Shown here: positions 1-64,000 of the stretch, in pieces
How positions within the stretch are numbered: position 1 is the first letter of the stretch
Layout: each line of letters opens with the position of its first letter
Source: Bartonella quintana
GTDB taxonomy: Bacteria > Pseudomonadota > Alphaproteobacteria > Rhizobiales > Rhizobiaceae
DNA length: 64,000 nt
Assembly: GCF_009936175.1 (NCBI RefSeq)
Contig: NZ_AP019773.1
Span: 1,491,001-1,555,000 of the forward strand
Direction: 5' to 3'
Position numbers and translations under genes: made by a program
The notes under the pieces: model-generated
What the model was told of the DNA's origin: nothing
What the model saw: only the letters and a program-made list of their open reading frames with translations
Databases searched by the model: none

Positions 1-57
1 TACATAATGATAAGGAACATTACCTGCTCTAGCGCCCAGAGATAATTCTGTGCCCAT
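1..57 (-). CDS. sdhA: Succinate dehydrogenase flavoprotein subunit, N-terminal end only
   Basis: Only the first 19 codons lie in the window; the gene continues past the left edge. The ATG is 5 bases after the sdhD stop, with a GGGG about 10 bases upstream as a possible ribosome site. The visible peptide ends in a Tyr-His-Tyr-Val stretch resembling the segment just before the FAD-binding motif in alphaproteobacterial SdhA. SdhA oxidises succinate to fumarate in complex II. The identity rests mainly on the sdhC-sdhD-sdhA order and on this short match; the flavin motif itself is outside the window. Confidence 0.6.
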   Translation of the reverse strand, partial: MGTELSLGARAGNVPYHYV

Positions 58-62
58 ATTGT

Positions 63-449
63 TTAAACCCCTAATGCAATTTTTAAAAGAGCAAAAATGA
101 TTATACCGCCCAGAACAAAACAAAATGAAACATTTAATACCAAAAAGAGTATCCGCAGGCCTTCACGTCGAATATAATCTTCGATAACAACCTGCATTTC
201 AAGTTTCATATGATAAAGAACTGAAAAAGTTAGCAATCCCATTAAAATAGTTACAACCGGATGTGAAAGCCGTGCATGCACAATGGTATAGTCCTTTCCA
301 ATAAGTGAGAGAATAAGAACAATAAAAAAGATACAAAGTGGCAGATTAAGCACACTTGTCAAACGTTCTAGCCAAAAATGCTCTGTCCCTTCACGCGCAC
401 TCCCAAGTCCACGCACTTTCCCAAGTTCTGTTCGAAAATCTTTTTTCAT
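63..449 (-). CDS. sdhD: Succinate dehydrogenase membrane anchor subunit SdhD
   Basis: A 128-residue hydrophobic protein with three predicted membrane segments (about residues 30-50, 60-80 and 100-122). The N-terminal motif GLGSAREGTEHFW followed by an RLT element is characteristic of the alphaproteobacterial SdhD anchor. With SdhC it holds complex II in the inner membrane and forms the haem b and ubiquinone sites. A His in the second segment (TFSVLYHMKLEMQ) fits the usual position of a haem ligand. It follows sdhC by 18 bases and is followed 5 bases later by sdhA, so the genes form one operon. Length is normal for the family. Confidence 0.93.
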   Translation of the reverse strand: MKKDFRTELGKVRGLGSAREGTEHFWLERLTSVLNLPLCIFFIVLILSLIGKDYTIVHARLSHPVVTILMGLLTFSVLYHMKLEMQVVIEDYIRREGLRILFLVLNVSFCFVLGGIIIFALLKIALGV

Positions 450-467
450 ACCTCTTTTTGCCCCTAG

Positions 468-869
468 CTAGACAATGCTGCATCCAATAATCCAAATCGT
501 CAGAGTGACAATAAGAGAAATAAAAACTGTCGCCCAAGCGGTTAACACTGCCTTTTTTTTATCTAAAAGGCAAGGATTCATGTCCCAAACAATGTGGCGA
601 ATATCGCCAACCATGTGATGAACTCCAGCAAGCGTGTAAAAAAACAAAATACAAAGCCCAGGCAAAGAACTATAAATTTCATGAACTGTTCGAAACATCT
701 CATCCCCACAAGCAATTGAAATTAACCAAATAGTGAAGAATATCATTCCAAAATAAAGCCCTAGGCCGGTGATACGATGCGCAATGGACATCGCCATAGT
801 GATGGTCCAACGATAAATACTCACATGGGGAGAACGAGGGCGCTCTTTTATCATAGTTGTCTCTGTCAT
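468..869 (-). CDS. sdhC: Succinate dehydrogenase cytochrome b556 subunit SdhC
   Basis: The protein carries the SdhC signature near its N-terminus (RPRSPHVSIYRW, then SIAHRITG) and three membrane segments. The His in SIAHRITG and a later HH in AGVHHMVGDIRH are typical quinone/haem-site residues. I chose the internal ATG at 869 (133 residues) because an AGGG lies 7-10 bases upstream and family members start with a short Met-Thr leader before RPRSPH. An in-frame extension to 926 is open but adds 19 atypical residues. This is the first gene of the sdhCDA operon, so its promoter should lie in 870-1304. Confidence 0.93.
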   Translation of the reverse strand: MTETTMIKERPRSPHVSIYRWTITMAMSIAHRITGLGLYFGMIFFTIWLISIACGDEMFRTVHEIYSSLPGLCILFFYTLAGVHHMVGDIRHIVWDMNPCLLDKKKAVLTAWATVFISLIVTLTIWIIGCSIV

Positions 870-1357
870 AAAATACCCTGACCTGGCTTTAACTATAATC
901 GCATCATAAGCGAGGAAGACTCGCACAAAATGACCAAGTATATTATCGTTTCCATTTATTTAGCACCTAATGATGCCAATATTCACAGGTCGGTTATCTC
1001 AAATAACGGATTAAAGGTCACGCATAAAAAAAACCGATTATTCTACAGCTACAAGCCATGGAACTCACTTTATTTAATACAATTTTTTCTCCACGTCAAA
1101 GGTCTATCATTGTTTCTCAAATATAAACATGCATTTTTCCAAATGCATTTATCCCTGCTTCTCTGAATATCAACAATATGCTCCACGATGTCCTGAATTT
1201 CAGCTATCGTTAAGAGAAACAAGAGGTATAGACCTTTGATGCTTCAACGTTTTGATACACAGGAAAGCCAATGTTTTAGCTACAAATACGAATCACTGAC
1301 CACACAAAAAAAGCGACATAAAAGTCGCTTTGTCATAAACTCTAGCAGATGCAGTAG
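870..1357. other. Intergenic region between sdhC and rplS
   Basis: About 490 bases without a convincing gene. It must hold the promoter of the leftward sdh operon and contains the rplS terminator at 1305-1331. Two short rightward open frames here (930-1166 and 1236-1493, the second running into rplS antisense) show no family features and no good ribosome site, so I do not call them genes. Confidence 0.6.
1305..1331 (-). terminator. Rho-independent terminator after rplS
   Basis: On the minus strand an 8-bp perfect stem (AAAGCGAC paired with GTCGCTTT, loop of 6) runs directly into a T run. It sits about 27 bases after the rplS stop codon, in the right orientation to end the rimM-trmD-rplS transcript. 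Confidence 0.85.
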
Positions 1358-1798
1358 TTATTCAGCAGCTTGCTCTGCAACATCCACTGTAACAGCGGTT
1401 GCTTGTACTCTCTCAGCAACCTTTTCATCTTTTTTCCGGTATACTCTCTTTTCAGCGATACGCGCAGCCTTACCTCTCAAACCACGCAGATAATAGAGTT
1501 TCGCCCGACGCACTTTACCACGGCGCACAAGTTCAACTCCCTCAATTAAGGGAGAATAAACTGGAAATACACGTTCAACACCTTCACCATAAGAAATCTT
1601 GCGCACTGTAAAGGTTTCATTCAGACCACCACCTGAACGTGCGATACAAACCCCTTCATAAGCTTGCACACGTGTCCGTGTACCTTCGGTCACACGCACC
1701 ATGACACGGACGGTATCTCCTGCTTGAAATTTTGGCAGTTGGCGTTTTGCTTCAATTTTTGCGCATTGTTCAGCTTCGAGCTGCGCGATAATATTCAT
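1358..1798 (-). CDS. rplS: 50S ribosomal protein L19
   Basis: L19 lies at the 30S-50S interface. The core from about residue 1 to 120 is clear: an [11 protein letters not shown] start, F.AGDTVRV..RV.EG.R.R.Q.YEGV, a [24 protein letters not shown] stretch (here written only in parts), and a basic Y.LRGL.GKAARI end, then an acidic Ala/Val-rich tail as in other Rhizobiales. I chose the ATG at 1798 because an AAGGA lies 8 bases upstream. An in-frame ATG at 1807 overlaps that ribosome site and is unlikely. The gene follows trmD after an unusually long gap of about 200 bases and ends in a strong terminator. Confidence 0.95.
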
Positions 1799-1958
1799 TG
1801 CTTTCATCCTTGATGTTTTTTATTGACCAGTCAGAGCGCCCAACTCTTGCCGAAAAAAGCCTTTTCACAAACAGAAAAATTCTTTAGGCTATGCCTTACA
1901 CAGGAGCGAATACACTATCCCTTAAATTTTGGAACTACAGAAAATCCTTCACAGGAAA

Positions 1959-1976
1959 ACTCTCTAAAAAGAGAGC
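1959..1976 (-). terminator. Weak hairpin downstream of trmD
   Basis: CTCTCT and AGAGAG form a 6-bp stem around a 4-base loop, followed on the minus strand by TTTT. It lies 30-47 bases beyond the trmD stop and may cause partial termination before rplS, matching the long trmD-rplS spacer. The stem is short, so the call is tentative. Confidence 0.35.
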
Positions 1977-2005
1977 CATACAAATACACCATCTTACAAC
2001 ATGAA

Positions 2006-2704
2006 TCAAGTTTTCTGACGATTTTTATCATAAAGAGCATAAAGCTCAGGGCGACGTTGACGTGTTAACAATTCGGCTTGCTGTTGACGCCAATCAGCGA
2101 TAGCTTTGTGATGACCTGATGTCAACACTGGCGGAATACAACGCCCTTCAAAAATAGAAGGGCGCGTATATTGAGGGTGTTCAAGCAAACCATTCTCAAA
2201 ACTTTCACATTTTCCAGAAGCCTCATTGCCCATAACCCCTGGTAAAAGACGCACGATAGCATCCAAGAGAACCAACGCAGCCGTTTCACCTCCTGAAAGG
2301 ATATAATCACCAATGGATACTTCTTCTAATTTCCGCGCTTCTATTATCCGTTCATCGACGCCTTCAAAACGTCCACAAACCAATGTCACTCCCGACTCAC
2401 ACGCCAAAGAACGCGCATAAGCTTGGTTAAAAGGCCGTCCACGCGGACTCATCAACAACCTTGTTGAATCATGTGGACAACTATCAAGTGCAGCCGCTAA
2501 CACATCCGCCCGCATCACCATACCAGCCCCCCCACCAGCTGGTGTATCATCAACGCTATGGTGTTTATCCAAAGCAAAATTCCTAATCTGCACTGTCTCG
2601 AGCGACCATATTCCTCGTTCTAAAGCTTGCCCTGCTAAAGAATAACCCAAAAATCCAGGAAACATTTCGGGATAAAGTGTTAAAACGCGCGCTTGAAACT
2701 TCAT
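2006..2704 (-). CDS. trmD: tRNA (guanine(37)-N1)-methyltransferase TrmD
   Basis: A 232-residue SPOUT methyltransferase that makes m1G37 in tRNAs reading C- and G-starting codons, which prevents +1 frameshifting. Visible motifs include the start [19 protein letters not shown] (residues about 59-67), [12 protein letters not shown] and the knot region [10 protein letters not shown] followed by LLPGVMGN. Length is typical for the family. The start ATG overlaps the rimM stop by 4 bases (ATGA type), which indicates translational coupling in a rimM-trmD pair. Confidence 0.96.
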
Positions 2705-3294
2705 TTTTTCATTCTTTCATCCTCATTTGAATCCAAGTCGTTTTCTACCTTATTTTTTTCCTTGTTGCTCAACAAACCAGCTGCCACTGGCTCGACAACA
2801 AGAAAACCAGAAGTAACGCAAATTTCTGGCACCGCTGCCTTGCTAAAGGGAATAAGCACGGTTGTTTTACGCGTATTCAAACGAATTTCAAGCAAATCAC
2901 CAGCCCCGAAATTAAAAAAACCACTCACTTTGCCTAAGCTTTGACCGGCACAATCCTGAACACGAAGCCCAATTAAATCAACCTGATAAAATTCATCCTC
3001 AGCCAAATCATCAACCAATTGATCGCGCGTAACATAAAGGCGAATCCCCTTTAAAGCCTCAGCAGCACTGCGATCTTCAACCCCTTTAAAATGCACAATT
3101 GCATTATTTTTTTGCACGCGAAGCATTACAATTTCATAAGGCCGTCCCGTATCATCATAAAGGATACCATAAGTCTTTAAACGCTGTGGTTCAGCACTCC
3201 AGACCTTCACCAAAACATCCCCCTTTACACCATGAGGTAAATCAATAATGGCAAGATAAACTTTATTTTTAAGCTTTTTTCTACTATATTTCAT
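2701..3294 (-). CDS. rimM: 16S rRNA processing protein RimM
   Basis: A 197-residue 30S maturation factor that binds S19 and helps 16S rRNA head assembly. The N-terminal beta-barrel domain is visible ([18 protein letters not shown], then RAEALKGI-like [13 protein letters not shown]), followed by the PRC-barrel domain ([28 protein letters not shown], then LIPF.KAAVPEI). The C-terminal tail is acidic and lysine-rich. It is translationally coupled to trmD. In relatives rpsP lies directly upstream; here rpsP is 15.7 kb away, so this pair now uses its own upstream region (3295-3425). Confidence 0.94.
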
Positions 3295-3425
3295 ACGAAA
3301 ATACCGTCTTTTAAAAGCGAATCTCTCAGTCTCGTAACTTTCTATTAAATTTTGTTGCCATATTAAAAATCTTCCAGAAAGACCTTTCTTGGTAACAAAA
3401 ACAAATTAATAAAAGGAGAAGTCTT

Positions 3426-4247
3426 ATGGCAAATGTTATGCTTTTCTACAAAGATATTACCCCAATCAACAAAGTTTCCCATAAAAACCTAAAGTTTGCT
3501 CCTCCAAGCGATATGTCTTTCGCCAAGGATACTCACTGGGTTCCTTTAGCAAGTAGTGAATATTTTCAAGCTGCTCTAGACTATCCCATTTTGTTTATGT
3601 GCGCAGAAGATGAACAAAAGAAACGGCATTATACATCTGCTGCTCTTGTAGGTCTTTCTAACGACGAAAACGATTACATCGTCTCCGATAAAAGTTGGAA
3701 AAAAAATACGTATCTCCCAGCTTTTGTCCGTCGCTATCCTTTTGCGCTTGCACAATTTAAAAATGAAAAAGAACTTTCTGTTTGCTTTGATCAGCAATCA
3801 GGCATGTTCAATGAGGTTGCAGGTACAGAACTTTTTAATTCGGATGGATCTGTTTCTCCCTTCATGGAAGAGCGTATTCGTTTTCTTGAAAGCTTTAAAA
3901 GCGCTATGGAAAAAACCGCTCAGTTTATCGATGCCCTTGTAGAGATGGATCTTCTGAGTCAAAAATCAATCAATGTAAAAAATGACAAAGGTCTTTCAGC
4001 GCAATTGGAACATTTCTGGGTCGTTGATGAAGAAAAACTGAATAAATTATCCGCGCACCAACTTGCCAAGCTCCATAAAAATGGCTTTTTAGGATTGATT
4101 TTTGCCCATCTTATGTCAACGCACAATCTTTTAAAGATACTCTCTTTAAAAGGCGAAAAACATATGACCAATCATAAAGAACAAGCTTCAAAAAAGAATG
4201 ATTACGCCAATAGCGAAAAACCTAAAAAGAAAGAGACCTTCAACTAG
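3426..4247 (+). CDS. SapC family protein
   Basis: A 273-residue soluble protein with the SapC-family (Pfam PF07277) layout: an N-terminal YKDITPINK start, VPLASSEYFQAALDYPI, then a D..W....Y.PAFVRRYPFAL motif near residues 90-105. The family is named after a Campylobacter S-layer-associated protein, but its role in Alphaproteobacteria is unknown. The C-terminus (about residue 245 on) is a lysine-rich tail. An AAGGAGAAG ribosome site precedes the ATG. xerC starts 2 bases after its stop, so the two are co-transcribed. Confidence 0.82.
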   Translation: MANVMLFYKDITPINKVSHKNLKFAPPSDMSFAKDTHWVPLASSEYFQAALDYPILFMCAEDEQKKRHYTSAALVGLSNDENDYIVSDKSWKKNTYLPAFVRRYPFALAQFKNEKELSVCFDQQSGMFNEVAGTELFNSDGSVSPFMEERIRFLESFKSAMEKTAQFIDALVEMDLLSQKSINVKNDKGLSAQLEHFWVVDEEKLNKLSAHQLAKLHKNGFLGLIFAHLMSTHNLLKILSLKGEKHMTNHKEQASKKNDYANSEKPKKKETFN

Positions 4248-4249
4248 AA

Positions 4250-5218
4250 ATGCCCCCAAAAGATGACAGTAGAAAAGGCAAAAATGTCTTTCTGATTCCA
4301 GCGGATCCTTCTGTTTTAGCCGCCAGGAAAAACTGGTTGGATAATCTTCTACGAACACGTCGCATGGCAACACACACAGCACAAGCCTATGAACGTGATA
4401 CACGACAGTTTTTGTCTTTTCTTTGTCAACACCTTGGGCACAAACCAACCTTTCATGATCTGGCCAATTTGCGCGTTACTGACTTGCGTGCTTATCTGGC
4501 TTATCGCCGCACACTCAATATAAGCGCTCGTTCTTTAAGCCGGGCGATGGCGGGTTTACGTTCTTTTTTCAACTACTTATCCCGCGAAGGGATCGTCAGC
4601 ATTCCTGCTTCTAAGCTTGTCAGAACACCCAAATACTCAAAATCATTACCCAAACCTTTGGCTATAAAATCAGCACTTCATGTCGTTAAACAAGAAAATC
4701 AACAGGAAAATGAATCATGGATCATTGCCCGTAATGCTGCTGTCTTAATACTCCTTTATGGCTGTGGAATGCGAATATCAGAAGCCCTAGCGCTCACGCC
4801 AGAACAATTTTCTGATCCTGAAAAAACAAGTTTATTCGTGACCGGAAAAGGTGGGAAAACACGCCTTGTCCCTCTCATTACAGTTGTTTACGAAACAATA
4901 CAAAATTACCTCAAATGCTGCCCGTATCCTTTAGTGAAAAACCAACCAATGTTCCGCGGTGCTCGAGGTGGCCCCTTGCAGCCAGCCATTATTCAACGAA
5001 CTGTTCGAAACTTACGTTCAAGCCTTGGTTTACCAGAAACTGCCACCCCCCATTCACTGCGCCACTCCTTTGCCACCCATCTTTTATCACGGGGAGGAGA
5101 TTTGCGCACCATTCAAGAACTTCTCGGCCATGCCTCCCTTTCTACCACACAAATCTATACACATGTGGATACAGACCGTTTGTTAGAAATTTATCAAAAA
5201 GCGCACCCCCGTGCCTAA
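4250..5218 (+). CDS. xerC: Tyrosine recombinase XerC
   Basis: A 322-residue site-specific recombinase that, with XerD, resolves chromosome dimers at dif. The N-terminal SAM-like core-binding domain covers about 20-125 and the catalytic domain about 140-315. All catalytic residues are visible: R175 (GCGMRISE), K200 (VTGKGGK), H268 and R271 (HSLRHSFATHLL), H294 (LLGHASLSTTQIY) and nucleophile Y303. It starts 2 bases after the SapC-like gene. XerC rather than XerD is inferred from the typical GCGMRISE and TPHSLRH forms and from the better XerD candidate at 58975-59922. Confidence 0.92.
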   Translation: MPPKDDSRKGKNVFLIPADPSVLAARKNWLDNLLRTRRMATHTAQAYERDTRQFLSFLCQHLGHKPTFHDLANLRVTDLRAYLAYRRTLNISARSLSRAMAGLRSFFNYLSREGIVSIPASKLVRTPKYSKSLPKPLAIKSALHVVKQENQQENESWIIARNAAVLILLYGCGMRISEALALTPEQFSDPEKTSLFVTGKGGKTRLVPLITVVYETIQNYLKCCPYPLVKNQPMFRGARGGPLQPAIIQRTVRNLRSSLGLPETATPHSLRHSFATHLLSRGGDLRTIQELLGHASLSTTQIYTHVDTDRLLEIYQKAHPRA

Positions 5219-5242
5219 AAGACTTTTGAACGAAAAAACACG

Positions 5243-5521
5243 TTAAACAGATTCAATCTCAAGCGCCAAAGCATGAACACATGTTGCTAACTCTTTTTGT
5301 AAAACTTTATAAATCGCCCGATGTATCTCTACACGTGTCATACCTGAAAAAGAAGAAGATAGAATTTTCACCCGAAAATGCGTTTCCCCTTTCCCATAAA
5401 GGGCATGTTCCTGATGAGGATGTCCAACATGAAGGTGACTCTCATTAATCACTTCAAGCTTTTGCGGACAAAAGGCATCCTGGAGTTTCCTCCTGATCGT
5501 TATTTGAATCGCAGTAGACAT
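5243..5521 (-). CDS. BolA family protein
   Basis: A 92-residue BolA/IbaG-like protein. The family partners monothiol glutaredoxins in iron-sulfur cluster handling and acts in stress and morphology control. The class II KH-like fold signature is visible: KLEVINESHLHVGH with the conserved His, then THFRVKILS..F.GM.RV..HR.IY..L. I chose the ATG at 5521 because an AAGGA sits about 7 bases upstream; an in-frame ATG at 5536 lacks this. It converges with xerC (24-base gap) and diverges from the J-domain gene. Confidence 0.9.
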   Translation of the reverse strand: MSTAIQITIRRKLQDAFCPQKLEVINESHLHVGHPHQEHALYGKGETHFRVKILSSSFSGMTRVEIHRAIYKVLQKELATCVHALALEIESV

Positions 5522-5642
5522 TTTTTGTTCCTTCACAAAATGATCAATTCAATAAACTTTTTTGATTACCAAATGCGTGTGAACACAAATTTTTCAAAAG
5601 TCAATTCTTGTCAAACTGATCAATTTTTCATAAACCAAAGAT

Positions 5643-6257
5643 ATGGTAACAACATCCAAATTATTTGACTCAATTCGAATCAGCTCTAATAAAAAGAAGC
5701 AGCCTGAAGCACAACAGTGTCAATGGGAAGGCTGTAAGAAACCAGGAGCCCATAAAGCACCAGCAGGTCGAAATCGTGAAGGACAATATTTGTACTTTTG
5801 TATTGAGCATGTGCGCGCTTATAATAAAAACTTTAATTATTTTTCTGATCTTAGTGACAAAGATATCGAAAAGTTTCAAAAGGATGCTCTCACAGGACAT
5901 CGCCCAACATGGCCTACAGACCTCAGCAATGGTGTGTCGAAAAAAACAGCTGTCAATTATGCAAAAATCCGCTCTGGAACAGCTGCCTACCAAAATCGTA
6001 TGCGCAATCCATTCACTTTGTTTACCCAACGTCATTCAGTTAATACGCATTCACGAAAATTGAAACCTTTAGAAGCTAAAGCTTTTGATATATTGGGATT
6101 ACAAGCAAACGCTTCAGCTGAAGATATCAAAATGAGATATAAAGAACTGGTCAAAAGACACCATCCTGATACCAATGGTGGCAACCGTTCTTCAGAAGAG
6201 CGCTTTCGCGATGTCCTTCATGCCTATAATCTCTTAAGAAAATCTGGCCTATGCTAG
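5643..6257 (+). CDS. J-domain (DnaJ-like) protein
   Basis: A 204-residue protein with a C-terminal J domain (about residues 145-202) containing the HPD tripeptide (KRHHPDTNGG), which stimulates Hsp70 ATPase. The N-terminal part holds a small Cys/His cluster (QCQWEGCKKPGAHKAP near residue 26, then FCIEH), suggesting a metal-binding element. Relatives in Rhizobiales lie immediately upstream of cobS and cobT, as here. The client is unknown. No strong ribosome site is visible upstream, so the start is moderately certain. Confidence 0.85.
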   Translation: MVTTSKLFDSIRISSNKKKQPEAQQCQWEGCKKPGAHKAPAGRNREGQYLYFCIEHVRAYNKNFNYFSDLSDKDIEKFQKDALTGHRPTWPTDLSNGVSKKTAVNYAKIRSGTAAYQNRMRNPFTLFTQRHSVNTHSRKLKPLEAKAFDILGLQANASAEDIKMRYKELVKRHHPDTNGGNRSSEERFRDVLHAYNLLRKSGLC

Positions 6258-6450
6258 AAAAGCTTCAGCTTCATATGAAACCATTTTAGTTTGAACTTTT
6301 CTCGTTTTCGCAAGCTAATATAGAACATAGGTGATAAAGCGTTTTTTTAAAACCAAAGCCTCGCTTTATAGAGCATTGCATAAGTTCTTTAACTCTTGTA
6401 TCGTTTTCCAACAAATGAAAATAAATAGCGTACTTCCTTCTGGAAAAACA

Positions 6451-7422
6451 ATGACAAAAACAAATCCTACAGTTGAAAATGTGCCCGATATTACACTCTG
6501 TGCTCGTGATCTGTTTAATATTAATACGGATATGAAAGTCCCTGCTTTTAGCACAAAAAGCCCCCATGTTCCTGATTTAGATCCTCATTATCTTTTTGAT
6601 CAACAAACGACTTTAGCGATTTTAGCAGGTTTTGCATTTAACCGCCGTGTTATGGTTTCCGGTTATCACGGCACAGGTAAATCGACGCATATTGAACAAG
6701 TCGCAGCGCGTCTTAACTGGCCTTGTATTCGAATTAATCTCGATAGTCATGTCAGCCGTATTGATCTCGTAGGAAAAGACGCCATTGTTTTAAAAGATGG
6801 ACTCCAAATTACTGAATTTAAAGAAGGTATTTTGCCATGGGCTTATCAAAACAATGTTGCTCTTGTGTTTGATGAATATGATGCAGGACGCCCCGATGTT
6901 ATGTTTGTCATCCAACGCGTCCTTGAAGCTTGTGGACGACTAAGCCTACTTGATCAAAGCCGTGTTATTGCGCCTCATCCAGCATTTCGTCTTTTTGCAA
7001 CCGCCAACACCATTGGTCTTGGTGATACAACAGGGCTCTATCATGGTACACAACAAATCAATCAGGCTCAAATGGACCGCTGGTCCATTGTGACGATCTT
7101 AAATTATTTACCTCACGATAAAGAAGTTGATATCGTTTGTTCAAAGGTCAAAACTTTTCAAACAACTGAGGGAAAAAAAACAATTTCACAAATGGTGCAT
7201 GTTGCTGATATGGTCCGGAAATCTTTTATTAATGGAGATCTTTCAACGGTCATGAGCCCACGCACTGTCATTACTTGGGCAGAGAATACGGCAATTTTTC
7301 AAAATATTGGATTTGCCTTCCGTTTAACTTTTCTTAACAAATGTGATGAACTAGAACGTGCCACTGTCGCAGAATTTTACCAACGTGCCTTTGGACAAGA
7401 GCTTCCTGAATCATTCATTTAG
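6451..7422 (+). CDS. cobS: Cobaltochelatase-type AAA+ ATPase CobS
   Basis: A 323-residue MoxR-like AAA+ ATPase. Visible motifs are Walker A ([14 protein letters not shown]), Walker B ([13 protein letters not shown]), sensor 1 ([13 protein letters not shown]) and the [12 protein letters not shown] segment that is highly specific to CobS. In aerobic cobalamin synthesis CobS and CobT form the chaperone-like ATPase ring that drives cobalt insertion by CobN. I chose the ATG at 6451 because it has a nearby GGA and gives the usual CobS length; the open frame extends to 6331. cobT follows 30 bases later. No cobN or other cobalamin gene is in the window. Confidence 0.9.
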
Positions 7423-7451
7423 TGTGTCTTACCTTAAGGGATACGTCTATC

Positions 7452-9350
7452 ATGGCCGCAGAAGCTGGCGAAAACAGCCAAAATCTGAAAAACGACTCTC
7501 CCAACAGTACCCTTGATGCTGAAGCTTTTAAAAAAGCCATTTCCAGCTGTATCCGGGCAATTGCTGGTACGCACGAGCTTGAAGTTTCTTTTAGTCACCA
7601 CAGACCATCACTGAACGGAAATTATGCGCACTTACCGGAACTGTCACAACACGCAACAGATAAAGATGTAAGCATTACCCGTGGACTAGGCGATTCCATA
7701 GCCCTACGTAAAGCGTGGCATAATAACAGCATTCACACACGACTTGCTCCAGTAGAATCAAAAGCACGCGCTGTTTTTGATGCTCTCGAACAAACCCGTG
7801 TTGAAGCAATCGGCACTTTAGCTATGGAGGGGATTGCACAAAATCTTGATAGAATGCTCGCCGATAAATATCAAAAAACCCATTATCGAAAGATTAACAC
7901 CCAAAGTGAAGCCCCCATTCAAGACGCGATTGCACTTTTATTGCGTGAAAAAATAACAAAACGCCCTCCTCCCAAAGAAGCTGGACCTTTATTGGAATTA
8001 TGGCGCCATTCAATCGAACAAAAAGCCGCAGCACAACTAAACGAACTAGCGCATCATATTCACAACCAACATGCTTTTGCACAAATTGTTCGGCAAATGC
8101 TTTTTGCTCTAAAAATGGCAGCCCAACTAGAAGAAACTTCTGACAGCGTAGACAATAAAAAAGTAAGAAACGGGTGTAAATCTGAAAACAAAGCAGAAGA
8201 AGACAGTGAAAACGAAAAACAGGATCAAAGCGAAAAACAAACAACAACTGAACAAGAAAGCGATGCACAAGATAAAGGAAAAACGCAAGTAGCTCAATCA
8301 AACGAGGGTGATAAAGCCGAAGAAGAACAAGAAAGCGCTTGGCAAGAAAAACCGAGTAAACCCAAACGTTTTCTCGCTGTTTCGGACCAAATGGAAGGAC
8401 TTGCTGACTATAAAATTTTCACCCGACAATTTGACGAAGTTTTGGAAGCAACTGATTTTTGTTCTGAAAGCGAATTGGATCACTTGCGTCAGTGTCTTGA
8501 TAAGCACATCAATCATCTCCAAAGCATTGTAGGACGCTTAGCAAACCGCCTCCAGCGCTGTCTTATGGCACAACAAAATCGCAGTTGGAATTTTGATCTT
8601 GAGCAAGGATATCTCGATACAACGCGACTCCCACGCCTTATTATTGATCCAATGCAATCCCTCTCTTTTAAAATGGAAAGCAATACCCAATTTCGCGATA
8701 CTATTGTCTCACTCCTCATTGATAATTCAGGATCAATGCGAGGACGTCCCATTACTGTTGCAGCAAGTTGTGCAGATATTTTAGCCCAAACTCTTGAACG
8801 TTGCGGAGTCAAAGTTGAAATTTTGGGCTTTACCACCAAAGCTTGGAAAGGAGGGAAATCGCGCGAAAAATGGCTCAATCAGCATAAACCTAATAATCCG
8901 GGGCGCCTTAATGATTTATGTCATATCATCTATAAAAACGCCGATACACCGTGGCGTCGAGCACGACGCAATTTAGGTTTGATGATGCAGGAAGGATTGC
9001 TGAAAGAAAATATTGATGGTGAAGCACTTATTTGGGCGCATCAGCGCCTTTTATCACGGCGTGAACAGCGTCGTATTCTCATGATTATTTCTGATGGAGC
9101 TCCTGTTGATGATTCAACACTGTCCGTTAATTCTAGCAATTATCTTGAAAAACATTTACGCGCGGTGATTCAAGAAATCCAAATCCATTCGCCCATAGAA
9201 CTTATTGCCATTGGCATTGGTCATGACGTTATACGTTATTATCAACGCGCTGTAACAGTTATGAATGCTGAAGGATTAGCCGACGCGATAACAAAACAAT
9301 TAGCCGCACTCTTTACCGAAAAAACGCTTCATCTTTATAAGAAATCTTAA
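7452..9350 (+). CDS. cobT: Cobaltochelatase-type VWA subunit CobT
   Basis: A 632-residue protein. The N-terminal half is helical, followed by a highly acidic, low-complexity linker (roughly 245-310, Glu/Gln/Lys rich), and a C-terminal von Willebrand A domain whose MIDAS motif reads DNSGSMRG with a later ISDGAPVDD. This layout is typical of CobT, the partner of CobS. The ATG at 7452 is preceded by AAGGG; an open extension of 10 codons overlaps the cobS stop. Length is normal and no break is seen, so the pair appears to be under selection. Confidence 0.9.
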
Positions 9351-9439
9351 GCCCCCTGAAACTGAATCAAAATATTAGAAGCAGTCATAGCAAGGCACAT
9401 TGCAAAAACAGAAAAAACAACATACCTCTTCTTTTGCTG
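9347..9439 (-). pseudogene. Possible N-terminal remnant of a VUT-family (YhhQ-like) transporter gene
   Basis: On the minus strand an open stretch encodes a membrane-helix-like peptide containing RYVVFSVFAMCL followed by ASNILIQF, then a stop. The ASN-I-LVQFP pattern after a hydrophobic helix is typical of the first segment of VUT/YhhQ queuosine-precursor transporters. There is no start codon in a good context and nothing follows, so at most this is a short relic. The match is brief and may be coincidental. Confidence 0.3.
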
Positions 9440-9585
9440 TTCTAACAAAGGACTGCGTGAGGAGAGTTCCTTAACCTGGGTAATGGAACCCACTCAATAC
9501 AGGAACAAACAGTAAAAGCCCAAAACAGCGCCCCCTAACCTTAAAACGAGAGCAAACAATTCAGTCTCGTAGTCAACAAAGGCGA

Positions 9586-9879
9586 TTACGCCGCTTGTTC
9601 AGCTTTTTTCTTAACAATTTGACGTTTTAACAAACGGGCACGTTGCGATAATTCTTTATCATCAGCTCTGACCAAAAAGCTATCAAGACCACCGCGGTGC
9701 TCAACAGAACGCAAAGCACTCGCCGAAACACGCAAACGGTAACTTTGCTGCAATACCTCCGAAATTAATGTCACATTGCAAAGATTTGGTAAAAAACGAC
9801 GACGCGTTTTATTATTCGCATGGCTAACGTTATTGCCATACTGAACTGTTTTTCCTGTCAATTCGCAGGCACGAGACAT
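9586..9879 (-). CDS. rpmB: 50S ribosomal protein L28
   Basis: A 97-residue protein with the L28 signature [10 protein letters not shown], then [18 protein letters not shown] and a typical alphaproteobacterial C-terminal extension (S.LRSVEH.GGLD.FL, lysine-rich end). I chose the ATG at 9879 because AAGGTG lies 7 bases upstream; the frame is open for another 26 codons without family resemblance. It is a single-gene unit, convergent with cobT and divergent from the SURF1 gene. Confidence 0.95.
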
Positions 9880-10163
9880 AAGCTTCACCTTTTTAAACTC
9901 TAAGAAACTCTTAAATCCCAATCCCAGTAAAACAGAATGAACGCAAAGCACGTACAAAACATTGCCTTAAATGGGCACCATTGGGAAGTCGTGTTTCTAA
10001 TAGGGTGTCGCCAACGAAAGGTCAAGTCTTTTATAAAACCTTTTGGGTCTCTTATCGGTTTATTTTCTCATCTTTTTCTGTAAAAGACATACAAAATATT
10101 TTTTTTAAATACTCATCGTGCTAAAATTTAATGCTCACTAGACAAAAAAGGGAAGTATGCATC

Positions 10164-10949
10164 ATGAGCAAAACAGAAGACACCATAACAGAGCTTCAAC
10201 ACAAAAATATCCGTTTCTCTTCCCTTCTTTTTGGTGCTTTATGTATATGTTTTTTTCTTATTTTCAGTGCATTAGGTGTGTGGCAAATACAACGATTAAA
10301 CTGGAAAACAAATCTTATCACCAGCGCACATCAGCGTGTTCATTTGCCTCCCATCAAAGCACCACCCAAAAATCAATGGGCATCTGTTACTTTTGAGAAA
10401 GATGAATATCGACCTGTTATCATCACTGGAAAATTCCTCACAAATAAAAATATTCTTGTTACTGCTGTTGCTCAAGATACCAGTGGTTACTGGGTCTTAA
10501 CGCCTTTACAAACAGCCAATAACGCAATAACCTTTGTAAATCGCGGTTTTATTCCCATGGACGCACGCCCTCACTTTCAACAGCTAAAACAGCCACACAC
10601 AAATGACACTTCTAATCAACCTTCTGCCACTGATACAGAACAAACTACAATCATAGGTCTATTACGTATGAGTGAAAAAAACGGTTTTTTTCCACGCAAA
10701 AATAATCCTGATCATGATCTATGGTATACACGTGATCTCCCCGCGATGGCACAAAAACTTGGACTGTCATCTGTTGCTCCTTATTTCATTGATGCTGAAA
10801 AAAAAACAGCCCCGCGGGAAGAACTCCCCATTGCTGGTTTAACTGTTGTCCACTTCCGAAATAATCACCTTGTCTACGCTCTTACGTGGTTTATCTTGGC
10901 TGCTGGCGTCCTCGGCGCCTCTCTTTTTTTGCTACGGCAAAAAAGCTAA
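10164..10949 (+). CDS. SURF1 family cytochrome oxidase assembly protein
   Basis: A 261-residue inner-membrane protein with one membrane helix near each end (about 20-42 and 233-252) and a periplasmic domain between, the standard SURF1/Shy1 layout. The GVWQ.QRL.WK motif after the first helix, VNRGF.P in the middle and HFRNNHL.YALTWF before the last helix are diagnostic. SURF1 helps haem a insertion into subunit I of aa3-type oxidases. I chose the ATG at 10164 because GGGAAG lies upstream; an ATG at 10131 has no such site. The middle loop (about 150-170) is rich in Thr/Ser/Asn. Confidence 0.88.
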   Translation: MSKTEDTITELQHKNIRFSSLLFGALCICFFLIFSALGVWQIQRLNWKTNLITSAHQRVHLPPIKAPPKNQWASVTFEKDEYRPVIITGKFLTNKNILVTAVAQDTSGYWVLTPLQTANNAITFVNRGFIPMDARPHFQQLKQPHTNDTSNQPSATDTEQTTIIGLLRMSEKNGFFPRKNNPDHDLWYTRDLPAMAQKLGLSSVAPYFIDAEKKTAPREELPIAGLTVVHFRNNHLVYALTWFILAAGVLGASLFLLRQKS

Positions 10950-10997
10950 AAAAACACTCTCCACTCTTAAAGAAGATGCTGAGCATTTTCGTTTTAA

Positions 10998-11026
10998 AAG
11001 ATGCATTTTTCATGAAAAAGCATCTT
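10998..11026. terminator. Hairpin downstream of the SURF1 gene
   Basis: AAGATGC pairs with GCATCTT, and an inner TTTTT pairs with AAAAA around a CATG loop with one bulge. It begins 48 bases after the SURF1 stop. It lacks a clean T run on the plus strand, so its terminator role is tentative. Confidence 0.35.
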
Positions 11027-11119
11027 GAGGCTTGTGACCTGAGTTAAGGAAATATGGAGCAGCGTTAACGTTCCATTTGTTAAAAAACAGGCATATTACC
11101 AAGGAGAAATATTTCATCA

Positions 11120-11815
11120 ATAAAGCGCAAGGATTGGCAAAAAATTTACAATTTATTGAGAAAAGCTTGTGGGATGCGTATGAGGACTGAAAACCTTACC
11201 CTCCCCTTTTTGTTGAAAGCATTTATTTTAAAAGCTGAACTTCAAGGGCGAAACATTTCTCTTTGATTATCAGGCAAATGGTCTAAACGTTCTCAATCCT
11301 GATGCTAGAAAGAGATTTGGTATCCGATTTTGGAAGAGCTTACCAAGAGTTATGAATTGTAATGGCGAATCTGTGAAGACCGATACCACCATTTTTCTGG
11401 CTCATCTTTTTGCTTATGAACTATAGATAAATCAACATAAGAGGAAAACATTGCGAAGAAACAAGCCAAGATTTGATCACGAAGAATCATGCTGTTGTAA
11501 GATTGGGTTAAGCTTTATGTTTTTTATTACACTGAGGAATTGAAATGATATTTCAAGCACCTCAACTTGTTGAAAGAGATGAAAATACAAAAACTATGCT
11601 GCTAAAGGTTATACTTTAGAGGTACAACGAGAAAGAGGATGAGGCAGCAAAACTGCGTGCTTGTCTTTTCTGCCTGTTCAAACAGATAAAAAGCTCAGAA
11701 CAATGATAAAGACCTTTACAAAAAAAGCTCTCTTATCGAATGCTTGTTTAATGAAATCAAATATTTCAACTGTATTTTCTTATGAAAAGCGCCTTCTTTT
11801 ATGGGACTACTACCT
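11120..11815 (+). repeat. Decayed repeated element, copy A
   Basis: This segment aligns by eye, over many short blocks in the same order, with the reverse complement of about 33720-34800 (copy B). Shared landmarks: a block containing ACTGAAAACC.TACCC and TTTTTGTTGAAAGCATT (about 11177-11222); a block with TCAAGG...TCAGG.AAATG; GCTAGAAA...TTGG.ATCC..TTTGG.AAG.GCTTA; GCCAAGATTTGA.C..GAAG; and CTTTTATGGGA near 11797. Copy A lacks roughly 300 bases that copy B has. It contains stops and frameshifts in all frames. An open piece at 11232-11426 lacks a proper start. In copy B the 3' part resembles an IS5-type transposase C-terminus. Confidence 0.55.
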
Positions 11816-12327
11816 TAAGCTTCTATTGTTCTCTCGTTTAAAAAGTTATGTACACAGAACCTAAGGTGTGATGCCCTAAATTCTCATGCTGAAAATATGA
11901 GGTGTTTGACATTTGTCTTTCTAAAAGCAACAACAATCTTACCAAAAGATATACGAAAACGCTCTTCCTCATCACCAAACCTGAAAACCCGGAAGTAAAT
12001 GCTCCACTGATCAAACACCGTAATCACAAAGCAGATGATGTCTCACAATAAAACAAGCCCTTAAGTGATCATCCACACTTAACAAGACTTATGCGAACAG
12101 CGTTGCGTAATTGAATCAATATTACCTCGATGAATAGTTGTTGAGTTCATATGTTGAAAGAGGACTTAAAGCGTTAACTGTCCGACGATATCGGCACCAA
12201 TTACTATAAAAACGCAGAATCTTCATATCTTTTCCCAAAGCTTACATTACAACTTTTAGGATGCAATACAGACAAAATATCAAAAAAAGTTGTGCTACAA
12301 TTGTTAACTGTCATGTATCACAGGATA
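11816..12327. other. Gene-poor scar between the repeated element and the purH fragment
   Basis: No recognisable gene. One minus-strand open stretch at about 11884-12042 has no ATG start and encodes an aromatic, charged peptide (containing FDQWSIYFRVFRFGDEEERF) that I do not recognise; it may be another relic. Confidence 0.4.
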
Positions 12328-12447
12328 AGCAACATTTTTTACGAATAAAGTAGTAACCATCAAGACTTTAGCTGTCCCTCCTATCGAAATAAATTCAATA
12401 TCATAAATACGAAGCGCTCATGCAAACCGGGATCACACCTATTTTTC
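12328..12447 (-). pseudogene. Broken duplicate fragment of purH
   Basis: About 120 bases align nearly base for base with 13931-14050 of the intact purH, in the same orientation, at roughly 80 percent identity by eye. The aligned part corresponds to purH codons of about residues 25-64, including the segment encoding [14 protein letters not shown]. The copy carries a one-base insertion near its left end and substitutions that break the frame. It lies just beyond the 3' end of the real purH, so it looks like the remnant of a tandem duplication. Confidence 0.75.
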
Positions 12448-12505
12448 ACTAGGTTTATTCAAAACTTATCTTAGTTGAAAAATCAATAACCTAAGAATAA
12501 AAACG

Positions 12506-14122
12506 CTAATGACGAAAATGCCGCACACCGGTGAAAACCATAGCCAAACCATGCGCATCAGCTGCGGCAATGACTTCTTCATCACGCATTGACCCGCCCG
12601 GTTGAATAAGCGCTGTTGCACCAGCTTCAACAGCCGCTAATAAACCATCTGCAAAAGGAAAAAACGCATCTGATGCAACCACGGACCCTCGAGTAGGAGA
12701 TTCTGTTAAACCTGCTCTTTGTGCACTTTCTTCAGCTTTACGCGCAGCGATTTTAGCTGAATCGATGCGACTCATCTGACCTGCACCAATCCCAACTGTT
12801 GCACTATTTTTTGCGTAAACGATAGCATTTGATTTGACATGTTTCACCACACGAAAAGCAAATTGAAGATCACGCATTTCATCTTGACTTGGGGCCCGCT
12901 TTGTCACCACTTGCAGGTTAAGATCATCAACAACCATATTATCACGTGACTGCACTAAAATTCCCCCTGCAAGCGTTTTGGCAACAAGCCCTCCGCAACG
13001 TGGATCAGGCAAACCACCTGTGGTTAGCAAACGAAGATTTTTTTTCTTGGCAATAATTTCGCGTGCAGCTATCGTTGCATCAGGCGCAATAATCACTTCC
13101 GTAAAAATTTTAACAATCTCTTCAGCACATTCTTCATCAAGGGGTTGATTTAAAGCAACAATTCCACCAAATGCCGAGACATTATCACACATAAGAGCTT
13201 TCAAATAAGCTTCCTTTAAACTTTTTCCTTCTGCAACACCGCAAGGATTAGCATGTTTAATAAGAGCAACAGCAGTGGTTTTTTGTGGATCAAATTCTGC
13301 CACAAGTTCAAATGCTGCATCTGTATCATTCATATTGTTATAAGAAAGTGCTTTGCCTTGTAAAAGTTTTGCTGTTGCAACACCAAAACGTTTTTCATTA
13401 TTGCGATAAAATGCTGCCTGTTGATGTGGATTTTCTCCGTAACGCATGACATTTTCAAGATAACCAGAAAAACTTTGCCAAGATGGCGTTTCAATTTTTA
13501 AATCCTGCGCAAACCACGTTGCTATCGCCGCATCATAAGCAGCCGTGTATGCATAAGCACGCATTGCTAACTGACGTCGCATGGAAAAGCTTAAACACCC
13601 ATCATGCTGCTTTAATTCAGCTAAAACAAAATCATAATCACTCACCGCTGTTACAACACCAGTATAAGCATGATTCTTTGCTGCAGCGCGGATCATTGCT
13701 GGTCCACCGATATCAATATTTTCAAGAATTGTTTGTCCATCAGCCCCAGATTGGGAAGTTTTTTCAAAAGGATAAAGATTCACCACCAGAAGATCAATTC
13801 CGTGAATGCCATGCTTCTCCATAGCCACGGCATGACTTGGATCCTGCCTTACCCCTAACAAAGCACCATGGATCAGAGGATGGAGTGTTTTGACACGCCC
13901 ATCCATTATTTCCGGAAACCCAGTAACTTCAGCAACATCTTTTACGGGTAAACCAGCATCCATTAAGACTTTGGCTGTTCCCCCAGTCGAAATAAGTTCA
14001 ACACTGTAAGCATGAAGCGCTTGTGCAAACGCCACCACACCCGTTTTATCAGACACAGAGAGCAGAACACGACGAACCCGATGAAGATCAGGTATGGGAA
14101 ATTTTTTGGCAACAACACCCAT
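12506..14122 (-). CDS. purH: Bifunctional AICAR transformylase / IMP cyclohydrolase PurH
   Basis: A 538-residue enzyme for the last two steps of IMP synthesis: formylation of AICAR with 10-formyl-THF and ring closure. The N-terminal IMP cyclohydrolase domain (about 15-160) shows [35 protein letters not shown] and LVVNLYPF. The transformylase domain shows [19 protein letters not shown] and the C-terminal SDAFFPF.DG followed by IQPGGS.RD. Length is typical. An AGGA lies 9 bases before the ATG. A fragment of its own 5' region lies downstream at 12328-12447. Confidence 0.97.
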
Positions 14123-14282
14123 AATTAGGAATCCTAAAAAATAAAACGGTTAAAATTCAAGCAAAATAGCTTTGGCTAATCATAGCACGCACCTTTATCA
14201 AGGTACACCGAAAGAATAGAATAGCATTTTTTAACACACAAAGAATATCTCTCCCTTATCGATATTATTAAAGAGGAGTGAA

Positions 14283-15992
14283 TCATTGCTCTAACTGAGG
14301 GCAGATAAAACGCCAACGAACTTTTTCTTGGAATGCAGGACGAAAATACAAAACAATCTGTTGTGTGCGTTGCGGACCTGTTAATCCAGTAAAATCAATC
14401 GAATCTTCAAGATAAATATCAACGTCAGGTGATATAAAATACCATACCTTTCCGCCCTCTACCGCTAAACGCACACGATTACCATCATAGTTGACTTCAA
14501 CTTTCGGATGAAGATGAAATCGAACAGCAACATTATGCTGTTCATTTTGAACTGCTATAGATCTCTTTGATTGCCGTTTGTATGGTGTAAAAAATCGATC
14601 AAACCCCTCAATCATTGCTCCATTTGTTGCTAAAATGAGACCACGCTCGTGAATCAGATTAAAAGGTTGCACATAACCATTATGACTAGCAATAAAACCG
14701 ATTTTCTCTGAATCATCTATACGCCGCACTTTAACATCCGTAGGCCCCCCAAGTAAAAAGGAAGCACCACTCTTGTTTTTTTTACGAAAAACACCCACCG
14801 AACAATTATTAACCGTAACCGTTGAATGTGCTGCGGTAACACGCCCGAAATATCGATACTCCTCAGATCCATAAGGATTAACACCCGTATTGATAACAAA
14901 ACGGCTTCCCTGTGAAGACATTTCAAAAGACAAACACCCTGAACAAGCCTGTTCTGCGGCAGAGTGTGGTGGAAACTTTCCTGTATCTGCAAGCACTGTC
15001 GTTTGCTGAGCCTGTAAACGTTGAAATCCTGAATAACGTGCATAACTAAAAGGACGCCCCGCTGTTTCATCAAGCTCTAAAAGTGTTGATAAGCGTTTAG
15101 GTTCAAGTGAACCAACACCATTAAAATGCGCCAATGTGTGATCCTCATGAAGAAAAAACCGTAAAGCTGGCAACATACGCTCAACAGAATCAATGAGAAT
15201 ACGTGGTGCTGTTTCATTACTATGCATAAAAAGATTACGCAAAGACAATAAGTCCGATAATAAATCGAGCAAGATGGCAGGGCTACGCGAAATATGCCCC
15301 CCATCAACCAAAATCTGACGTGAAAGCTCCTCTATGAGAGTGGTTTGCACCTTTTTTTTCATTGCTACAGAAATCGGCAAAGCAAGAGATGCGAATGCCA
15401 AAGCGACAGCTGCTCGTAAACGTTTATCATTGTTTTCCATACTGGAAATCGTCACACGCAAATAACGAAATTGGAAACCAAGCGCCTGTAAAAAACGTTT
15501 TTCGAACCGCTCACTTGCCCCCTTCAACAACATTTGCGAATGACAAATCCACGAAATCAAACGCCGTGCCACAATTGGCGCACTCCAAGCAAGGCCGTTT
15601 ATTTTCTTGACACACTGGTCAAGCCAGTCTTCTACGAGCGCGCGTGCATGGGCAGCAGCTAAATCACTATCTGCTGCCGTCATATGTCGCAACCAATGAA
15701 AATTATGAAGGGCTTCTTCCCATTCAGGCGTTGGTGAAACTAAAGAAAAAGGTGAAACAGCACCAGAATGAACAATATGACCAGCAAAAGTAAAACGACC
15801 ATGGTAAAATTCATGCGCCATCATCGGATCAGCGAGGTGCAAATCAATGGGATACGCTAAAATTTTATGGGGACGAAACCCCGAAAATCGCCAACGAAAC
15901 AACGGTCCTACCCATAAACGCCGCATAAATTGATGTGTCATGGACACAAAGGCTGAAGCCTTTATCTGAGGACCGTTTATCGCAACCGCCAC
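14283..15992 (-). CDS. Heparinase II/III family protein
   Basis: A 569-residue protein with an alpha-helical toroid N-terminal half and a C-terminal heparinase II/III-like beta domain (about 330-560) with a GRVTAAHSTVTVNN motif. The family cleaves acidic polysaccharides by beta-elimination, but the substrate of these alphaproteobacterial members is unknown. In relatives the gene lies between rsmB and purH, as here, so it belongs to the core block. No signal peptide is obvious. It follows rsmB in the same direction after 65 bases. Confidence 0.85.
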   Translation of the reverse strand: MAVAINGPQIKASAFVSMTHQFMRRLWVGPLFRWRFSGFRPHKILAYPIDLHLADPMMAHEFYHGRFTFAGHIVHSGAVSPFSLVSPTPEWEEALHNFHWLRHMTAADSDLAAAHARALVEDWLDQCVKKINGLAWSAPIVARRLISWICHSQMLLKGASERFEKRFLQALGFQFRYLRVTISSMENNDKRLRAAVALAFASLALPISVAMKKKVQTTLIEELSRQILVDGGHISRSPAILLDLLSDLLSLRNLFMHSNETAPRILIDSVERMLPALRFFLHEDHTLAHFNGVGSLEPKRLSTLLELDETAGRPFSYARYSGFQRLQAQQTTVLADTGKFPPHSAAEQACSGCLSFEMSSQGSRFVINTGVNPYGSEEYRYFGRVTAAHSTVTVNNCSVGVFRKKNKSGASFLLGGPTDVKVRRIDDSEKIGFIASHNGYVQPFNLIHERGLILATNGAMIEGFDRFFTPYKRQSKRSIAVQNEQHNVAVRFHLHPKVEVNYDGNRVRLAVEGGKVWYFISPDVDIYLEDSIDFTGLTGPQRTQQIVLYFRPAFQEKVRWRFICPQLEQ

Positions 15993-16057
15993 AATCTTGT
16001 CTCCGTATATGCTTAATTGAGCATAACTTCAGCCATTTTAGTAAATGAATCGTTAAA

Positions 16058-17443
16058 TTAATTTACTTTCCGGAAACGCGCTGTAAAAAAACCATCCATT
16101 CCTAAAAACATTTTTTTCTCAGCATCAAAATTTTCATGACAAAAATCTGCAGGGGTCGTGCGCAAAATCCCCTTCGCAGAAAGCAAATGCGCCAGTGCAC
16201 CCATTTCTTCTGCACAAATAGGCTCTAAAACAACATCATTGCATGTTGATAAAATTTTCTCAATTAGGTCTTCACCTTCTTCTCTTGCCAATGAACAATT
16301 GGAAAAAACAATGCGGCCACCTTTTTTAACCAAAGCAATTGCTGCCACAAGCAAATCATATTGCAATGCTGCAAGTTTGATGACATCGTGCATCGATTTA
16401 GTCCATAAAATATCCGGATGACGACGTATTGTTCCTGTAGAGGAACAAGGGGCATCAAGAAGGGCAGCATCAAAAAGCCGTTTGGGATGAAAATCTTTCA
16501 CATCACCTTCATGGTAGCGAACTGAAAAATGAAGCCGCTTCATATTTTCCTTCAAGCGTTTTAACCGATGAGCAGAGAGATCAACCGCTGTCACATCAGC
16601 CCCTTGCAAAGCCAATTGTGCTGTTTTTCCGCCAGGGCTTGCACAAAGATCAACCACCTGTTTGCCATAAATATTTCCGAGTAAACAAGCAGGCAATGCT
16701 GCTGCAAAATCTTGAATCCACCAATCCCCATCGGCATACCCTGGTAATTCAGAAACAGAACAATTTAAACGACCCAGTCGAACCGAACCATTGGGCAAAA
16801 TAATCCCCCCCAACCGTTCTGCCCATCCAACACTATCAGATTTCACCGTTAAATCCAGCGGTGGCTCTAGACTTTGAATTGCTAAAATCTGATCTGTTTT
16901 TTCTTTTCCATAAGTTGACACTAAAAGCTGTCCAAACCACCCCGGAATTTCTTCAATAGTGGGAACTTTCCGGCATAAAAATACTGCCTCACGTGCAACA
17001 TTGCGTAAAAGAACATTCACCAGCCCTGAAAAACGGCGCATCCGCGGATCAATTTTAGCCACACGCACTGCTAAATCAATCGCAGCATGATCCGGAATAT
17101 CAAGATAAAGAATTTGTGCCACACTGATATGCAAAAGATGCTGAAGTGAAAACGCCTGTGGAGGTAAAGGCCGTGTCAAAAAGCGCGATAAAGCCGCTGT
17201 AATCTGTCCCCGATGACGTAACGCTGCTCCCAAAATGGCACGACACAACAAACGATCTCGATGTGAAAGCCCTAAATACTGTGGATGTCCGTGCTCATTA
17301 TCCGTCAAACCAGCAAGAGACGTGCGTTTATCAATTACCGCCCCTAAAAGGCGAACACACACTTGCCGAACAGTTAATCCCGGAACATTCTTTTCGGCCA
17401 CACATCCCACCTTTTCGCGTTTCAAAACAATACTTTTACGCAT
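16058..17443 (-). CDS. RsmB-type 16S rRNA (cytosine-C5)-methyltransferase
   Basis: A 461-residue protein with an N-terminal NusB-like RNA-binding domain (about 20-165) and a C-terminal SAM methyltransferase domain. Motif I reads VDLCASPGGKTAQLA, motif IV contains the Cys in LLDAPCSSTGT..RHPDI, and motif VI has the catalytic Cys in IVFSNCSL..EEGE. RsmB makes m5C967 in 16S rRNA. It follows htpX by 17 bases, so the two are co-transcribed. I do not assign the symbol firmly because alphaproteobacteria carry several RsmB/RsmF relatives. Confidence 0.88.
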   Translation of the reverse strand: MRKSIVLKREKVGCVAEKNVPGLTVRQVCVRLLGAVIDKRTSLAGLTDNEHGHPQYLGLSHRDRLLCRAILGAALRHRGQITAALSRFLTRPLPPQAFSLQHLLHISVAQILYLDIPDHAAIDLAVRVAKIDPRMRRFSGLVNVLLRNVAREAVFLCRKVPTIEEIPGWFGQLLVSTYGKEKTDQILAIQSLEPPLDLTVKSDSVGWAERLGGIILPNGSVRLGRLNCSVSELPGYADGDWWIQDFAAALPACLLGNIYGKQVVDLCASPGGKTAQLALQGADVTAVDLSAHRLKRLKENMKRLHFSVRYHEGDVKDFHPKRLFDAALLDAPCSSTGTIRRHPDILWTKSMHDVIKLAALQYDLLVAAIALVKKGGRIVFSNCSLAREEGEDLIEKILSTCNDVVLEPICAEEMGALAHLLSAKGILRTTPADFCHENFDAEKKMFLGMDGFFTARFRKVN

Positions 17444-17460
17444 TTGTCCCTATAAGAACT

Positions 17461-18510
17461 TTATGATCGAGACCTTTTTGAGTCTTCATAACGAAGCCAA
17501 GAAGGACGTTTTTTAATGCGCTGAACAGCATTGTTTTCCTGATTACCGAATATGCTGGTTTGCGCACTGCGATTCAGACCATCATAATCTAAGTTGCTGT
17601 TTTTTTTGTGAAAATTCTCTTCTTCACTCCATCCCATGCTCTTTGGCATTGCTTCTTTCATCTCTTCTGCTTGCCGACGAAGAGCAGCAATACGATTGGC
17701 TGTTGCTGGATGGGTAGAAAAAAGGCTATCAGCCCCTTCACCCTTCAAAGGATTGATAATAAACATATGCGCTGTTGCTGGATTATGCTCTGCTTCTTCA
17801 TTGTATACCGTATGCCCACCGCCAGCAATTTTACTTAATGCCGAAGCCAACCATAAAGGGTTACCACATATTTCAGCACCCCGCCTATCAGCAGCATATT
17901 CACGGGTGCGACTAATGGCCATTTGCACTAGCATAGCAGCAAAAGGTGCCACAAACAGAGCAATAAGTCCCCCAAGCGCCCCAGCACCATGCGAATGTTC
18001 TGAAGAATTCCGCTGCCCTCCCATAAAAAAAGCGAAATTACCAAGCATTGAAATTGCCCCAGCAATCGTTGCGGTTAGAGTCATTGTTAAAGTATCACGA
18101 TGCTCAATATGTGCCAGCTCATGCGCCATAACTCCAGCAACTTCTTCTGCGCTTAACTGCTCTAACAACCCAGTACTTGCAGCAACAGCTGCATTTTGAG
18201 GATTGCGTCCCGTAGCAAAAGCATTTGGTTGTGCACTATCAATAATATAAACTTTTGGCTGAGGGAGAGAAGCTCTTTGAGCCAAATCGCTTACAATTTT
18301 ATAATAAACAGGTGACGAATGCTGATCAACTTTGCGAGCACCATACATGTTTAAAACGATTTTATCCGAATTCCAATAAGAAAAAAAATTTAAGCCACCT
18401 GCCATCAAAAGTGCGATGACCATGCCATTGCTCCCGCCAATGAGATAACCAACTCCCATAAAAAGGGCTGTCATAAATGCCAAAAGCATTGCTGTACGCA
18501 TTATATTCAT
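17461..18510 (-). CDS. htpX: Membrane zinc metalloprotease HtpX
   Basis: A 349-residue M48-family protease of the inner membrane that degrades damaged membrane proteins. The zinc site is HELAH at residues 130-134, with a downstream EYAAD providing the third ligand. Two N-terminal membrane helices (about 5-45) and further helices around 145-200 are visible. The [11 protein letters not shown] and [10 protein letters not shown] motifs are typical. The C-terminal tail (from about 290) is longer than in E. coli HtpX, as is usual in Rhizobiales. It diverges from the SDHAF4-like gene and is followed closely by the RsmB-like gene. Confidence 0.94.
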
Positions 18511-18594
18511 TACTCAAAAAACTCCATGATAAAATACAATTCTTCATATATGATGGGGTTTTCTTTTTACTTCTTCAATGAAGAAAGGTGTAAA

Positions 18595-18810
18595 ATGGAT
18601 AAAAAAGACCAAAAAATAAGCAAACAAAATGCAACCGTCGATAAACAACAACCTCTTTCCTCTGAGGCACAACGCGCCCTAAACGAAGCTGAAGAAAGGC
18701 GTAAACATGAAAAAAATAAAGATAAACCTTTAGAAAATGGTGGACGTGGCGGCAAAGACCCTTCACGCTATGGAGATTGGGAAATTAAAGGCCGCGCCAT
18801 TGACTTTTAA
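18595..18810 (+). CDS. DUF1674 protein, SDHAF4-like succinate dehydrogenase assembly factor
   Basis: A 71-residue, highly charged soluble protein ending in the hallmark GGRGGKDPSRYGDWE followed by KGRAIDF. This C-terminal motif defines DUF1674 and mitochondrial SDHAF4/Sdh8, which binds free flavinylated SdhA and promotes complex II assembly. I chose the ATG at 18595 because AAGGTG lies just upstream; the frame is open 23 codons further without family resemblance. A bacterial role in SdhA maturation is inference from the mitochondrial homologue. The sdh operon lies 17.7 kb away in this window. Confidence 0.85.
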   Translation: MDKKDQKISKQNATVDKQQPLSSEAQRALNEAEERRKHEKNKDKPLENGGRGGKDPSRYGDWEIKGRAIDF

Positions 18811-18857
18811 AAAAACCGCATGTTGATTTAAAAAAAATCAAAAACCCTTTTAAAGAA

Positions 18858-18886
18858 GATCCGTTTTTGTTCGTCAAAAACGGATC
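18858..18886. terminator. Strong bidirectional terminator between SDHAF4-like gene and rpsP
   Basis: A perfect 12-bp stem (GATCCGTTTTTG with CAAAAACGGATC, loop of 5) sits between two convergent genes. T-rich sequence follows on both strands. It probably ends transcripts from both sides, so ffh-CM-rpsP transcription stops here rather than continuing into rimM. Confidence 0.8.
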
Positions 18887-18956
18887 ATATTGTTCTTCTC
18901 TCTAAAGGCTTTAATAGCAAAATTGATTATATTTTAAGAATAATCACATCTTTATC

Positions 18957-19310
18957 TTATACTGAAGCAGATTCTGCTTCAGCAACTTGCTTTGCTGCAG
19001 CTATGCGTTCTTGCGCTTTTTTACCAGGTTGACCTTTGTGTGGATTATTGCGGTTTGGACGCTTTTTTAAGCCAACAGCATCTAAAAACCGCAAAACACG
19101 ATCTGTTGGCTGAGCACCTTGACCAAGCCAATATTGAATACGTTCTTCGTTTAACTTTACACGTGGTCCATCTTTAGGCAACATGGGATCCCATGCACCA
19201 ACACGTTCAAGAAACCGCCCATCGCGCGGACTACGAGCATCCGCAACCACAATGTGATAATAAGGACGCTTTTTTGAGCCTCCACGGGACAAACGAATTT
19301 TTAATGCCAT
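18957..19310 (-). CDS. rpsP: 30S ribosomal protein S16
   Basis: A 117-residue protein with the S16 start [22 protein letters not shown] and [11 protein letters not shown], then [12 protein letters not shown]. The C-terminus carries an Ala/Lys/Glu-rich extension typical of Rhizobiales. It is preceded by chorismate mutase (16 bases) and ffh in the same direction. In relatives rimM-trmD-rplS follow directly; here they lie 15.7 kb downstream and a strong terminator follows rpsP instead. Confidence 0.96.
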
Positions 19311-19326
19311 ATTTTATCTCCTATTG

Positions 19327-19662
19327 TTAGCTCTGCTGGCTTTCGTTTAAATTTATTTTGTTTGTTTTTTGCTTTTCAGCAATGACTTCATGCTGGCGCA
19401 CGACTTCTTTGATGATAAACTTTAAAAATTTCTCAGCAAAATCAGGATCAAGATGACTGTCTATAGCTAATTGCCGCAATCGCGCTATTTGATATTGTTC
19501 ACGCAGAGAATCTACTGCAGGCAAATTATAACGGGCTTTTAAGCGCCCAATTGCTTGCGTACAACGAAAACGCTCTGCTAAAATATGAATCAACATTGTA
19601 TCAAAATTATCAATAGATGTTCGTAAATACGTCAATTCACTCAATATTTTTTCCTGCATCAT
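19327..19662 (-). CDS. Chorismate mutase (AroQ type)
   Basis: A 111-residue all-helical AroQ-fold protein converting chorismate to prephenate. The pattern LTYLRTSIDNFDTMLIHILAERF, then IGRLKARYNLPAVDS.RE, and a C-terminal FLKFIIKEVVRQHE segment match AroQ mutases; Arg, Lys and Glu/Gln at the helix positions fit the active site. Its start overlaps the 3' end of ffh by 26 bases. The position between ffh and rpsP is conserved in Rhizobiales. Prephenate would feed the dehydrogenase at 46522-47454. Confidence 0.9.
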   Translation of the reverse strand: MMQEKILSELTYLRTSIDNFDTMLIHILAERFRCTQAIGRLKARYNLPAVDSLREQYQIARLRQLAIDSHLDPDFAEKFLKFIIKEVVRQHEVIAEKQKTNKINLNESQQS

Positions 19663-21256
19663 CCTTCCTTCCCTCTTTGCATCTTATTTTTTCTTGAGAG
19701 GCTGAGGAAAATTCCCCCCTATGATCGGTATTGCCATTGGAAAAACCAGGAAAGAGAGAACCACGCCCCGGAAGACCGGGTAAGACTTTCTTTCCATGAC
19801 CACCTTGAATCTGTTTCTGATATGTTGAGAATTGCTTTGGATCAAATTGCGATAAATCGGGCATAGTTACAGAATCTCCATTTAAAGCTCCCACACCCCC
19901 AAGCCCCATTTTAGAACCAAATGCCCCAAACATTTTTTTCATCAAACCGCCTTTACCCTTACCTCCTATGACTTTCACCATATCAGCCATTTGGCGATGC
20001 ATTTTCAAAAGCTTATTAATATCAGCAGTACTCGTGCCAGAGCCCTTAGCAATCCGTTGTTTACGACTATGTTTCAAAATCTCTGGATTGGCACGCTCGC
20101 AGGACGTCATTGATGAAATAATAGCCAATTGACGATTAAACAAACGGTCATCAAAACCCGCGGCGGCAAGTTGATTTTTTACCTTGCCCAACCCTGGCAG
20201 CATTTCCATAAAGCCGCCTATTCCCCCAAGTTTTTTCATTTTCTGTAATTGTTCTGCAAAATCATTTAGGTCGAATTTTCCAGCTTGCATTTTTTTTGCA
20301 AAAGCGACCGCTTTTTCATGATCCATCGTTTCAGCAGCTTTTTCCACCAAAGAAACAATATCGCCCATTCCAAGAATCCGATCAGCAATGCGACTGGGAT
20401 GAAATTCTTCTAAATCGTCTATTTTTTCTCCGATTCCAATTGCTTTTATCGGCTTTCCCGTAACAGCACGCATTGAAAGAGCGGCACCACCGCGGCCATC
20501 ACTATCCATACGTGTTAAGATAATCCCTGTAATCCCTACACGCTCATCAAAAGAACGTGCAAGGTGAACAGCATCTTGACCAGTAAGACTATCAGCAACC
20601 AACATAATTTCATAAGGAAGGCAAGAATCTTTAATTTGAGCCAATTCGAGCATCAAAGCTTCATCGATATGGTTGCGGCCTGCTGTATCAAGAAGCAGCA
20701 CATCATAACCGCCTAATTTGGCTGCTTGTACCGCACGTGTTGCGATATCGATAGGAGATTGTCCTGCAATAATGGGCAAACTTGCAAGTTTTGCCTGTTC
20801 TCCTAATTGACGCAATTGTTCCTGTGCCGCAGGACGACGTGTATCTAATGACGCCATGAGAACTTTTTTATTGTGTTTATTGGTTAAACGCCTTGCAAGC
20901 TTTGCTGTTGTCGTTGTTTTTCCGGAACCTTGTAAACCAATCATCATGATAACAACCGGTGCTGGTGCGTTTAAATCACTCAGAACACCTTCACTTCCGA
21001 GCACATGAACCAGTTCGTCATGAACGATCTTAACAACCATCTGTCCAGGTTTAATTGATTTAACAATTGCGGCCCCAACAGCTTTTTCACGAATCCTGTC
21101 AGTAAAAGAACGCGCGACATCAAGTGCAACATCAGCCTCTAACAAAGCGCGACGAATTTCCCGCAGTGCCGTTGCTACATCCTGATCCGACAAAGCACCA
21201 CGCCCTGTTAAATGAGACAAGATGGAGCCAAGGCGCTCTTGTAAGGATTCAAACAT
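19637..21256 (-). CDS. ffh: Signal recognition particle protein Ffh
   Basis: A 539-residue SRP54 GTPase that binds 4.5S RNA and signal sequences. The N domain (1-90), the G domain (about 100-295: GLQGSGKTTT, DTRRPAA.EQL, DTAGR, LTRMDSDGRGG) and the methionine-rich M domain (about 325-440) are in order. A KGSGT element marks the RNA-binding helix region. The Gly-rich C-terminal tail ends with about 35 unusual charged residues overlapping the chorismate mutase start, which may be a local extension. A structured leader lies upstream (21293-21382). Confidence 0.96.
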   Translation of the reverse strand: MFESLQERLGSILSHLTGRGALSDQDVATALREIRRALLEADVALDVARSFTDRIREKAVGAAIVKSIKPGQMVVKIVHDELVHVLGSEGVLSDLNAPAPVVIMMIGLQGSGKTTTTAKLARRLTNKHNKKVLMASLDTRRPAAQEQLRQLGEQAKLASLPIIAGQSPIDIATRAVQAAKLGGYDVLLLDTAGRNHIDEALMLELAQIKDSCLPYEIMLVADSLTGQDAVHLARSFDERVGITGIILTRMDSDGRGGAALSMRAVTGKPIKAIGIGEKIDDLEEFHPSRIADRILGMGDIVSLVEKAAETMDHEKAVAFAKKMQAGKFDLNDFAEQLQKMKKLGGIGGFMEMLPGLGKVKNQLAAAGFDDRLFNRQLAIISSMTSCERANPEILKHSRKQRIAKGSGTSTADINKLLKMHRQMADMVKVIGGKGKGGLMKKMFGAFGSKMGLGGVGALNGDSVTMPDLSQFDPKQFSTYQKQIQGGHGKKVLPGLPGRGSLFPGFSNGNTDHRGEFSSASQEKIRCKEGRKDDAGKNIE

Positions 21257-21292
21257 GATCTACCTCATTGCTGCATAACAAACAAACTAAAG

Positions 21293-21382
21293 TGGCATCC
21301 GAGAACGCATCGCGCCGTCGGATGTTGACCTCTGAGATCTCTTTATACCCTTAAACTGGGGTCTCAGTTGGTGGCTCCAAGT
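21293..21382 (-). ncRNA. Structured RNA leader upstream of ffh
   Basis: Reading the ffh strand, three hairpins follow each other: TTGG/CCAA (21368-21380), a longer one closed by CTGAGA/TCTCAG (21332-21367) with an inner CCCC/GGG, and a 7-bp CATCCGA/TCGGATG stem (21296-21324) followed by a T-rich stretch. The segment is visibly richer in G and C than its surroundings and ends about 37 bases before the ffh ATG. It could be a cis-regulatory leader with an attenuator-like last stem, or a separate small RNA. I could not match it to a named family by eye, and it lacks the 4.5S RNA signature. Confidence 0.5.
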
Positions 21383-21408
21383 TAATTTTGTCACTGAAAG
21401 CTTACTCT

Positions 21409-21437
21409 TTCAAACAATAAACCCACCCCTTTGTCAA
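21409..21437 (-). promoter_or_regulatory. Candidate promoter for ffh and its leader
   Basis: On the minus strand a perfect TTGACA (-35, plus positions 21432-21437) is followed after 17 bases by TTTGAA, a weak -10. A start near 21402 would give a leader of about 145 bases containing the whole structured element. The -10 is poor, so this is tentative. Confidence 0.4.
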
Positions 21438-21489
21438 GATTTATCATACAATACCTCTTTAGGAAGCAAAAAAGCAACAAGCGTTACGC

Positions 21490-22147
21490 CTAAAATTCCC
21501 GACATCGACACGCATAAAACGGCCTGTTTCCTGTTCTACACTCCATAATTCACCAGTTGAGATATCAAGCCAACCCTGTGTAACGTCAAAACATCTTGAT
21601 CTTTGCACGCCTTTATACAGGGAAATGTCTCTAAATTTTTCAGCGAATAACGAATAAAAAATTACTCTAATGCGGTCTGCTGCTCTGGCCCAGTCAATGA
21701 TTTATTGCTAACAACTGTTTGTGCTGCTGGTGCCAAAAGACTTATCCATTGACCAATAAAATCATTTGACGATAAAGATTTGCCGTCCCTTCAAGAACAG
21801 TGCTCAGCTCAGCCCTTCCCCACAATGGCCATAACCAAAAACAACAATATGCTTGACCTCAAGGAATTGCACCGCATGTTTAATCGCTGCTGATGTTGCG
21901 TGATATTGGTTATCAAGACAAAAAAGAGGAACTAAATTTGCCACGTTGCGCAGGCGTAAAAATTTTACTTAAGTTTAGCATAAAAAATCGCTCTTGGCAC
22001 TACCCGCAAATTACAACAAGTAATGACTAAAACTTCAGGTTTCTGCTCTTCAATCGCCAATTGCTGACAATGGGCTATTTTATATGAAAAATGATTTTTT
22101 GTAAACGACTGATAAATGTTTAAAAGTCTTTCTGGTAAACGCGTCAT
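21490..22147 (-). pseudogene. Beta-carbonic anhydrase pseudogene
   Basis: The first 60 codons from the ATG at 22147 read as a beta-carbonic anhydrase N-terminus (LPERLLNIYQSF..., EEQKPEVLVITCC.LRV) and then hit a stop. Further pieces follow in other frames: a VANL-like segment, a GQAYCCFWLW piece in place of the usual MGH-CGG region, an N-terminal-of-helix NLETFPCIKACKD and a terminal ISTGELW.VEQETGRF. Several stops and frameshifts separate them. The zinc-site Asp of the CCDSR motif is also changed (CCNLR). The gene is clearly dead. Confidence 0.85.
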
Positions 22148-22289
22148 TTTATATATTTCAAAAGAACAGACTATTAATATACAAAAACACTAAAAATGTC
22201 CTTTCATCGACGCAAAACATTTTCTTAGAACGGCAAATTATTATTGTAAAGGAGAAGAAACAACTTTATCCTATCCAAAAACTATTCTC

Positions 22290-22333
22290 TTAAGGAGGAA
22301 GGTGTTACACTTTAAGGAAGAAAGTGTCATACT
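22290..22333 (+). repeat. Two adjacent 22-bp imperfect direct repeats upstream of the GDH gene
   Basis: TTAAGGAGGAAGGTGTTACA.. at 22290-22311 is followed without gap by TTAAGGAAGAAAGTGTCATA.. at 22312-22333 (18 of 22 identical). They end 11 bases before a TATAAT and overlap its -35 region, so they could be a regulator-binding site or a chance duplication. Confidence 0.6.
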
Positions 22334-22344
22334 GCAGAGAATGA

Positions 22345-22350
22345 TATAAT
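22345..22350 (+). promoter_or_regulatory. Candidate -10 box of the GDH gene
   Basis: A perfect TATAAT lies 51 bases before the GTG start. No good TTGACA lies at the expected distance; the tandem 22-bp repeat occupies that place, so an activator may be needed. Confidence 0.45.
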
Positions 22351-22401
22351 AGTCTACTCCTATGAAAAAGAAATCCTAAGAGCAAAAAAGGGAAAATTAT
22401 T

Positions 22402-25400
22402 GTGTTAAAACAAAAAACATCAGAAACAAAGAACAACCAAGATGAAATAGAACAAATCCTTTTTGCTCATACCGATAAAGAAGATATCGCCTGTTACGAA
22501 AGCAACGAACTCCAAAAAGCCGCAATCACCGCCGTTCAGGCCTTTAAGCTCCATCAAGCAGGCAAAAGTATCATCTGTTTTGAACAAAATTTAACCCGTA
22601 ATAACAAACCTATAACCGTTATCACACTGGTAAACGACAACAAACCCTTCCTTCTTGATTCTATTTTGAATATATTCAATCATCACAAAAATCACATTTA
22701 TTTGATTGCGCACCCTATCCTTGATTGTGCCTCCGGACAACGCATCAGTCTGATGCAAATCCACATCGAGTCCTTAAACGAGCAGCAAATACAAAAGCTT
22801 AAAGAGGAGATCGCCTTAGTCCTTGAGCAGGTCAATGCTGCTGTGCAAGGCTGGAAACCTATGCTTAAAGAAATTGAAAAGCATATCCATGCCTATCAAA
22901 CAAACCTCCCACCGCGCTACAAACAAGAAGGCAAAAAAGCCATTGAATTTCTCAATTGGCTGATGGACAATAATTTCATCTTTCTTGGCATGCGCACTTA
23001 TAACTTCATCAAAAACCAAGAACCTACAAAAGCCTTTACAGCCAGCAATATTGAACTAGGCATTCTCACCGATGCTTCTATTCGTATTATTGGCGATTCA
23101 AGCATGGAAGAGCCTCCCCAAGAAATCCTCTCCTTTATGGAAAGTGATAACCTGTTTATTGTGACAAAAGCCACCAGCCGTTCAAAAATTCACCGTTCTG
23201 TTTGGCTCGATTATATTGGTCTTAAAATCTTTGATAAAGAAGGTAAACTATGTGGAGAATTGCGTATTGTAGGGTTGTTTACCTCCTCAGCTTACACGTG
23301 TTCTATTTTGCAAATCCCTTTCTTAAACGAGAAGGCCAAAACCATTATTCAACGCCTTGGACATAATCGCACTGACTATTCTGGAAAAGCACTCATCAGC
23401 GTCTTAGAAACCTATCCAAGAGATGAAATGTTTCGCTCTGATGTTGATACATTAACGGAAAATGCCAAACTTATCATGCAATTAGACGAACGTCCACGTT
23501 TGCGGGTGCTTGCCCATACTGATTCTTTTGGGCGTTTTGTTTCTATACTTGTCTATGTGCCCCGTGACCAATACAGCAGCAATATTCGCGAAAAAATTGG
23601 CGAATATTTTGTTGAGCTTTATAAAGGTGATTTTTTTGAATCTTATCCGCTATTTTTGGAAAGCACCCTTACACGTGTCTATTATATCATTCACCGTAAG
23701 GTGAGTGAAAGTGCTCCTCTTATCGAGCGCACCATACTTGAACAACATGTGCGTTCTATAGCACGAAGTTGGGAAGAAAGCATTCAAACTATAGCTCTTA
23801 ACCGCAAAATAACAGAGCAACAAACGCGTTTAGCCAGCCAATTTCCCAACAGCTATCGTGACTTATTTTCAGCTGAAGATGCCATTGAAGATGCCAAACA
23901 TATTTTAAGTCTTCATGATAAAAAACCGCTTTTTGTTACATTTGATTATGCACACAACAAAGAAAAAAAAATAATTTCTCTCCGACTCTTTCACCGTCAT
24001 GAAGCACTTGCCCTTTCCAAACGCGTACCCCTCCTTGAAAATATGGGATTTCGGGTTATCGCTGAACAAACACTTAAATTACCAGATGACAACGGAAACT
24101 GTGTATATCTTCATGATATGCAACTGGAGAGTGCTTTCCAACTCTCTATCGATTTCGACAAAAACGGTCAAAAGCACGCCGAAACATTTGAAGCTATTTG
24201 GGCGCAAAATGCCGATAATGATGCCTTTAATGGCTTAACCCAAACAGCTGAACTTGATTGGCGTGAAATTGTTATTTTCCGCCATTATGGACGCTATCTC
24301 CAACAAGCTGGAATTCCTTATTCACAAGAATGCATCGCCCAAACTTTAAATGCCTATCCCGATATTACCCAAGATCTTTATGCTTTATTTCATTTGAAAT
24401 TTCATCAAAGCCATACAGAAAAAGAGCGGAAGAAAAACCAACAAGTCATTCAACAACGCATTGAAGAAAAATTGCAGAAGGTACCAGGCTTAGATGATGA
24501 TCTCATTTTACGCCGTTACCTTAATCTTATCAATGCGAGTTTACGAACCAATGCCTTTACCCCTCTCCAAGAGGGTAGTCCACGGCGTATTTTAGCAACC
24601 AAATTGGACCCGCGCCAAATTGAAGGTTTGCCAGAACCGCGTCCTTATCGAGAAATTTTTGTTTACGGTCCAGAAGTTGAAGGCGTTCATTTGCGTTTTG
24701 GCCCCGTTGCTCGTGGTGGAATTCGTTGGTCTGACCGTGCTTTAGATTATCGCACTGAAGTGCTCGATTTAGTCAAAGCCCAACAAGTTAAAAATGCGGT
24801 TATTGTTCCTGTCGGAGCAAAAGGTGGATTTTATCCTCACCGCCTTCCCCAAACCAACGACCGTGCAAAAATAACAGAAGCCGCACGACAAGCTTATATT
24901 GACTTTATCACGGCTTTGCTTTCCATCACCGATAATCTGGTTAACGGCAAAAGAAACGCACCTCCAAATGTCATCTGTCATGATGGCAATGATCCTTATT
25001 TTGTTGTTGCTGCAGACAAAGGCACAGCAACCTTTTCTGATACAGCCAACGTTATCAGTCAAGCAAACCACTTTTGGCTCGATGATGCTTTTGCCTCTGG
25101 AGGATCAGCAGGATATGACCACAAAGCCATTGGGATTACAGCAAAAGGTGCGTGGGAAGCAGTTAAAAGACATTTTCGAGAATCCTTTAATCACAATATT
25201 CAAACAACCCCCTTCACTTGTATCGGGGTTGGTGATATGTCCGGTGATGTTTTTGGAAATGGAATGTTGCTTTCCAAACAAACAAAGCTTATCGCTGCCT
25301 TTGATCACCGCGATATCTTTATCGACCCAGATCCAAACATAGCTGAAAGCTATGCAGAACGTATGCGCCTTTTTAAACTCCCTCGATCAAGCTGGCAGGA

Positions 25401-27090
25401 TTACGACCACAAAAAATTATCAAAGGGTGGTGGCATTTTCTCGCGCACAATGAAAACCATTACTCTCTCACCTCAAGCATCACAAGCCATTGGCTTCGAA
25501 AAACAAACAGGAACGCCTTTTGAAATTATCTCTGCACTTCTCAAAGCGCCTGTTGATCTTTTATGGTTTGGCGGCATTGGTACTTATATCCGTGCAGCAA
25601 CAGAAACCGACGCACAAGTAGGTGATCGTGCAAATGATGCAATACGCATCACCGGTGAGCAAGTACGTGCAAAAGTTATTGGTGAAGGCGCTAATCTTGG
25701 TCTCACGCAACGGGGACGGATTGAGTATGTCTTAAATGGTGGGCGATGCAATACGGATGCCATTGATAATTCCGCAGGCGTTAATTGTTCAGATGTTGAG
25801 GTTAATATTAAAATTGTTCTCGCATCAGCACTTCGTGCAAAAACGCTTACCCGCGAAGTACGCGACGAACTCTTGAAAAAAATGACTCCACAAGTTGAAC
25901 AGTTAGTTCTGCGTAACAATTATTTGCAAACACTTGCTCTCTCTTTGGCTGAAAGCCAAAGCACCACTGACTTGCCTTATCAAATACGCTTTATGCAGGA
26001 TTTAGAACAGAAAAAGCTTCTAGATCGCAAAGTCGAAATTCTCCCTGATGAACAAATTTTGCGTCAAAGAATAGCCCAAGGACAAGGGCTTATTCGTCCA
26101 GAACTCGCTGTTATTTTGGCTTATGCTAAATTAACCCTGCAAGAAGAAATCGCCCATAGTCCGATTGTTGATGATGGTTATTTCAACACCGCTCTATTGA
26201 ACTATTTTCCACCCCAAATTCAGAAAGGCTTTGAAAAAGAAATCATCAATCACCAATTGCGTCCTGATATTATTGCAACCCTCATTGCTAACGATATTGT
26301 TAATCGCGGAGGACCTACTTTTGTTAATCGCCTAAAAGATACAACAGAACAAACAGTTGAAAATATTATTCGCGTCTTTACCGCACTGTGCGATGGCTTT
26401 GAAATTCCTCAATTGTCTAACCAAATTGATAAACTTGATAACAAAATACCCGGTCTTATTCAAAATAAGTTCTACGCAGCAATAACCTCAATGCTCTTTG
26501 AAGTAACCACTTGGGGCTTACGCAACATGGATCTCTCTGTCCCACTAGAAGAACTTGTGAAAACAACGAAGCAAGCCCGGAGTGTTATTGAAAAACAGCT
26601 TACGAACTTAAACGGTAAAGATATTAATCAAAAAATTAATGAGAAAGCAATACACTATAGCGAAGAAGGAGCGCCAAAAGCTTTAGCAAAACAATTGGCT
26701 CTCTTGGAAGCTGCTCCAATAATTTGTGATATTTCTTTGGTTGCCAAACAAAGCAACAGTGACCTTATTAAAACTGCAGAAATCTATTTCTCACTTGCTC
26801 AAATCATTCGTATAAGCCGCTTCAATGAAGCGAGCCAAACAATTCCTGTGCTTGATTATTATGATAGCATGGCCTTAAACCAAGCCAAAGAAAATATTGC
26901 CGAAAACTTACGGAAAATCGTTATGAAAATCCTAAAAAATTATGGAGCAAAAAATGATCCGTTCGTAGCCTGGAGCAAAACAAAAGAAGATCAAATTCAC
27001 AATGTAACAAACCGCATTGGTGCACTCATTGAAAATGATCTCAACATTTCTCGCTTTACCTTTGCAGCAGGGTTGATTGCACAACTTTAA
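22402..27090 (+). CDS. NAD-specific glutamate dehydrogenase (large, 180-kDa class)
   Basis: A 1562-residue enzyme deaminating glutamate to 2-oxoglutarate and ammonia with NAD, linking amino-acid catabolism to the TCA cycle. The length and layout match the large GDH class: a long N-terminal regulatory region with ACT-like parts (1-700), then the catalytic core with LRFGPVARGGIRWSDR, VIVPVGAKGGF (catalytic Lys), GNDPYFVVAADKGTATFSD and the nucleotide-binding GVGDMSGDVFGNG. The start is GTG, with GGGA about 8 bases upstream. It converges with the DUF2125 gene. For a host-restricted bacterium this enzyme is probably central to using amino acids as carbon. Confidence 0.93.
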   Translation: MLKQKTSETKNNQDEIEQILFAHTDKEDIACYESNELQKAAITAVQAFKLHQAGKSIICFEQNLTRNNKPITVITLVNDNKPFLLDSILNIFNHHKNHIYLIAHPILDCASGQRISLMQIHIESLNEQQIQKLKEEIALVLEQVNAAVQGWKPMLKEIEKHIHAYQTNLPPRYKQEGKKAIEFLNWLMDNNFIFLGMRTYNFIKNQEPTKAFTASNIELGILTDASIRIIGDSSMEEPPQEILSFMESDNLFIVTKATSRSKIHRSVWLDYIGLKIFDKEGKLCGELRIVGLFTSSAYTCSILQIPFLNEKAKTIIQRLGHNRTDYSGKALISVLETYPRDEMFRSDVDTLTENAKLIMQLDERPRLRVLAHTDSFGRFVSILVYVPRDQYSSNIREKIGEYFVELYKGDFFESYPLFLESTLTRVYYIIHRKVSESAPLIERTILEQHVRSIARSWEESIQTIALNRKITEQQTRLASQFPNSYRDLFSAEDAIEDAKHILSLHDKKPLFVTFDYAHNKEKKIISLRLFHRHEALALSKRVPLLENMGFRVIAEQTLKLPDDNGNCVYLHDMQLESAFQLSIDFDKNGQKHAETFEAIWAQNADNDAFNGLTQTAELDWREIVIFRHYGRYLQQAGIPYSQECIAQTLNAYPDITQDLYALFHLKFHQSHTEKERKKNQQVIQQRIEEKLQKVPGLDDDLILRRYLNLINASLRTNAFTPLQEGSPRRILATKLDPRQIEGLPEPRPYREIFVYGPEVEGVHLRFGPVARGGIRWSDRALDYRTEVLDLVKAQQVKNAVIVPVGAKGGFYPHRLPQTNDRAKITEAARQAYIDFITALLSITDNLVNGKRNAPPNVICHDGNDPYFVVAADKGTATFSDTANVISQANHFWLDDAFASGGSAGYDHKAIGITAKGAWEAVKRHFRESFNHNIQTTPFTCIGVGDMSGDVFGNGMLLSKQTKLIAAFDHRDIFIDPDPNIAESYAERMRLFKLPRSSWQDYDHKKLSKGGGIFSRTMKTITLSPQASQAIGFEKQTGTPFEIISALLKAPVDLLWFGGIGTYIRAATETDAQVGDRANDAIRITGEQVRAKVIGEGANLGLTQRGRIEYVLNGGRCNTDAIDNSAGVNCSDVEVNIKIVLASALRAKTLTREVRDELLKKMTPQVEQLVLRNNYLQTLALSLAESQSTTDLPYQIRFMQDLEQKKLLDRKVEILPDEQILRQRIAQGQGLIRPELAVILAYAKLTLQEEIAHSPIVDDGYFNTALLNYFPPQIQKGFEKEIINHQLRPDIIATLIANDIVNRGGPTFVNRLKDTTEQTVENIIRVFTALCDGFEIPQLSNQIDKLDNKIPGLIQNKFYAAITSMLFEVTTWGLRNMDLSVPLEELVKTTKQARSVIEKQLTNLNGKDINQKINEKAIHYSEEGAPKALAKQLALLEAAPIICDISLVAKQSNSDLIKTAEIYFSLAQIIRISRFNEASQTIPVLDYYDSMALNQAKENIAENLRKIVMKILKNYGAKNDPFVAWSKTKEDQIHNVTNRIGALIENDLNISRFTFAAGLIAQL

Positions 27091-27107
27091 CACTCTGCCT
27101 TTTAAAC

Positions 27108-28097
27108 TTAAAGTGGTGAAAAACGGCCAAGTTTTAAAAATCCAAGTTTTGCCCACCCATGAGTAACCAGTAAGGGCAGAACCGGATAGCCATCTGCATT
27201 TTTAGGCATAGCGCTCAAAATAAAAAATAAAGCTTGAAGATTGTTGGCTTGCGTGGGAAACAAACGTTGCATAGTAGCAAGAAGCTCTGTGTGTTTAACA
27301 AAGGCAAGTTCAAATTTTGCTGTTAAATACCCTTCATCATCGAAGGAAAAAGGTCCATTTACACGCACCACTCCGCCTGTATGAAAGATCAATTCACCGC
27401 GCTTTAAAAGACCACTTTTCCCATACAAGTGCTGTTTCCAATTACCTCCACCATTTGTGTCAAACAAATCAGGGATATCATTGAGAATCCATTTAAAATT
27501 GCCATCAATTTTTGGAAAATCAACAAAATAAGGTGTAATAAACACGGACAAATCAAAACCATCGAAAGTAAAATGCCCCGATAAATTGTTTTTTTCTTTC
27601 TTAAGATCAAACCGCACAAATTCTGCTGTTATTTTTTGGGCTGCATTCTTTTGATTTAATGAATGCACAATGGCTCCCTCAGCATCTCCCAAAGATGTCT
27701 GATCTTTACCACTTTCTTGTGTTGTTTTTTTATCTACTCTCTGTGATTCCGATGCTTCCTGAAATTTTTGGTCCTTAAAAGAAAATGTAATGGGAAAAAT
27801 TTCAAGCTCTTCAGCTATAAGCTCAAATGTCTTACTGGTTCTCCAATAAGGTTCCGTTCTAATCACCAAATTGCGCCAACATGACATTATAGGATTTCTT
27901 CCAGCTAAAACAAATGATGCAGGAGAATGAACTTCCACCCCTAGCCAATGAGGTGCATAAATTGGTGCACCCACCATTAAATGCGCAGTTGATAAAGAAA
28001 AACCGTGCAACGGCCAAGAAAACTGAAATTTATCACAAACAACACCAATACGTAACGGATAACCATTCTTGCGTATATGTTCGCACACAACCATCAC
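27108..28097 (-). CDS. DUF2125 family protein, with N-terminal anchor split off by a frameshift
   Basis: DUF2125 proteins are single-pass, periplasm-facing proteins of unknown function in Rhizobiales. The stretch VCEHIRKNGYPLRIGVVCDK is the typical C-rich segment near the N-terminus. The open frame continues upstream of the GTG at 28097 with family-like codons (SHKIEERVSNIVARASSRD) to about 28160, but reaches a stop without a start. In the neighbouring frame, 28160-28251 encodes a membrane helix (LLWGVFCFILILIY) from a possible TTG. The frame switch falls exactly at a run of eight A (plus strand 28153-28160); seven would join both parts. It may be a sequencing error, slippage or early decay. 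Confidence 0.75.
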   Translation of the reverse strand: MMVVCEHIRKNGYPLRIGVVCDKFQFSWPLHGFSLSTAHLMVGAPIYAPHWLGVEVHSPASFVLAGRNPIMSCWRNLVIRTEPYWRTSKTFELIAEELEIFPITFSFKDQKFQEASESQRVDKKTTQESGKDQTSLGDAEGAIVHSLNQKNAAQKITAEFVRFDLKKEKNNLSGHFTFDGFDLSVFITPYFVDFPKIDGNFKWILNDIPDLFDTNGGGNWKQHLYGKSGLLKRGELIFHTGGVVRVNGPFSFDDEGYLTAKFELAFVKHTELLATMQRLFPTQANNLQALFFILSAMPKNADGYPVLPLLVTHGWAKLGFLKLGRFSPL

Positions 28098-28327
28098 ATC
28101 ACGGGAAGATGCCCTTGCAACTATATTGGAAACACGCTCTTCTATTTTATGTGAAAAAAAACCAGATTGAGCTATAAATTAGTATCAAAATAAAACAAAA
28201 CACCCCCCAAAGCAGAAAGCTTAAAGAAAGGCTTTTTCGGAGTGATTTCAATTGAGAAAATATAAACAAACTTTAAACTTTCCTTATCTCATGATACCAG
28301 TCAACATGGTCATAGTTTTCTTAACAC

Positions 28328-29074
28328 TCACGCATGTACGGTAGATACATTAAAAATCTGTCGCAATGCATTTTCAAACCATTGGCTCAAAGCCCGATCA
28401 TATATTAAGCGCCCTTTTAAATGTGCAGAAGCCGGCTGAGCACCTTTTTCGGTTAATTTCTGGGCTGAGCGCACAATCAAACGCCGCATCATAGTCCTTG
28501 TGAATTCAGCATGAAATTGCAAACCCCATGCATTGTCTCCATAACGAAAAGCTTGTGTAGGATATGTATCACCTGTTGCTAAAAGTACTGCCTCTTTAGG
28601 TAAATCATAAATACCTTCATCATGAAAATGATAGACCATTTCTGGCCAATTCATCAATGCCTTACCCTGTGAAGTGGCTTCCAGTGGATACCAGCCAACC
28701 TCAACGATTCCATCATTTCTTGTACACACACGCCCGCCTAACTTGCACGCTAACATTTGTGCTCCAAGACAAATGCCCAAAAAAGGTTTATTTTCTTTCA
28801 ACGACAAAGAAATCCATTCAATTTCCTCGCTAATATATGCTTCCCTGTCATTCACACTCATCGGGCCTCCTAAAATGACAACACCAGCATAATGCTCTAA
28901 TGTATTGGGAAGTTTCTGCCCCAAAATAGGACGGTAAATATCAAGAACAAAACCACCTTTCTGCAAAAATTTTCCCAAACGACCAGTATAGGTAGATTGA
29001 CGATGAATAACGACAGCAATTCTTTGTTTGCTATTTGTTTGTTTTTTATCAATACATCTTTGTATCAAAAACAT
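28328..29074 (-). CDS. Class I glutamine amidotransferase (GMP synthase-like)
   Basis: A 248-residue stand-alone amidotransferase domain. The nucleophile Cys102 lies in FLGICLGAQ, and the His188/Glu190 pair in LQFHAEF completes the triad. GGPMSVND is the usual oxyanion-loop region. Such proteins hydrolyse glutamine, or act on gamma-glutamyl compounds as in PuuD-like enzymes; the partner is unknown. The true start may be one of the first few Met codons, and no strong ribosome site was seen for the ATG at 29074. Flanking genes give no clue to substrate. Confidence 0.85.
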   Translation of the reverse strand: MFLIQRCIDKKQTNSKQRIAVVIHRQSTYTGRLGKFLQKGGFVLDIYRPILGQKLPNTLEHYAGVVILGGPMSVNDREAYISEEIEWISLSLKENKPFLGICLGAQMLACKLGGRVCTRNDGIVEVGWYPLEATSQGKALMNWPEMVYHFHDEGIYDLPKEAVLLATGDTYPTQAFRYGDNAWGLQFHAEFTRTMMRRLIVRSAQKLTEKGAQPASAHLKGRLIYDRALSQWFENALRQIFNVSTVHA

Positions 29075-29168
29075 GTTTTAACCAATCACTTTTATAATCA
29101 AACAAAATTTCGTTTTTTAAGCACAAGAAAACAATTTCAATGAACAATATTCATTGTAGCCCTTCTTT

Positions 29169-30725
29169 TTAAAACAATTGAAATTCCTTTTTCGACAAAA
29201 ACGCATCTTCTTCTGTTTTAATCCCTGGATCATCAACATTTAATCGGGTTTTGCTAGATTGCCTTGCACCTTGTTTATTTGTCTGAACACTATGCAAAAG
29301 ATCATTTTTTACAGCAGGAAATTCGTTCAGTAGTTTATCTTCAACAACAACATTTTTGCCCATAATATCGTTTTTGTCTTCTTGGCTTTTTTTTGTCAGT
29401 ACAATAGTGTTGTCAGTCTCTAATGTGAGAGGAGGTAGACTGGGAGGCGCTTTCCATTCGAAACACCCTAAGCGCCCACTTATTGGAGAAACTGGTAACC
29501 AAGAAGAAAAAATGGTACCGTCACACATCCATACCGGATCACGCTCAGCACGCAACGCCAAAGAAAGCCATTGCCGCACTGCCGCCTGATTATTCCCCTG
29601 AGCTTCTTCAATATCTGCGAGCAACAAATAAACACTTTCCCGCCGATGATACTGAAGTGCTTTTTGTGCCTGTTCTCTCGCCAATACCCTTTCACCGGCA
29701 TCAAGAGCAGCTTTAGCAACGAGGAAAGCCGATTCAAACGTGTCTTTACTGTAAGAAGCAAGTGCCTTAGCTTTTTTCAACCGCCCAACAGCTCCTTCTT
29801 CTCTTTCAAGATAAAGTGCTCCCAAATCAGGATGAGGGTTTTTCTGCCAAGCCGCAATAATCATTTTATCAGCTTTACGCGTTTCATTGAGTTTATAAAG
29901 GATATCGGCCGCAATCACTGTTATAGGCACAAAATCAGGCACGAGTTTATGTGCTTTTAAAATAACTTTACGCGCATCTGTAGGATGCGTCCTAAACAGA
30001 TGAAGTGCCTGCCCACTTAACAGCAAAGCTTGTACATGTTGACGCTCTGGAGTTGAGCGAACAGAACGTGGTAAAACTTTTTGTGCCCGTTCAAAAACAT
30101 CAAGTGCTTTGTCCCACCTACCTTGCGCACTCAACCGATCAAGCACTAATTGATAAGCCCACAAAAGTGCTGGCGATAAAGCTAGTGCTTCTTGTGCATA
30201 TTGCTGCGCTGCTTCATAAGCATTGGCCTTCATAGCTTCATGAAATAAACCATAAAGCCCTGCCAATTTTGTCGGTGTTTCTTTTCTCATTTCCTCATAA
30301 AGACTAATGGCACGCGCAGAATTATTTTGCAAAGATAAGGCTTGAGCTTGTAAAAGCTTAACCAAGGGCTCTTGCTTGCCTGCAAGGTATTTTACAACAC
30401 GTGCCTCCATTTTTTTAGCTGCAACACCATCGCCAGCAAAAGCTGCAAGAACCCCCTGGGAAAGAGCTTCATAACCGAGCTTTTGACCGCGTTTATAAAA
30501 ATAATTGGAGAGGGTGCCAGGTAGGGAAAAAAGGACAGACAAAAGCCACCATAAAAACACCAAAATTCCAAGAAATAAAATGAGCACACTTAAGAGCGTC
30601 AACAGTGAAATAGAAAATCGAAAGTGCAAAAACGTTATGATCAAAACATCATTGTGATTAGCAACCCACCCAAAAGCCAAGCCTAACATACATACACCAA
30701 AAGTGTAAATCAAAACACGTGTCAT
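29169..30725 (-). CDS. hemY: HemY-like membrane TPR protein
   Basis: A 518-residue protein with two N-terminal membrane helices (about 3-20 and 38-65), the HemY_N region, followed by tetratricopeptide-like repeats to about residue 410. The C-terminal tail is hydrophilic. HemY proteins are encoded at the end of hem operons, but their biochemical role is unsettled; this is not protoporphyrinogen oxidase. I chose the ATG at 30725, which lies 7 bases after the stop of the mitofilin-like gene and has AGG upstream. It is retained although hemC and hemD are absent from this locus. Confidence 0.85.
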   Translation of the reverse strand: MTRVLIYTFGVCMLGLAFGWVANHNDVLIITFLHFRFSISLLTLLSVLILFLGILVFLWWLLSVLFSLPGTLSNYFYKRGQKLGYEALSQGVLAAFAGDGVAAKKMEARVVKYLAGKQEPLVKLLQAQALSLQNNSARAISLYEEMRKETPTKLAGLYGLFHEAMKANAYEAAQQYAQEALALSPALLWAYQLVLDRLSAQGRWDKALDVFERAQKVLPRSVRSTPERQHVQALLLSGQALHLFRTHPTDARKVILKAHKLVPDFVPITVIAADILYKLNETRKADKMIIAAWQKNPHPDLGALYLEREEGAVGRLKKAKALASYSKDTFESAFLVAKAALDAGERVLAREQAQKALQYHRRESVYLLLADIEEAQGNNQAAVRQWLSLALRAERDPVWMCDGTIFSSWLPVSPISGRLGCFEWKAPPSLPPLTLETDNTIVLTKKSQEDKNDIMGKNVVVEDKLLNEFPAVKNDLLHSVQTNKQGARQSSKTRLNVDDPGIKTEEDAFLSKKEFQLF

Positions 30726-30732
30726 TTTGAGC

Positions 30733-31905
30733 CTATTTACATTTTTGTTGCGTAGATAGCAGTAATTGCTGAAGAAGATGATGAACAGCAATGTGTCTTT
30801 CAAGTTGGCGAACAAAATCTACCGAAATATCTTTTGCACTTTGGGGCAATGTTTCCCATTCGCTCAAAGCCTTTTTATAATCACCTATTTGAATAGCAAC
30901 TTCCATCCGTGCTGCAATCGCTCCTAGCGTCATACCTTTAACATCTCCAATCGGTCGCGAAATAACCAAACCTTTTATCCATGCAAAAATCCGTTCAAAA
31001 AAACTAGCATCTGGCGCAACAACCTTTTGCGTAGCAACGATTGCATCGGCAACATTGGCAAAATTGGCTGAAAGCTGCGCTGGACTTGGAAGACCTATAG
31101 TGGCTGTTTTTTGCAACAGATCAAGCCCATCGATGGAAGGCGATAATTGCTGTAATATTTTTAATTCGTTGCTATAAGATCCACCGCGCTCTACAGCATT
31201 TTTCAAAGAACTGATAGCAATAAACAGCGCAGTATTCATGTTGTCTTTATCATCACTTTTAGCAGTAATCTCTTTCTCTATGGTCTCTAATTGTTGTTTT
31301 AACGCAGCAAGACTGTTTGCGTTGCTCTGTCCAGCGGACAAAGCCTTTTCCACATCTTTTGGAACTTCAACTAAAGTTTGTATAGACTCTTCAAGATCAC
31401 TTACCTTTTCCTCTAAAGCTGCAAAGGCTTTTCTACTGTCTTCTTTCGGTGCTTGATCATCTTGAACAATTTTAACCTTTTGTGATGAAAAAGAAGAAAG
31501 CTCTGTTTTCAACCTATTCATTTCTTGAAGCACATGCCTCAATTGCCGCATTGTTTCTTCACTTTGGTTTTTTGCGGTTTCAGCAATCTGTAACGCTTTC
31601 TCCTCTCCAGCATGATTATCCATAAAAGCAGAAGAAAGCAAACCCGCCCATTGAAGTCCCATCAAAAGACCCAAAGTGATAAGACCACCAAAAATTCCTG
31701 AAATTGGCAAGAAAAGCCAAGTCATGCCCGATATGTGTTTACTCTGTGTACTTTGCTTGCTCTGTTTCTCTGTTACTTCCAATTCTACAGAGTTTTGTGT
31801 TTTTTGCTCTGAATTATGGTTTGCAACTTCATGTTCAATTAAAGGTTTCTTAGGTCGAACACTGGTGTAATGTGGTTTGACTTTCGGTTTTGAAGAATCT
31901 TTCAT
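30733..31905 (-). CDS. Mitofilin-like (COG4223) membrane protein
   Basis: A 390-residue protein with a disordered, charged N-terminus (1-60), one membrane helix near residues 65-85 and a long coiled-coil region (about 95-215), then a globular C-terminal domain. This matches the alphaproteobacterial homologues of mitochondrial mitofilin/Mic60, which are encoded between hemD and hemY and shape the inner membrane. I chose the ATG at 31905; the frame is also open from 31938. hemY follows 7 bases later, so both are co-transcribed. Confidence 0.85.
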   Translation of the reverse strand: MKDSSKPKVKPHYTSVRPKKPLIEHEVANHNSEQKTQNSVELEVTEKQSKQSTQSKHISGMTWLFLPISGIFGGLITLGLLMGLQWAGLLSSAFMDNHAGEEKALQIAETAKNQSEETMRQLRHVLQEMNRLKTELSSFSSQKVKIVQDDQAPKEDSRKAFAALEEKVSDLEESIQTLVEVPKDVEKALSAGQSNANSLAALKQQLETIEKEITAKSDDKDNMNTALFIAISSLKNAVERGGSYSNELKILQQLSPSIDGLDLLQKTATIGLPSPAQLSANFANVADAIVATQKVVAPDASFFERIFAWIKGLVISRPIGDVKGMTLGAIAARMEVAIQIGDYKKALSEWETLPQSAKDISVDFVRQLERHIAVHHLLQQLLLSTQQKCK

Positions 31906-31938
31906 CTTAGTCACTTTTTTGATACTTCTTTTTAACAA

Positions 31939-32285
31939 TAAAATAACAAAATGAAAAAAGCTTTAAAAATTAAACGTTTTTCAAACAGCATAATTTATTT
32001 TACACTCTTCTTATCAAGAGTATTTCTTCGCCAAAATTTTCAGGACTGCCTCTTCATTGCAATTACTTACAACTCTATACTTTAATAAACAAGCTTTTGA
32101 AAACATATAAACGGTTTATATTGAAAAACATAACTTAACTTTTTGTCAACAGAGCAATTCTTTTAAAGAAAGAATCAAAATTAATTTTTTTATAGAGGGA
32201 TCAATTTTAAGAGAAGTTCTTTGCATCTTTACCTGTCCATGCTACCCACACATGAAAGAAGCTTAAACATAAGGTTTTGTCTAAA
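31939..32285. other. Gap where hemC and hemD lie in related genomes
   Basis: About 340 AT-rich bases between the divergent mitofilin-like and tsaD genes. I see no hemC or hemD remnant in any frame. The promoters of both flanking genes must be here. Confidence 0.6.
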
Positions 32286-33380
32286 ATGCGCCTATTGGGA
32301 ATAGAAACAAGTTGTGATGAAACTGCTGCTGCTGTTATTGAACATAATATTGAAGGAAACAGCCAAATTCTTTCCAATATTGTTTGGAGCCAAACGGATA
32401 ATCATGCACCTTACGGCGGTGTGGTTCCTGAAATTGCTGCTCGTGCCCATGTTGAAATTCTCGATGATTTAATTCTGAAAGCTCTTACCGACGCTCATAC
32501 AAAATTGAAAGACATTGATGCCATTGCGGTCACAAGTGGTCCTGGTTTGATAGGAGGACTTTTAGTAGGCGTTATGAGTGCAAAAGCGCTGTCTCTTGCC
32601 ACTGGAAAACCTTTTATTGCTGTCAATCATCTGGAAGGACATGCTTTAACAGCCGTGCTAACGCATAATGTTGCTTTTCCCTATTTATTGCTTTTAGTTT
32701 CAGGTGGCCATACACAAACAATCCTTGTGCATGAAGTGGGCAATTACCAACGTTTAGGAACCACCATTGATGATGCATTGGGAGAAGCTTTTGATAAAAC
32801 AGCAAAACTCTTAGGCCTTCCTTACCCTGGCGGCCCAGCACTTGAAAAGGCAGCTTTGTTGGGTGATAAAAATCGTATTTCTCTTCCACGACCTTTGAAA
32901 GGTGAAAAACGATTAGATTTTTCTTTTTCCGGTCTCAAAACTGCTGTCCGACAAGCCGCGACAGCTATGTCCCCTCTTACAGAAAACGATGTTGCTGACA
33001 TTGCAGCAAGTTTTCAAGCAGCCGTTACCGATACAGTGTATGATCGCGTTCATTTGGCTTTGCAGTACTTTACCCATCAGTATCCACTCTCTCATTACAA
33101 AGGGCGCCGTCCTCCTGCTTTAGTTGTCGCAGGCGGAGTAGCAGCAAACCAAGCCATTCGATTGACACTACAAGAACTTGCACACCAACATGGCTTTGAA
33201 TTTATAGCGCCCCCTCTTTCCTTGTGTACCGACAATGCTGCAATGATTGCTTTTGCTGGTGCACAAAAGTTCGCCCGGGGAGAAAAAAATTCCTTTGATA
33301 TTGCCCCTCGCTCACGGTGGCCATTGGATGAAAAAGCTGCTCCTTTAATCGGGACAGGACGCCGTGGAACAAAAGCATAA
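32286..33380 (+). CDS. tsaD: tRNA N6-adenosine threonylcarbamoyltransferase TsaD
   Basis: A 364-residue enzyme transferring the threonylcarbamoyl group to A37 of ANN-reading tRNAs. Visible motifs are [34 protein letters not shown] (metal-binding His near H111/H115 follow in [10 protein letters not shown]), LVSGGHTQ and a C-terminal [11 protein letters not shown], then CTDNAAMIA. The ATG at 32286 gives the usual family start; a TTG three codons upstream lies too close to the AAGG. In Rhizobiales tsaD is divergent from hemC, consistent with the neighbourhood here. Confidence 0.96.
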
Positions 33381-33719
33381 GAAAAACAAACCAACGCTTA
33401 TATTCATCCATAGAACACAAGATAAATCATCATTTGCACTTTATCTGTTATCATTATCACTTATCACTGTAGCCATTTAACCTTTTGGAGACTGATTTCC
33501 TTGCCATATTTTTTCCTACCCAATACCATCATATTGAATGAACTTTCCAAACCAATATAGAAGGAATAGTTGCATTTCGCACGTTTAACGATTGACTTTA
33601 AGCCTACCCTTTGACACACATCCAAGCACCTTTATTTGCTAGCAGTAAACGAAATCAAAACTTCTCCATAGATTATAAAAAATTCCTAGTTTTTTGCCCC
33701 TCACTTTTTAGGAGCATAG
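33381..33719. other. Intergenic region after tsaD
   Basis: About 340 bases without recognisable genes. In related genomes gpsA commonly follows tsaD; I see no trace of its N-terminal GAGSWGTA motif here. Confidence 0.45.
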
Positions 33720-34800
33720 GACGATTGCATCAGAGATGAGCAATCCCATAAAAGGAGAAGTTTTTATCAAAGAGGCGATAGGTGTGAAGCGGTCACGTTT
33801 ATTAAAGGATGCTTCAACAAAGTAGCATTCTTTATAAAAATGTTCACCATCGTTGTGTTGTGCTATTTTGCAGTTTGGTTTGGATGAGAAGAAAGAACAA
33901 GGATGCATTTTGTTTCCTCATCCCTTCTGTTCATGCATCTGAACATAACTTCTATCATCTCCCTAACAACTGGTGTATTTTCCTCTCCATCAACAAACAA
34001 GCTGCTTGGATAACTGCATTCCAGTCCCCTGTTCTTAAGAAGAAAACACAAAGCTTAGCTCAAGGTTATTGACCACAGCAAACAAAGCACTTCAGGGTCA
34101 AATCTTGGCCCTGCTTTTTGCAACATTTCCCTCTCATGCTGCCCTTTCTCTTTCTATAATAGCCCACAATACAATCTATAGTTTCCCACACAGGAAGAAG
34201 TGAGGACAAAGAAAGGTAATATCACTCCTCACAGATTACCATCATAGTTCGTACGCTTAGGAAGAAGCCAGTCTGGCACCATCATTATTTTTGCCAACAA
34301 CCCCCAATGGTGCAGACAGCTCTTGCATTGAGACGGTTCCTAAGAGGCATTTTTACTCTTTTCTTCAATATTTTTATCCACACAGCCAATCCGGCTTGTG
34401 ACGTGGAAGCGAATAGTTTTGTTTGATCCAACATAAACAGGTTTGAAACGAGAGTATCTTAAGTATCTCATGATTATCTTTATAAACAAGATCTTGTACG
34501 AAGTTGATAAGCGCTTCCCAAACTGGATGCCAACGGTTTTTCTAGCACCAACCAGGACTATAACATTGATCGATGGATACTATGCCACTTACCATGGATA
34601 CATGGATACATGGATGCATGGATGCATGGATGTACCTCATTTACCTGACGAAAGGGGAAACTCTCATCCTTGACTTCTGGCTTTTAAAATAAAATGAATG
34701 CTTTCAACAAAAACGGGTAGGGTTTTCAGTACTCACGCCCATCCTAACAGACTTACCATCCGTAAACGGTAAATCTTTTGCTGATTGCTGCACTAAAACA
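33720..34800 (-). repeat. Decayed repeated element, copy B (possible IS5-type transposase relic)
   Basis: Homologous in ordered blocks to copy A at 11120-11815 on the other strand, and about 300-400 bases longer. Pieces are open on the minus strand at 33863-34051 and 33708-33908 in two frames. Joined, they end with FYKECYFVEASF, then a KRDRFTPIASL and KTSPFMGLL series. That pattern (Y-K-x-x-x-x-V-E-x-x-F, then F-x-x-I-A, then K-T) resembles the C-terminal end of IS5-family DDE transposases. The upstream part I do not recognise. Stops and frameshifts show it is dead. Terminal inverted repeats were not found. Confidence 0.5.
34593..34632. repeat. Five tandem 8-bp repeats (CATGGATR)
   Basis: CATGGATA occurs twice, then CATGGATG three times, directly adjacent. 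The array lies inside copy B at a place where copy A has no corresponding sequence, so it expanded after the copies diverged. Confidence 0.9.
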
Positions 34801-34970
34801 CCTAGAAAGCATGGCGTATTCCTTTATCACAATTTTATCATTTCGGAAAAAAGGAAAAAACAAATCGATGATAAGCACTCTTTGTCCCCTTTAAAATCCA
34901 AAATCATTTTTAATAGTGCTATATAGATGTTTGTGATTTGACGAAATAATCTCATAAAAAAGGAGGTCTC

Positions 34971-35399
34971 ATGGCTTATTGGCTTTTTAAATCTGAACCC
35001 CACAAATGGTCATGGAACATGCAGAAGCAAAAAGGTGCTGATGGCGAACAATGGGATGGTGTCCGCAACTATCAAGCCCGCAACAATATGCGCGCCATGA
35101 AATATGGCGATAAAGGTTTTTTTTATCATTCAAATAAAGGATTAGAAATCGTAGGTATTGTAGAAGTCTGTGCTGAAGTACACCCTGATTCTACAACTTC
35201 TGATCCACAGTGGGAATGTGTGGATATCCGTGCTCTGTTTGATATGCCAACCCCTGTTTCACTAAAACAGATCAAAGCTAACCCAAAACTGAAAAATATG
35301 GTCTTAGTCAATGCCAGCCGCTTATCAGTCCAACCTGTGACAAAAGACGAATGGAGAGAAGTCTGTTTGATGGGCAATCTTCATATAGCAACATATTGA
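34971..35399 (+). CDS. EVE domain-containing protein
   Basis: A 142-residue protein that is entirely an EVE domain (PUA-like fold): MAYWLFKSEP..WSW start, W.GVRNYQARNN.R.MK.GD.GFFYHS and IVGI..V..E..PD. EVE/YTH-related domains bind modified bases in nucleic acids; these short proteins are widespread in Alphaproteobacteria and their target is not established. An AAAGGAGG ribosome site lies before the ATG. In Rhizobiales the gene is found a few genes after tsaD, as here. Confidence 0.92.
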   Translation: MAYWLFKSEPHKWSWNMQKQKGADGEQWDGVRNYQARNNMRAMKYGDKGFFYHSNKGLEIVGIVEVCAEVHPDSTTSDPQWECVDIRALFDMPTPVSLKQIKANPKLKNMVLVNASRLSVQPVTKDEWREVCLMGNLHIATY

Positions 35400-35562
35400 T
35401 TCATAATAATACATAATTTGATATTGAATGAAAGCAACAAATGCAGCAATATTTTTTTGTTTTTATTCTTTCTCTTCAGAACAAAAAATCATTTACTTTC
35501 ATGTTACAAGAGAGAGTAATGTACGGAAAAAACTGTTTGAGAACAGATCCAATATAGCTCTT

Positions 35563-35940
35563 ATGAATCGTTTAAATGCAAGAGAAGAAAGCACCATCCG
35601 GAGTTGAAAAATACAACAATAGCACCGCCACAGTCTGTTACTACATTAAGCGCAAGGATGGTGGCGCTTCATGGATTTTACATTTTATGCCATTCATAGA
35701 CAGTACCGAAAGATAACATTGGGTGCAAATTGAGATGCTTAAGTAGGTATTTAAATAAGCAGCAAAACAGCGTGCTATTCTTCGAGAAGAGATGATCCGC
35801 TCATAGGAAAGTGACAAGCAAAAACCTGAAACCTGGGTCATTAATCTTCATTGTTTAAAAGATATTTCCTTTGAAAAGCTTTTGAAAACCATAAAGCAGA
35901 ATTAAAAGAAGATGGTAAAAGTGGAAATGCTTTCATCCTA
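35563..35940 (+). pseudogene. Phage-type integrase relic 1
   Basis: Pieces in shifting frames resemble the N-terminal half of P4-like tyrosine integrases (DUF4102 arm-binding type): an MNRLNAR start, YYIKRKDGGASWIL, AAKQRAILREEMI (cf. AR.ILREG.DPI), then LKDI.FEKL...KAELKEDGKSG, where relatives read ESRKAELKGDGKAGRW. Stops interrupt every frame and the catalytic domain is missing. It shares its upstream 40 bases and several blocks with relic 2 at 54370. Confidence 0.7.
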
Positions 35941-36578
35941 AACAATAATTTTAGTCCGTCGGCTAATATGCGGCAAAAGGCGTTCTAGATCACAATGAAC
36001 GAGCGCAATATATCTTTCTGTTGGCGTGTATATTTTCTCGTGCTAAATGCATAAAATAGCACTCCCTTTTGCCATTTTCCGCCCTCTATCTACCTATTTC
36101 AATCCAAAACAAAGACAATTTCATAAAAACCATTTTCACGATGCATTTTTTAGCACTATTACAATAAGGAAGACGTACCAAACGATTATAATTGGCATCA
36201 CCATTCGCATCACACCAACCATCCTATGCTCGAATACGGCGAAAAAGCAAAACGGAACGTGAGAAAAAATAATAAGAATTGCCACGAAATCCTCTCCTAA
36301 AAAACGCATATGTGCCAAAAAGATGTTGCACTGTTCACCTTCGCGCTTAAAAGCAGAAATACCGGTCCACCCTAAAGCACAAAAAAATGATTTTGACCAA
36401 CGCACAAAATGCCACGTTCACAATGACCTGCTTATCGGCGAACAATCATAAAATGAACAAAAGTTTGTTTTTTATAGGATTCCTTTTCTAATTTTCCTTG
36501 CATGAAATCTCATTTTTCATGAAACTACTCTAAATCTCAACCAGTCGGTGCATTAATAGACCTTTATAAGGAAAAAAA
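35941..36578. other. Gap between integrase relic and the CenR-like gene
   Basis: About 640 bases. A minus-strand open stretch at 36136-36405 encodes a hydrophobic 89-residue peptide that I do not recognise, and I do not call it a gene. The promoter of the response regulator should lie at the right end. Confidence 0.4.
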
Positions 36579-37262
36579 ATGAATTATTATAATCTTTTAA
36601 TTGTTGAAAATGATGATGATTTGCGCCCTATGCTGGTAGAACAGTTGCAAATTCACAAAGAATTTAAAGTTTTCCAAGCGAAGACAGCTGAAGCAGGGAT
36701 TAAAATAGCCCAAGAAGAAAATGTTGATCTGGCCATTTTGGGTACTGAACTTCCTGATCTTGCTAGCCATAAAGCCGTTAAAAAATTTCGCAATCAAGGA
36801 TTTCGCGCCCCCATTATCATGATTACGAACTATGATACAGATTGCGACACCATTTTAGATCTTGAAGAAGGTGCCAATGATTATGTAACAAAACCCTTTC
36901 GTTTTGCAGTACTGTTGGCGCGGATTCGCGCCCAATTACGCCAATATGAGCAAAATGAAGATGCTGTTTTTTGTATTGGTCCTTATATTTTTAAACCTGG
37001 ACAAAAACTCCTCATTGATCAGCAAGACAATAAAATTCGCCTCACAGAAAAAGAGGCTGCGATTCTTAAATATCTATCTTGCAACAACGACAAAATCGTC
37101 AATCGTGAAACACTTTTAGAACAGATTTGGGGCTATAATGAAAACATTGTTACCCACACGTTAGAAACCCATATTTATCGTTTGCGACAAAAAATCGAAA
37201 AAGATCCTTCCAATGCACAAATTCTCATTACAGATCAAAACGGATATCGTCTTAATATTTAA
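36579..37262 (+). CDS. OmpR-family response regulator, CenR-like, lacking the phosphoacceptor Asp
   Basis: A 227-residue protein with an N-terminal receiver domain (1-115) and a C-terminal winged-helix domain (about 130-225). The linker [24 protein letters not shown] and the end [19 protein letters not shown] match the alphaproteobacterial CenR/OtpR group, which controls envelope integrity. Normally the third strand ends in a phosphorylated Asp (D-V-x-LPDMDG); here it reads [12 protein letters not shown], with Gly55 at that position (codon GGT). The acidic pocket (E10, D12, D13) and the Lys of TKPF remain. The protein may therefore act without phosphorylation. AAGGAAAAA precedes the ATG. No kinase gene is adjacent. 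Confidence 0.85.
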
Positions 37263-37336
37263 GTTTATCCAAAGTTACCGCTTCAACAACGATTTGCGAT
37301 ACCTTTAATTTTTCTTCTCTGAAAGCAAAATAAAAC

Positions 37337-38101
37337 TCAAGACGAGAGAGAACTCTCACACGCTTGTGGCGACAACGCAGGCATAAAAACACGCCGCGAC
37401 TGGCGACGCTGCACAAGCAAACCTTGATAAACATGTTTCCGCGCTTGACAGATTAAAAGTCCACCAAAATAAGGCAAAAGATAACGTGAAAATGGTTCAT
37501 AAAGAAATGAAAACAACCGTGAGACATAACCCGAAGAAGGCATATAATGAACAACTTCTTGTACTGGACCAGAAATAAAATGCGTTTTTTCAAACAAACG
37601 CGCCATTTGTTGTCGACTATAAGGTTCACCATAACCAAAGGGTGTACAACCATTACGCGCCCAAAAGCCGGAGCGATTAGGAACAATAACGATCAAGTGG
37701 CCATTGGGAGCTAAAACACGCCATATTTCATGCAGTGTTTCGAATGAATTTTCTGTATATTCAAGTGCATGTATCAACAAAATACAATCAATCGAAGCAT
37801 CAGGAAGTGGTAAATTTTCTTCAAAAACAAGTGCTGTAGCAACCTTATCGGCACAAGGCCAAGGTAAAGCACCTTGACAAGCTGGCATAAAAGCGAAACA
37901 TTGTTGTGCACGTGCCCGCACCGCAGAAAGATAAGGAAGTGCATAACCAAACCCCATGACCCTTTTACCATTCAGATCCGGCCAACACAAATTTAATTTA
38001 TCACACAGTGTTTCCTGTACACGCTTACCAAGAGCAGAAGCATAAAAATCTTTAAGTGTGACTATATCCAACTCAACATACCGTGTAGAAAAAAAATTCA
38101 A
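37337..38101 (-). CDS. Class I SAM-dependent methyltransferase
   Basis: A 254-residue protein with a Rossmann-like methyltransferase core. Motif I is degenerate (VMGFGYALPYL rather than LDLGCG), while the post-I acidic region and motif IV (LPLPDASIDCILLIHALEY) and ...LHEIWRVLAPNGHLIVIVPN are clear. The C-terminal part has an aromatic-rich region and a basic tail. The group belongs to the Methyltransf_11-like proteins; the substrate is unknown. In Rhizobiales a similar gene often lies by gloB, which is not seen here. It converges with the CenR-like gene. Confidence 0.8.
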   Translation of the reverse strand: MNFFSTRYVELDIVTLKDFYASALGKRVQETLCDKLNLCWPDLNGKRVMGFGYALPYLSAVRARAQQCFAFMPACQGALPWPCADKVATALVFEENLPLPDASIDCILLIHALEYTENSFETLHEIWRVLAPNGHLIVIVPNRSGFWARNGCTPFGYGEPYSRQQMARLFEKTHFISGPVQEVVHYMPSSGYVSRLFSFLYEPFSRYLLPYFGGLLICQARKHVYQGLLVQRRQSRRVFMPALSPQACESSLSS

Positions 38102-38331
38102 ATATCACAGGTTTTAATATACCCCACTTATATGGACCTTTGCCTTTTCTCCGCAATAGCGAAAACTTTAGTATTTCATATTTTAAACCCAAATGACTCC
38201 AAAAGCAGCAGAATGTTTCTCCGATCATTTCACTAAACGCACTTTGATGGTATTTCTATCTTAAGACTTGCATCCCATAAAGGTTTTCAATGTACTATTT
38301 TTTACATTGATAAAGACAAAAAACAAAATGG

Positions 38332-40746
38332 TTAATTAAAATGAAGCAACTTTTCAAGATAGTTTTTTTCTACTTCTGGAATATGCCCCCTACTAAGGCG
38401 TTTGCGAATTTCTTCCAAAATCTGCCGTGCACGCATTTGATCACTTTTTTGTGGTATAATACCTTCTTGCCCTTGATCGATTTTTGAAGAAAGTGGACGT
38501 CCTAATGGATCTTCACGACCAGAAACAGCATTTTTATTATCTCCTGCTTCTTTGAGGATCTCTCGCATTTTTTCTAAAACATTTTGTGCACCTTGCCTTA
38601 ATGCTTCTAAAGCATCTGACTGATTTTGTATAGATATTTGATAGTCTCCGTGATCAAGAGCAGCTTCTGCAGAGTTCATTTTTTCTTCTGCTTTTTTCAA
38701 TTTGTCACTCTGTTCGACCTTCTGCTCTGACAATTCTTTTTCTAACGTTGATAATTCCGACTGCAATTCAGTCTGACGTTTTTTTAAAGATTTTCTTTGC
38801 TTTTCCGGCACATTTTCCCCAAAGCGTTGTTCCATTTCCAACTGATGTGTTTCATTGAGAATTTCTTGCTGACGACGCATTAAATCACCAAGTTGATCCA
38901 TTTTCTCTTTCATTTGTGCAAATTGGTTCTTGCTCTGCTCTGCACCTTGATTGCCTTTTCGAACCTGCAAATGATCAAGAATCTGCTCAACTTCAGCCAA
39001 TAACTGTTCAGCCGCGAAAGAAGAACCCATCTTAGCCATTTCTTCAATTAAATTTAGTTTTTTTTGTAATGTACTCTTTGAAAGATTGGGAAGGCTAGGA
39101 TTGCTCTTGTCTTGTGCCTTTTCAGCTAAAGTGTGAACATAATCATCCATAGCTTGGCGTAAATTGGCCATAAGCCGTTCAATTTCTTTAGTTGGAACAC
39201 CGTAGCGAAGTGCATCACGCAAAGCAGCTTGTGCTTGTTTTAAATTTTTCTGAGCGGATTCAAGCTGATTACCTTCAATACTTAAAGCAATCTGCCATAA
39301 ATAATCGGCTACATTGCGCAAATCGCCCTCTGTCTCTGCCATAGAAAGTCTTGTCCATGCACTTTTTAGAACAAGAAAATGTATGGCATTTTGAAGCCCC
39401 TCCTCTGGACGCACAAGCAAAGTAGAAAGCATATCGAGTACGCGCTCTTTCTTAGAAGCATCAAGAGCCAGCAACCGACGCAATTCAATTACTGCACGAG
39501 CAATAGGATTCGAAAAAGCACGCTGTGGTAACGTCATGACAAAAGTTTTGCTACGGCCTTGCTGCCTAGCACCATCTTCTGTCACCAATGTAATTTTAAC
39601 TCCCGAACCAGCCCATGGATGACCTGATACATCTTGTACCATCCGCATTTTACCCCTTCCATCACGCGGAAGAAGAAGTTGTATTTCAGGTGCCTTATAA
39701 AGGGAATCAGCACTTTTATGCTGATCAAGAAAAGGTTCTATTTCTACAAAAGCCTTTGTCACTCCATAATCATCATCCAACTCATACTGAAATTCTAACG
39801 AACCAGTCAAAATTCGCCCTGGTTTTTCCAACCAATGAATTGTCGGATGCTGATCCTTAATCACCTGCAAATGCCACTGCTGTTGCTTATGCCGTGATGA
39901 TACAAATAAATCTGTTGAACATTCTAAGTATGTTTCAAAATGAACAATTGGATCATTTAAAGCCGTTTTTTCGCTTTTCTTAGAAAACAAAATTTCATGC
40001 GCATCCTCTTCAGAGAGCGCTTTTACTGTAACCCCAGCACCATTAACAACACGCACAACCATTTTACTTCCTTCAGGAACAGCAAAGTGTGTTGTCTCAC
40101 CTTGTGTTAAATAAATAGGTGCAACGCCCGTATAAGCAGGTGGTGTTACCCAAACATCAATCCGCATTGACGTTTCATCAATGAAAGGCCGTAAATCGAA
40201 CGCATCTGCCAAACGCCCCCCTAACGAGCCAAAAGAAAAACTAAAAGCACACACACAAAGGAGGACACATAAAGACCTAAGCGCCAAAGGGTCACAAGCC
40301 GCACTATTAGGATAAGCAAAGCCAGTTTTTAAATGGTATAATTGTTTTGCCATGCGGCGTTGATGTTCGCGCCAAATAGCTCCACGAAAACCTTCATCAT
40401 TCTCAGAACATAAATGATCTGTTTGCACGCTTAAAGGCTGATTTTTTAGATTGTTTGCTTGCTCAAGACAACGATTAACTTCCCCGACAGTCGGAAACCG
40501 AAAACTGACAAGAAAAAATAAACTTCCTACAACAGAAAAAAGCATAAACCCAAGTAAGAGTAAATGTGGCCAATAACCTAGAATGCCAAAAACACCCAAC
40601 CAACTAAGCGAACAAAAAACACTAAGAACCAAGAAAAACGGCAACAACCGTATCCATATCCGCTCAAAAAAGATGATACACCACATCAAAACGCGCGTAC
40701 ATAAAAGCTTTATTATTGAAAAATTTTTGATGTTTTCATTTTTCAT
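38332..40746 (-). CDS. DUF4175 / TIGR02302 family membrane protein
   Basis: An 804-residue protein with N-terminal membrane helices (about 20-40, 45-70, 75-100 and one near 170), a beta-rich middle domain with Y..DYGV.KA, and a long Glu/Gln-rich coiled-coil C-terminus (about 570-760). This is the layout of the TIGR02302 family, found only in Alphaproteobacteria next to lysA. Function is unknown. I chose the ATG at 40746 with GGGGAC upstream at a somewhat long distance; the frame is open to 40803. It follows lysA in the same direction. Confidence 0.85.
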   Translation of the reverse strand: MKNENIKNFSIIKLLCTRVLMWCIIFFERIWIRLLPFFLVLSVFCSLSWLGVFGILGYWPHLLLLGFMLFSVVGSLFFLVSFRFPTVGEVNRCLEQANNLKNQPLSVQTDHLCSENDEGFRGAIWREHQRRMAKQLYHLKTGFAYPNSAACDPLALRSLCVLLCVCAFSFSFGSLGGRLADAFDLRPFIDETSMRIDVWVTPPAYTGVAPIYLTQGETTHFAVPEGSKMVVRVVNGAGVTVKALSEEDAHEILFSKKSEKTALNDPIVHFETYLECSTDLFVSSRHKQQQWHLQVIKDQHPTIHWLEKPGRILTGSLEFQYELDDDYGVTKAFVEIEPFLDQHKSADSLYKAPEIQLLLPRDGRGKMRMVQDVSGHPWAGSGVKITLVTEDGARQQGRSKTFVMTLPQRAFSNPIARAVIELRRLLALDASKKERVLDMLSTLLVRPEEGLQNAIHFLVLKSAWTRLSMAETEGDLRNVADYLWQIALSIEGNQLESAQKNLKQAQAALRDALRYGVPTKEIERLMANLRQAMDDYVHTLAEKAQDKSNPSLPNLSKSTLQKKLNLIEEMAKMGSSFAAEQLLAEVEQILDHLQVRKGNQGAEQSKNQFAQMKEKMDQLGDLMRRQQEILNETHQLEMEQRFGENVPEKQRKSLKKRQTELQSELSTLEKELSEQKVEQSDKLKKAEEKMNSAEAALDHGDYQISIQNQSDALEALRQGAQNVLEKMREILKEAGDNKNAVSGREDPLGRPLSSKIDQGQEGIIPQKSDQMRARQILEEIRKRLSRGHIPEVEKNYLEKLLHFN

Positions 40747-40857
40747 AGAAAAACATTTGTCCCCTTTTACAGTGGTGTAATTGAGATCATAAAATGCATA
40801 CAAGGCAATTTCCAGAAACTAAATCGTTTCATCAAAGTTTAGTAAAAATAAGAATAT

Positions 40858-42132
40858 TTAACGATGCTCAATCCAATCTGGAATATAATCGCAGCCTATC
40901 AATTGCGCATAATCAAGGCGTGGACGAATGATCGCATAACGCGTATCCTGAACGAGAACTTCCGGAACCAAAAGCCGGCTATTATAAGTGCTCGCCATCA
41001 CTGCACTGTAAGCACCAGCCCCCGTAATGGCTAAAAGATCGCCTGCCGCCAAGATCGGCACACGGCGATCTAATGCTAAATAATCACCGGTTTCACAAAC
41101 TGAACCAACAATATCTGCCCGAATAAATGATGCATCCTCTGGTGCTTGTTTTACAAGTACCACATTTTGCCAAGCATCATAAAGCGTTGGACGTATCAGA
41201 TCATTCATCGCAGCATCCACAACAACAAAATTCCGTCCTTCTCCTCTTTTTAAATAGATAACAGATGTCACCAACACACCAGCCTCGCCAATAATACTGC
41301 GTCCAGGCTCCACGATAATCTTAAGCCCTAAAGGTGCAATATGCCTCTTGACAAGTGCTGCATAATCAAAAAGAGACGGCACTGAATGTTGTTCATGACC
41401 ATATGCAATACCAAGCCCCCCCCCAATATCGACATGGGTAAGTGCATATCCACTACTCGATAAATGACGCACAAAATCTGCAAAAATAAGGAATGCATCT
41501 TCAAACGGCTTTAGATCACAAATCTGACTGCCAATATGCATATCCACACCACACACATGAATGCCTGGCAATTGAGCTGCTTTTTTATACACATCCCATG
41601 CTAACGATAATGGAATACCAAATTTATTTTCATATTTACCCGTTGTAATTTTTTTATGGGTCTTTGCATCTACATCTGGATTAATGCGCAATGAAATGCG
41701 TGCCGTTTTTGAAAATGCAACAGCACGTGCCGAAAGTTGTTCAAGTTCAGGCTCTGATTCAACATTAAAACAACAAATATCATGCGCAAGAGCAAAATCT
41801 ATTTCCTTTACCGTTTTGCCAACACCAGAATAAACAATGCAATGAGCAGGAATGCCAGCAGCAAGTGCGCGTCGCAACTCACCTTCTGAAACCACATCAG
41901 CTCCCGCCCCGTTTGCCGCTAAAAGTTGTAACACTGCCTGATTGGAATTAGCCTTCACGGCATAAGCAATCAAACTAGGCATATCTCGAAAAGCGTTTTG
42001 ATAATCTTTAAAACGTGTAACCAGCGCATTAGCCGAATAACAATAAAAAGGAGTTCCGACATCCTGCGCCAATGCAGAAAGAGAAAGACCTTCAGCATGA
42101 AGGACACCCTGATTATAAGAAAAAAAATGCAT
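40858..42132 (-). CDS. lysA: Diaminopimelate decarboxylase
   Basis: A 424-residue PLP enzyme converting meso-diaminopimelate to lysine. The PLP lysine is K60 (IAYAVKANSN). The barrel shows HCIVYSGVGKT, the H-I-G-S-Q motif (DMHIGSQI) and VDIGGGLGI, and the phosphate-binding EPGRSI. The C-terminal domain shows GSVCETGDYLA (dimer-site Cys) and GAGAYSAVMASTYN. Length is normal. lptM lies 8 bases upstream. Intact lysA suggests the cell still makes lysine from the peptidoglycan precursor. Confidence 0.97.
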   Translation of the reverse strand: MHFFSYNQGVLHAEGLSLSALAQDVGTPFYCYSANALVTRFKDYQNAFRDMPSLIAYAVKANSNQAVLQLLAANGAGADVVSEGELRRALAAGIPAHCIVYSGVGKTVKEIDFALAHDICCFNVESEPELEQLSARAVAFSKTARISLRINPDVDAKTHKKITTGKYENKFGIPLSLAWDVYKKAAQLPGIHVCGVDMHIGSQICDLKPFEDAFLIFADFVRHLSSSGYALTHVDIGGGLGIAYGHEQHSVPSLFDYAALVKRHIAPLGLKIIVEPGRSIIGEAGVLVTSVIYLKRGEGRNFVVVDAAMNDLIRPTLYDAWQNVVLVKQAPEDASFIRADIVGSVCETGDYLALDRRVPILAAGDLLAITGAGAYSAVMASTYNSRLLVPEVLVQDTRYAIIRPRLDYAQLIGCDYIPDWIEHR

Positions 42133-42140
42133 AAAAACCT

Positions 42141-42320
42141 CTAGTGTATCAACCGATCGAGAATAAAAGGCTTATCTACTTTGTTTTTGGCAACAGATGC
42201 TTCTTGCGCAGGTTTTTCCATACTTGGAGGAGGCAATTCTAACGCGCCTTTACGCCCGCATCCAACTACAACAGCACCATAAAAAAGGACAATCATCAGA
42301 CTCTTTAAAATAATTTTCAT
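42141..42320 (-). CDS. lptM: LptM-like small lipoprotein
   Basis: A 59-residue lipoprotein with a signal peptide (1-20) and a lipobox reading VVVGC, followed by GRKGALELPPP, the LptM (YifL) signature. LptM binds and assists maturation of the LPS transporter LptD-LptE at the outer membrane. GAGGGC just upstream supports the ATG at 42320; the open frame extends further without family similarity. In Rhizobiales it lies between argH and lysA, as here. Confidence 0.85.
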   Translation of the reverse strand: MKIILKSLMIVLFYGAVVVGCGRKGALELPPPSMEKPAQEASVAKNKVDKPFILDRLIH

Positions 42321-42379
42321 ATGCCCTCTTTTCCTCCTATCGATCTTTTTCCTTATTTCTGGGTTAAAAATAAAATCAC

Positions 42380-43774
42380 TCAGGCGTTTACAAGGCGTTT
42401 TTTCCAATGGGCAATTTGATAAAGTACTTCTGAAAGCACCTTACCATCAAAACTTTTACGACTTTTAATCGATTTTTCAACCGTTAAAACATCAAAAAGT
42501 GCTGCATTGATATCTGGACATATCGTTTGAAGCTCGTCCAATGACAAATCATTCAGGCCACATTTTTTCTTTCTGCCAATACCACAGCTTGCCCTGTAAT
42601 ATGGTGTACTTTACGAAGAGGAAGCCCTAATTCACGCAAAAGCCAATCAACAAAATCCGTAGGCTGTCGCATAACCCAAATCAGCTGCTTGTCTCATGCC
42701 TTTTTTATTAACTTCAAGATCCACCAATGATTCCTGTCATTGCTGCCAGTGATAATTCTAGACTCAAAGCACCATCAAACACATATTCCTTATCTTCCTG
42801 CCTATCTTTTGAAGAGGCAAAGGGTAATCCTTTCATCACCGTTAACAACCCAATCAATGCACCATTTATATATCCCTTTTTGGCACGCACAAGTTCGGCA
42901 GCATAAGGATTTCTCTTTTGCGGTATAATAGATGAACCCGTTGAAAGCATCCGATAAACGGATAAAATGAAATTGTGCACTTGACCAAAGGACAATTTCT
43001 TCTGCTAAGCATGAAAGATGCGTTGCACAAAGAACACCAGCGCTTAAAAATTCTAACGCACAATCACGATCTAAAACACTATCAATCGAATTCCGTTTTG
43101 ATTCTTAAAAACGTAGCGTTTCTGCTGGCATAAAATGATTAATTGGAAAGCTTGTTCCTGCCAAAGCTACGGCTCCTTAAAGACGATTCATTCATTCTTT
43201 CAACCGCATCACGCATCCGCGATAAATCCTGACCAAACATTTCAACATAAGCCATCATATAATGACCAAATGTTACGGGTTGTGCCGGTTGTAAATGCGT
43301 AAAACTGGCATAAAGGTATGGACATGTGTATGGACATGTTGTTCTGCTTGAACAAGCAATGCTCTATCAATCCTTTTAAAGCTTGCGCTATTTTTTGCAT
43401 TGTATCATGCACCCACAAACGAAAATCAACAGCAACTTGATCATTGCGTGAACGTGCGATATGCAAACGCCCTGCAACAGGACCAATTAATTCAGCCAGC
43501 CGCACTTCAGTATTCATGTGAGTATCTTTAAATTTTCGTGAAAAAACAAATGTGCCATTTTCAAGTTCTTGTCGAATAAGTTTTAAACTATGAACAATTT
43601 TTTCATAATCCGATTGTGAAATAATCCTCGTTTGTGCTAGCATCGTTGCATGAGCAAGTGAACCTTCATATCTTGTTGATGAGGCATTAGTTTTTTCTAT
43701 AATTTCAGCGGGTCCTGCGACAAACTGGCTACCCCATCGCTACCCCACATTTGATTTTTGAATTTCCTATCCAT
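42380..43774 (-). pseudogene. argH: Argininosuccinate lyase pseudogene
   Basis: From the ATG at 43774 the fragments follow ArgH in order across several frames: a QMWG start, [23 protein letters not shown], then [38 protein letters not shown] core (43242-43643), the catalytic loop [13 protein letters not shown] (42714-42995) and a K.LS.VLYQIAHWKKRL tail ending at 42380. At least four frameshifts and internal deletions or stops interrupt it. The product would be inactive, so arginine synthesis through this enzyme is lost unless another copy exists. Confidence 0.92.
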
Positions 43775-43811
43775 CATATCTCCAAAGCATCCATTAATAA
43801 GGGCAAAAATT

Positions 43812-44516
43812 ATGGTTTCTCAAATTCTTAACAGTACAAAACACAACAATAAAAAAATACAATTGCTCATCGCATTCTTTATCATTACCGTTGCCTTGAG
43901 TTTATACACAACAACAAGCAATCATAACAAGAGAGAGTCTTTCTTTTCCAATTTCATTTCAACGGCAAAAGCGCAACAAACAAACATCGATAAAACACGA
44001 ATAGAAAAAAGAATGGCAATCAAAAAAGCAGCCAAAGGCTTTTTTACTCATATACGTTTTACTGATATGCCTTATGACATGAATCAACTTTCTTTTAAGG
44101 ATATTCAAGGACAAGACCACAAACTCGCCGAATTTACCGGAAAACCGATGCTGATCAATCTGTGGGCGATTTGGTGCGCACCTTGTCGCATGGAAATGCC
44201 AGAATTAGCCCAATTAAAACGTGAATTGGGTGGAAAAAATTTCGATGTAATGGCCATTAATGTTGATCAAGCTGCTTCTCCTGAAAAAATTCAGCAATTT
44301 TTACAGAATGTTCATGCGGATAACTTGCTTTACTATCGCGATGAAACAATGACTATTTTCAACAGCGTGAGAAAACAAGGGCTGGCTTTAGGATTGCCTT
44401 TAACACTTCTCATCGATAAAAATGGTTATCTCATTGCTTCATTCAATGGTGCAGCTCCATGGGCCAATAACGATGCCAAAGCACTTATAAAAGCTGTCAT
44501 AAGAGAAGCACAATAA
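43812..44516 (+). CDS. TlpA-like membrane-anchored thioredoxin
   Basis: A 234-residue protein with one N-terminal membrane anchor (about 16-33) and a periplasmic thioredoxin domain. The redox motif is W-C122-A-P-C125 in NLWAIWCAPCRMEMP, and the cis-Pro loop is GLPLTLLID. TlpA proteins reduce periplasmic cysteines, notably in cytochrome oxidase subunit II/Sco assembly, which would complement SURF1. I chose the ATG at 43812 because AAGGGC lies upstream. It diverges from the dead argH, as in relatives where argH and tlpA are divergent. Confidence 0.9.
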   Translation: MVSQILNSTKHNNKKIQLLIAFFIITVALSLYTTTSNHNKRESFFSNFISTAKAQQTNIDKTRIEKRMAIKKAAKGFFTHIRFTDMPYDMNQLSFKDIQGQDHKLAEFTGKPMLINLWAIWCAPCRMEMPELAQLKRELGGKNFDVMAINVDQAASPEKIQQFLQNVHADNLLYYRDETMTIFNSVRKQGLALGLPLTLLIDKNGYLIASFNGAAPWANNDAKALIKAVIREAQ

Positions 44517-44561
44517 CCTAATAACCGCACTTTTTTAAACGTTGTAGAACTAAAGCTAGTG

Positions 44562-44985
44562 TCGAAAAAAAAGCAAAATGGTCGGTCCTTGGGACAAAAA
44601 AGACGGGGACCTCCGATCATTTTACCCTGTTCTCGCAAATCTTCCCTCAAATCGTGCATCGTCAAAGCTTAACCGATTGAGCTTGCATCAAAAGCAAGCC
44701 CTGTTGGCGAAAGACAAACATCCTGTGCGCACAACCCACGCTACTAAAGGGATATCACTGGTATCAGATACTCGCTTCATGCACATATTCTACGATCCAA
44801 TCATTTGCACAATCGAATTCGCCAGAAATAACCACCCTTTCAAGAAACCCTTCATCTGGAAGGGAAAAAACGATTTTCTACAACAAATTTTTAAGTTGAT
44901 AACGATTCACAATACGATAAATTTCAGCTTTGACAGGACAAGCACCCACATTAACCAACAAAGTGATAGCAGGTTTATTCGTGTT
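44562..44985 (-). pseudogene. UPF0178 (YaiI/YqxD-like) pseudogene
   Basis: Pieces on the minus strand read in order like UPF0178: a start ITLLVNVGACPVKAEIYRI (relatives: VDADACPVK-E-Y), LERVVISGEFDCANDWIVE, then SDIPLVAWV and the end DLREDLREQGKMIGGP followed by F..KDR. Stops and frameshifts separate them, and the catalytic-type Asp of the DADACPV motif is replaced. The family is of unknown function, with a PIN-like fold. Confidence 0.75.
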
Positions 44986-45020
44986 TTTTTCTCTTGGCTT
45001 TCACGCAACGACAAGTTCTT

Positions 45021-45875
45021 TCATTCATCTAAACATTGTAAATGATTACGATAAAATATTATCGCTGCATTTATTTCTCCCCCCAAAATAAAGATTGCAC
45101 TCAACATGTAAAGAAAAATAATGGCAACCATAATAGATGTTAACCCGGCATAGGTAGAAATATAATTAAACATTGTTAAATAATGAGCAAAAGCAATAGA
45201 AGCCATAAACCAAACAAACATTGTTACTACGATCCCTGGTAAAATATCTATAAATTTCCGTCGCCCTGCCGGGAGCCATTTATGAACAATCAAAAGACTC
45301 ACAAATAAAACAACTGCTGCGATGATGTAACGCCAGAGACGAATGACACCAATATATTCAGTAATGAAAAAAGAATGATTTTGCATAATTTTGATCAGCA
45401 AAGGTGCCAAAATTAATAAAAAGCTGATCACAACAAGACCAATAGCTCCAACGATTACAAAAAACAAACTTTGAAAACGACAAAATAACAAACTACGCCG
45501 ATCAACCACGCGATACGCTTTATTTAAGGCTGTACGCAAAGCCTCTATTCCATTAGAGGCAAAATAAGCTGCTCCAATAACAGAAACCGTCAACACCCCT
45601 CCTCTCTGAATGGTTAAAACATTGATAATTTCCTTCGATAAAGGCTCTGCAATAACATCTGGCAATAATTGTACAAGTGCTTTGATTTTTTGCGGCGTAT
45701 ATGTAAAAGCACTGGAAAAACTGGCAAGAGAAGTTCCAAAAATAAAGAACGGGAAAAATGCTAAAAGCCCCGAAAGCGCGACATGGCTTGCAAAAGCACT
45801 CCCATTATCACGCCAATAATGGCTTACTGCATCAACAAGAATACGATAGCTATACCAAAAGATATCTCTTAACAA
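45021..45875 (-). CDS. YihY/BrkB family inner-membrane protein
   Basis: A 284-residue protein with six predicted membrane segments and the family motifs ASHVALSGLLAFFPF near the N-terminus and W.PA-GRRKF..ILPG near residue 205, then a YISTYAGL..I...LYM...I.ILGGEINA end. The family was once called ribonuclease BN, wrongly; its role is unknown, although BrkB is linked to serum resistance in Bordetella. It stands alone, downstream of a dead yaiI. Confidence 0.9.
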   Translation of the reverse strand: MLRDIFWYSYRILVDAVSHYWRDNGSAFASHVALSGLLAFFPFFIFGTSLASFSSAFTYTPQKIKALVQLLPDVIAEPLSKEIINVLTIQRGGVLTVSVIGAAYFASNGIEALRTALNKAYRVVDRRSLLFCRFQSLFFVIVGAIGLVVISFLLILAPLLIKIMQNHSFFITEYIGVIRLWRYIIAAVVLFVSLLIVHKWLPAGRRKFIDILPGIVVTMFVWFMASIAFAHYLTMFNYISTYAGLTSIMVAIIFLYMLSAIFILGGEINAAIIFYRNHLQCLDE

Positions 45876-46521
45876 ATCTTAATACTTTCTGGTAAAACTC
45901 TTACTTCGTTTATCCAAGCTTGATAAAAATCACCAAAATTTTAAAAACAAATATTACTCAATATAAAGGGTAACAATCCATATGGTCAAGCCTAGCCTAT
46001 ACCAAGATAAAAAAGAACGAATCAGCACATTTTACGCATCAAGAGTCAAAAACGACAAAGATTTGTACACACCAACCACCGATATGATAAAATAGATATA
46101 CGCGTCTATAGAAATCCCCACCAAACGATACATAACTTTCATTGTAAGCTTGGATAAACGCCAGATGATCTCTTTTTTAATTCCATTCTGTGCCAGCCAC
46201 AGCTGGAGAACAATCCTAAGTATAATGCGCCCCACGAGATTATCCACAAATAGCCCCTACACGAAAACAAAGAAAGCAATGCATAGACAAAGCAGCTAAT
46301 GGCTTAATTTTTTTGTTTCTCCTGCAGAATCAGGAGTTCTTTTTGTCCATTATATGCCTATAATCACCAATAATAATCTGGCACACAATTAAAACCTTTT
46401 GAACCACGCGCATCTGCACCAGAGTAATGGCTTCTCTCACAATCGATAAACTTAAAATGAATAAAGAAAAAATATCTTATAAATTTCTGAAAAATCAGCA
46501 AAATTTAACAAAAAAGCTTTT
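45876..46521. other. Gene-poor region between BrkB and prephenate dehydrogenase genes
   Basis: About 650 bases. A minus-strand open frame at 46032-46247 could encode a 71-residue hydrophobic, basic peptide (containing IIWRLSKLTMKVMYRLVGIS) starting in a poor context. I do not recognise it, and it may be a relic. Nothing else is evident. Confidence 0.4.
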
Positions 46522-47454
46522 TTACGTGCTCTCTTTAGAAACATTATGACGCCCAAAATCAGGAGCATCAATTTCCTGCCCAGCAGCAATAATATTGCGG
46601 CGAACAGCACGTGTACGCGTAAAAAAATTAAACAGTGTCTCACCATCTTCCAAACGAATTGCCTGTTCTAAAGAAGCAAGCCCTTCACTAAAACGGCTCA
46701 ACATTTCTAAAATGGCATCTTTATTATGCAAACAAATATCGCGCCACATAACGGGATCAGAAGATGCCAAACGGGTAAAATCACGAAAACCTGAAGCGGA
46801 ATAAGCAATGACTTCTGAATTCGTCACTTTTTCTAAATCACTTGCTGTTCCGACAGTATTATAAGCAATCAAATGCGGCAAATGCGAAACAATAGCCAAA
46901 ACAAGATCATGATGTTTAGGGTCCATCTTCTCGACACGGGCTCCACAAGCTTCCCAAAATGCTGTCAATCGTGCTACAGCCGAAGCATCACTTTCAGCAA
47001 AAGGCGTTAAAATACACCAGCGATTCATAAACAAATCAGCAAAACCAGCATCCGGTCCCGAATATTCCGTTCCAGCAATCGGATGACCAGGAATAAAATG
47101 AACCGTTTTAGGCAATAAAGGTGCCATTTCTGCAATAACTAATGCTTTTGTAGAGCCAACATCACTGACAATCGCTCCAGGTTTTAAAGAATCATGAAGC
47201 GTTTTTGCCACTTGTGCACTAGCTCCAACAGGAACAGAAATAATAACCAAATCTGCTCCCTCAACAGCTTCTGCATTATTTGTTGTATAAAAATTCCCAA
47301 GGTCTAATTCGCGTGCTCTTTTCAGTGTTTCTTGACGACGCGTTGCAATAGAAATATGAGCTGTGAGATTTTTCTTTTTAATCGCTCTTGCTAAAGAAGA
47401 TCCAATAAGACCAATGCCAATGAGTGCTATTTTTTCAAAATGAATATAGAGCAT
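46522..47454 (-). CDS. Prephenate/arogenate dehydrogenase family protein
   Basis: A 310-residue NAD(P)-dependent dehydrogenase for tyrosine synthesis. The N-terminal Rossmann motif is ALIGIGLIGSSLA (about 10-22). SDVGSTK and the active-site region PGHPIAGTEYSGPDAG with the catalytic His follow, and SHLPHLIAY lies in the helical C-terminal half. In Rhizobiales it pairs with hisC (TyrC type); no hisC is seen upstream, only about 700 bases of non-coding sequence. Chorismate mutase at 19327-19662 would supply prephenate. Confidence 0.92.
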   Translation of the reverse strand: MLYIHFEKIALIGIGLIGSSLARAIKKKNLTAHISIATRRQETLKRARELDLGNFYTTNNAEAVEGADLVIISVPVGASAQVAKTLHDSLKPGAIVSDVGSTKALVIAEMAPLLPKTVHFIPGHPIAGTEYSGPDAGFADLFMNRWCILTPFAESDASAVARLTAFWEACGARVEKMDPKHHDLVLAIVSHLPHLIAYNTVGTASDLEKVTNSEVIAYSASGFRDFTRLASSDPVMWRDICLHNKDAILEMLSRFSEGLASLEQAIRLEDGETLFNFFTRTRAVRRNIIAAGQEIDAPDFGRHNVSKEST

Positions 47455-48173
47455 CTTTCACCTTTAAAGATTCTTTGAAAACGGCAACAAAGTCAAAATC
47501 CGTCCGTCTGTTTGTTCAAGAGTTATGGATCAAACATTTAAAAAACCATAACCGACAAGAGAAAAGAATTATTAAAGTTACGCACCGTCCAACAATCATC
47601 CGAGCAACCCATTAACAAACCATTTTATCTAGAAAATATACCTCCAAAATTGGTGATAAAAAACGTAGCATCAAGCTCTAAAACTTGTCAATTTATTGTT
47701 TACACACACGCATCACTACACAGGATACAAATGCTCTCTCACAAGTTGTTGATCAATAATAACAACCGCTCTGCACAAAATATCACCAAATTTTATTCCA
47801 AAAAGCTTTCTAAAATACAAGCAAATGCCAATTTTTCTTCACAGAGTGAGTAGCTTGGATTATATCGCGGAAAAATTTTAAAGCAGCAATATAAACACAG
47901 TTTTTTCAAATGCTGAAAACTCCGCTAAACAATTGATGCAAAAAGATGCCGTGATTTTAAAAACATTTTTTCTCCCTTCGATGCCATAAATCAAGCAAAT
48001 ATGAGGTAAATTTGCTTTTCCAACAAAGAAAATTTGATAAAAATAACACCCTTAACACCCTTGTTGATTAGACAGATTCCTTGACGAAAATGATGTTCGT
48101 CTTTTATCAAACGTATAAAAACAAACAATCTTATGAAAGAAAAATTTATTTCATAAAACTTTCAAATAAACTC
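47455..48173. other. Gene-poor region upstream of the prephenate dehydrogenase gene
   Basis: About 720 AT-rich bases with no gene I can support. Several short rightward open frames show no family features. I looked for a hisC remnant and found none. Confidence 0.5.
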
Positions 48174-49238
48174 TCATAAAGACAGCTCAATATTTAAAGT
48201 AGTCATTTGGCGGCGCGCAATAATTGCTAGTGCCAAAAAAGCTTGACGAATGATCGCTTCCCCCAAAAGTGGATTTTTACGGCTCTCTAAAACAGCACCT
48301 TGGAGGCGTTCCATGGCATAAGAAATTTGTTCCATACCCCAATAGTTCAAAGCATGTTCAATTGTCTTTTTCCGCTGAAAAAAAATTGGTGGCTGCGCTT
48401 GTGAGATCACTGTAAAAGCACTTTTACCCTCAACATCTATTTGATAGCGTAAAAGCTGTAATTGTTGAAAGTGTCTTTGCGCAGTATTCAAAATAAAAAA
48501 AAGTGCATTTTGTAGTGTTGCATGTCGGCTAAAATGCGCTTCAAAACCTGCTATATCTCCCAATAAAACAGCGTCGATCACTTCATCTTGAGAAAGCGCA
48601 CTAACATCGCTTACCACAGCTTTCACATCCTCAAGAGCAATATGTGTTTTCTCTAAAGCATAAAGACAGAGCTTTTCTAATTCACCACGCGAAACAAGAT
48701 GATCCCCTCCCAAATGATGGAGCAACCACTTTCGTGCATCCAAAGAAATGGTCATCTTAAAATGATCCAAAACTTCATTAACTAATGTATCAAGGGCACG
48801 GATATCATCCGCAAAACAGGGCAAAGCCATCGCGATTGACGCCGATTCAATAATATTCCGTAGCCCTGTCCCTTTTTTGAGATCACCTGCCTCAATAAGA
48901 ATAAAACTTTTCTCTGGTGGTTCTTTTATTAAAATCTTAAGCACTGCAAGGAAGTTTTTTTGATGAGCGCCGTTAGACACCCATATCAAACGATCACCCC
49001 CAAAAAGCGATAAAGTACGCGCCTCATCTACCAATCGAGCAGGATCTTTATCAATTTCAGCAGCATCCAAACGAACAGTCGAAAAAGGATCTTCTACAGC
49101 TATCTGTGTGAGCTTAACAAAACGTTGTACACGCTCGCAAACAAGGCCACGATCAGGCCCGTAAATGAGAACAATAGGAAAAGAACGCGCAAAGCGCGTT
49201 AGAAAGTGATCAACTTCATGCGCTTTTTTTTGAGCCAA
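48174..49238 (-). CDS. holA: DNA polymerase III subunit delta
   Basis: A 354-residue clamp-loader subunit with the AAA+-like layout: FPIVLIYGPDRGLVCER near the N-terminus (degenerate Walker A), LFGGDRLIWV, FILIEAGDLKKGTGLRN, then helical C-terminal domains with LGGDH..SRGELEKL. HolA opens the beta clamp ring during loading. In relatives the gene follows lptE; here a dead ABC transporter operon lies directly upstream, 4 bases from the holA start, so its promoter arrangement has changed. Confidence 0.9.
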   Translation of the reverse strand: MAQKKAHEVDHFLTRFARSFPIVLIYGPDRGLVCERVQRFVKLTQIAVEDPFSTVRLDAAEIDKDPARLVDEARTLSLFGGDRLIWVSNGAHQKNFLAVLKILIKEPPEKSFILIEAGDLKKGTGLRNIIESASIAMALPCFADDIRALDTLVNEVLDHFKMTISLDARKWLLHHLGGDHLVSRGELEKLCLYALEKTHIALEDVKAVVSDVSALSQDEVIDAVLLGDIAGFEAHFSRHATLQNALFFILNTAQRHFQQLQLLRYQIDVEGKSAFTVISQAQPPIFFQRKKTIEHALNYWGMEQISYAMERLQGAVLESRKNPLLGEAIIRQAFLALAIIARRQMTTLNIELSL

Positions 49239-49242
49239 AACA

Positions 49243-49995
49243 TTAATCCATTAAAAATCCATCATCATCAAGAATTTTACTATGAACCTTTTGGAACAGA
49301 CATCTAAGATTACTCACATCCAACCTTTTACATTCTTCTTGCCGCACATCCAAAATCACTTTGCCCCCATGCAACATCAGCCTATGATCTCCATGAGAGA
49401 GAGCCTGACGCATAGAATACGTCACTATAATAGTTGTTAATTTTTTCTCTTCAACGATTTTTTCGGTCAACCCCATGACAAAATCAGCCATTCCTGGATC
49501 TAATACTGAAGTATGCTCATCAAACATTAAAACATCCGCATGTGCTAAAGTGGCCATAACAAGACAAACCGCTTGATGTTGCCCACCTGATAAATTGTTC
49601 ATAGGATTATGAATAAACACCTCAAGACCGAGACCTAATTTGGCAATTTCATCTCGAAAAATTGCCGTTTTTCATGATTTAAGACTGACGCAAACCATGG
49701 CGACTCTCGCAAAGAGCTGCAAGCGCCAAATTTTCTTCAATTGTCAAAGAACCACAGCTCCTCATTAACGAATCTTGAAAAACACAAGACAACCCTCCTA
49801 ACTCGCTCACTTATCAATTGTCGAGAAACATTTTGTTCATTGATCAACACTTTTCCCTCTGTAAGAAGAATGTCTTAGCCAAAACACTAAGCAAAGTTGA
49901 TTTGCCGGCACCATTTTAGCCAATAACGGTAACAAAGCTACCTCAAAAGTGTTTGCGGTTTAAAAGCAACCCTGACATGAGAGAACTCAATTATG
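49243..49995 (-). pseudogene. ABC transporter ATPase pseudogene
   Basis: The Walker A (NGAGKSTLLS, near 49890) and the signature/Walker B part (NLSGGQHQAVCLVMATLAHADVLMFDE, here LFDE-type with DEH) are in different frames, separated by stops. The C-terminal part from 49620 is open. The H-loop His also looks changed (VTYSM for VTHSM). It is the last gene of a decayed three-gene importer. Confidence 0.85.
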
Positions 49996-49996
49996 T

Positions 49997-50919
49997 TTAT
50001 GCCTCCTCCAATAGCGTGATACAATAAAGGGTTGAAAAAACTAAAAGTGCAGTGATCAACTGAAGATCCGTCGACGTATCAATACCAATCCCGTGTGGCT
50101 CAAATGCAAACTGTACTGCCATGTGGTAATAGATCCGACAATACAACTGATAATACTCCAAAAAATATTACGCGGACGAAATAACGTTTCACCAATAATA
50201 ATCGCTGCTAAACCGAAGACAATCGTACCAACTCCACCAGTCATATTGGTAGCAATCACGGTTTGAATGTAAAGAGAGCTTCCAAGTGCAACGCACGCAT
50301 TTGCGAGCCCCATACCAAAATAAATTAACCCTGACGTATAAACTCCTTGCACCGTAGCTATACGCGGATTGGCTCCCATCGCTCGCATGGCAAGACCTAT
50401 CTTACTTTCCAAAAAACGCTAAATCAAAAATACCACAACCAATAATACAGAACCAATAAAAAGAGGACACACAAAAATATCAGACAAACAAAATATGCCA
50501 TAAAAAGGTGTTAAAGTAGTATTAACAAGCGCCAAATTAACATTAGCCCCTCCCATAATCCCCATAATACGAAGATTAACCGTATAGAGTGCCGACATTG
50601 TTAAAATTGAAGCCAAAAATTTAAAATACCAAACCACAAATTCAGCAAAGCTGTTAACAAACCTGCCACCATAGCTGCAAAAAAAAGCACACATCATAGC
50701 TGTCCATGGATTGAAACCTAAAAGAATCAAAACACCACAAACACATGATCCAAGAAGAAACGAACCATCAACAGTTAAATCAGGAAAATCTAAAATGCGA
50801 AACGAGAGATAAACTTCAATCGCAACAAACGCATAACTAAGACCTAACTCTATAAAACTGGAAAATGCAAATATTCCAAAGAGCACCAAATGAAAATTAA
50901 CATGCTTTATCAGGTCCAT
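49997..50919 (-). pseudogene. ABC transporter permease pseudogene
   Basis: A hydrophobic permease resembling the family that pairs with the ABC_sub_bind type receptors: FRILDFPDLTVDGSFLLG near the N-terminus, ALYTVNLRIMG..NVNL in the middle, GLAMRAMGANPRIA after. A single TAG at 50419-50421 interrupts an otherwise continuous frame, and a frameshift near 50070 separates the DLQLITALLVF end. The damage is modest, so loss seems recent. Confidence 0.88.
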
Positions 50920-50936
50920 ATCATGTCAAGAAAAGC

Positions 50937-51895
50937 CTATTGAATAATCTTTGTTGCGCGTTCAATAACCGCTTGTGGAATAACAATATCAGCCTTTTTG
51001 GCTGCTTTCATATCAATTCGGATCATTATTAGCTGTTTGCACAACATCAATATCGCCAGGCTTTTCACCCTTTAGTATACGTACAACCAATTTCCCAGCA
51101 TCAACTCAGAAATTTACGCCCTGCGTCATAAAAGGACCCTGCCTAATGGCATTGGCATCGACCATAAATAAAGGAATTCGTTTCTTGTATAACCTTTGTT
51201 GCTCCCTCTAAAAAGAAATAACCGTATTATCGCAGGAACAAAAATGATATCGACCTTACGAATTAAAGCCCGTGTTGCTGCTTGAACATCAGAAAGTTTA
51301 GGCATTGATGAAGGAATGACTTCAACTCCAGCTTTACTTGCAACATCCTCTAACATTTTCAGTTTTGAAAAAGAATTAGGTTCAGAAGCATTATAAAGAT
51401 AAGCAAGCTTTTTCAAATCTGGTTTCACTTCTTGCAAAAGTTTAACACTTTCTGCAACATCTATACGATCAGAAGTTCTGCCACATTACCAGATTTGGTA
51501 AGCGAAGACACTATTTTAGCTCCGATATAATAAGAAATCGCAGCAAAAACAATAGGAATTTTTTTTCGTTGCCACAGGCATTGTTTGTGCTGAAGAGGTG
51601 CTAATAGCAACAATTACATCAAGTTTATCACCACCAAATTTACATGCAATTTGTGTTGCTGTAGAATGTAGAAATACTGCCCTACGCTGATAAAAAAGTG
51701 AGTTCAAATTTTTTATCAGCGTAGGGCACGTTCTGCGAGCACATTCTCCACCCTTCGCGGACTGCATCCGCAGCAGGATGCAACATAATCTGTATAATCG
51801 CTGCCTTAACTTTCTCTGTTGTTTTTGCAAAGCGATTCATCGTAAAAATAGCCAGCCATCATGGCAACACAAAAACTTACGACTCTAAATATCAT
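50937..51895 (-). pseudogene. ABC transporter substrate-binding protein pseudogene (TrpX-like)
   Basis: Starts with a signal peptide-like segment (ATG at 51895), then in pieces NVPYADKKFELTF, DKLDVIVAISTSSAQTM, LKKLAYLYNASEPNS, ASKAGVEV...SDVQAATRAL and a final KADIVIPQAVIERATKI. These are landmarks of the ABC_sub_bind family, some members of which bind aromatic amino acids. Several stops and frameshifts are present, including the TAG inside the inverted repeat at 51678-51728. Confidence 0.85.
51678..51728. repeat. Perfect 20-bp inverted repeat inside the receptor pseudogene
   Basis: TGCCCTACGCTGATAAAAAA (51678-51697) and its exact complement (51709-51728) flank an 11-base spacer. One arm encodes the family motif region PYADKK on the minus strand; the other contains a nonsense codon where relatives have SAQGD. 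Confidence 0.95.
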
Positions 51896-52083
51896 CACTC
51901 CACTCACATGTAATAATCAAGAGGGACAATTTATTGAAAGAAAACTTCCAAAATCAATTTTTATTTCCACTTTTTAAATCTTGAAAAATAAATTCACATT
52001 GAAATGTTATTTTTTTGTTGCAATTCGCAGAATCCTAGGTCATACAAACAGCGTTTGAAGTAAGATATGTTTCAAATGTATGA

Positions 52084-52158
52084 GCGGGTGTAGCTCAGGG
52101 GTAGAGCACAACCTTGCCAAGGTTGGGGTCGTGGGTTCGAATCCCATCGCCCGCTCCA
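52084..52158 (+). tRNA. tRNA-Gly (GCC)
   Basis: A full cloverleaf: acceptor GCGGGTG/CGCCCGC, D arm GCTC..GAGC, anticodon stem CAACC/GGTTG with loop TTGCCAA (anticodon GCC at 52116-52118), T arm GTGGG TTCGAAT CCCAT, discriminator T and an encoded CCA. Confidence 0.97.
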
Positions 52159-52398
52159 TGAGTTGCGTAGTGATCTGTTTTAACAAAAGTCTTCTTCTAG
52201 AATGCATTGTGTGTAGTTTTTCGTCAGGTTTTGTACCGATTTATTTTTTCGAAAGCAATTTTTCAAACTTTCAAAGCTTTTTCTTCTTTTTACTGCTAAA
52301 TTCTGATTTTCGAAGTTTTTTTGCTCTTCCTACTTAAGATAAAACTAAATATTAGACCATAATGCTTCAAAACAATCATTTTTTCGAGAATTGTTCCT

Positions 52399-53262
52399 TT
52401 ATCTTTCGTTCCATAATTCACAAAAATGGTGAACCGGACCACGTCCTTTCCCTACTTGCAAAGCACTTGAAGCCGCTAAAGTATTATTGAGATAGTCTTT
52501 TGCTCTTTTTACCGCGCAAATTAAAGGCTCTGTCGGCAAAAGTGCTGCAATTGCAGCCGCAATCGTACAGCCTGTACCGTGATCATTGGGGGTTATGAAA
52601 CGGAAGGCTTCAAGTTTCATAACCTCCTTAGAATCACAATAAAGATCTGGGCTGGACCGATCGTAATTGGCCTCATTTGTATGAGAAAGGCTGTTTAGAT
52701 GTCCACCTTTTAATAAAACCGCACCACAACCAAGTGCCAAAAGCTGTGGACCATATTGGTACATAGCGTCTAACGACCATCTCACTTCACGTCCCAACAA
52801 CATAGCTGCCTCAGGTAAATTCGGCGTGATCAGAGTTGACAGAGGAACAAGAACATCACGAATAATTTCAATCGCATCAGGCTTTAAAAGAACATCACCA
52901 CTTTTTGCCACCATAACCGGATCAAAAACAATAAAACGAGCTTTATGGTAAGCTAAACGCTCTGCAATAGTTTGAGCAATTTGAGCATTTGCCACCATAC
53001 CAATCTTAACGGCATCAACACGAATATCTTCAAAAACCGAATCAATTTGGTCGGCAACAAAAGACGCATCCAATGCATGAAAAGCACGTACACCTTGTGT
53101 GTTTTGTGCAACCACAGCCGTAACCACACTCATGCCATAGGCTTTCATTGCTGAAAAAGCCTTCAAATCCGCTTGCATTCCAGCACCACCAGAAGGATCA
53201 GTCCCTGCAATAGATAAAATCCGTGGAATAAAAAGAGTGTCTTGGCTAACCTGTAATTTCAT
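52399..53262 (-). CDS. thiD: Hydroxymethylpyrimidine/phosphomethylpyrimidine kinase
   Basis: A 287-residue ribokinase-fold enzyme phosphorylating HMP and HMP-P for thiamine synthesis or salvage. Motifs: SIAGTDPSGGAGMQADLK, GMSVVTAVVAQNTQGV, DPVMVAKSGD and the C-terminal anion-hole TPNDHGTGCT.AAAIAALL with catalytic Asp (relatives: NTHGTGCT). The insert around 200-230 is slightly longer than usual. No other thi gene and no TPP riboswitch is visible, so a salvage role is plausible. Confidence 0.93.
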   Translation of the reverse strand: MKLQVSQDTLFIPRILSIAGTDPSGGAGMQADLKAFSAMKAYGMSVVTAVVAQNTQGVRAFHALDASFVADQIDSVFEDIRVDAVKIGMVANAQIAQTIAERLAYHKARFIVFDPVMVAKSGDVLLKPDAIEIIRDVLVPLSTLITPNLPEAAMLLGREVRWSLDAMYQYGPQLLALGCGAVLLKGGHLNSLSHTNEANYDRSSPDLYCDSKEVMKLEAFRFITPNDHGTGCTIAAAIAALLPTEPLICAVKRAKDYLNNTLAASSALQVGKGRGPVHHFCELWNER

Positions 53263-53393
53263 CAGTCCCTTTCCTTATGTTTTTAAATATCAAAAAATAA
53301 ATACCCTAAAAAGTAGATGTTTGAAAAAACATAAAAAAGAGATATTTCTTCGCGTAAAGTGGGCTATATACACAGTCTTCTTGTAAATATAAA

Positions 53394-54200
53394 ATGGAAA
53401 ATATAGTGCTTATCCTTCGTTCCCTTCTTTTTACATTCGCTTTTTATACAACAACTTTCATACAAATGATTCTTTACGCTCCTATCTATTTTTTACTGCC
53501 ACGCAAAAAAGCATGGATTGTGCCTAAAACATGGGCGCGCGTTACACTCTTTTTGCAAAAACACATTGCAGGTACAAACTACGAAATTGAAGGATTAGAA
53601 AATCTCCCGAACGGAGCCTATATCATCGCTCCAAAGCATCAATCCGCATGGGAAACCTTTAGTCTCATCCCTTATTTTGATGATCCCGCTCTCATTCTAA
53701 AACGTGAACTGACGTGGATTCCATTTTTTGGTTGGTACATGGCAAAAACACAAATTATCCCCATTAACCGAACAACCCCCATTAAAGCCTTGAAAACCAT
53801 CATACAAAAAGCAAAAGAAAAAGCAAAACAAGAGCGCCAAATTTTGATCTTTCCCGAAGGGACACGTCGACAGCCAGGTCAAGAACCAGATTATAAACCA
53901 GGGATTTTTGCTCTCTACAATGAACTGGGACTTCAAGTTGTTCCCATTGCTCACAATGCCGGTTTATATTGGCCACGCAACAATTTTCGCCGCTATCCTG
54001 GAATAATCCGCGTTCGCATTCTTCCTCCTATAGAGGCTGGTTTAAGCAAAAGTGATTTTATAGAGCGACTTGTCCAAAAAACAGAAAAAGCCTGTGATGA
54101 ATTGCTTTTATTAGCAGCACAAGATTCTAGCCCTCCACCTATGCCACCCTGTGCTATTAAAAAGCTTCAAAAACTGAATCACTATGAAGCAAGACATTAA
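53394..54200 (+). CDS. 1-acyl-sn-glycerol-3-phosphate acyltransferase (PlsC-like)
   Basis: A 268-residue membrane acyltransferase with an N-terminal helix (about 8-35). The catalytic block H82-x4-E87 (PKHQSAWETF) has Glu where the classic motif has Asp, common in alphaproteobacterial members. The glycerol-phosphate site FPEGTRRQPG follows, and IPINRTTPIKALK lies between. It forms phosphatidic acid from lysophosphatidic acid. The ATG at 53394 has no strong ribosome site. Its role in phospholipid or ornithine-lipid synthesis cannot be separated from sequence alone. Confidence 0.9.
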   Translation: MENIVLILRSLLFTFAFYTTTFIQMILYAPIYFLLPRKKAWIVPKTWARVTLFLQKHIAGTNYEIEGLENLPNGAYIIAPKHQSAWETFSLIPYFDDPALILKRELTWIPFFGWYMAKTQIIPINRTTPIKALKTIIQKAKEKAKQERQILIFPEGTRRQPGQEPDYKPGIFALYNELGLQVVPIAHNAGLYWPRNNFRRYPGIIRVRILPPIEAGLSKSDFIERLVQKTEKACDELLLLAAQDSSPPPMPPCAIKKLQKLNHYEARH

Positions 54201-54369
54201 TTTATAAAGATAATTTATCAATTTTCCTTTTACTGAAAAGACTAAAGACAGGAAGTTTTTCTCATTTCAAATCCTCTAATTTAGAATCAAAAAAACGTTT
54301 GCTTGCACATTCCAAGAAGAATTGATGTGGGAATCAAAATTGTTTAAAAAATAACGCAATATGCCTTTT

Positions 54370-54738
54370 ATGAATCATCTTATTGCAAGAGCAGATACAA
54401 CATTGGGAGCTGAAAAATCGAATAATGGTTCTGGTGTATCTTTTATAAGTGTAAAGGTGGTAGTAACCAAGAAATCTATCTTTTACTAACACTGCCGAGA
54501 GATGCGATGGGGGCAAGGTGAAAATGTCTTTTTGAGACACGACCGTGAATGATCAGCACAATGACTCACTGTTCTTCGTGAGGATTATAATCTCCTTAAA
54601 GAACGTGAAAAAAAAGCGTAAACTTCTTAGCAATTTTCATGATTTAAAAGATATTGTTTTCAATATTTTCGAAAGCCGTAAAACCAAAAAAAGGGAGATG
54701 GTAAAAATGGATGCTGATTTTTATCCCTGAAGAAAAAT
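54370..54738 (+). pseudogene. Phage-type integrase relic 2
   Basis: Resembles relic 1 at 35563: an MNHLIAR start, then short pieces, HDLKDIVFNIFESRKTKK and a GDGKNG-like part, matching the DIAFDAFESRKAELKGDGKAG region of DUF4102-type integrases. Stops and frameshifts occur throughout and the catalytic domain is absent. The 35 bases before the ATG are also shared with relic 1. Confidence 0.65.
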
Positions 54739-54844
54739 GGATACCATCATTAACCATTTGTCCCCTCTATTCTGGACTCAAAAGCATTGTGTGCTACATT
54801 AAAATAATTCTAAATCACGCATAAAAAGGAATTGGACTCATTGA

Positions 54845-55942
54845 ATGCGACAGCTCCTCTATAACTTGTTTTTGTCTTTCATTTTGAATTTGACGAGTAC
54901 TATCGTTCTGGCGCAACCCTTTATCTCTGTTGATGTTACAACGGGACGCATCTTAGAACATAATCAAGCTTTTGAGCGCTGGTATCCTGCCTCCTTAACA
55001 AAATTAATGACCGCTTATGTTATTTTTCGCGCTATGAGCATAGGAAAAATTTCATCCAACAAACACATTACCATCAGCGAATATGCAGCGAAAGCTCCCA
55101 CATATCATTCAGGCTATAAAGCTGGTTCTGTTCTTACACTTGATACAGCCTTAAGTATCACCATGGTTAAATCTGCCAATGATTTGGCCATTGCTATGAG
55201 TGAAGCGGTTGCTGGTTCACAAAAAGCTTTTGTGCAACAAATGAATGCCGAGGCTCAACGTTTAGGCATGTTTGGAACCCATTTTACCAATGCAAGTGGC
55301 TTACCAGACCCACATAATTACTCCACAGCACGCGATATTGCTCTTTTAGCAGTTCAGATTCGCCGGGAATTTCCTCAATATGCCCATTATTTTTCTATTC
55401 CAGCCATTGATTTTGGTAACAAACGAAAGATTCAGCCCAATTCAAATAACCTCATTGGTCGTTTTGATGGAATAGATGGCATGAAAACAGGCTTTATTTG
55501 TGCCTCTGGCTTTAACCTTGTTGCCTCAGCAACCCGCAATAAGCGCACAATTATTGCTGTTATTCTAGGATCTAACACCATAAGTGAAAGAGAAGAAAAA
55601 GCTGCACAACTTCTTGAAAGAGGTTTTTTGCATCAAGGATCGCTCCAATCAACACTAGCAACACTAGAACCCTATGGCACTAAAATGATACAAGCAAGCG
55701 ATATGAGACAACAAACATGCACGCCTGAAGCCATGAAAATGCATGCGAATTCTTATGATGATCAAGGCAATATTATCCTTAATTCACCTTTTATCGCTGC
55801 TTCGCCTTCTTCTTCTCTTCCTTTACCTGTACGACTCATTAGCACGCCACAGACACCTAAAATCAAAAGAAAACCTTCTATTCCGCGTAAAAAACAAGCA
55901 AACCGCCGCCCTATGAAAAAGGCTTCAAGCCACACTCGATGA
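54845..55942 (+). CDS. D-alanyl-D-alanine carboxypeptidase (penicillin-binding protein, S11 family)
   Basis: A 365-residue periplasmic enzyme with a signal peptide (1-23, cleavage near VLAQ). It trims the terminal D-Ala of peptidoglycan stem peptides. The three active-site motifs are S50-L-T-K53, S110-A-N112 and K214-T-G216 (MKTGFI). The C-terminal 100 residues lack a clear PBP5_C domain and end in a basic, Pro-rich tail, typical of the alphaproteobacterial DacA/DacF type. A broken cobW follows, as in relatives where cobW is downstream. Confidence 0.93.
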   Translation: MRQLLYNLFLSFILNLTSTIVLAQPFISVDVTTGRILEHNQAFERWYPASLTKLMTAYVIFRAMSIGKISSNKHITISEYAAKAPTYHSGYKAGSVLTLDTALSITMVKSANDLAIAMSEAVAGSQKAFVQQMNAEAQRLGMFGTHFTNASGLPDPHNYSTARDIALLAVQIRREFPQYAHYFSIPAIDFGNKRKIQPNSNNLIGRFDGIDGMKTGFICASGFNLVASATRNKRTIIAVILGSNTISEREEKAAQLLERGFLHQGSLQSTLATLEPYGTKMIQASDMRQQTCTPEAMKMHANSYDDQGNIILNSPFIAASPSSSLPLPVRLISTPQTPKIKRKPSIPRKKQANRRPMKKASSHTR

Positions 55943-55948
55943 TCCTCT

Positions 55949-56998
55949 CATGAGAAAACAAAGCGCATTCCTCTTACGCTTATTACCAGCTTTCTAGGCT
56001 CTGGCAAAATAACCTTGCTCAAACGTATGGACACTCTTTTGGCTGATAGTGCTGCTATCATCAATGAATTCGGTGAAGTCAGTATTGACCACCTTCTGGT
56101 TTAAAAAACCATTGAACTTGCTAACGGTTGCTTATGTTGTAATTTATGCAGTGATTTCATTGATACATTAATCGATTTGGTTGATCGCGTTCATACAGGA
56201 CATCTTAGACAACTCAATCGCATTATCATTAAAACAACAGGTGTACCTGATCCAAGCCCTATTTTACAAGCTCTTCTAAGCCATTCATTCTTAATGCATG
56301 CATTATCCATCGATGCTGTTCTTGCAACATTTGATACAGTAAGCACGCTTTTCATCTTTGAGCGCTATCCTGAAATACAAAAATAAATAGCGCTTGCTGA
56401 CAAAATTATCCTCACAAAAACAGAACTGACTGACCAAAAAACACTTTCAAATACACTCCTCAGCACACTCAGAGTGATTAACCCGATGGCGTGGAATCAT
56501 CGATATCTGTTCTGACCATTGGCTGTTTAAGTGCATTAATTAAGTAAAACATTATGGAATGAAAAAAGAAAAAATTTAGAACTTAAACAATGGTGCATTA
56601 TTGTTCCACATGATTATACTCACCAGTGGACTATTCGTTCTTTTTCACTAGACTGTAAAAAGCCTATTGATTTCGCCACTATTAACGGCCTTTTTAGATC
56701 TCCTAAAAGAGCTTTATGACGCAAAATTACTACGGATCAAAGCAATTATCGCATTGCGTGATGACTCACATCGTCCACTTGTTTTGCACAGTCTACAGAC
56801 ATTTTTTATCCGCCAATAAAATTGTCAGCATGGCTAAAAGGAATCACTCAAACCCGTCTTGTCATCATCGTTAATGGTGTTGAAAAAGAAGTGATACAAA
56901 AACTCTTCAATGCCTTTTTAAACAAACCGGCAATAGATACTGCAGACAAAACCGCTATATTGGACAACTCCTTGATTATTCCAGGAATAAAGTTTTAA
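55949..56998 (+). pseudogene. CobW/P47K-family GTPase pseudogene
   Basis: Ordered pieces match a CobW-type metal chaperone: IPLTLITSFLGSGKITLLKR (P-loop, with Ile for the first Thr), INEFGEVSIDH, ELANGCLCCNL (the metal-binding CxCC), TTGVPDPSPIL, AL.DKIILTKTEL, then the CobW C-terminal part (RSFSLDCKKPIDF, LLRIKAIIALRDDSHRPLVLH). At least four stops or frameshifts break it. CobW-like GTPases deliver zinc or cobalt. Confidence 0.9.
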
Positions 56999-57157
56999 TT
57001 TTTCTTCCGACCTTCAATAAATAAAATTCTTTGATAGATACGTTATGGACTTTCGAACACCTTCCATGATATCTCGCCGCAAGCGTTCACATATCCTTTA
57101 GAAGAATAAAAACATTCTGAAAAGTAAAGAGATCTGCATTTTGCAATAAAATGACAC

Positions 57158-57901
57158 TCACTGTATTAAAGAAATTGAAGTTTTATTAGTACTGAAAACA
57201 TAACGCTTTTTATAAACATCAACTGTTGGAGGCTTACGATTCTCCTCAAAGAAATCATAACCCTCTTTGAGCATAACCCAGAATTGATAATGAGGATCAG
57301 TGCTATGGCGCTCCATATTAGCGTTGGTCATCCGGAAAGGAAAAGCCTGCAATTGAAATTCTTTTTGTCCACCTCTAAAAGCATCCCGTGCAAAAGCATA
57401 AATCTGTGCCATATTCTTATCGCCCATGGCATAACAACCAACGGAAAAGCAAGAACCGTGTACCATAAGATTGCTTCCTGTACGACCATGCGCCTGATCA
57501 TAAAGGTTGGGAAATCCTATATTAAAAGAAAGATAATATTTCGAATAAGGATTCATTTGATCTGCGCTAATCGTATAAAAGCCTTCCGGTGTCTGAAGAT
57601 CCCCTTCCTTATATTTAGGTCCAAGCTGACCCGACCATTTGCAAATGTCATAGCGCGCCACCAGTACAAAAGGCCCAGAACGGGACTGTTTCCAAATTTC
57701 AGCAACATTTTCTTCCTTAAAAAATCTCATCATAATCGGCGCATAGGGATCGATATTATGCAGAACCATTTTATTTTGGACTTCTTGGGGGAGCGGCTGC
57801 TCAATTTTAGCACGAATAGAAGCCGGCAATCTTTCCTTGCATGCCGTTAATATTCCAATTGCAAACAAAACACATGCTGCGAAGATTCTATTGAATGTCA
57901 T
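57158..57901 (-). CDS. L,D-transpeptidase family lipoprotein (YafK-like)
   Basis: A 247-residue protein with a signal peptide and a lipobox LTAC at residues 18-21, so probably anchored in a membrane. The YkuD catalytic block reads MVHGSCFSVGCYAM with H147 and Cys155. This subgroup resembles E. coli YafK/DpaA, which releases Lpp from peptidoglycan, so hydrolase rather than transferase activity is possible. I chose the ATG at 57901 because GGAG lies 9 bases upstream; the frame also opens at a TTG at 57916. Confidence 0.88.
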   Translation of the reverse strand: MTFNRIFAACVLFAIGILTACKERLPASIRAKIEQPLPQEVQNKMVLHNIDPYAPIMMRFFKEENVAEIWKQSRSGPFVLVARYDICKWSGQLGPKYKEGDLQTPEGFYTISADQMNPYSKYYLSFNIGFPNLYDQAHGRTGSNLMVHGSCFSVGCYAMGDKNMAQIYAFARDAFRGGQKEFQLQAFPFRMTNANMERHSTDPHYQFWVMLKEGYDFFEENRKPPTVDVYKKRYVFSTNKTSISLIQ

Positions 57902-57939
57902 CGAATAAAACTCCAATCCATCCCCTTACAAAAAACCAC

Positions 57940-58896
57940 TTATGTTAGAGACCGACCAATTTGAAGATATTTTTCCCAACGTTCTTGTTTAAGAGCCTGG
58001 CCCTCTTTGCCAATCATAGATTCTAAAGCAACAGAGATAATATTGCCTGTCGCATCAATCACAGCCTCTTTATCCCGATGTGCTCCTCCCAGAGGCTCTG
58101 GAATAATGCCATCAATAATCTTTAACTGGTACAGATCTTGTGCGGTAATACGCAGATTCATTGCAGCATCTTTCGCGCGGGTTGGGTCACGCCATAAAAT
58201 AGAAGCGGCCCCTTCTGGTGAAATAACAGAATAAATCGCATGCTCCAACATATAAACTTTGTTGGCCGCAGCAATTGCGATCGCCCCACCTGATCCTCCT
58301 TCTCCAATAACAACCGAAACAACTGGAACTTTTAAGCGCAAAGTTGCTGCTGTTGATTGAGCAATTGCTTCTGCTTGACCGCGTTCTTCAGCACTCACAC
58401 CAGGATAAGCGCCTGCCGTATCGACAAAAGTCAGGAGTGGCAAACCAAAACGGTCAGCCATTTCCATGATACGTACAGCTTTACGATATCCTTCTGGACG
58501 CGCAGAACCAAAATTATAGCGCAAACGTGTTTGCGTATCGTGACCCTTCTCCTGACCTATGTAAGCGATTGCTTCACCTTTAAAGCGTGCGAACCCCGCC
58601 TGAATAGCCTCATCTTCAGCAAACTTGCGGTCTCCTGCCAAAGGTGTGACATCACTCAATAGTCGTGCAGAATAATCCATAAAATGGGGACGATCAGGGT
58701 GGCGAGCTACTTGTGTTTTTTGCCACGGCGATAATTTTTTATAAATATCACGCAATGCCGTTTGGGAACGCATTTCAAGACGCGCGATCTCGTCTCTCAT
58801 ATCAAGACTGCCTTCTTCTTGAGAAATCTTTTTTAATTCAAGAATTTTCCCATCGAGATCAGCAACCGGTTTTTCAAAATTAAGATAATTATACAT
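57940..58896 (-). CDS. accA: Acetyl-CoA carboxylase carboxyltransferase subunit alpha
   Basis: A 318-residue crotonase-fold subunit; with AccD it transfers CO2 from carboxybiotin to acetyl-CoA in fatty-acid synthesis. Motifs: YLNFEKP..DLDGKI, R.HPDRPHF.DY, GHDTQTRLRYNFGSARPEGYRKA, the oxyanion-hole region TPGAYPGVSAEERGQAEAI (here VDTAGAYPG) and GEGGSGGAIAI. I chose the ATG at 58896; a TTG three codons upstream is also possible. accA lies between the L,D-transpeptidase gene and xerD, the usual Rhizobiales order. Confidence 0.96.
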   Translation of the reverse strand: MYNYLNFEKPVADLDGKILELKKISQEEGSLDMRDEIARLEMRSQTALRDIYKKLSPWQKTQVARHPDRPHFMDYSARLLSDVTPLAGDRKFAEDEAIQAGFARFKGEAIAYIGQEKGHDTQTRLRYNFGSARPEGYRKAVRIMEMADRFGLPLLTFVDTAGAYPGVSAEERGQAEAIAQSTAATLRLKVPVVSVVIGEGGSGGAIAIAAANKVYMLEHAIYSVISPEGAASILWRDPTRAKDAAMNLRITAQDLYQLKIIDGIIPEPLGGAHRDKEAVIDATGNIISVALESMIGKEGQALKQERWEKYLQIGRSLT

Positions 58897-58974
58897 TGCA
58901 CTCAACTTATTTGGTGTAAGTTATATACTTATAATTTGCTTTATAAAGTATTTTTCAAAAACATCACCTCTTCT

Positions 58975-59922
58975 TTACTTAACTTTCTGCGCCCTCTGCT
59001 CGTCAGCAAGTGGATGATGCTCATTGACTAAACGATAAAGTCCTGCTTCCAAAACATGTGTATAAATCTGGGTTGTAGCGATATCAGAATGGCCTAACAA
59101 ATGTTGAACTGCACGCAAATCAGCACCATTTTGCAAAAGATGACTAGCAAAAGCATGACGCAACACATGGGGAGAAAAGCCACAACTTTTTATCCCTGCT
59201 CTTCTTGCAAGACCTTTCAGCTCCCGTGCAACAACCTGACGAGCAATATATCCCGTCTCTGAACGCGCAGGAAAAAGATAAGGACTCGCAGCATCCTTTC
59301 GCTGATCACGCAAGCTCAACCACTGTGAAAGAACTTGGCATGCTTTTTTCGATAAGAGGACTATACGTTCTTTTTTGCCCTTACCGCGAACTAAAATACT
59401 GTACTCCTTCCCGCGGACAGCCTGCACCGGAAGACTCACCAACTCACTGATGCGCAGCCCTGTTGCATAAAGCATTTCAATCAATACCTGAAGACGCAAT
59501 GCGCGGAAATGACCTTTGGACCCATAATCTGCCTGATTGACTTCCAACTGCGCCAAATCAAGCAATTTTGTCACCCCATCCTCACTTATAACTTTGGGCA
59601 AAGGACGCCCCTGACGCGGTGCATCAAGATCATGCGAGGGATCATCAACTCTCATTCCCTCTGCATAAAGAAATTGATAAAACTGACGCAAAGTCGACAA
59701 ACGACGCGCTTGTGAAGACGCTGCAAAACCAAGAATATGCATGAGCGATAAAAGACCAATTAAATCTTCTTTTTGTGCTGAAAAAAGCGAAACAGAGTGC
59801 AAAGACAATTCGTCTTGTGCCCATTGCAAATCATGCTGATAAGCTGCAAGTGTATGCGTAGAAGCCCCTCGCTCCGCACTCATCATCTCGAGAAAATGAT
59901 CTATCACAGCATTACTTTTCAT
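58975..59922 (-). CDS. xerD: Tyrosine recombinase XerD
   Basis: A 315-residue recombinase, partner of XerC at dif. Catalytic residues: R157 (YATGLRISEL), K181 (RGKGKKER), H252 and R255 (SPHVLRHAFASHLL), H278 (LLGHSDIATTQIY) and nucleophile Y287. I chose the ATG at 59922 because it sits one base after the stop of the small membrane-protein gene, which suggests coupling. An in-frame ATG at 59973 would extend it 17 residues within that gene. Neighbours accA, aroK and aroB are the standard alphaproteobacterial xerD context. Confidence 0.94.
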   Translation of the reverse strand: MKSNAVIDHFLEMMSAERGASTHTLAAYQHDLQWAQDELSLHSVSLFSAQKEDLIGLLSLMHILGFAASSQARRLSTLRQFYQFLYAEGMRVDDPSHDLDAPRQGRPLPKVISEDGVTKLLDLAQLEVNQADYGSKGHFRALRLQVLIEMLYATGLRISELVSLPVQAVRGKEYSILVRGKGKKERIVLLSKKACQVLSQWLSLRDQRKDAASPYLFPARSETGYIARQVVARELKGLARRAGIKSCGFSPHVLRHAFASHLLQNGADLRAVQHLLGHSDIATTQIYTHVLEAGLYRLVNEHHPLADEQRAQKVK

Positions 59923-59923
59923 T

Positions 59924-60085
59924 TCATTGATTCGCTTCTGAAGAAAGGTTCCATGAATCCAAGGGGACATCAATATACATATCCACAGTTACCGGTTCAA
60001 CCCAAACCACGAGAATGACCATTATACTGAAAAGAACAGCAAGCAAAATGAAAAGAATCATCAAAAATCTAGTCAATGTTGGCAT
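59924..60085 (-). CDS. Small membrane protein upstream of xerD
   Basis: A 53-residue protein with one N-terminal membrane helix (FLMILFILLAVLFSIMVILV region, residues about 7-27), then WVEPVTVDMYIDVPLDSW and a short polar tail. Its TGA is separated from the xerD ATG by one base. The gene is short but reads cleanly, sits in the xerD-aroK intergenic region, and a small gene at this place is known in Rhizobiales. I do not know its function. No strong ribosome site is seen before the ATG at 60085. Confidence 0.6.
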   Translation of the reverse strand: MPTLTRFLMILFILLAVLFSIMVILVVWVEPVTVDMYIDVPLDSWNLSSEANQ

Positions 60086-60181
60086 AAGATAATACTATCC
60101 AAAAATACTCTATCACTTAATCATGCCTTATAAAGATTAACAGGAATTGACTTTAAGGCGGATAAATGCCGAAATAAAGTC

Positions 60182-60814
60182 ATGAAAACTAATCATCCCG
60201 AACATATCCCGATAACACAAATAAAAAAGCAGCTTTTATCGTCTCTTGATAAACGAGCACTTGTACTTGTTGGTCTTATGGGTGCAGGCAAATCAGTAAT
60301 CGGAAAACGCATTGCTACCATGCTCGGTTTGCCCTTCTACGATTCTGACCAGGAAATTGAAAAAGCTGCACAAATGACAATCATTGAATTTTTTAAAGTT
60401 TATGGTGAATCAGAATTCCGTGCTCTTGAACAGCATGTTACTCTAAGCCTCATGAAAAAAAGTCCTCTTGTTTTAGCAACAGGTGGCGGTGCCTACATAA
60501 ATAAAGATATCCGACAAGTCATTAATAAAAATGGTATATCTATATGGCTCAAAGCAGATCTTGATATTCTCATGAAACGTGTTTCGCGACACCCAACGCG
60601 ACCACTCCTTCAAACAGCAAACCCTAAAGAAACCATGAAAAAACTCATGGAACAACGCTACCCTATCTATGCAAAAGCAAACTTAACAATTAACAGTTAT
60701 AAGGAAAGCCGCCATACTGTAGCACAAAATGTTATACGGTCTGTACAGAACTACATCTATACAGAAATTAACGATAGGAATAACCAGCATGCAAACCAAG
60801 ACCGTCACTGTTAA
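60182..60814 (+). CDS. aroK: Shikimate kinase
   Basis: A 210-residue kinase that phosphorylates shikimate at the 3-OH. The Walker A is at residues 31-38 (GLMGAGKS), followed by FYDSDQEIE (shikimate-binding Asp), FRALE, the ATGGGAY loop and RPLL in the lid. The last residues form a tail that overlaps the aroB start by 26 bases, so the two genes are translationally linked. It diverges from the small gene-xerD pair. Confidence 0.96.
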
Positions 60815-61922
60815 ACTGGACAAGCACTGTTACGACATCATCATTGGTCCAGGTCTGGTCGCACAAGCTATTTGGCAGATTAAGCATTCGCTTCACAAAA
60901 AAGATCTTCATCAAACGCGTTTTGCACTTGTTACAGATAGCAATGTTGCATCTCTCCACTTAGATACATTACAAGCAGAATTAACAAAAAATAAAATCCA
61001 TACTGTTCCAATTATTGTCGAAGCAGGCGAGCAATCAAAATCATTTTTAACTCTGCAAATCGTCATTGATAGAATTCTCGCTGCGCGTTTAGAAAGAGGC
61101 GACTGCGTCATTGCTTTTGGTGGTGGTGTCATTGGCGACCTAGGAGGGTTTGCCGCAAGTATTATACGCCGTGGAATGAACTTCATTCAAATGCCCACAA
61201 CGCTTCTCGCACAAATTGACTCTTCTGTTGGGGGAAAAACGGGAATCAATAGCCGATATGGTAAAAATCTTATTGGCGCTTTTTATCAACCGCAATGCGT
61301 TATTGCTGACACGTGTTTCCTTGATACACTACCATTACGTGAATTTCGCGCTGGCTACGCGGAAATAGTCAAATACGGTCTTATTAGCCAGCCTGATTTT
61401 TTTGAGTGGCTCGAAAAAAATTGGCAAAAAATTTTTTCGAATGGCCCAACACGAACGGAAGCCATTGTCCGCTCATGTCAGTTTAAAGCTGACATTGTAG
61501 CACGCGACGAACACGAAACAGGAGAACGTGCATTATTAAACCTTGGTCATACATTTGGACACATGCTTGAAACAGCAACTGCTTACGACTCAAGCCGTTT
61601 AATCCACGGCGAAGCTGTAGCAATTGGGATGGTTCTAGCACACCAATTCTCTGCTCAACTAAATTTAATAAACCCCACCCTCATACAACGCGTTGAAGCA
61701 CACCTCAAAGCAGTGGGATTGCCTACGCAGCTAAAAGATATCCCAGGGAAGCTCCCCGAGGCTGAAACATTGATGACTCTCATTGCGCAAGATAAAAAAG
61801 TTTCGCAAAACAATTTGACCTTCATCTTAACGCGCGGCCTTGGTCAATCATTTATTGCAAAAACTGTTTCACCAGAAACAGTTTTGGCTTTTCTGGAACA
61901 AAAATTGGCGGAAATTCGTTAA
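60789..61922 (+). CDS. aroB: 3-dehydroquinate synthase
   Basis: A 377-residue enzyme converting DAHP to 3-dehydroquinate, using NAD and a divalent metal. Motifs: [67 protein letters not shown] and the metal-binding [11 protein letters not shown] chose the ATG at 60789 because AGGA lies 9 bases upstream; the frame opens 20 codons earlier inside aroK. An 11-bp hairpin at 61860-61885 is inside the last codons. Length is normal. Confidence 0.97.
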
Positions 61923-61928
61923 TTCATA

Positions 61929-61956
61929 TTGAATATAATTGATTCGTTTTTATACT
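61929..61956 (+). promoter_or_regulatory. Candidate promoter of the tRNA-Arg gene
   Basis: TTGAAT (61929-61934), a 16-base spacer and TATACT (61951-61956). A start near 61963 would lie just before the tRNA, which begins at 61981. Confidence 0.6.
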
Positions 61957-61980
61957 TCTATTACAAGGATTAATGATGAT

Positions 61981-62277
61981 GTCTGCGTAGCTCAGTAGGA
62001 TAGAGCACAGGATTCCTAAAGAAATTGGGCACTTTAAGGAGAAATCCTCAAAGTGAATCTGCTCAAATTCGGGGAAAGCTTCATGGGAGACTATATGCCA
62101 ATCCCGAGCCAACCCTCTCTTCAGAGGAAGGTGTAGAGACTGAACGGGCAGCACCTAAAGGACAAAAGCTCAAGGTGAAGAGACAGTCCAGACCACAAAC
62201 AGCCTGTCAAGCTGGCGATGAAAATCGAAGTGGTATGAATCCTGGGGCCGCAGGTTCGAGTCCTGCCGTAGACACCA
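61981..62277 (+). tRNA. tRNA-Arg (CCU) interrupted by a group I intron
   Basis: The 5' exon is 61981-62017 and the 3' exon 62238-62277. Joined, they fold as a full tRNA: acceptor GTCTGCG/CGTAGAC (one G-U), D arm GCTC/GAGC, anticodon stem CAGGA/TCCTG with loop TTCCTAA (anticodon CCT), T arm GCAGG TTCGAGT CCTGC, and an encoded CCA. Unjoined, no tRNA forms. The interruption lies directly after the third anticodon base, ending in U as a group I 5' splice site requires. Confidence 0.93.
62018..62237 (+). ncRNA. Group I self-splicing intron in tRNA-Arg(CCU)
   Basis: A 220-base insertion that begins after a U and ends with G (omega-G), as group I introns do. It contains core-like segments: AATCCCGAGCC (P/Q region), GGTGTAGAGACTGAACGGGC (P7-like R/S element) and GAAGAGACAGTCCAGACCACA near the 3' end. 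It is short and carries no credible reading frame for a homing endonuclease. Introns at this site are established in tRNA-Arg(CCU) of Agrobacterium and relatives. Confidence 0.88.
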
Positions 62278-62320
62278 TCGTATAAGTCAAATTATTCTTT
62301 CTGCACAGTAAGGAAGTATT

Positions 62321-62716
62321 ATGAAAAAAACTTTACACATTTTAGGATTTTTCTCCGCTTTAAACCTATCACTCTTCAGCTTAACCAATGCCTTCGCTGG
62401 TTCTTTAATCCTTGAAGTACCAGACAATCCAGAACCAACAACACAGACCATTGCTTATCAGTGCGATACTGGAAAAAGTAAAAAGCATGTTGAAGCAGTC
62501 TATCTTAATGCTGATAATATTTCGTTGGTTGATTTCAAATGGAAAGGTGATCGCGTCATTGCCGCTAATGTCATTGCTGACACGGGAGTAAAATATGCAG
62601 GGGCCCAATACATCTGGTGGAAAACCAATAACGAAGTCATGCTTTATGATCTTGCTCATGACCCAGAAGAAAAAAAACCTATCCTCTGTAAAGATCAATC
62701 AACATTATTATTCTGA
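62321..62716 (+). CDS. MliC-family lysozyme inhibitor-like exported protein, copy 1
   Basis: A 131-residue protein with a signal peptide (1-26, cleavage near AFAG). The mature part has the MliC/C-lysozyme inhibitor fold pattern: YQCDTGK near residue 46, a central VDFKWKG, ADTGVKYAGAQYIWW and a final C. Known MliC proteins inhibit c-type lysozyme with a conserved Ser and Lys; the usual S-G-x-x-Y motif is partly altered (DTGVKYAG). An AAGGAAG ribosome site precedes the ATG. It is 19 bases before copy 2. Confidence 0.8.
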   Translation: MKKTLHILGFFSALNLSLFSLTNAFAGSLILEVPDNPEPTTQTIAYQCDTGKSKKHVEAVYLNADNISLVDFKWKGDRVIAANVIADTGVKYAGAQYIWWKTNNEVMLYDLAHDPEEKKPILCKDQSTLLF

Positions 62717-62735
62717 ATAACATTTAGAAAGTATT

Positions 62736-63128
62736 ATGAAAAAAAAACCTTTTACTATACGATTTTTCGTCATTTTAAGTCTATCACTCTTCGGTTCAAT
62801 CAATGCCTTTGCTGATTCTTTAATCATTGAGATACCAGATAATCCAGAGCTGATAACTCAGACAAGTTCTTATCAATGTGATATGGAAACAAACAAAGAG
62901 CATGTTGAAGTAACCTATCTCACTGCCGGCAACATTGCGTTAGTTGATTTCAAATGGAAAGGAAAGCGCATCATAGGTTCCAATGTCATTGCTGCTTCTG
63001 GAGCAAAATATGTGGGAGGTCCATATATTTGGTGGACAAAAGGAAACGAAGCCTTACTTTATGATCTCGTTAATGATCCAAAAGAAGAAAAGCCCATCCG
63101 CTGTGTAGAAGAAAAAAGCACGGAGTAA
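62736..63128 (+). CDS. MliC-family lysozyme inhibitor-like exported protein, copy 2
   Basis: A 130-residue paralogue of the preceding gene, colinear over its full length, with signal peptide (1-26, NAFAD). The motif is closer to typical MliC: ASGAKYVGGPYIWWTKGNEALLYD. Two Cys in the mature part (YQCD and a C-terminal RC) may form the fold's disulphide. The genes are tandem duplicates, apparently co-transcribed. They could protect peptidoglycan from host lysozyme in the periplasm; that is inference. Confidence 0.82.
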   Translation: MKKKPFTIRFFVILSLSLFGSINAFADSLIIEIPDNPELITQTSSYQCDMETNKEHVEVTYLTAGNIALVDFKWKGKRIIGSNVIAASGAKYVGGPYIWWTKGNEALLYDLVNDPKEEKPIRCVEEKSTE

Positions 63129-63163
63129 AATAGAGCTGTTGCATTTCAAAAACTGCGTTGGCT

Positions 63164-63565
63164 TTATTGGCTTTCATCACATAATGTTTTTTCTGATTCG
63201 GGAAGCTTTTCTTCTGTCTGATGTAATAAAAGAGCCAGCGGCTTTTCTGACTGATCGTCTGAGTGGTGTCGATAAGCCGCTGCCTGTGAGAGCAACATGG
63301 AAGCGACCGGTGCTGTTAGGAGCAAAAAAAGCATCAGCAATATTTCATGAAAAACAAAATGATGATCCACAAGCATTGAGTAAAGAAACGAAGAAATGAG
63401 AATGCTGCCAACGCCCCAGCTTGCAGCCACTGAAAGCATATGCAAACGCTCATAAAAACTGGAAAAACGCACTAAACCTATCGTTCCTATCAGTGTCAAT
63501 CCAGATCCCAATATTAAGAAAAAAGTGATAACAATAGCGACTGCAAGCGATACATCATCCTTCAT
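63164..63565 (-). CDS. phaG: Cation/proton antiporter subunit G
   Basis: A 133-residue protein with three membrane helices and the MnhG/PhaG motif GLVRF.SFYERLH..S near residues 29-45, then GSILISS. It is part of a multi-subunit Na+ or K+/H+ antiporter (Mrp/Pha type). It starts 4 bases inside phaF (ATGA overlap). The C-terminal polar tail (about 100-133) is long. In Sinorhizobium the pha system supports growth at alkaline pH. Confidence 0.9.
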   Translation of the reverse strand: MKDDVSLAVAIVITFFLILGSGLTLIGTIGLVRFSSFYERLHMLSVAASWGVGSILISSFLYSMLVDHHFVFHEILLMLFLLLTAPVASMLLSQAAAYRHHSDDQSEKPLALLLHQTEEKLPESEKTLCDESQ

Positions 63566-63843
63566 TCAATAACTTCTCCACGCATTAAGAACTTCGCCAA
63601 AGCGATACTTGAAACAGGACCTAAAAGCCCAATAATGAGAGCCGCTACAAAATAAATAGTTGTTCCTGAGCGAATATCGAATGTAAGAAACAAAAGAATA
63701 GCGGTTATATAAAGAGCATCCAAACCAACGATCCGATCCTGCGCCCGTGGACCACGAATCAACCGAAACAGTGCAAGGATCATCGCCACACTTAAAAAAA
63801 ACTGCGAAAAGAAAAGCCCCCAATAAAGGATCATCATGCTCAT
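63562..63843 (-). CDS. phaF: Cation/proton antiporter subunit F
   Basis: A 93-residue, three-helix membrane protein with the MnhF/PhaF pattern FRLIRGPRAQDRIVGLDAL, then DIRSGT.IYF.AALIIGLLGP..SIALAKF. The start overlaps the phaE stop by 4 bases and the stop overlaps phaG. Together these show tight translational coupling of phaE-phaF-phaG. Confidence 0.92.
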   Translation of the reverse strand: MSMMILYWGLFFSQFFLSVAMILALFRLIRGPRAQDRIVGLDALYITAILLFLTFDIRSGTTIYFVAALIIGLLGPVSSIALAKFLMRGEVIE

Positions 63844-64000
63844 GAGAAAATCTCCAAAAGCAGTTGCTCATACCGTTGTTTGATCAACTGTTGGTAATTA
63901 TATCTATTTTTTAAATTCAAGACATGAAGCAAAAGTTCACCATTTTTTCTATTATAGGCAATCCAAACAGCTCCAGGAGTTGCTGAAAGTATACAAACTA
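63840..64000 (-). CDS. phaE: Cation/proton antiporter subunit E, C-terminal end only
   Basis: The last 52 codons of a minus-strand gene that runs off the right edge. It reads TFSATPGAVWIAYN, then ELLLHVLNLKN and IKQRYEQLLLEIFS, the usual end of MnhE/PhaE subunits. It overlaps phaF by 4 bases. Confidence 0.85.
   Translation of the reverse strand, partial: VCILSATPGAVWIAYNRKNGELLLHVLNLKNRYNYQQLIKQRYEQLLLEIFS

Follow-up and report, generated by a model that had tools for sequence, protein, structure and literature searches.

The closest described system is BbgpI of Bartonella bacilliformis, which the available part of the report on it (PMC7717549) presents as a group I intron within an unannotated tRNA-Arg(CCU) gene, located at 42404-42711 on the complementary strand. 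Splicing in vivo and self-splicing in vitro are both reported for BbgpI in that part of the paper, and tRNAscan-SE is described there as seeing the host tRNA only once the intron had been removed. The same text names the tRNA-Arg(CCU) introns of Agrobacterium tumefaciens and of other Alphaproteobacteria as one family, for which it cites Paquin et al. 1999.

We analysed a gene of this kind in a 64,000-base stretch of the Bartonella quintana genome, hereafter the window. On the forward strand, the 5' exon of a tRNA-Arg(CCU) gene occupies positions 61981-62017 and ends in U36, a group I intron of 220 nt follows at 62018-62237 with G62237 as its last base, and the 3' exon, which encodes the CCA end, covers 62238-62277. 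The intron was delimited by the Rfam model RF00028 and ARAGORN in intron mode, and the 3' exon by the sequence and ARAGORN in intron mode. The insertion point lies directly after the anticodon base U36 and the anticodon is CCT; a preliminary description of this DNA had given coordinates, intron length, site, terminal G, anticodon and encoded CCA correctly to the base. The unspliced gene measures 297 nt and its in-silico spliced product, tRNA-Arg(CCT), 77 nt. We consider it about 97% probable that an inherited, endonuclease-free group I intron interrupts the sole tRNA-Arg(CCU) found in this genome.

The assignment to group I, proposed in the preliminary description from the letters alone, was borne out by RF00028, with which the intron scores 64.2 bits (gathering score 50, E 5.7e-14); no second match to this model reaches E <= 0.001 anywhere in the genome, a single contig of 1,588,683 bases. 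A second model, R1, scored the core at 139.8 bits, though its training set includes the window. ARAGORN in intron mode, with introns of 100-400 bases allowed, called one gene in the window, a tRNA-Arg at [61981,62277] with a 220-nt intron, and no gene in five mononucleotide shuffles of the window, so that the intron-aware search returned exactly the predicted limits. The suspicion that automatic finders pass over the gene also proved right: neither ARAGORN in its ordinary mode nor the Rfam tRNA model found it, each giving just a tRNA-Gly in the window. That two ordinary searches overlook this gene is now settled.

The interrupted gene is the only tRNA-Arg(CCU) that we could find in this Bartonella genome. 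An intact copy elsewhere, which would have told against the proposal, was absent among the 30 of 38 tRNA model matches that were typed; the remaining eight are 80-88 bases long, as class II tRNAs are. Two further matches to the spliced anticodon arm, with one and three mismatches, were rejected, as ARAGORN calls no tRNA at either.

The intron occurs in all 61 genus genomes searched, in 60 of them by Rfam (51 with matches above the cut-off) and in genome G033 by BLAST. The Rfam survey had suggested G033 as an intron-free genome, a candidate that we rejected since BLAST shows the intron there; the miss is probably due to the stricter Rfam filters. A comparison with sister genomes had been proposed, and in every one of the 33 genomes, among the 61 searched, that were spliced in silico, the intron sits at the tRNA-Arg(CCU) site and leaves a 77-nt product. 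Of the 30 genus loci collected by that stage, 25 entered the genus alignment, A1 (L037, L059 and L060 fell outside the search pattern; L040 and L058 were omitted). Identity to the other 24 rows of A1 is 85.4-95.0% for the window intron and at least 93.5% for its exons; among 33 distinct genus introns, that of the window is the shortest.

The surroundings of the gene are also largely shared. Its upstream neighbour, an ORF at 60729-61922 (+ strand) taken from the ORF list, is presumably aroB-like. Of 29 other genus loci (L032-L060), 27 have a match to its protein, in three cases over just 54-85 residues; L094, the locus of G033, has none. Directly downstream of the tRNA gene, positions 62321-63128 (+) hold two similar tandem small proteins of 131 and 130 aa with signal-like starts, the first of which is matched at 28 of those 29 loci. 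Farther off, adjoining short ORFs at 50056-51437 (-) look as if they were decaying genes, presumably fragments of those for an ABC transporter permease and its binding protein. The genus survey settles that the intron is a trait of Bartonella and not an oddity of one reduced genome. Its retention in a strongly reduced genome, singled out in the preliminary description, is not notable because the intron is genus-wide (61/61) and because splicing of the Bartonella bacilliformis copy is already reported in the available part of PMC7717549.

To describe the fold, we drew a P1-P9 structure by hand from the window sequence, in which every drawn pair forms, the U36.G wobble of P1 and P10 included. 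All elements lie on the forward strand. P1 (62015-62029) pairs exon CCU and intron AA (62015-62019) with intron bases 62025-62029 and sets the U36.G wobble at the splice site; across the 25 genus precursors every lettered P1 cell is paired and the U.G is found in 25 of 25. The P10 guide, 62024-62026, is complementary in the window to the three bases with which the 3' exon opens (62238-62240); it shares bases with P1 and was left out of the alignment pair count. The P2 hairpin (62030-62055, with a GAAA loop) and P9 with P9a and P9b (62192-62234, GAAA loop) are supported by window pairing and the genus alignment. Window pairing and both alignments support P3 (62059-62064 with 62146-62151, spanning 62059-62151) and the helices that it encloses, namely P4 (62068-62073 with 62103-62108), P5 (62078-62079 with 62097-62098), P6 (62109-62110 with 62130-62131) and P6a (62114-62118 with 62123-62127), as well as the P8 hairpin (62152-62177). 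P7, the pseudoknot helix (62138-62142 with 62184-62188, spanning 62138-62188), which we take to be the guanosine-binding helix, is 100% paired in 24 order-wide cores. The segments earlier called core-like correspond to P3, P4, P6, P7 and P8, all pairs of which form in the window. We presume that the intron belongs to subgroup IC3, the small tRNA-intron subgroup.

Both alignments uphold this structure. In A1, 99.2% of 1,974 pair cells form, and in 10 pairs both partners have changed, compared with a mean of 4.4 in shuffled alignments (none of 500 as high). P3, P4 and P7 are invariant within the genus and are therefore tested by the wider set only. That set, A2, comprises 24 of 58 order-wide cores from Arg, Leu and Thr sites, hand-picked for diversity; 98.5% of its 718 cells are paired, sliding the partners lowers this to at most 47.1%, and its covariation score of 0.252 exceeds the shuffled value of 0.105 (none of 500 as high). 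The controls for both alignments are lenient, since shuffling does not preserve the relatedness of the rows and the window itself was the template for the structure. Changes on both sides occur in P3, P5, P6a, P7 and P8 and in neither P4 nor P6; two of the five pairs of P7, which forms the pseudoknot with P3, have changed in this way. P4 hardly varies, and its outer pair is broken in 5 of 24 cores. The count of further pair types in A2 did not rise above the shuffles, of which 110 of 500 were as high. P3 was returned by RNAalifold and P7 was not, a program that leaves pseudoknots out. Folding of the single sequence gave an energy z of -1.90, with 7 of 200 shuffles as low, a modest signal from a program that lacks the P7 pseudoknot. 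The fold shown here, P1-P9 with its P7 pseudoknot, is conserved and covarying.

Group I introns in general splice by two-step chemistry. In the case of the window copy, the precursor would fold such that P1 brings the U36.G wobble to the core, P7 would bind a guanosine that cuts after U36, and the freed 3' OH would then attack after the terminal G while P10 holds the 3' exon, which would yield a 77-nt tRNA reading AGG. By analogy with the Bartonella bacilliformis copy, we infer that the window copy splices.

The contrary case would be a dead intron in a dispensable gene, with no splicing now and the rare AGG codon covered by tRNA-Arg(UCU). That tRNA is present in the genome and might read AGG by wobble, so that tRNA-Arg(CCU) may not be essential; AGG makes up just 2 of 2,683 codons in ten ORFs of the window, and a loss might be tolerated. 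Decay of this kind is nevertheless highly improbable given that all helices are intact in the window, that the exons keep their identity to the other 24 rows of A1 and that no genus genome searched has lost the intron. The opposite proposal, that the intron has been retained since its splicing is useful, for example by tying the supply of the AGG-reading tRNA to guanosine or magnesium inside the host cell, we regard as very improbable; if true, a selfish element would have turned regulator across Bartonella.

The intron does not appear to encode a protein. Reading-frame inspection of the window intron showed no endonuclease, in agreement with the preliminary description; one of its six frames, of 73 codons, is open throughout, and none of the other 32 distinct genus introns has a forward frame open from end to end (forward frames alone were checked). 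A coding role was rejected on this ground, the open frame being absent from 32 of the 33 distinct introns.

Outside the genus the distribution is patchy. In a survey of Bartonella's family with R1, 52 of 297 genomes matched, 34 at tRNA-Arg(CCU), 17 at tRNA-Leu(UAA) and one untyped at a contig end. An Rfam survey of the order gave matches in 35 of 297 genomes, at 17 Leu(UAA), 8 Thr(GGU), 7 Arg(CCU) (the window's genome included), one Leu(CAA) and one untyped site, plus genome G211; the Leu(CAA) intron has a long branch. Because stricter filters were used, the counts of both surveys are lower bounds, and the scores that R1 gives to order members partly reflect its training on such members. In G211, locus L066 on the contig (G211:C36, 10660-12405) carries two strong Rfam group I matches of 82 and 89 bits, which lie 1.5 kb apart and differ in kind from the tRNA introns.

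A tree built from 111 introns unites every one of its 66 Arg rows in a single clade, with one change (support 100/95, and 100% of the 200 bootstrap replicates). The bootstrap, with a correlation of 0.962, had yet to converge, and midpoint rooting serves for drawing only. L082, L128 (at a contig end) and L148 (a partial second match), which have no splice assignment, and the exact duplicates L058, L096, L098, L105 and L142 are omitted from it. The tRNA-Leu(UAA) introns, inserted after U34, lie across the tree from the Arg clade. These placements fit one origin of the Arg-site intron, which would have been stably kept in Bartonella and be patchy outside it.

Within the genus, we infer vertical descent. 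Horizontal transfer among its members has some points in its favour: the 34 Arg-site and 17 Leu-site genomes among 297 are scattered, even if these are lower bounds, and a 1999 paper titled on horizontal transmission is cited in the available part of PMC7717549. Moreover, the 33 genus rows share their clade (100/97) with L114 and L134, from other small genomes and on long branches, so that the genus is not a clean clade, and a row of another family, L149, is nested among those of Bartonella's family. To transfer we nonetheless give next to no credence, given one and the same site in all 33 typed genus genomes, neighbours that are mostly the same, presence in all 61 genus genomes searched and reading frames in which no endonuclease is seen.

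A search of the family for the anticodon arm of an intron-free tRNA-Arg(CCU) found 34 of 297 genomes at one mismatch or fewer, 26 of them exact. A comparison by hand found no overlap between the 26 exact-arm genomes and the 34 genomes with an Arg-site intron, and one-mismatch arms occur in two of the latter, G000 (in no tRNA) and G572. An intron loss rate from these counts was dropped: most genomes show neither pattern nor intron, and the pattern is therefore too narrow to measure loss.

The wider survey suggests that, in a single order, one lineage of introns occupies at least three tRNA sites: Arg(CCU), Leu(UAA) and Thr(GGU). Seven tRNA-Thr(GGU) group I introns, inserted after U36 (L074, L076, L079, L083, L085, L086 and L092), belong to family f16 and occupy one branch of the tree; an eighth, L089 of family f2, stands apart on a long branch. 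A literature search on such introns surfaced only a paper on a fungal mitochondrial genome.

A related intron resides on resistance plasmids. With the window intron as query, 1,272 of 72,556 plasmid records matched at 60-80% identity, about 74% in most of the matches listed. The element is an intron-bearing tRNA-Leu(UAA), for example at 2448-2746 of L061 (NC_004464.2, 61823-62121), where a 213-nt intron follows U34; its Rfam score of 36.8 bits is under the cut-off. Three plasmid records were inspected for the surroundings of the element, and each has an aac(3)-II gene 0.6-2.2 kb downstream of it. The plasmid tRNA-Leu(UAA) gene as query matched 1,292 of the 72,556 plasmid records, 1,261 over at least 80% of its length and 1,272 at 99% identity or more, and had a match in 635 of 5,426 Escherichia coli genomes. 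Annotation at the gene is 'none' in all 40 records listed for this query, and 'hypothetical protein' stands at the locus in one of the 50 listed for the window-intron query.

The nearest relative found, in genome G588 of Bartonella's family, is 95% identical over 302 bases and sister to the plasmid copies (96/96). Four of the six genomes of its genus match in all, the three others, like L081 from a genome of another family, at about 90% over 313-368 bases. The match of the plasmid element to genomes stops at the A of the tRNA CCA, the 3' end of the tRNA. The likeness to genomes of Bartonella's own family hints at a possible source of the plasmid DNA piece. At L156 and L158 a second, partial tRNA-Leu 5' half lies about 200 bases upstream of the intron-bearing gene, a repeat that resembles the ends of elements integrating in tRNA genes; plasmid L061 has a similar stretch upstream of its tRNA-Leu(UAA), near 2281. 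Our literature search, thin in subscription journals, found nothing on a plasmid tRNA-Leu group I intron near resistance genes. The plasmid copy would matter more than the window's, as an intron-bearing tRNA travelling beside an aminoglycoside resistance gene.

Among known systems, BbgpI stands nearest to the window intron. The gene at our locus L042 lies at 42403-42709, and because these coordinates agree within two bases with the BbgpI locus given in the available part of PMC7717549, we take L042 to be, very probably, BbgpI itself; between its intron and that of the window, identity is 88% across 217 aligned bases, and the alignment has 16 gap columns. The two share genus and tRNA, and each was hidden from a tRNA scanner until spliced out; they differ in species, in length (BbgpI being 10 nt longer) and in that splicing was assayed in BbgpI, as far as the available text goes. 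The Agrobacterium tumefaciens intron, likened here by its description in that same text, has the same host gene. The tRNA-Leu(UAA) introns of the same order have a core that can be aligned with that of the window intron and share its helices, but are inserted after U34 and fall outside the Arg clade. The Azoarcus tRNA-Ile(CAU) intron is likewise small, endonuclease-free and placed in the anticodon loop, in another tRNA and another bacterial class. The window intron has the features of a group I intron, namely an RF00028 score over the cut-off, a P3/P7 pseudoknotted core with P4-P6, the U.G in P1 and the terminal G, and it belongs with the other Arg(CCU) introns by its position after U36 of tRNA-Arg(CCU) and by common descent with them (66/66 in one clade). 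The intron is thus real yet already known in kind and in genus, and it is ordinary, since a sister species has a counterpart that had been described before.
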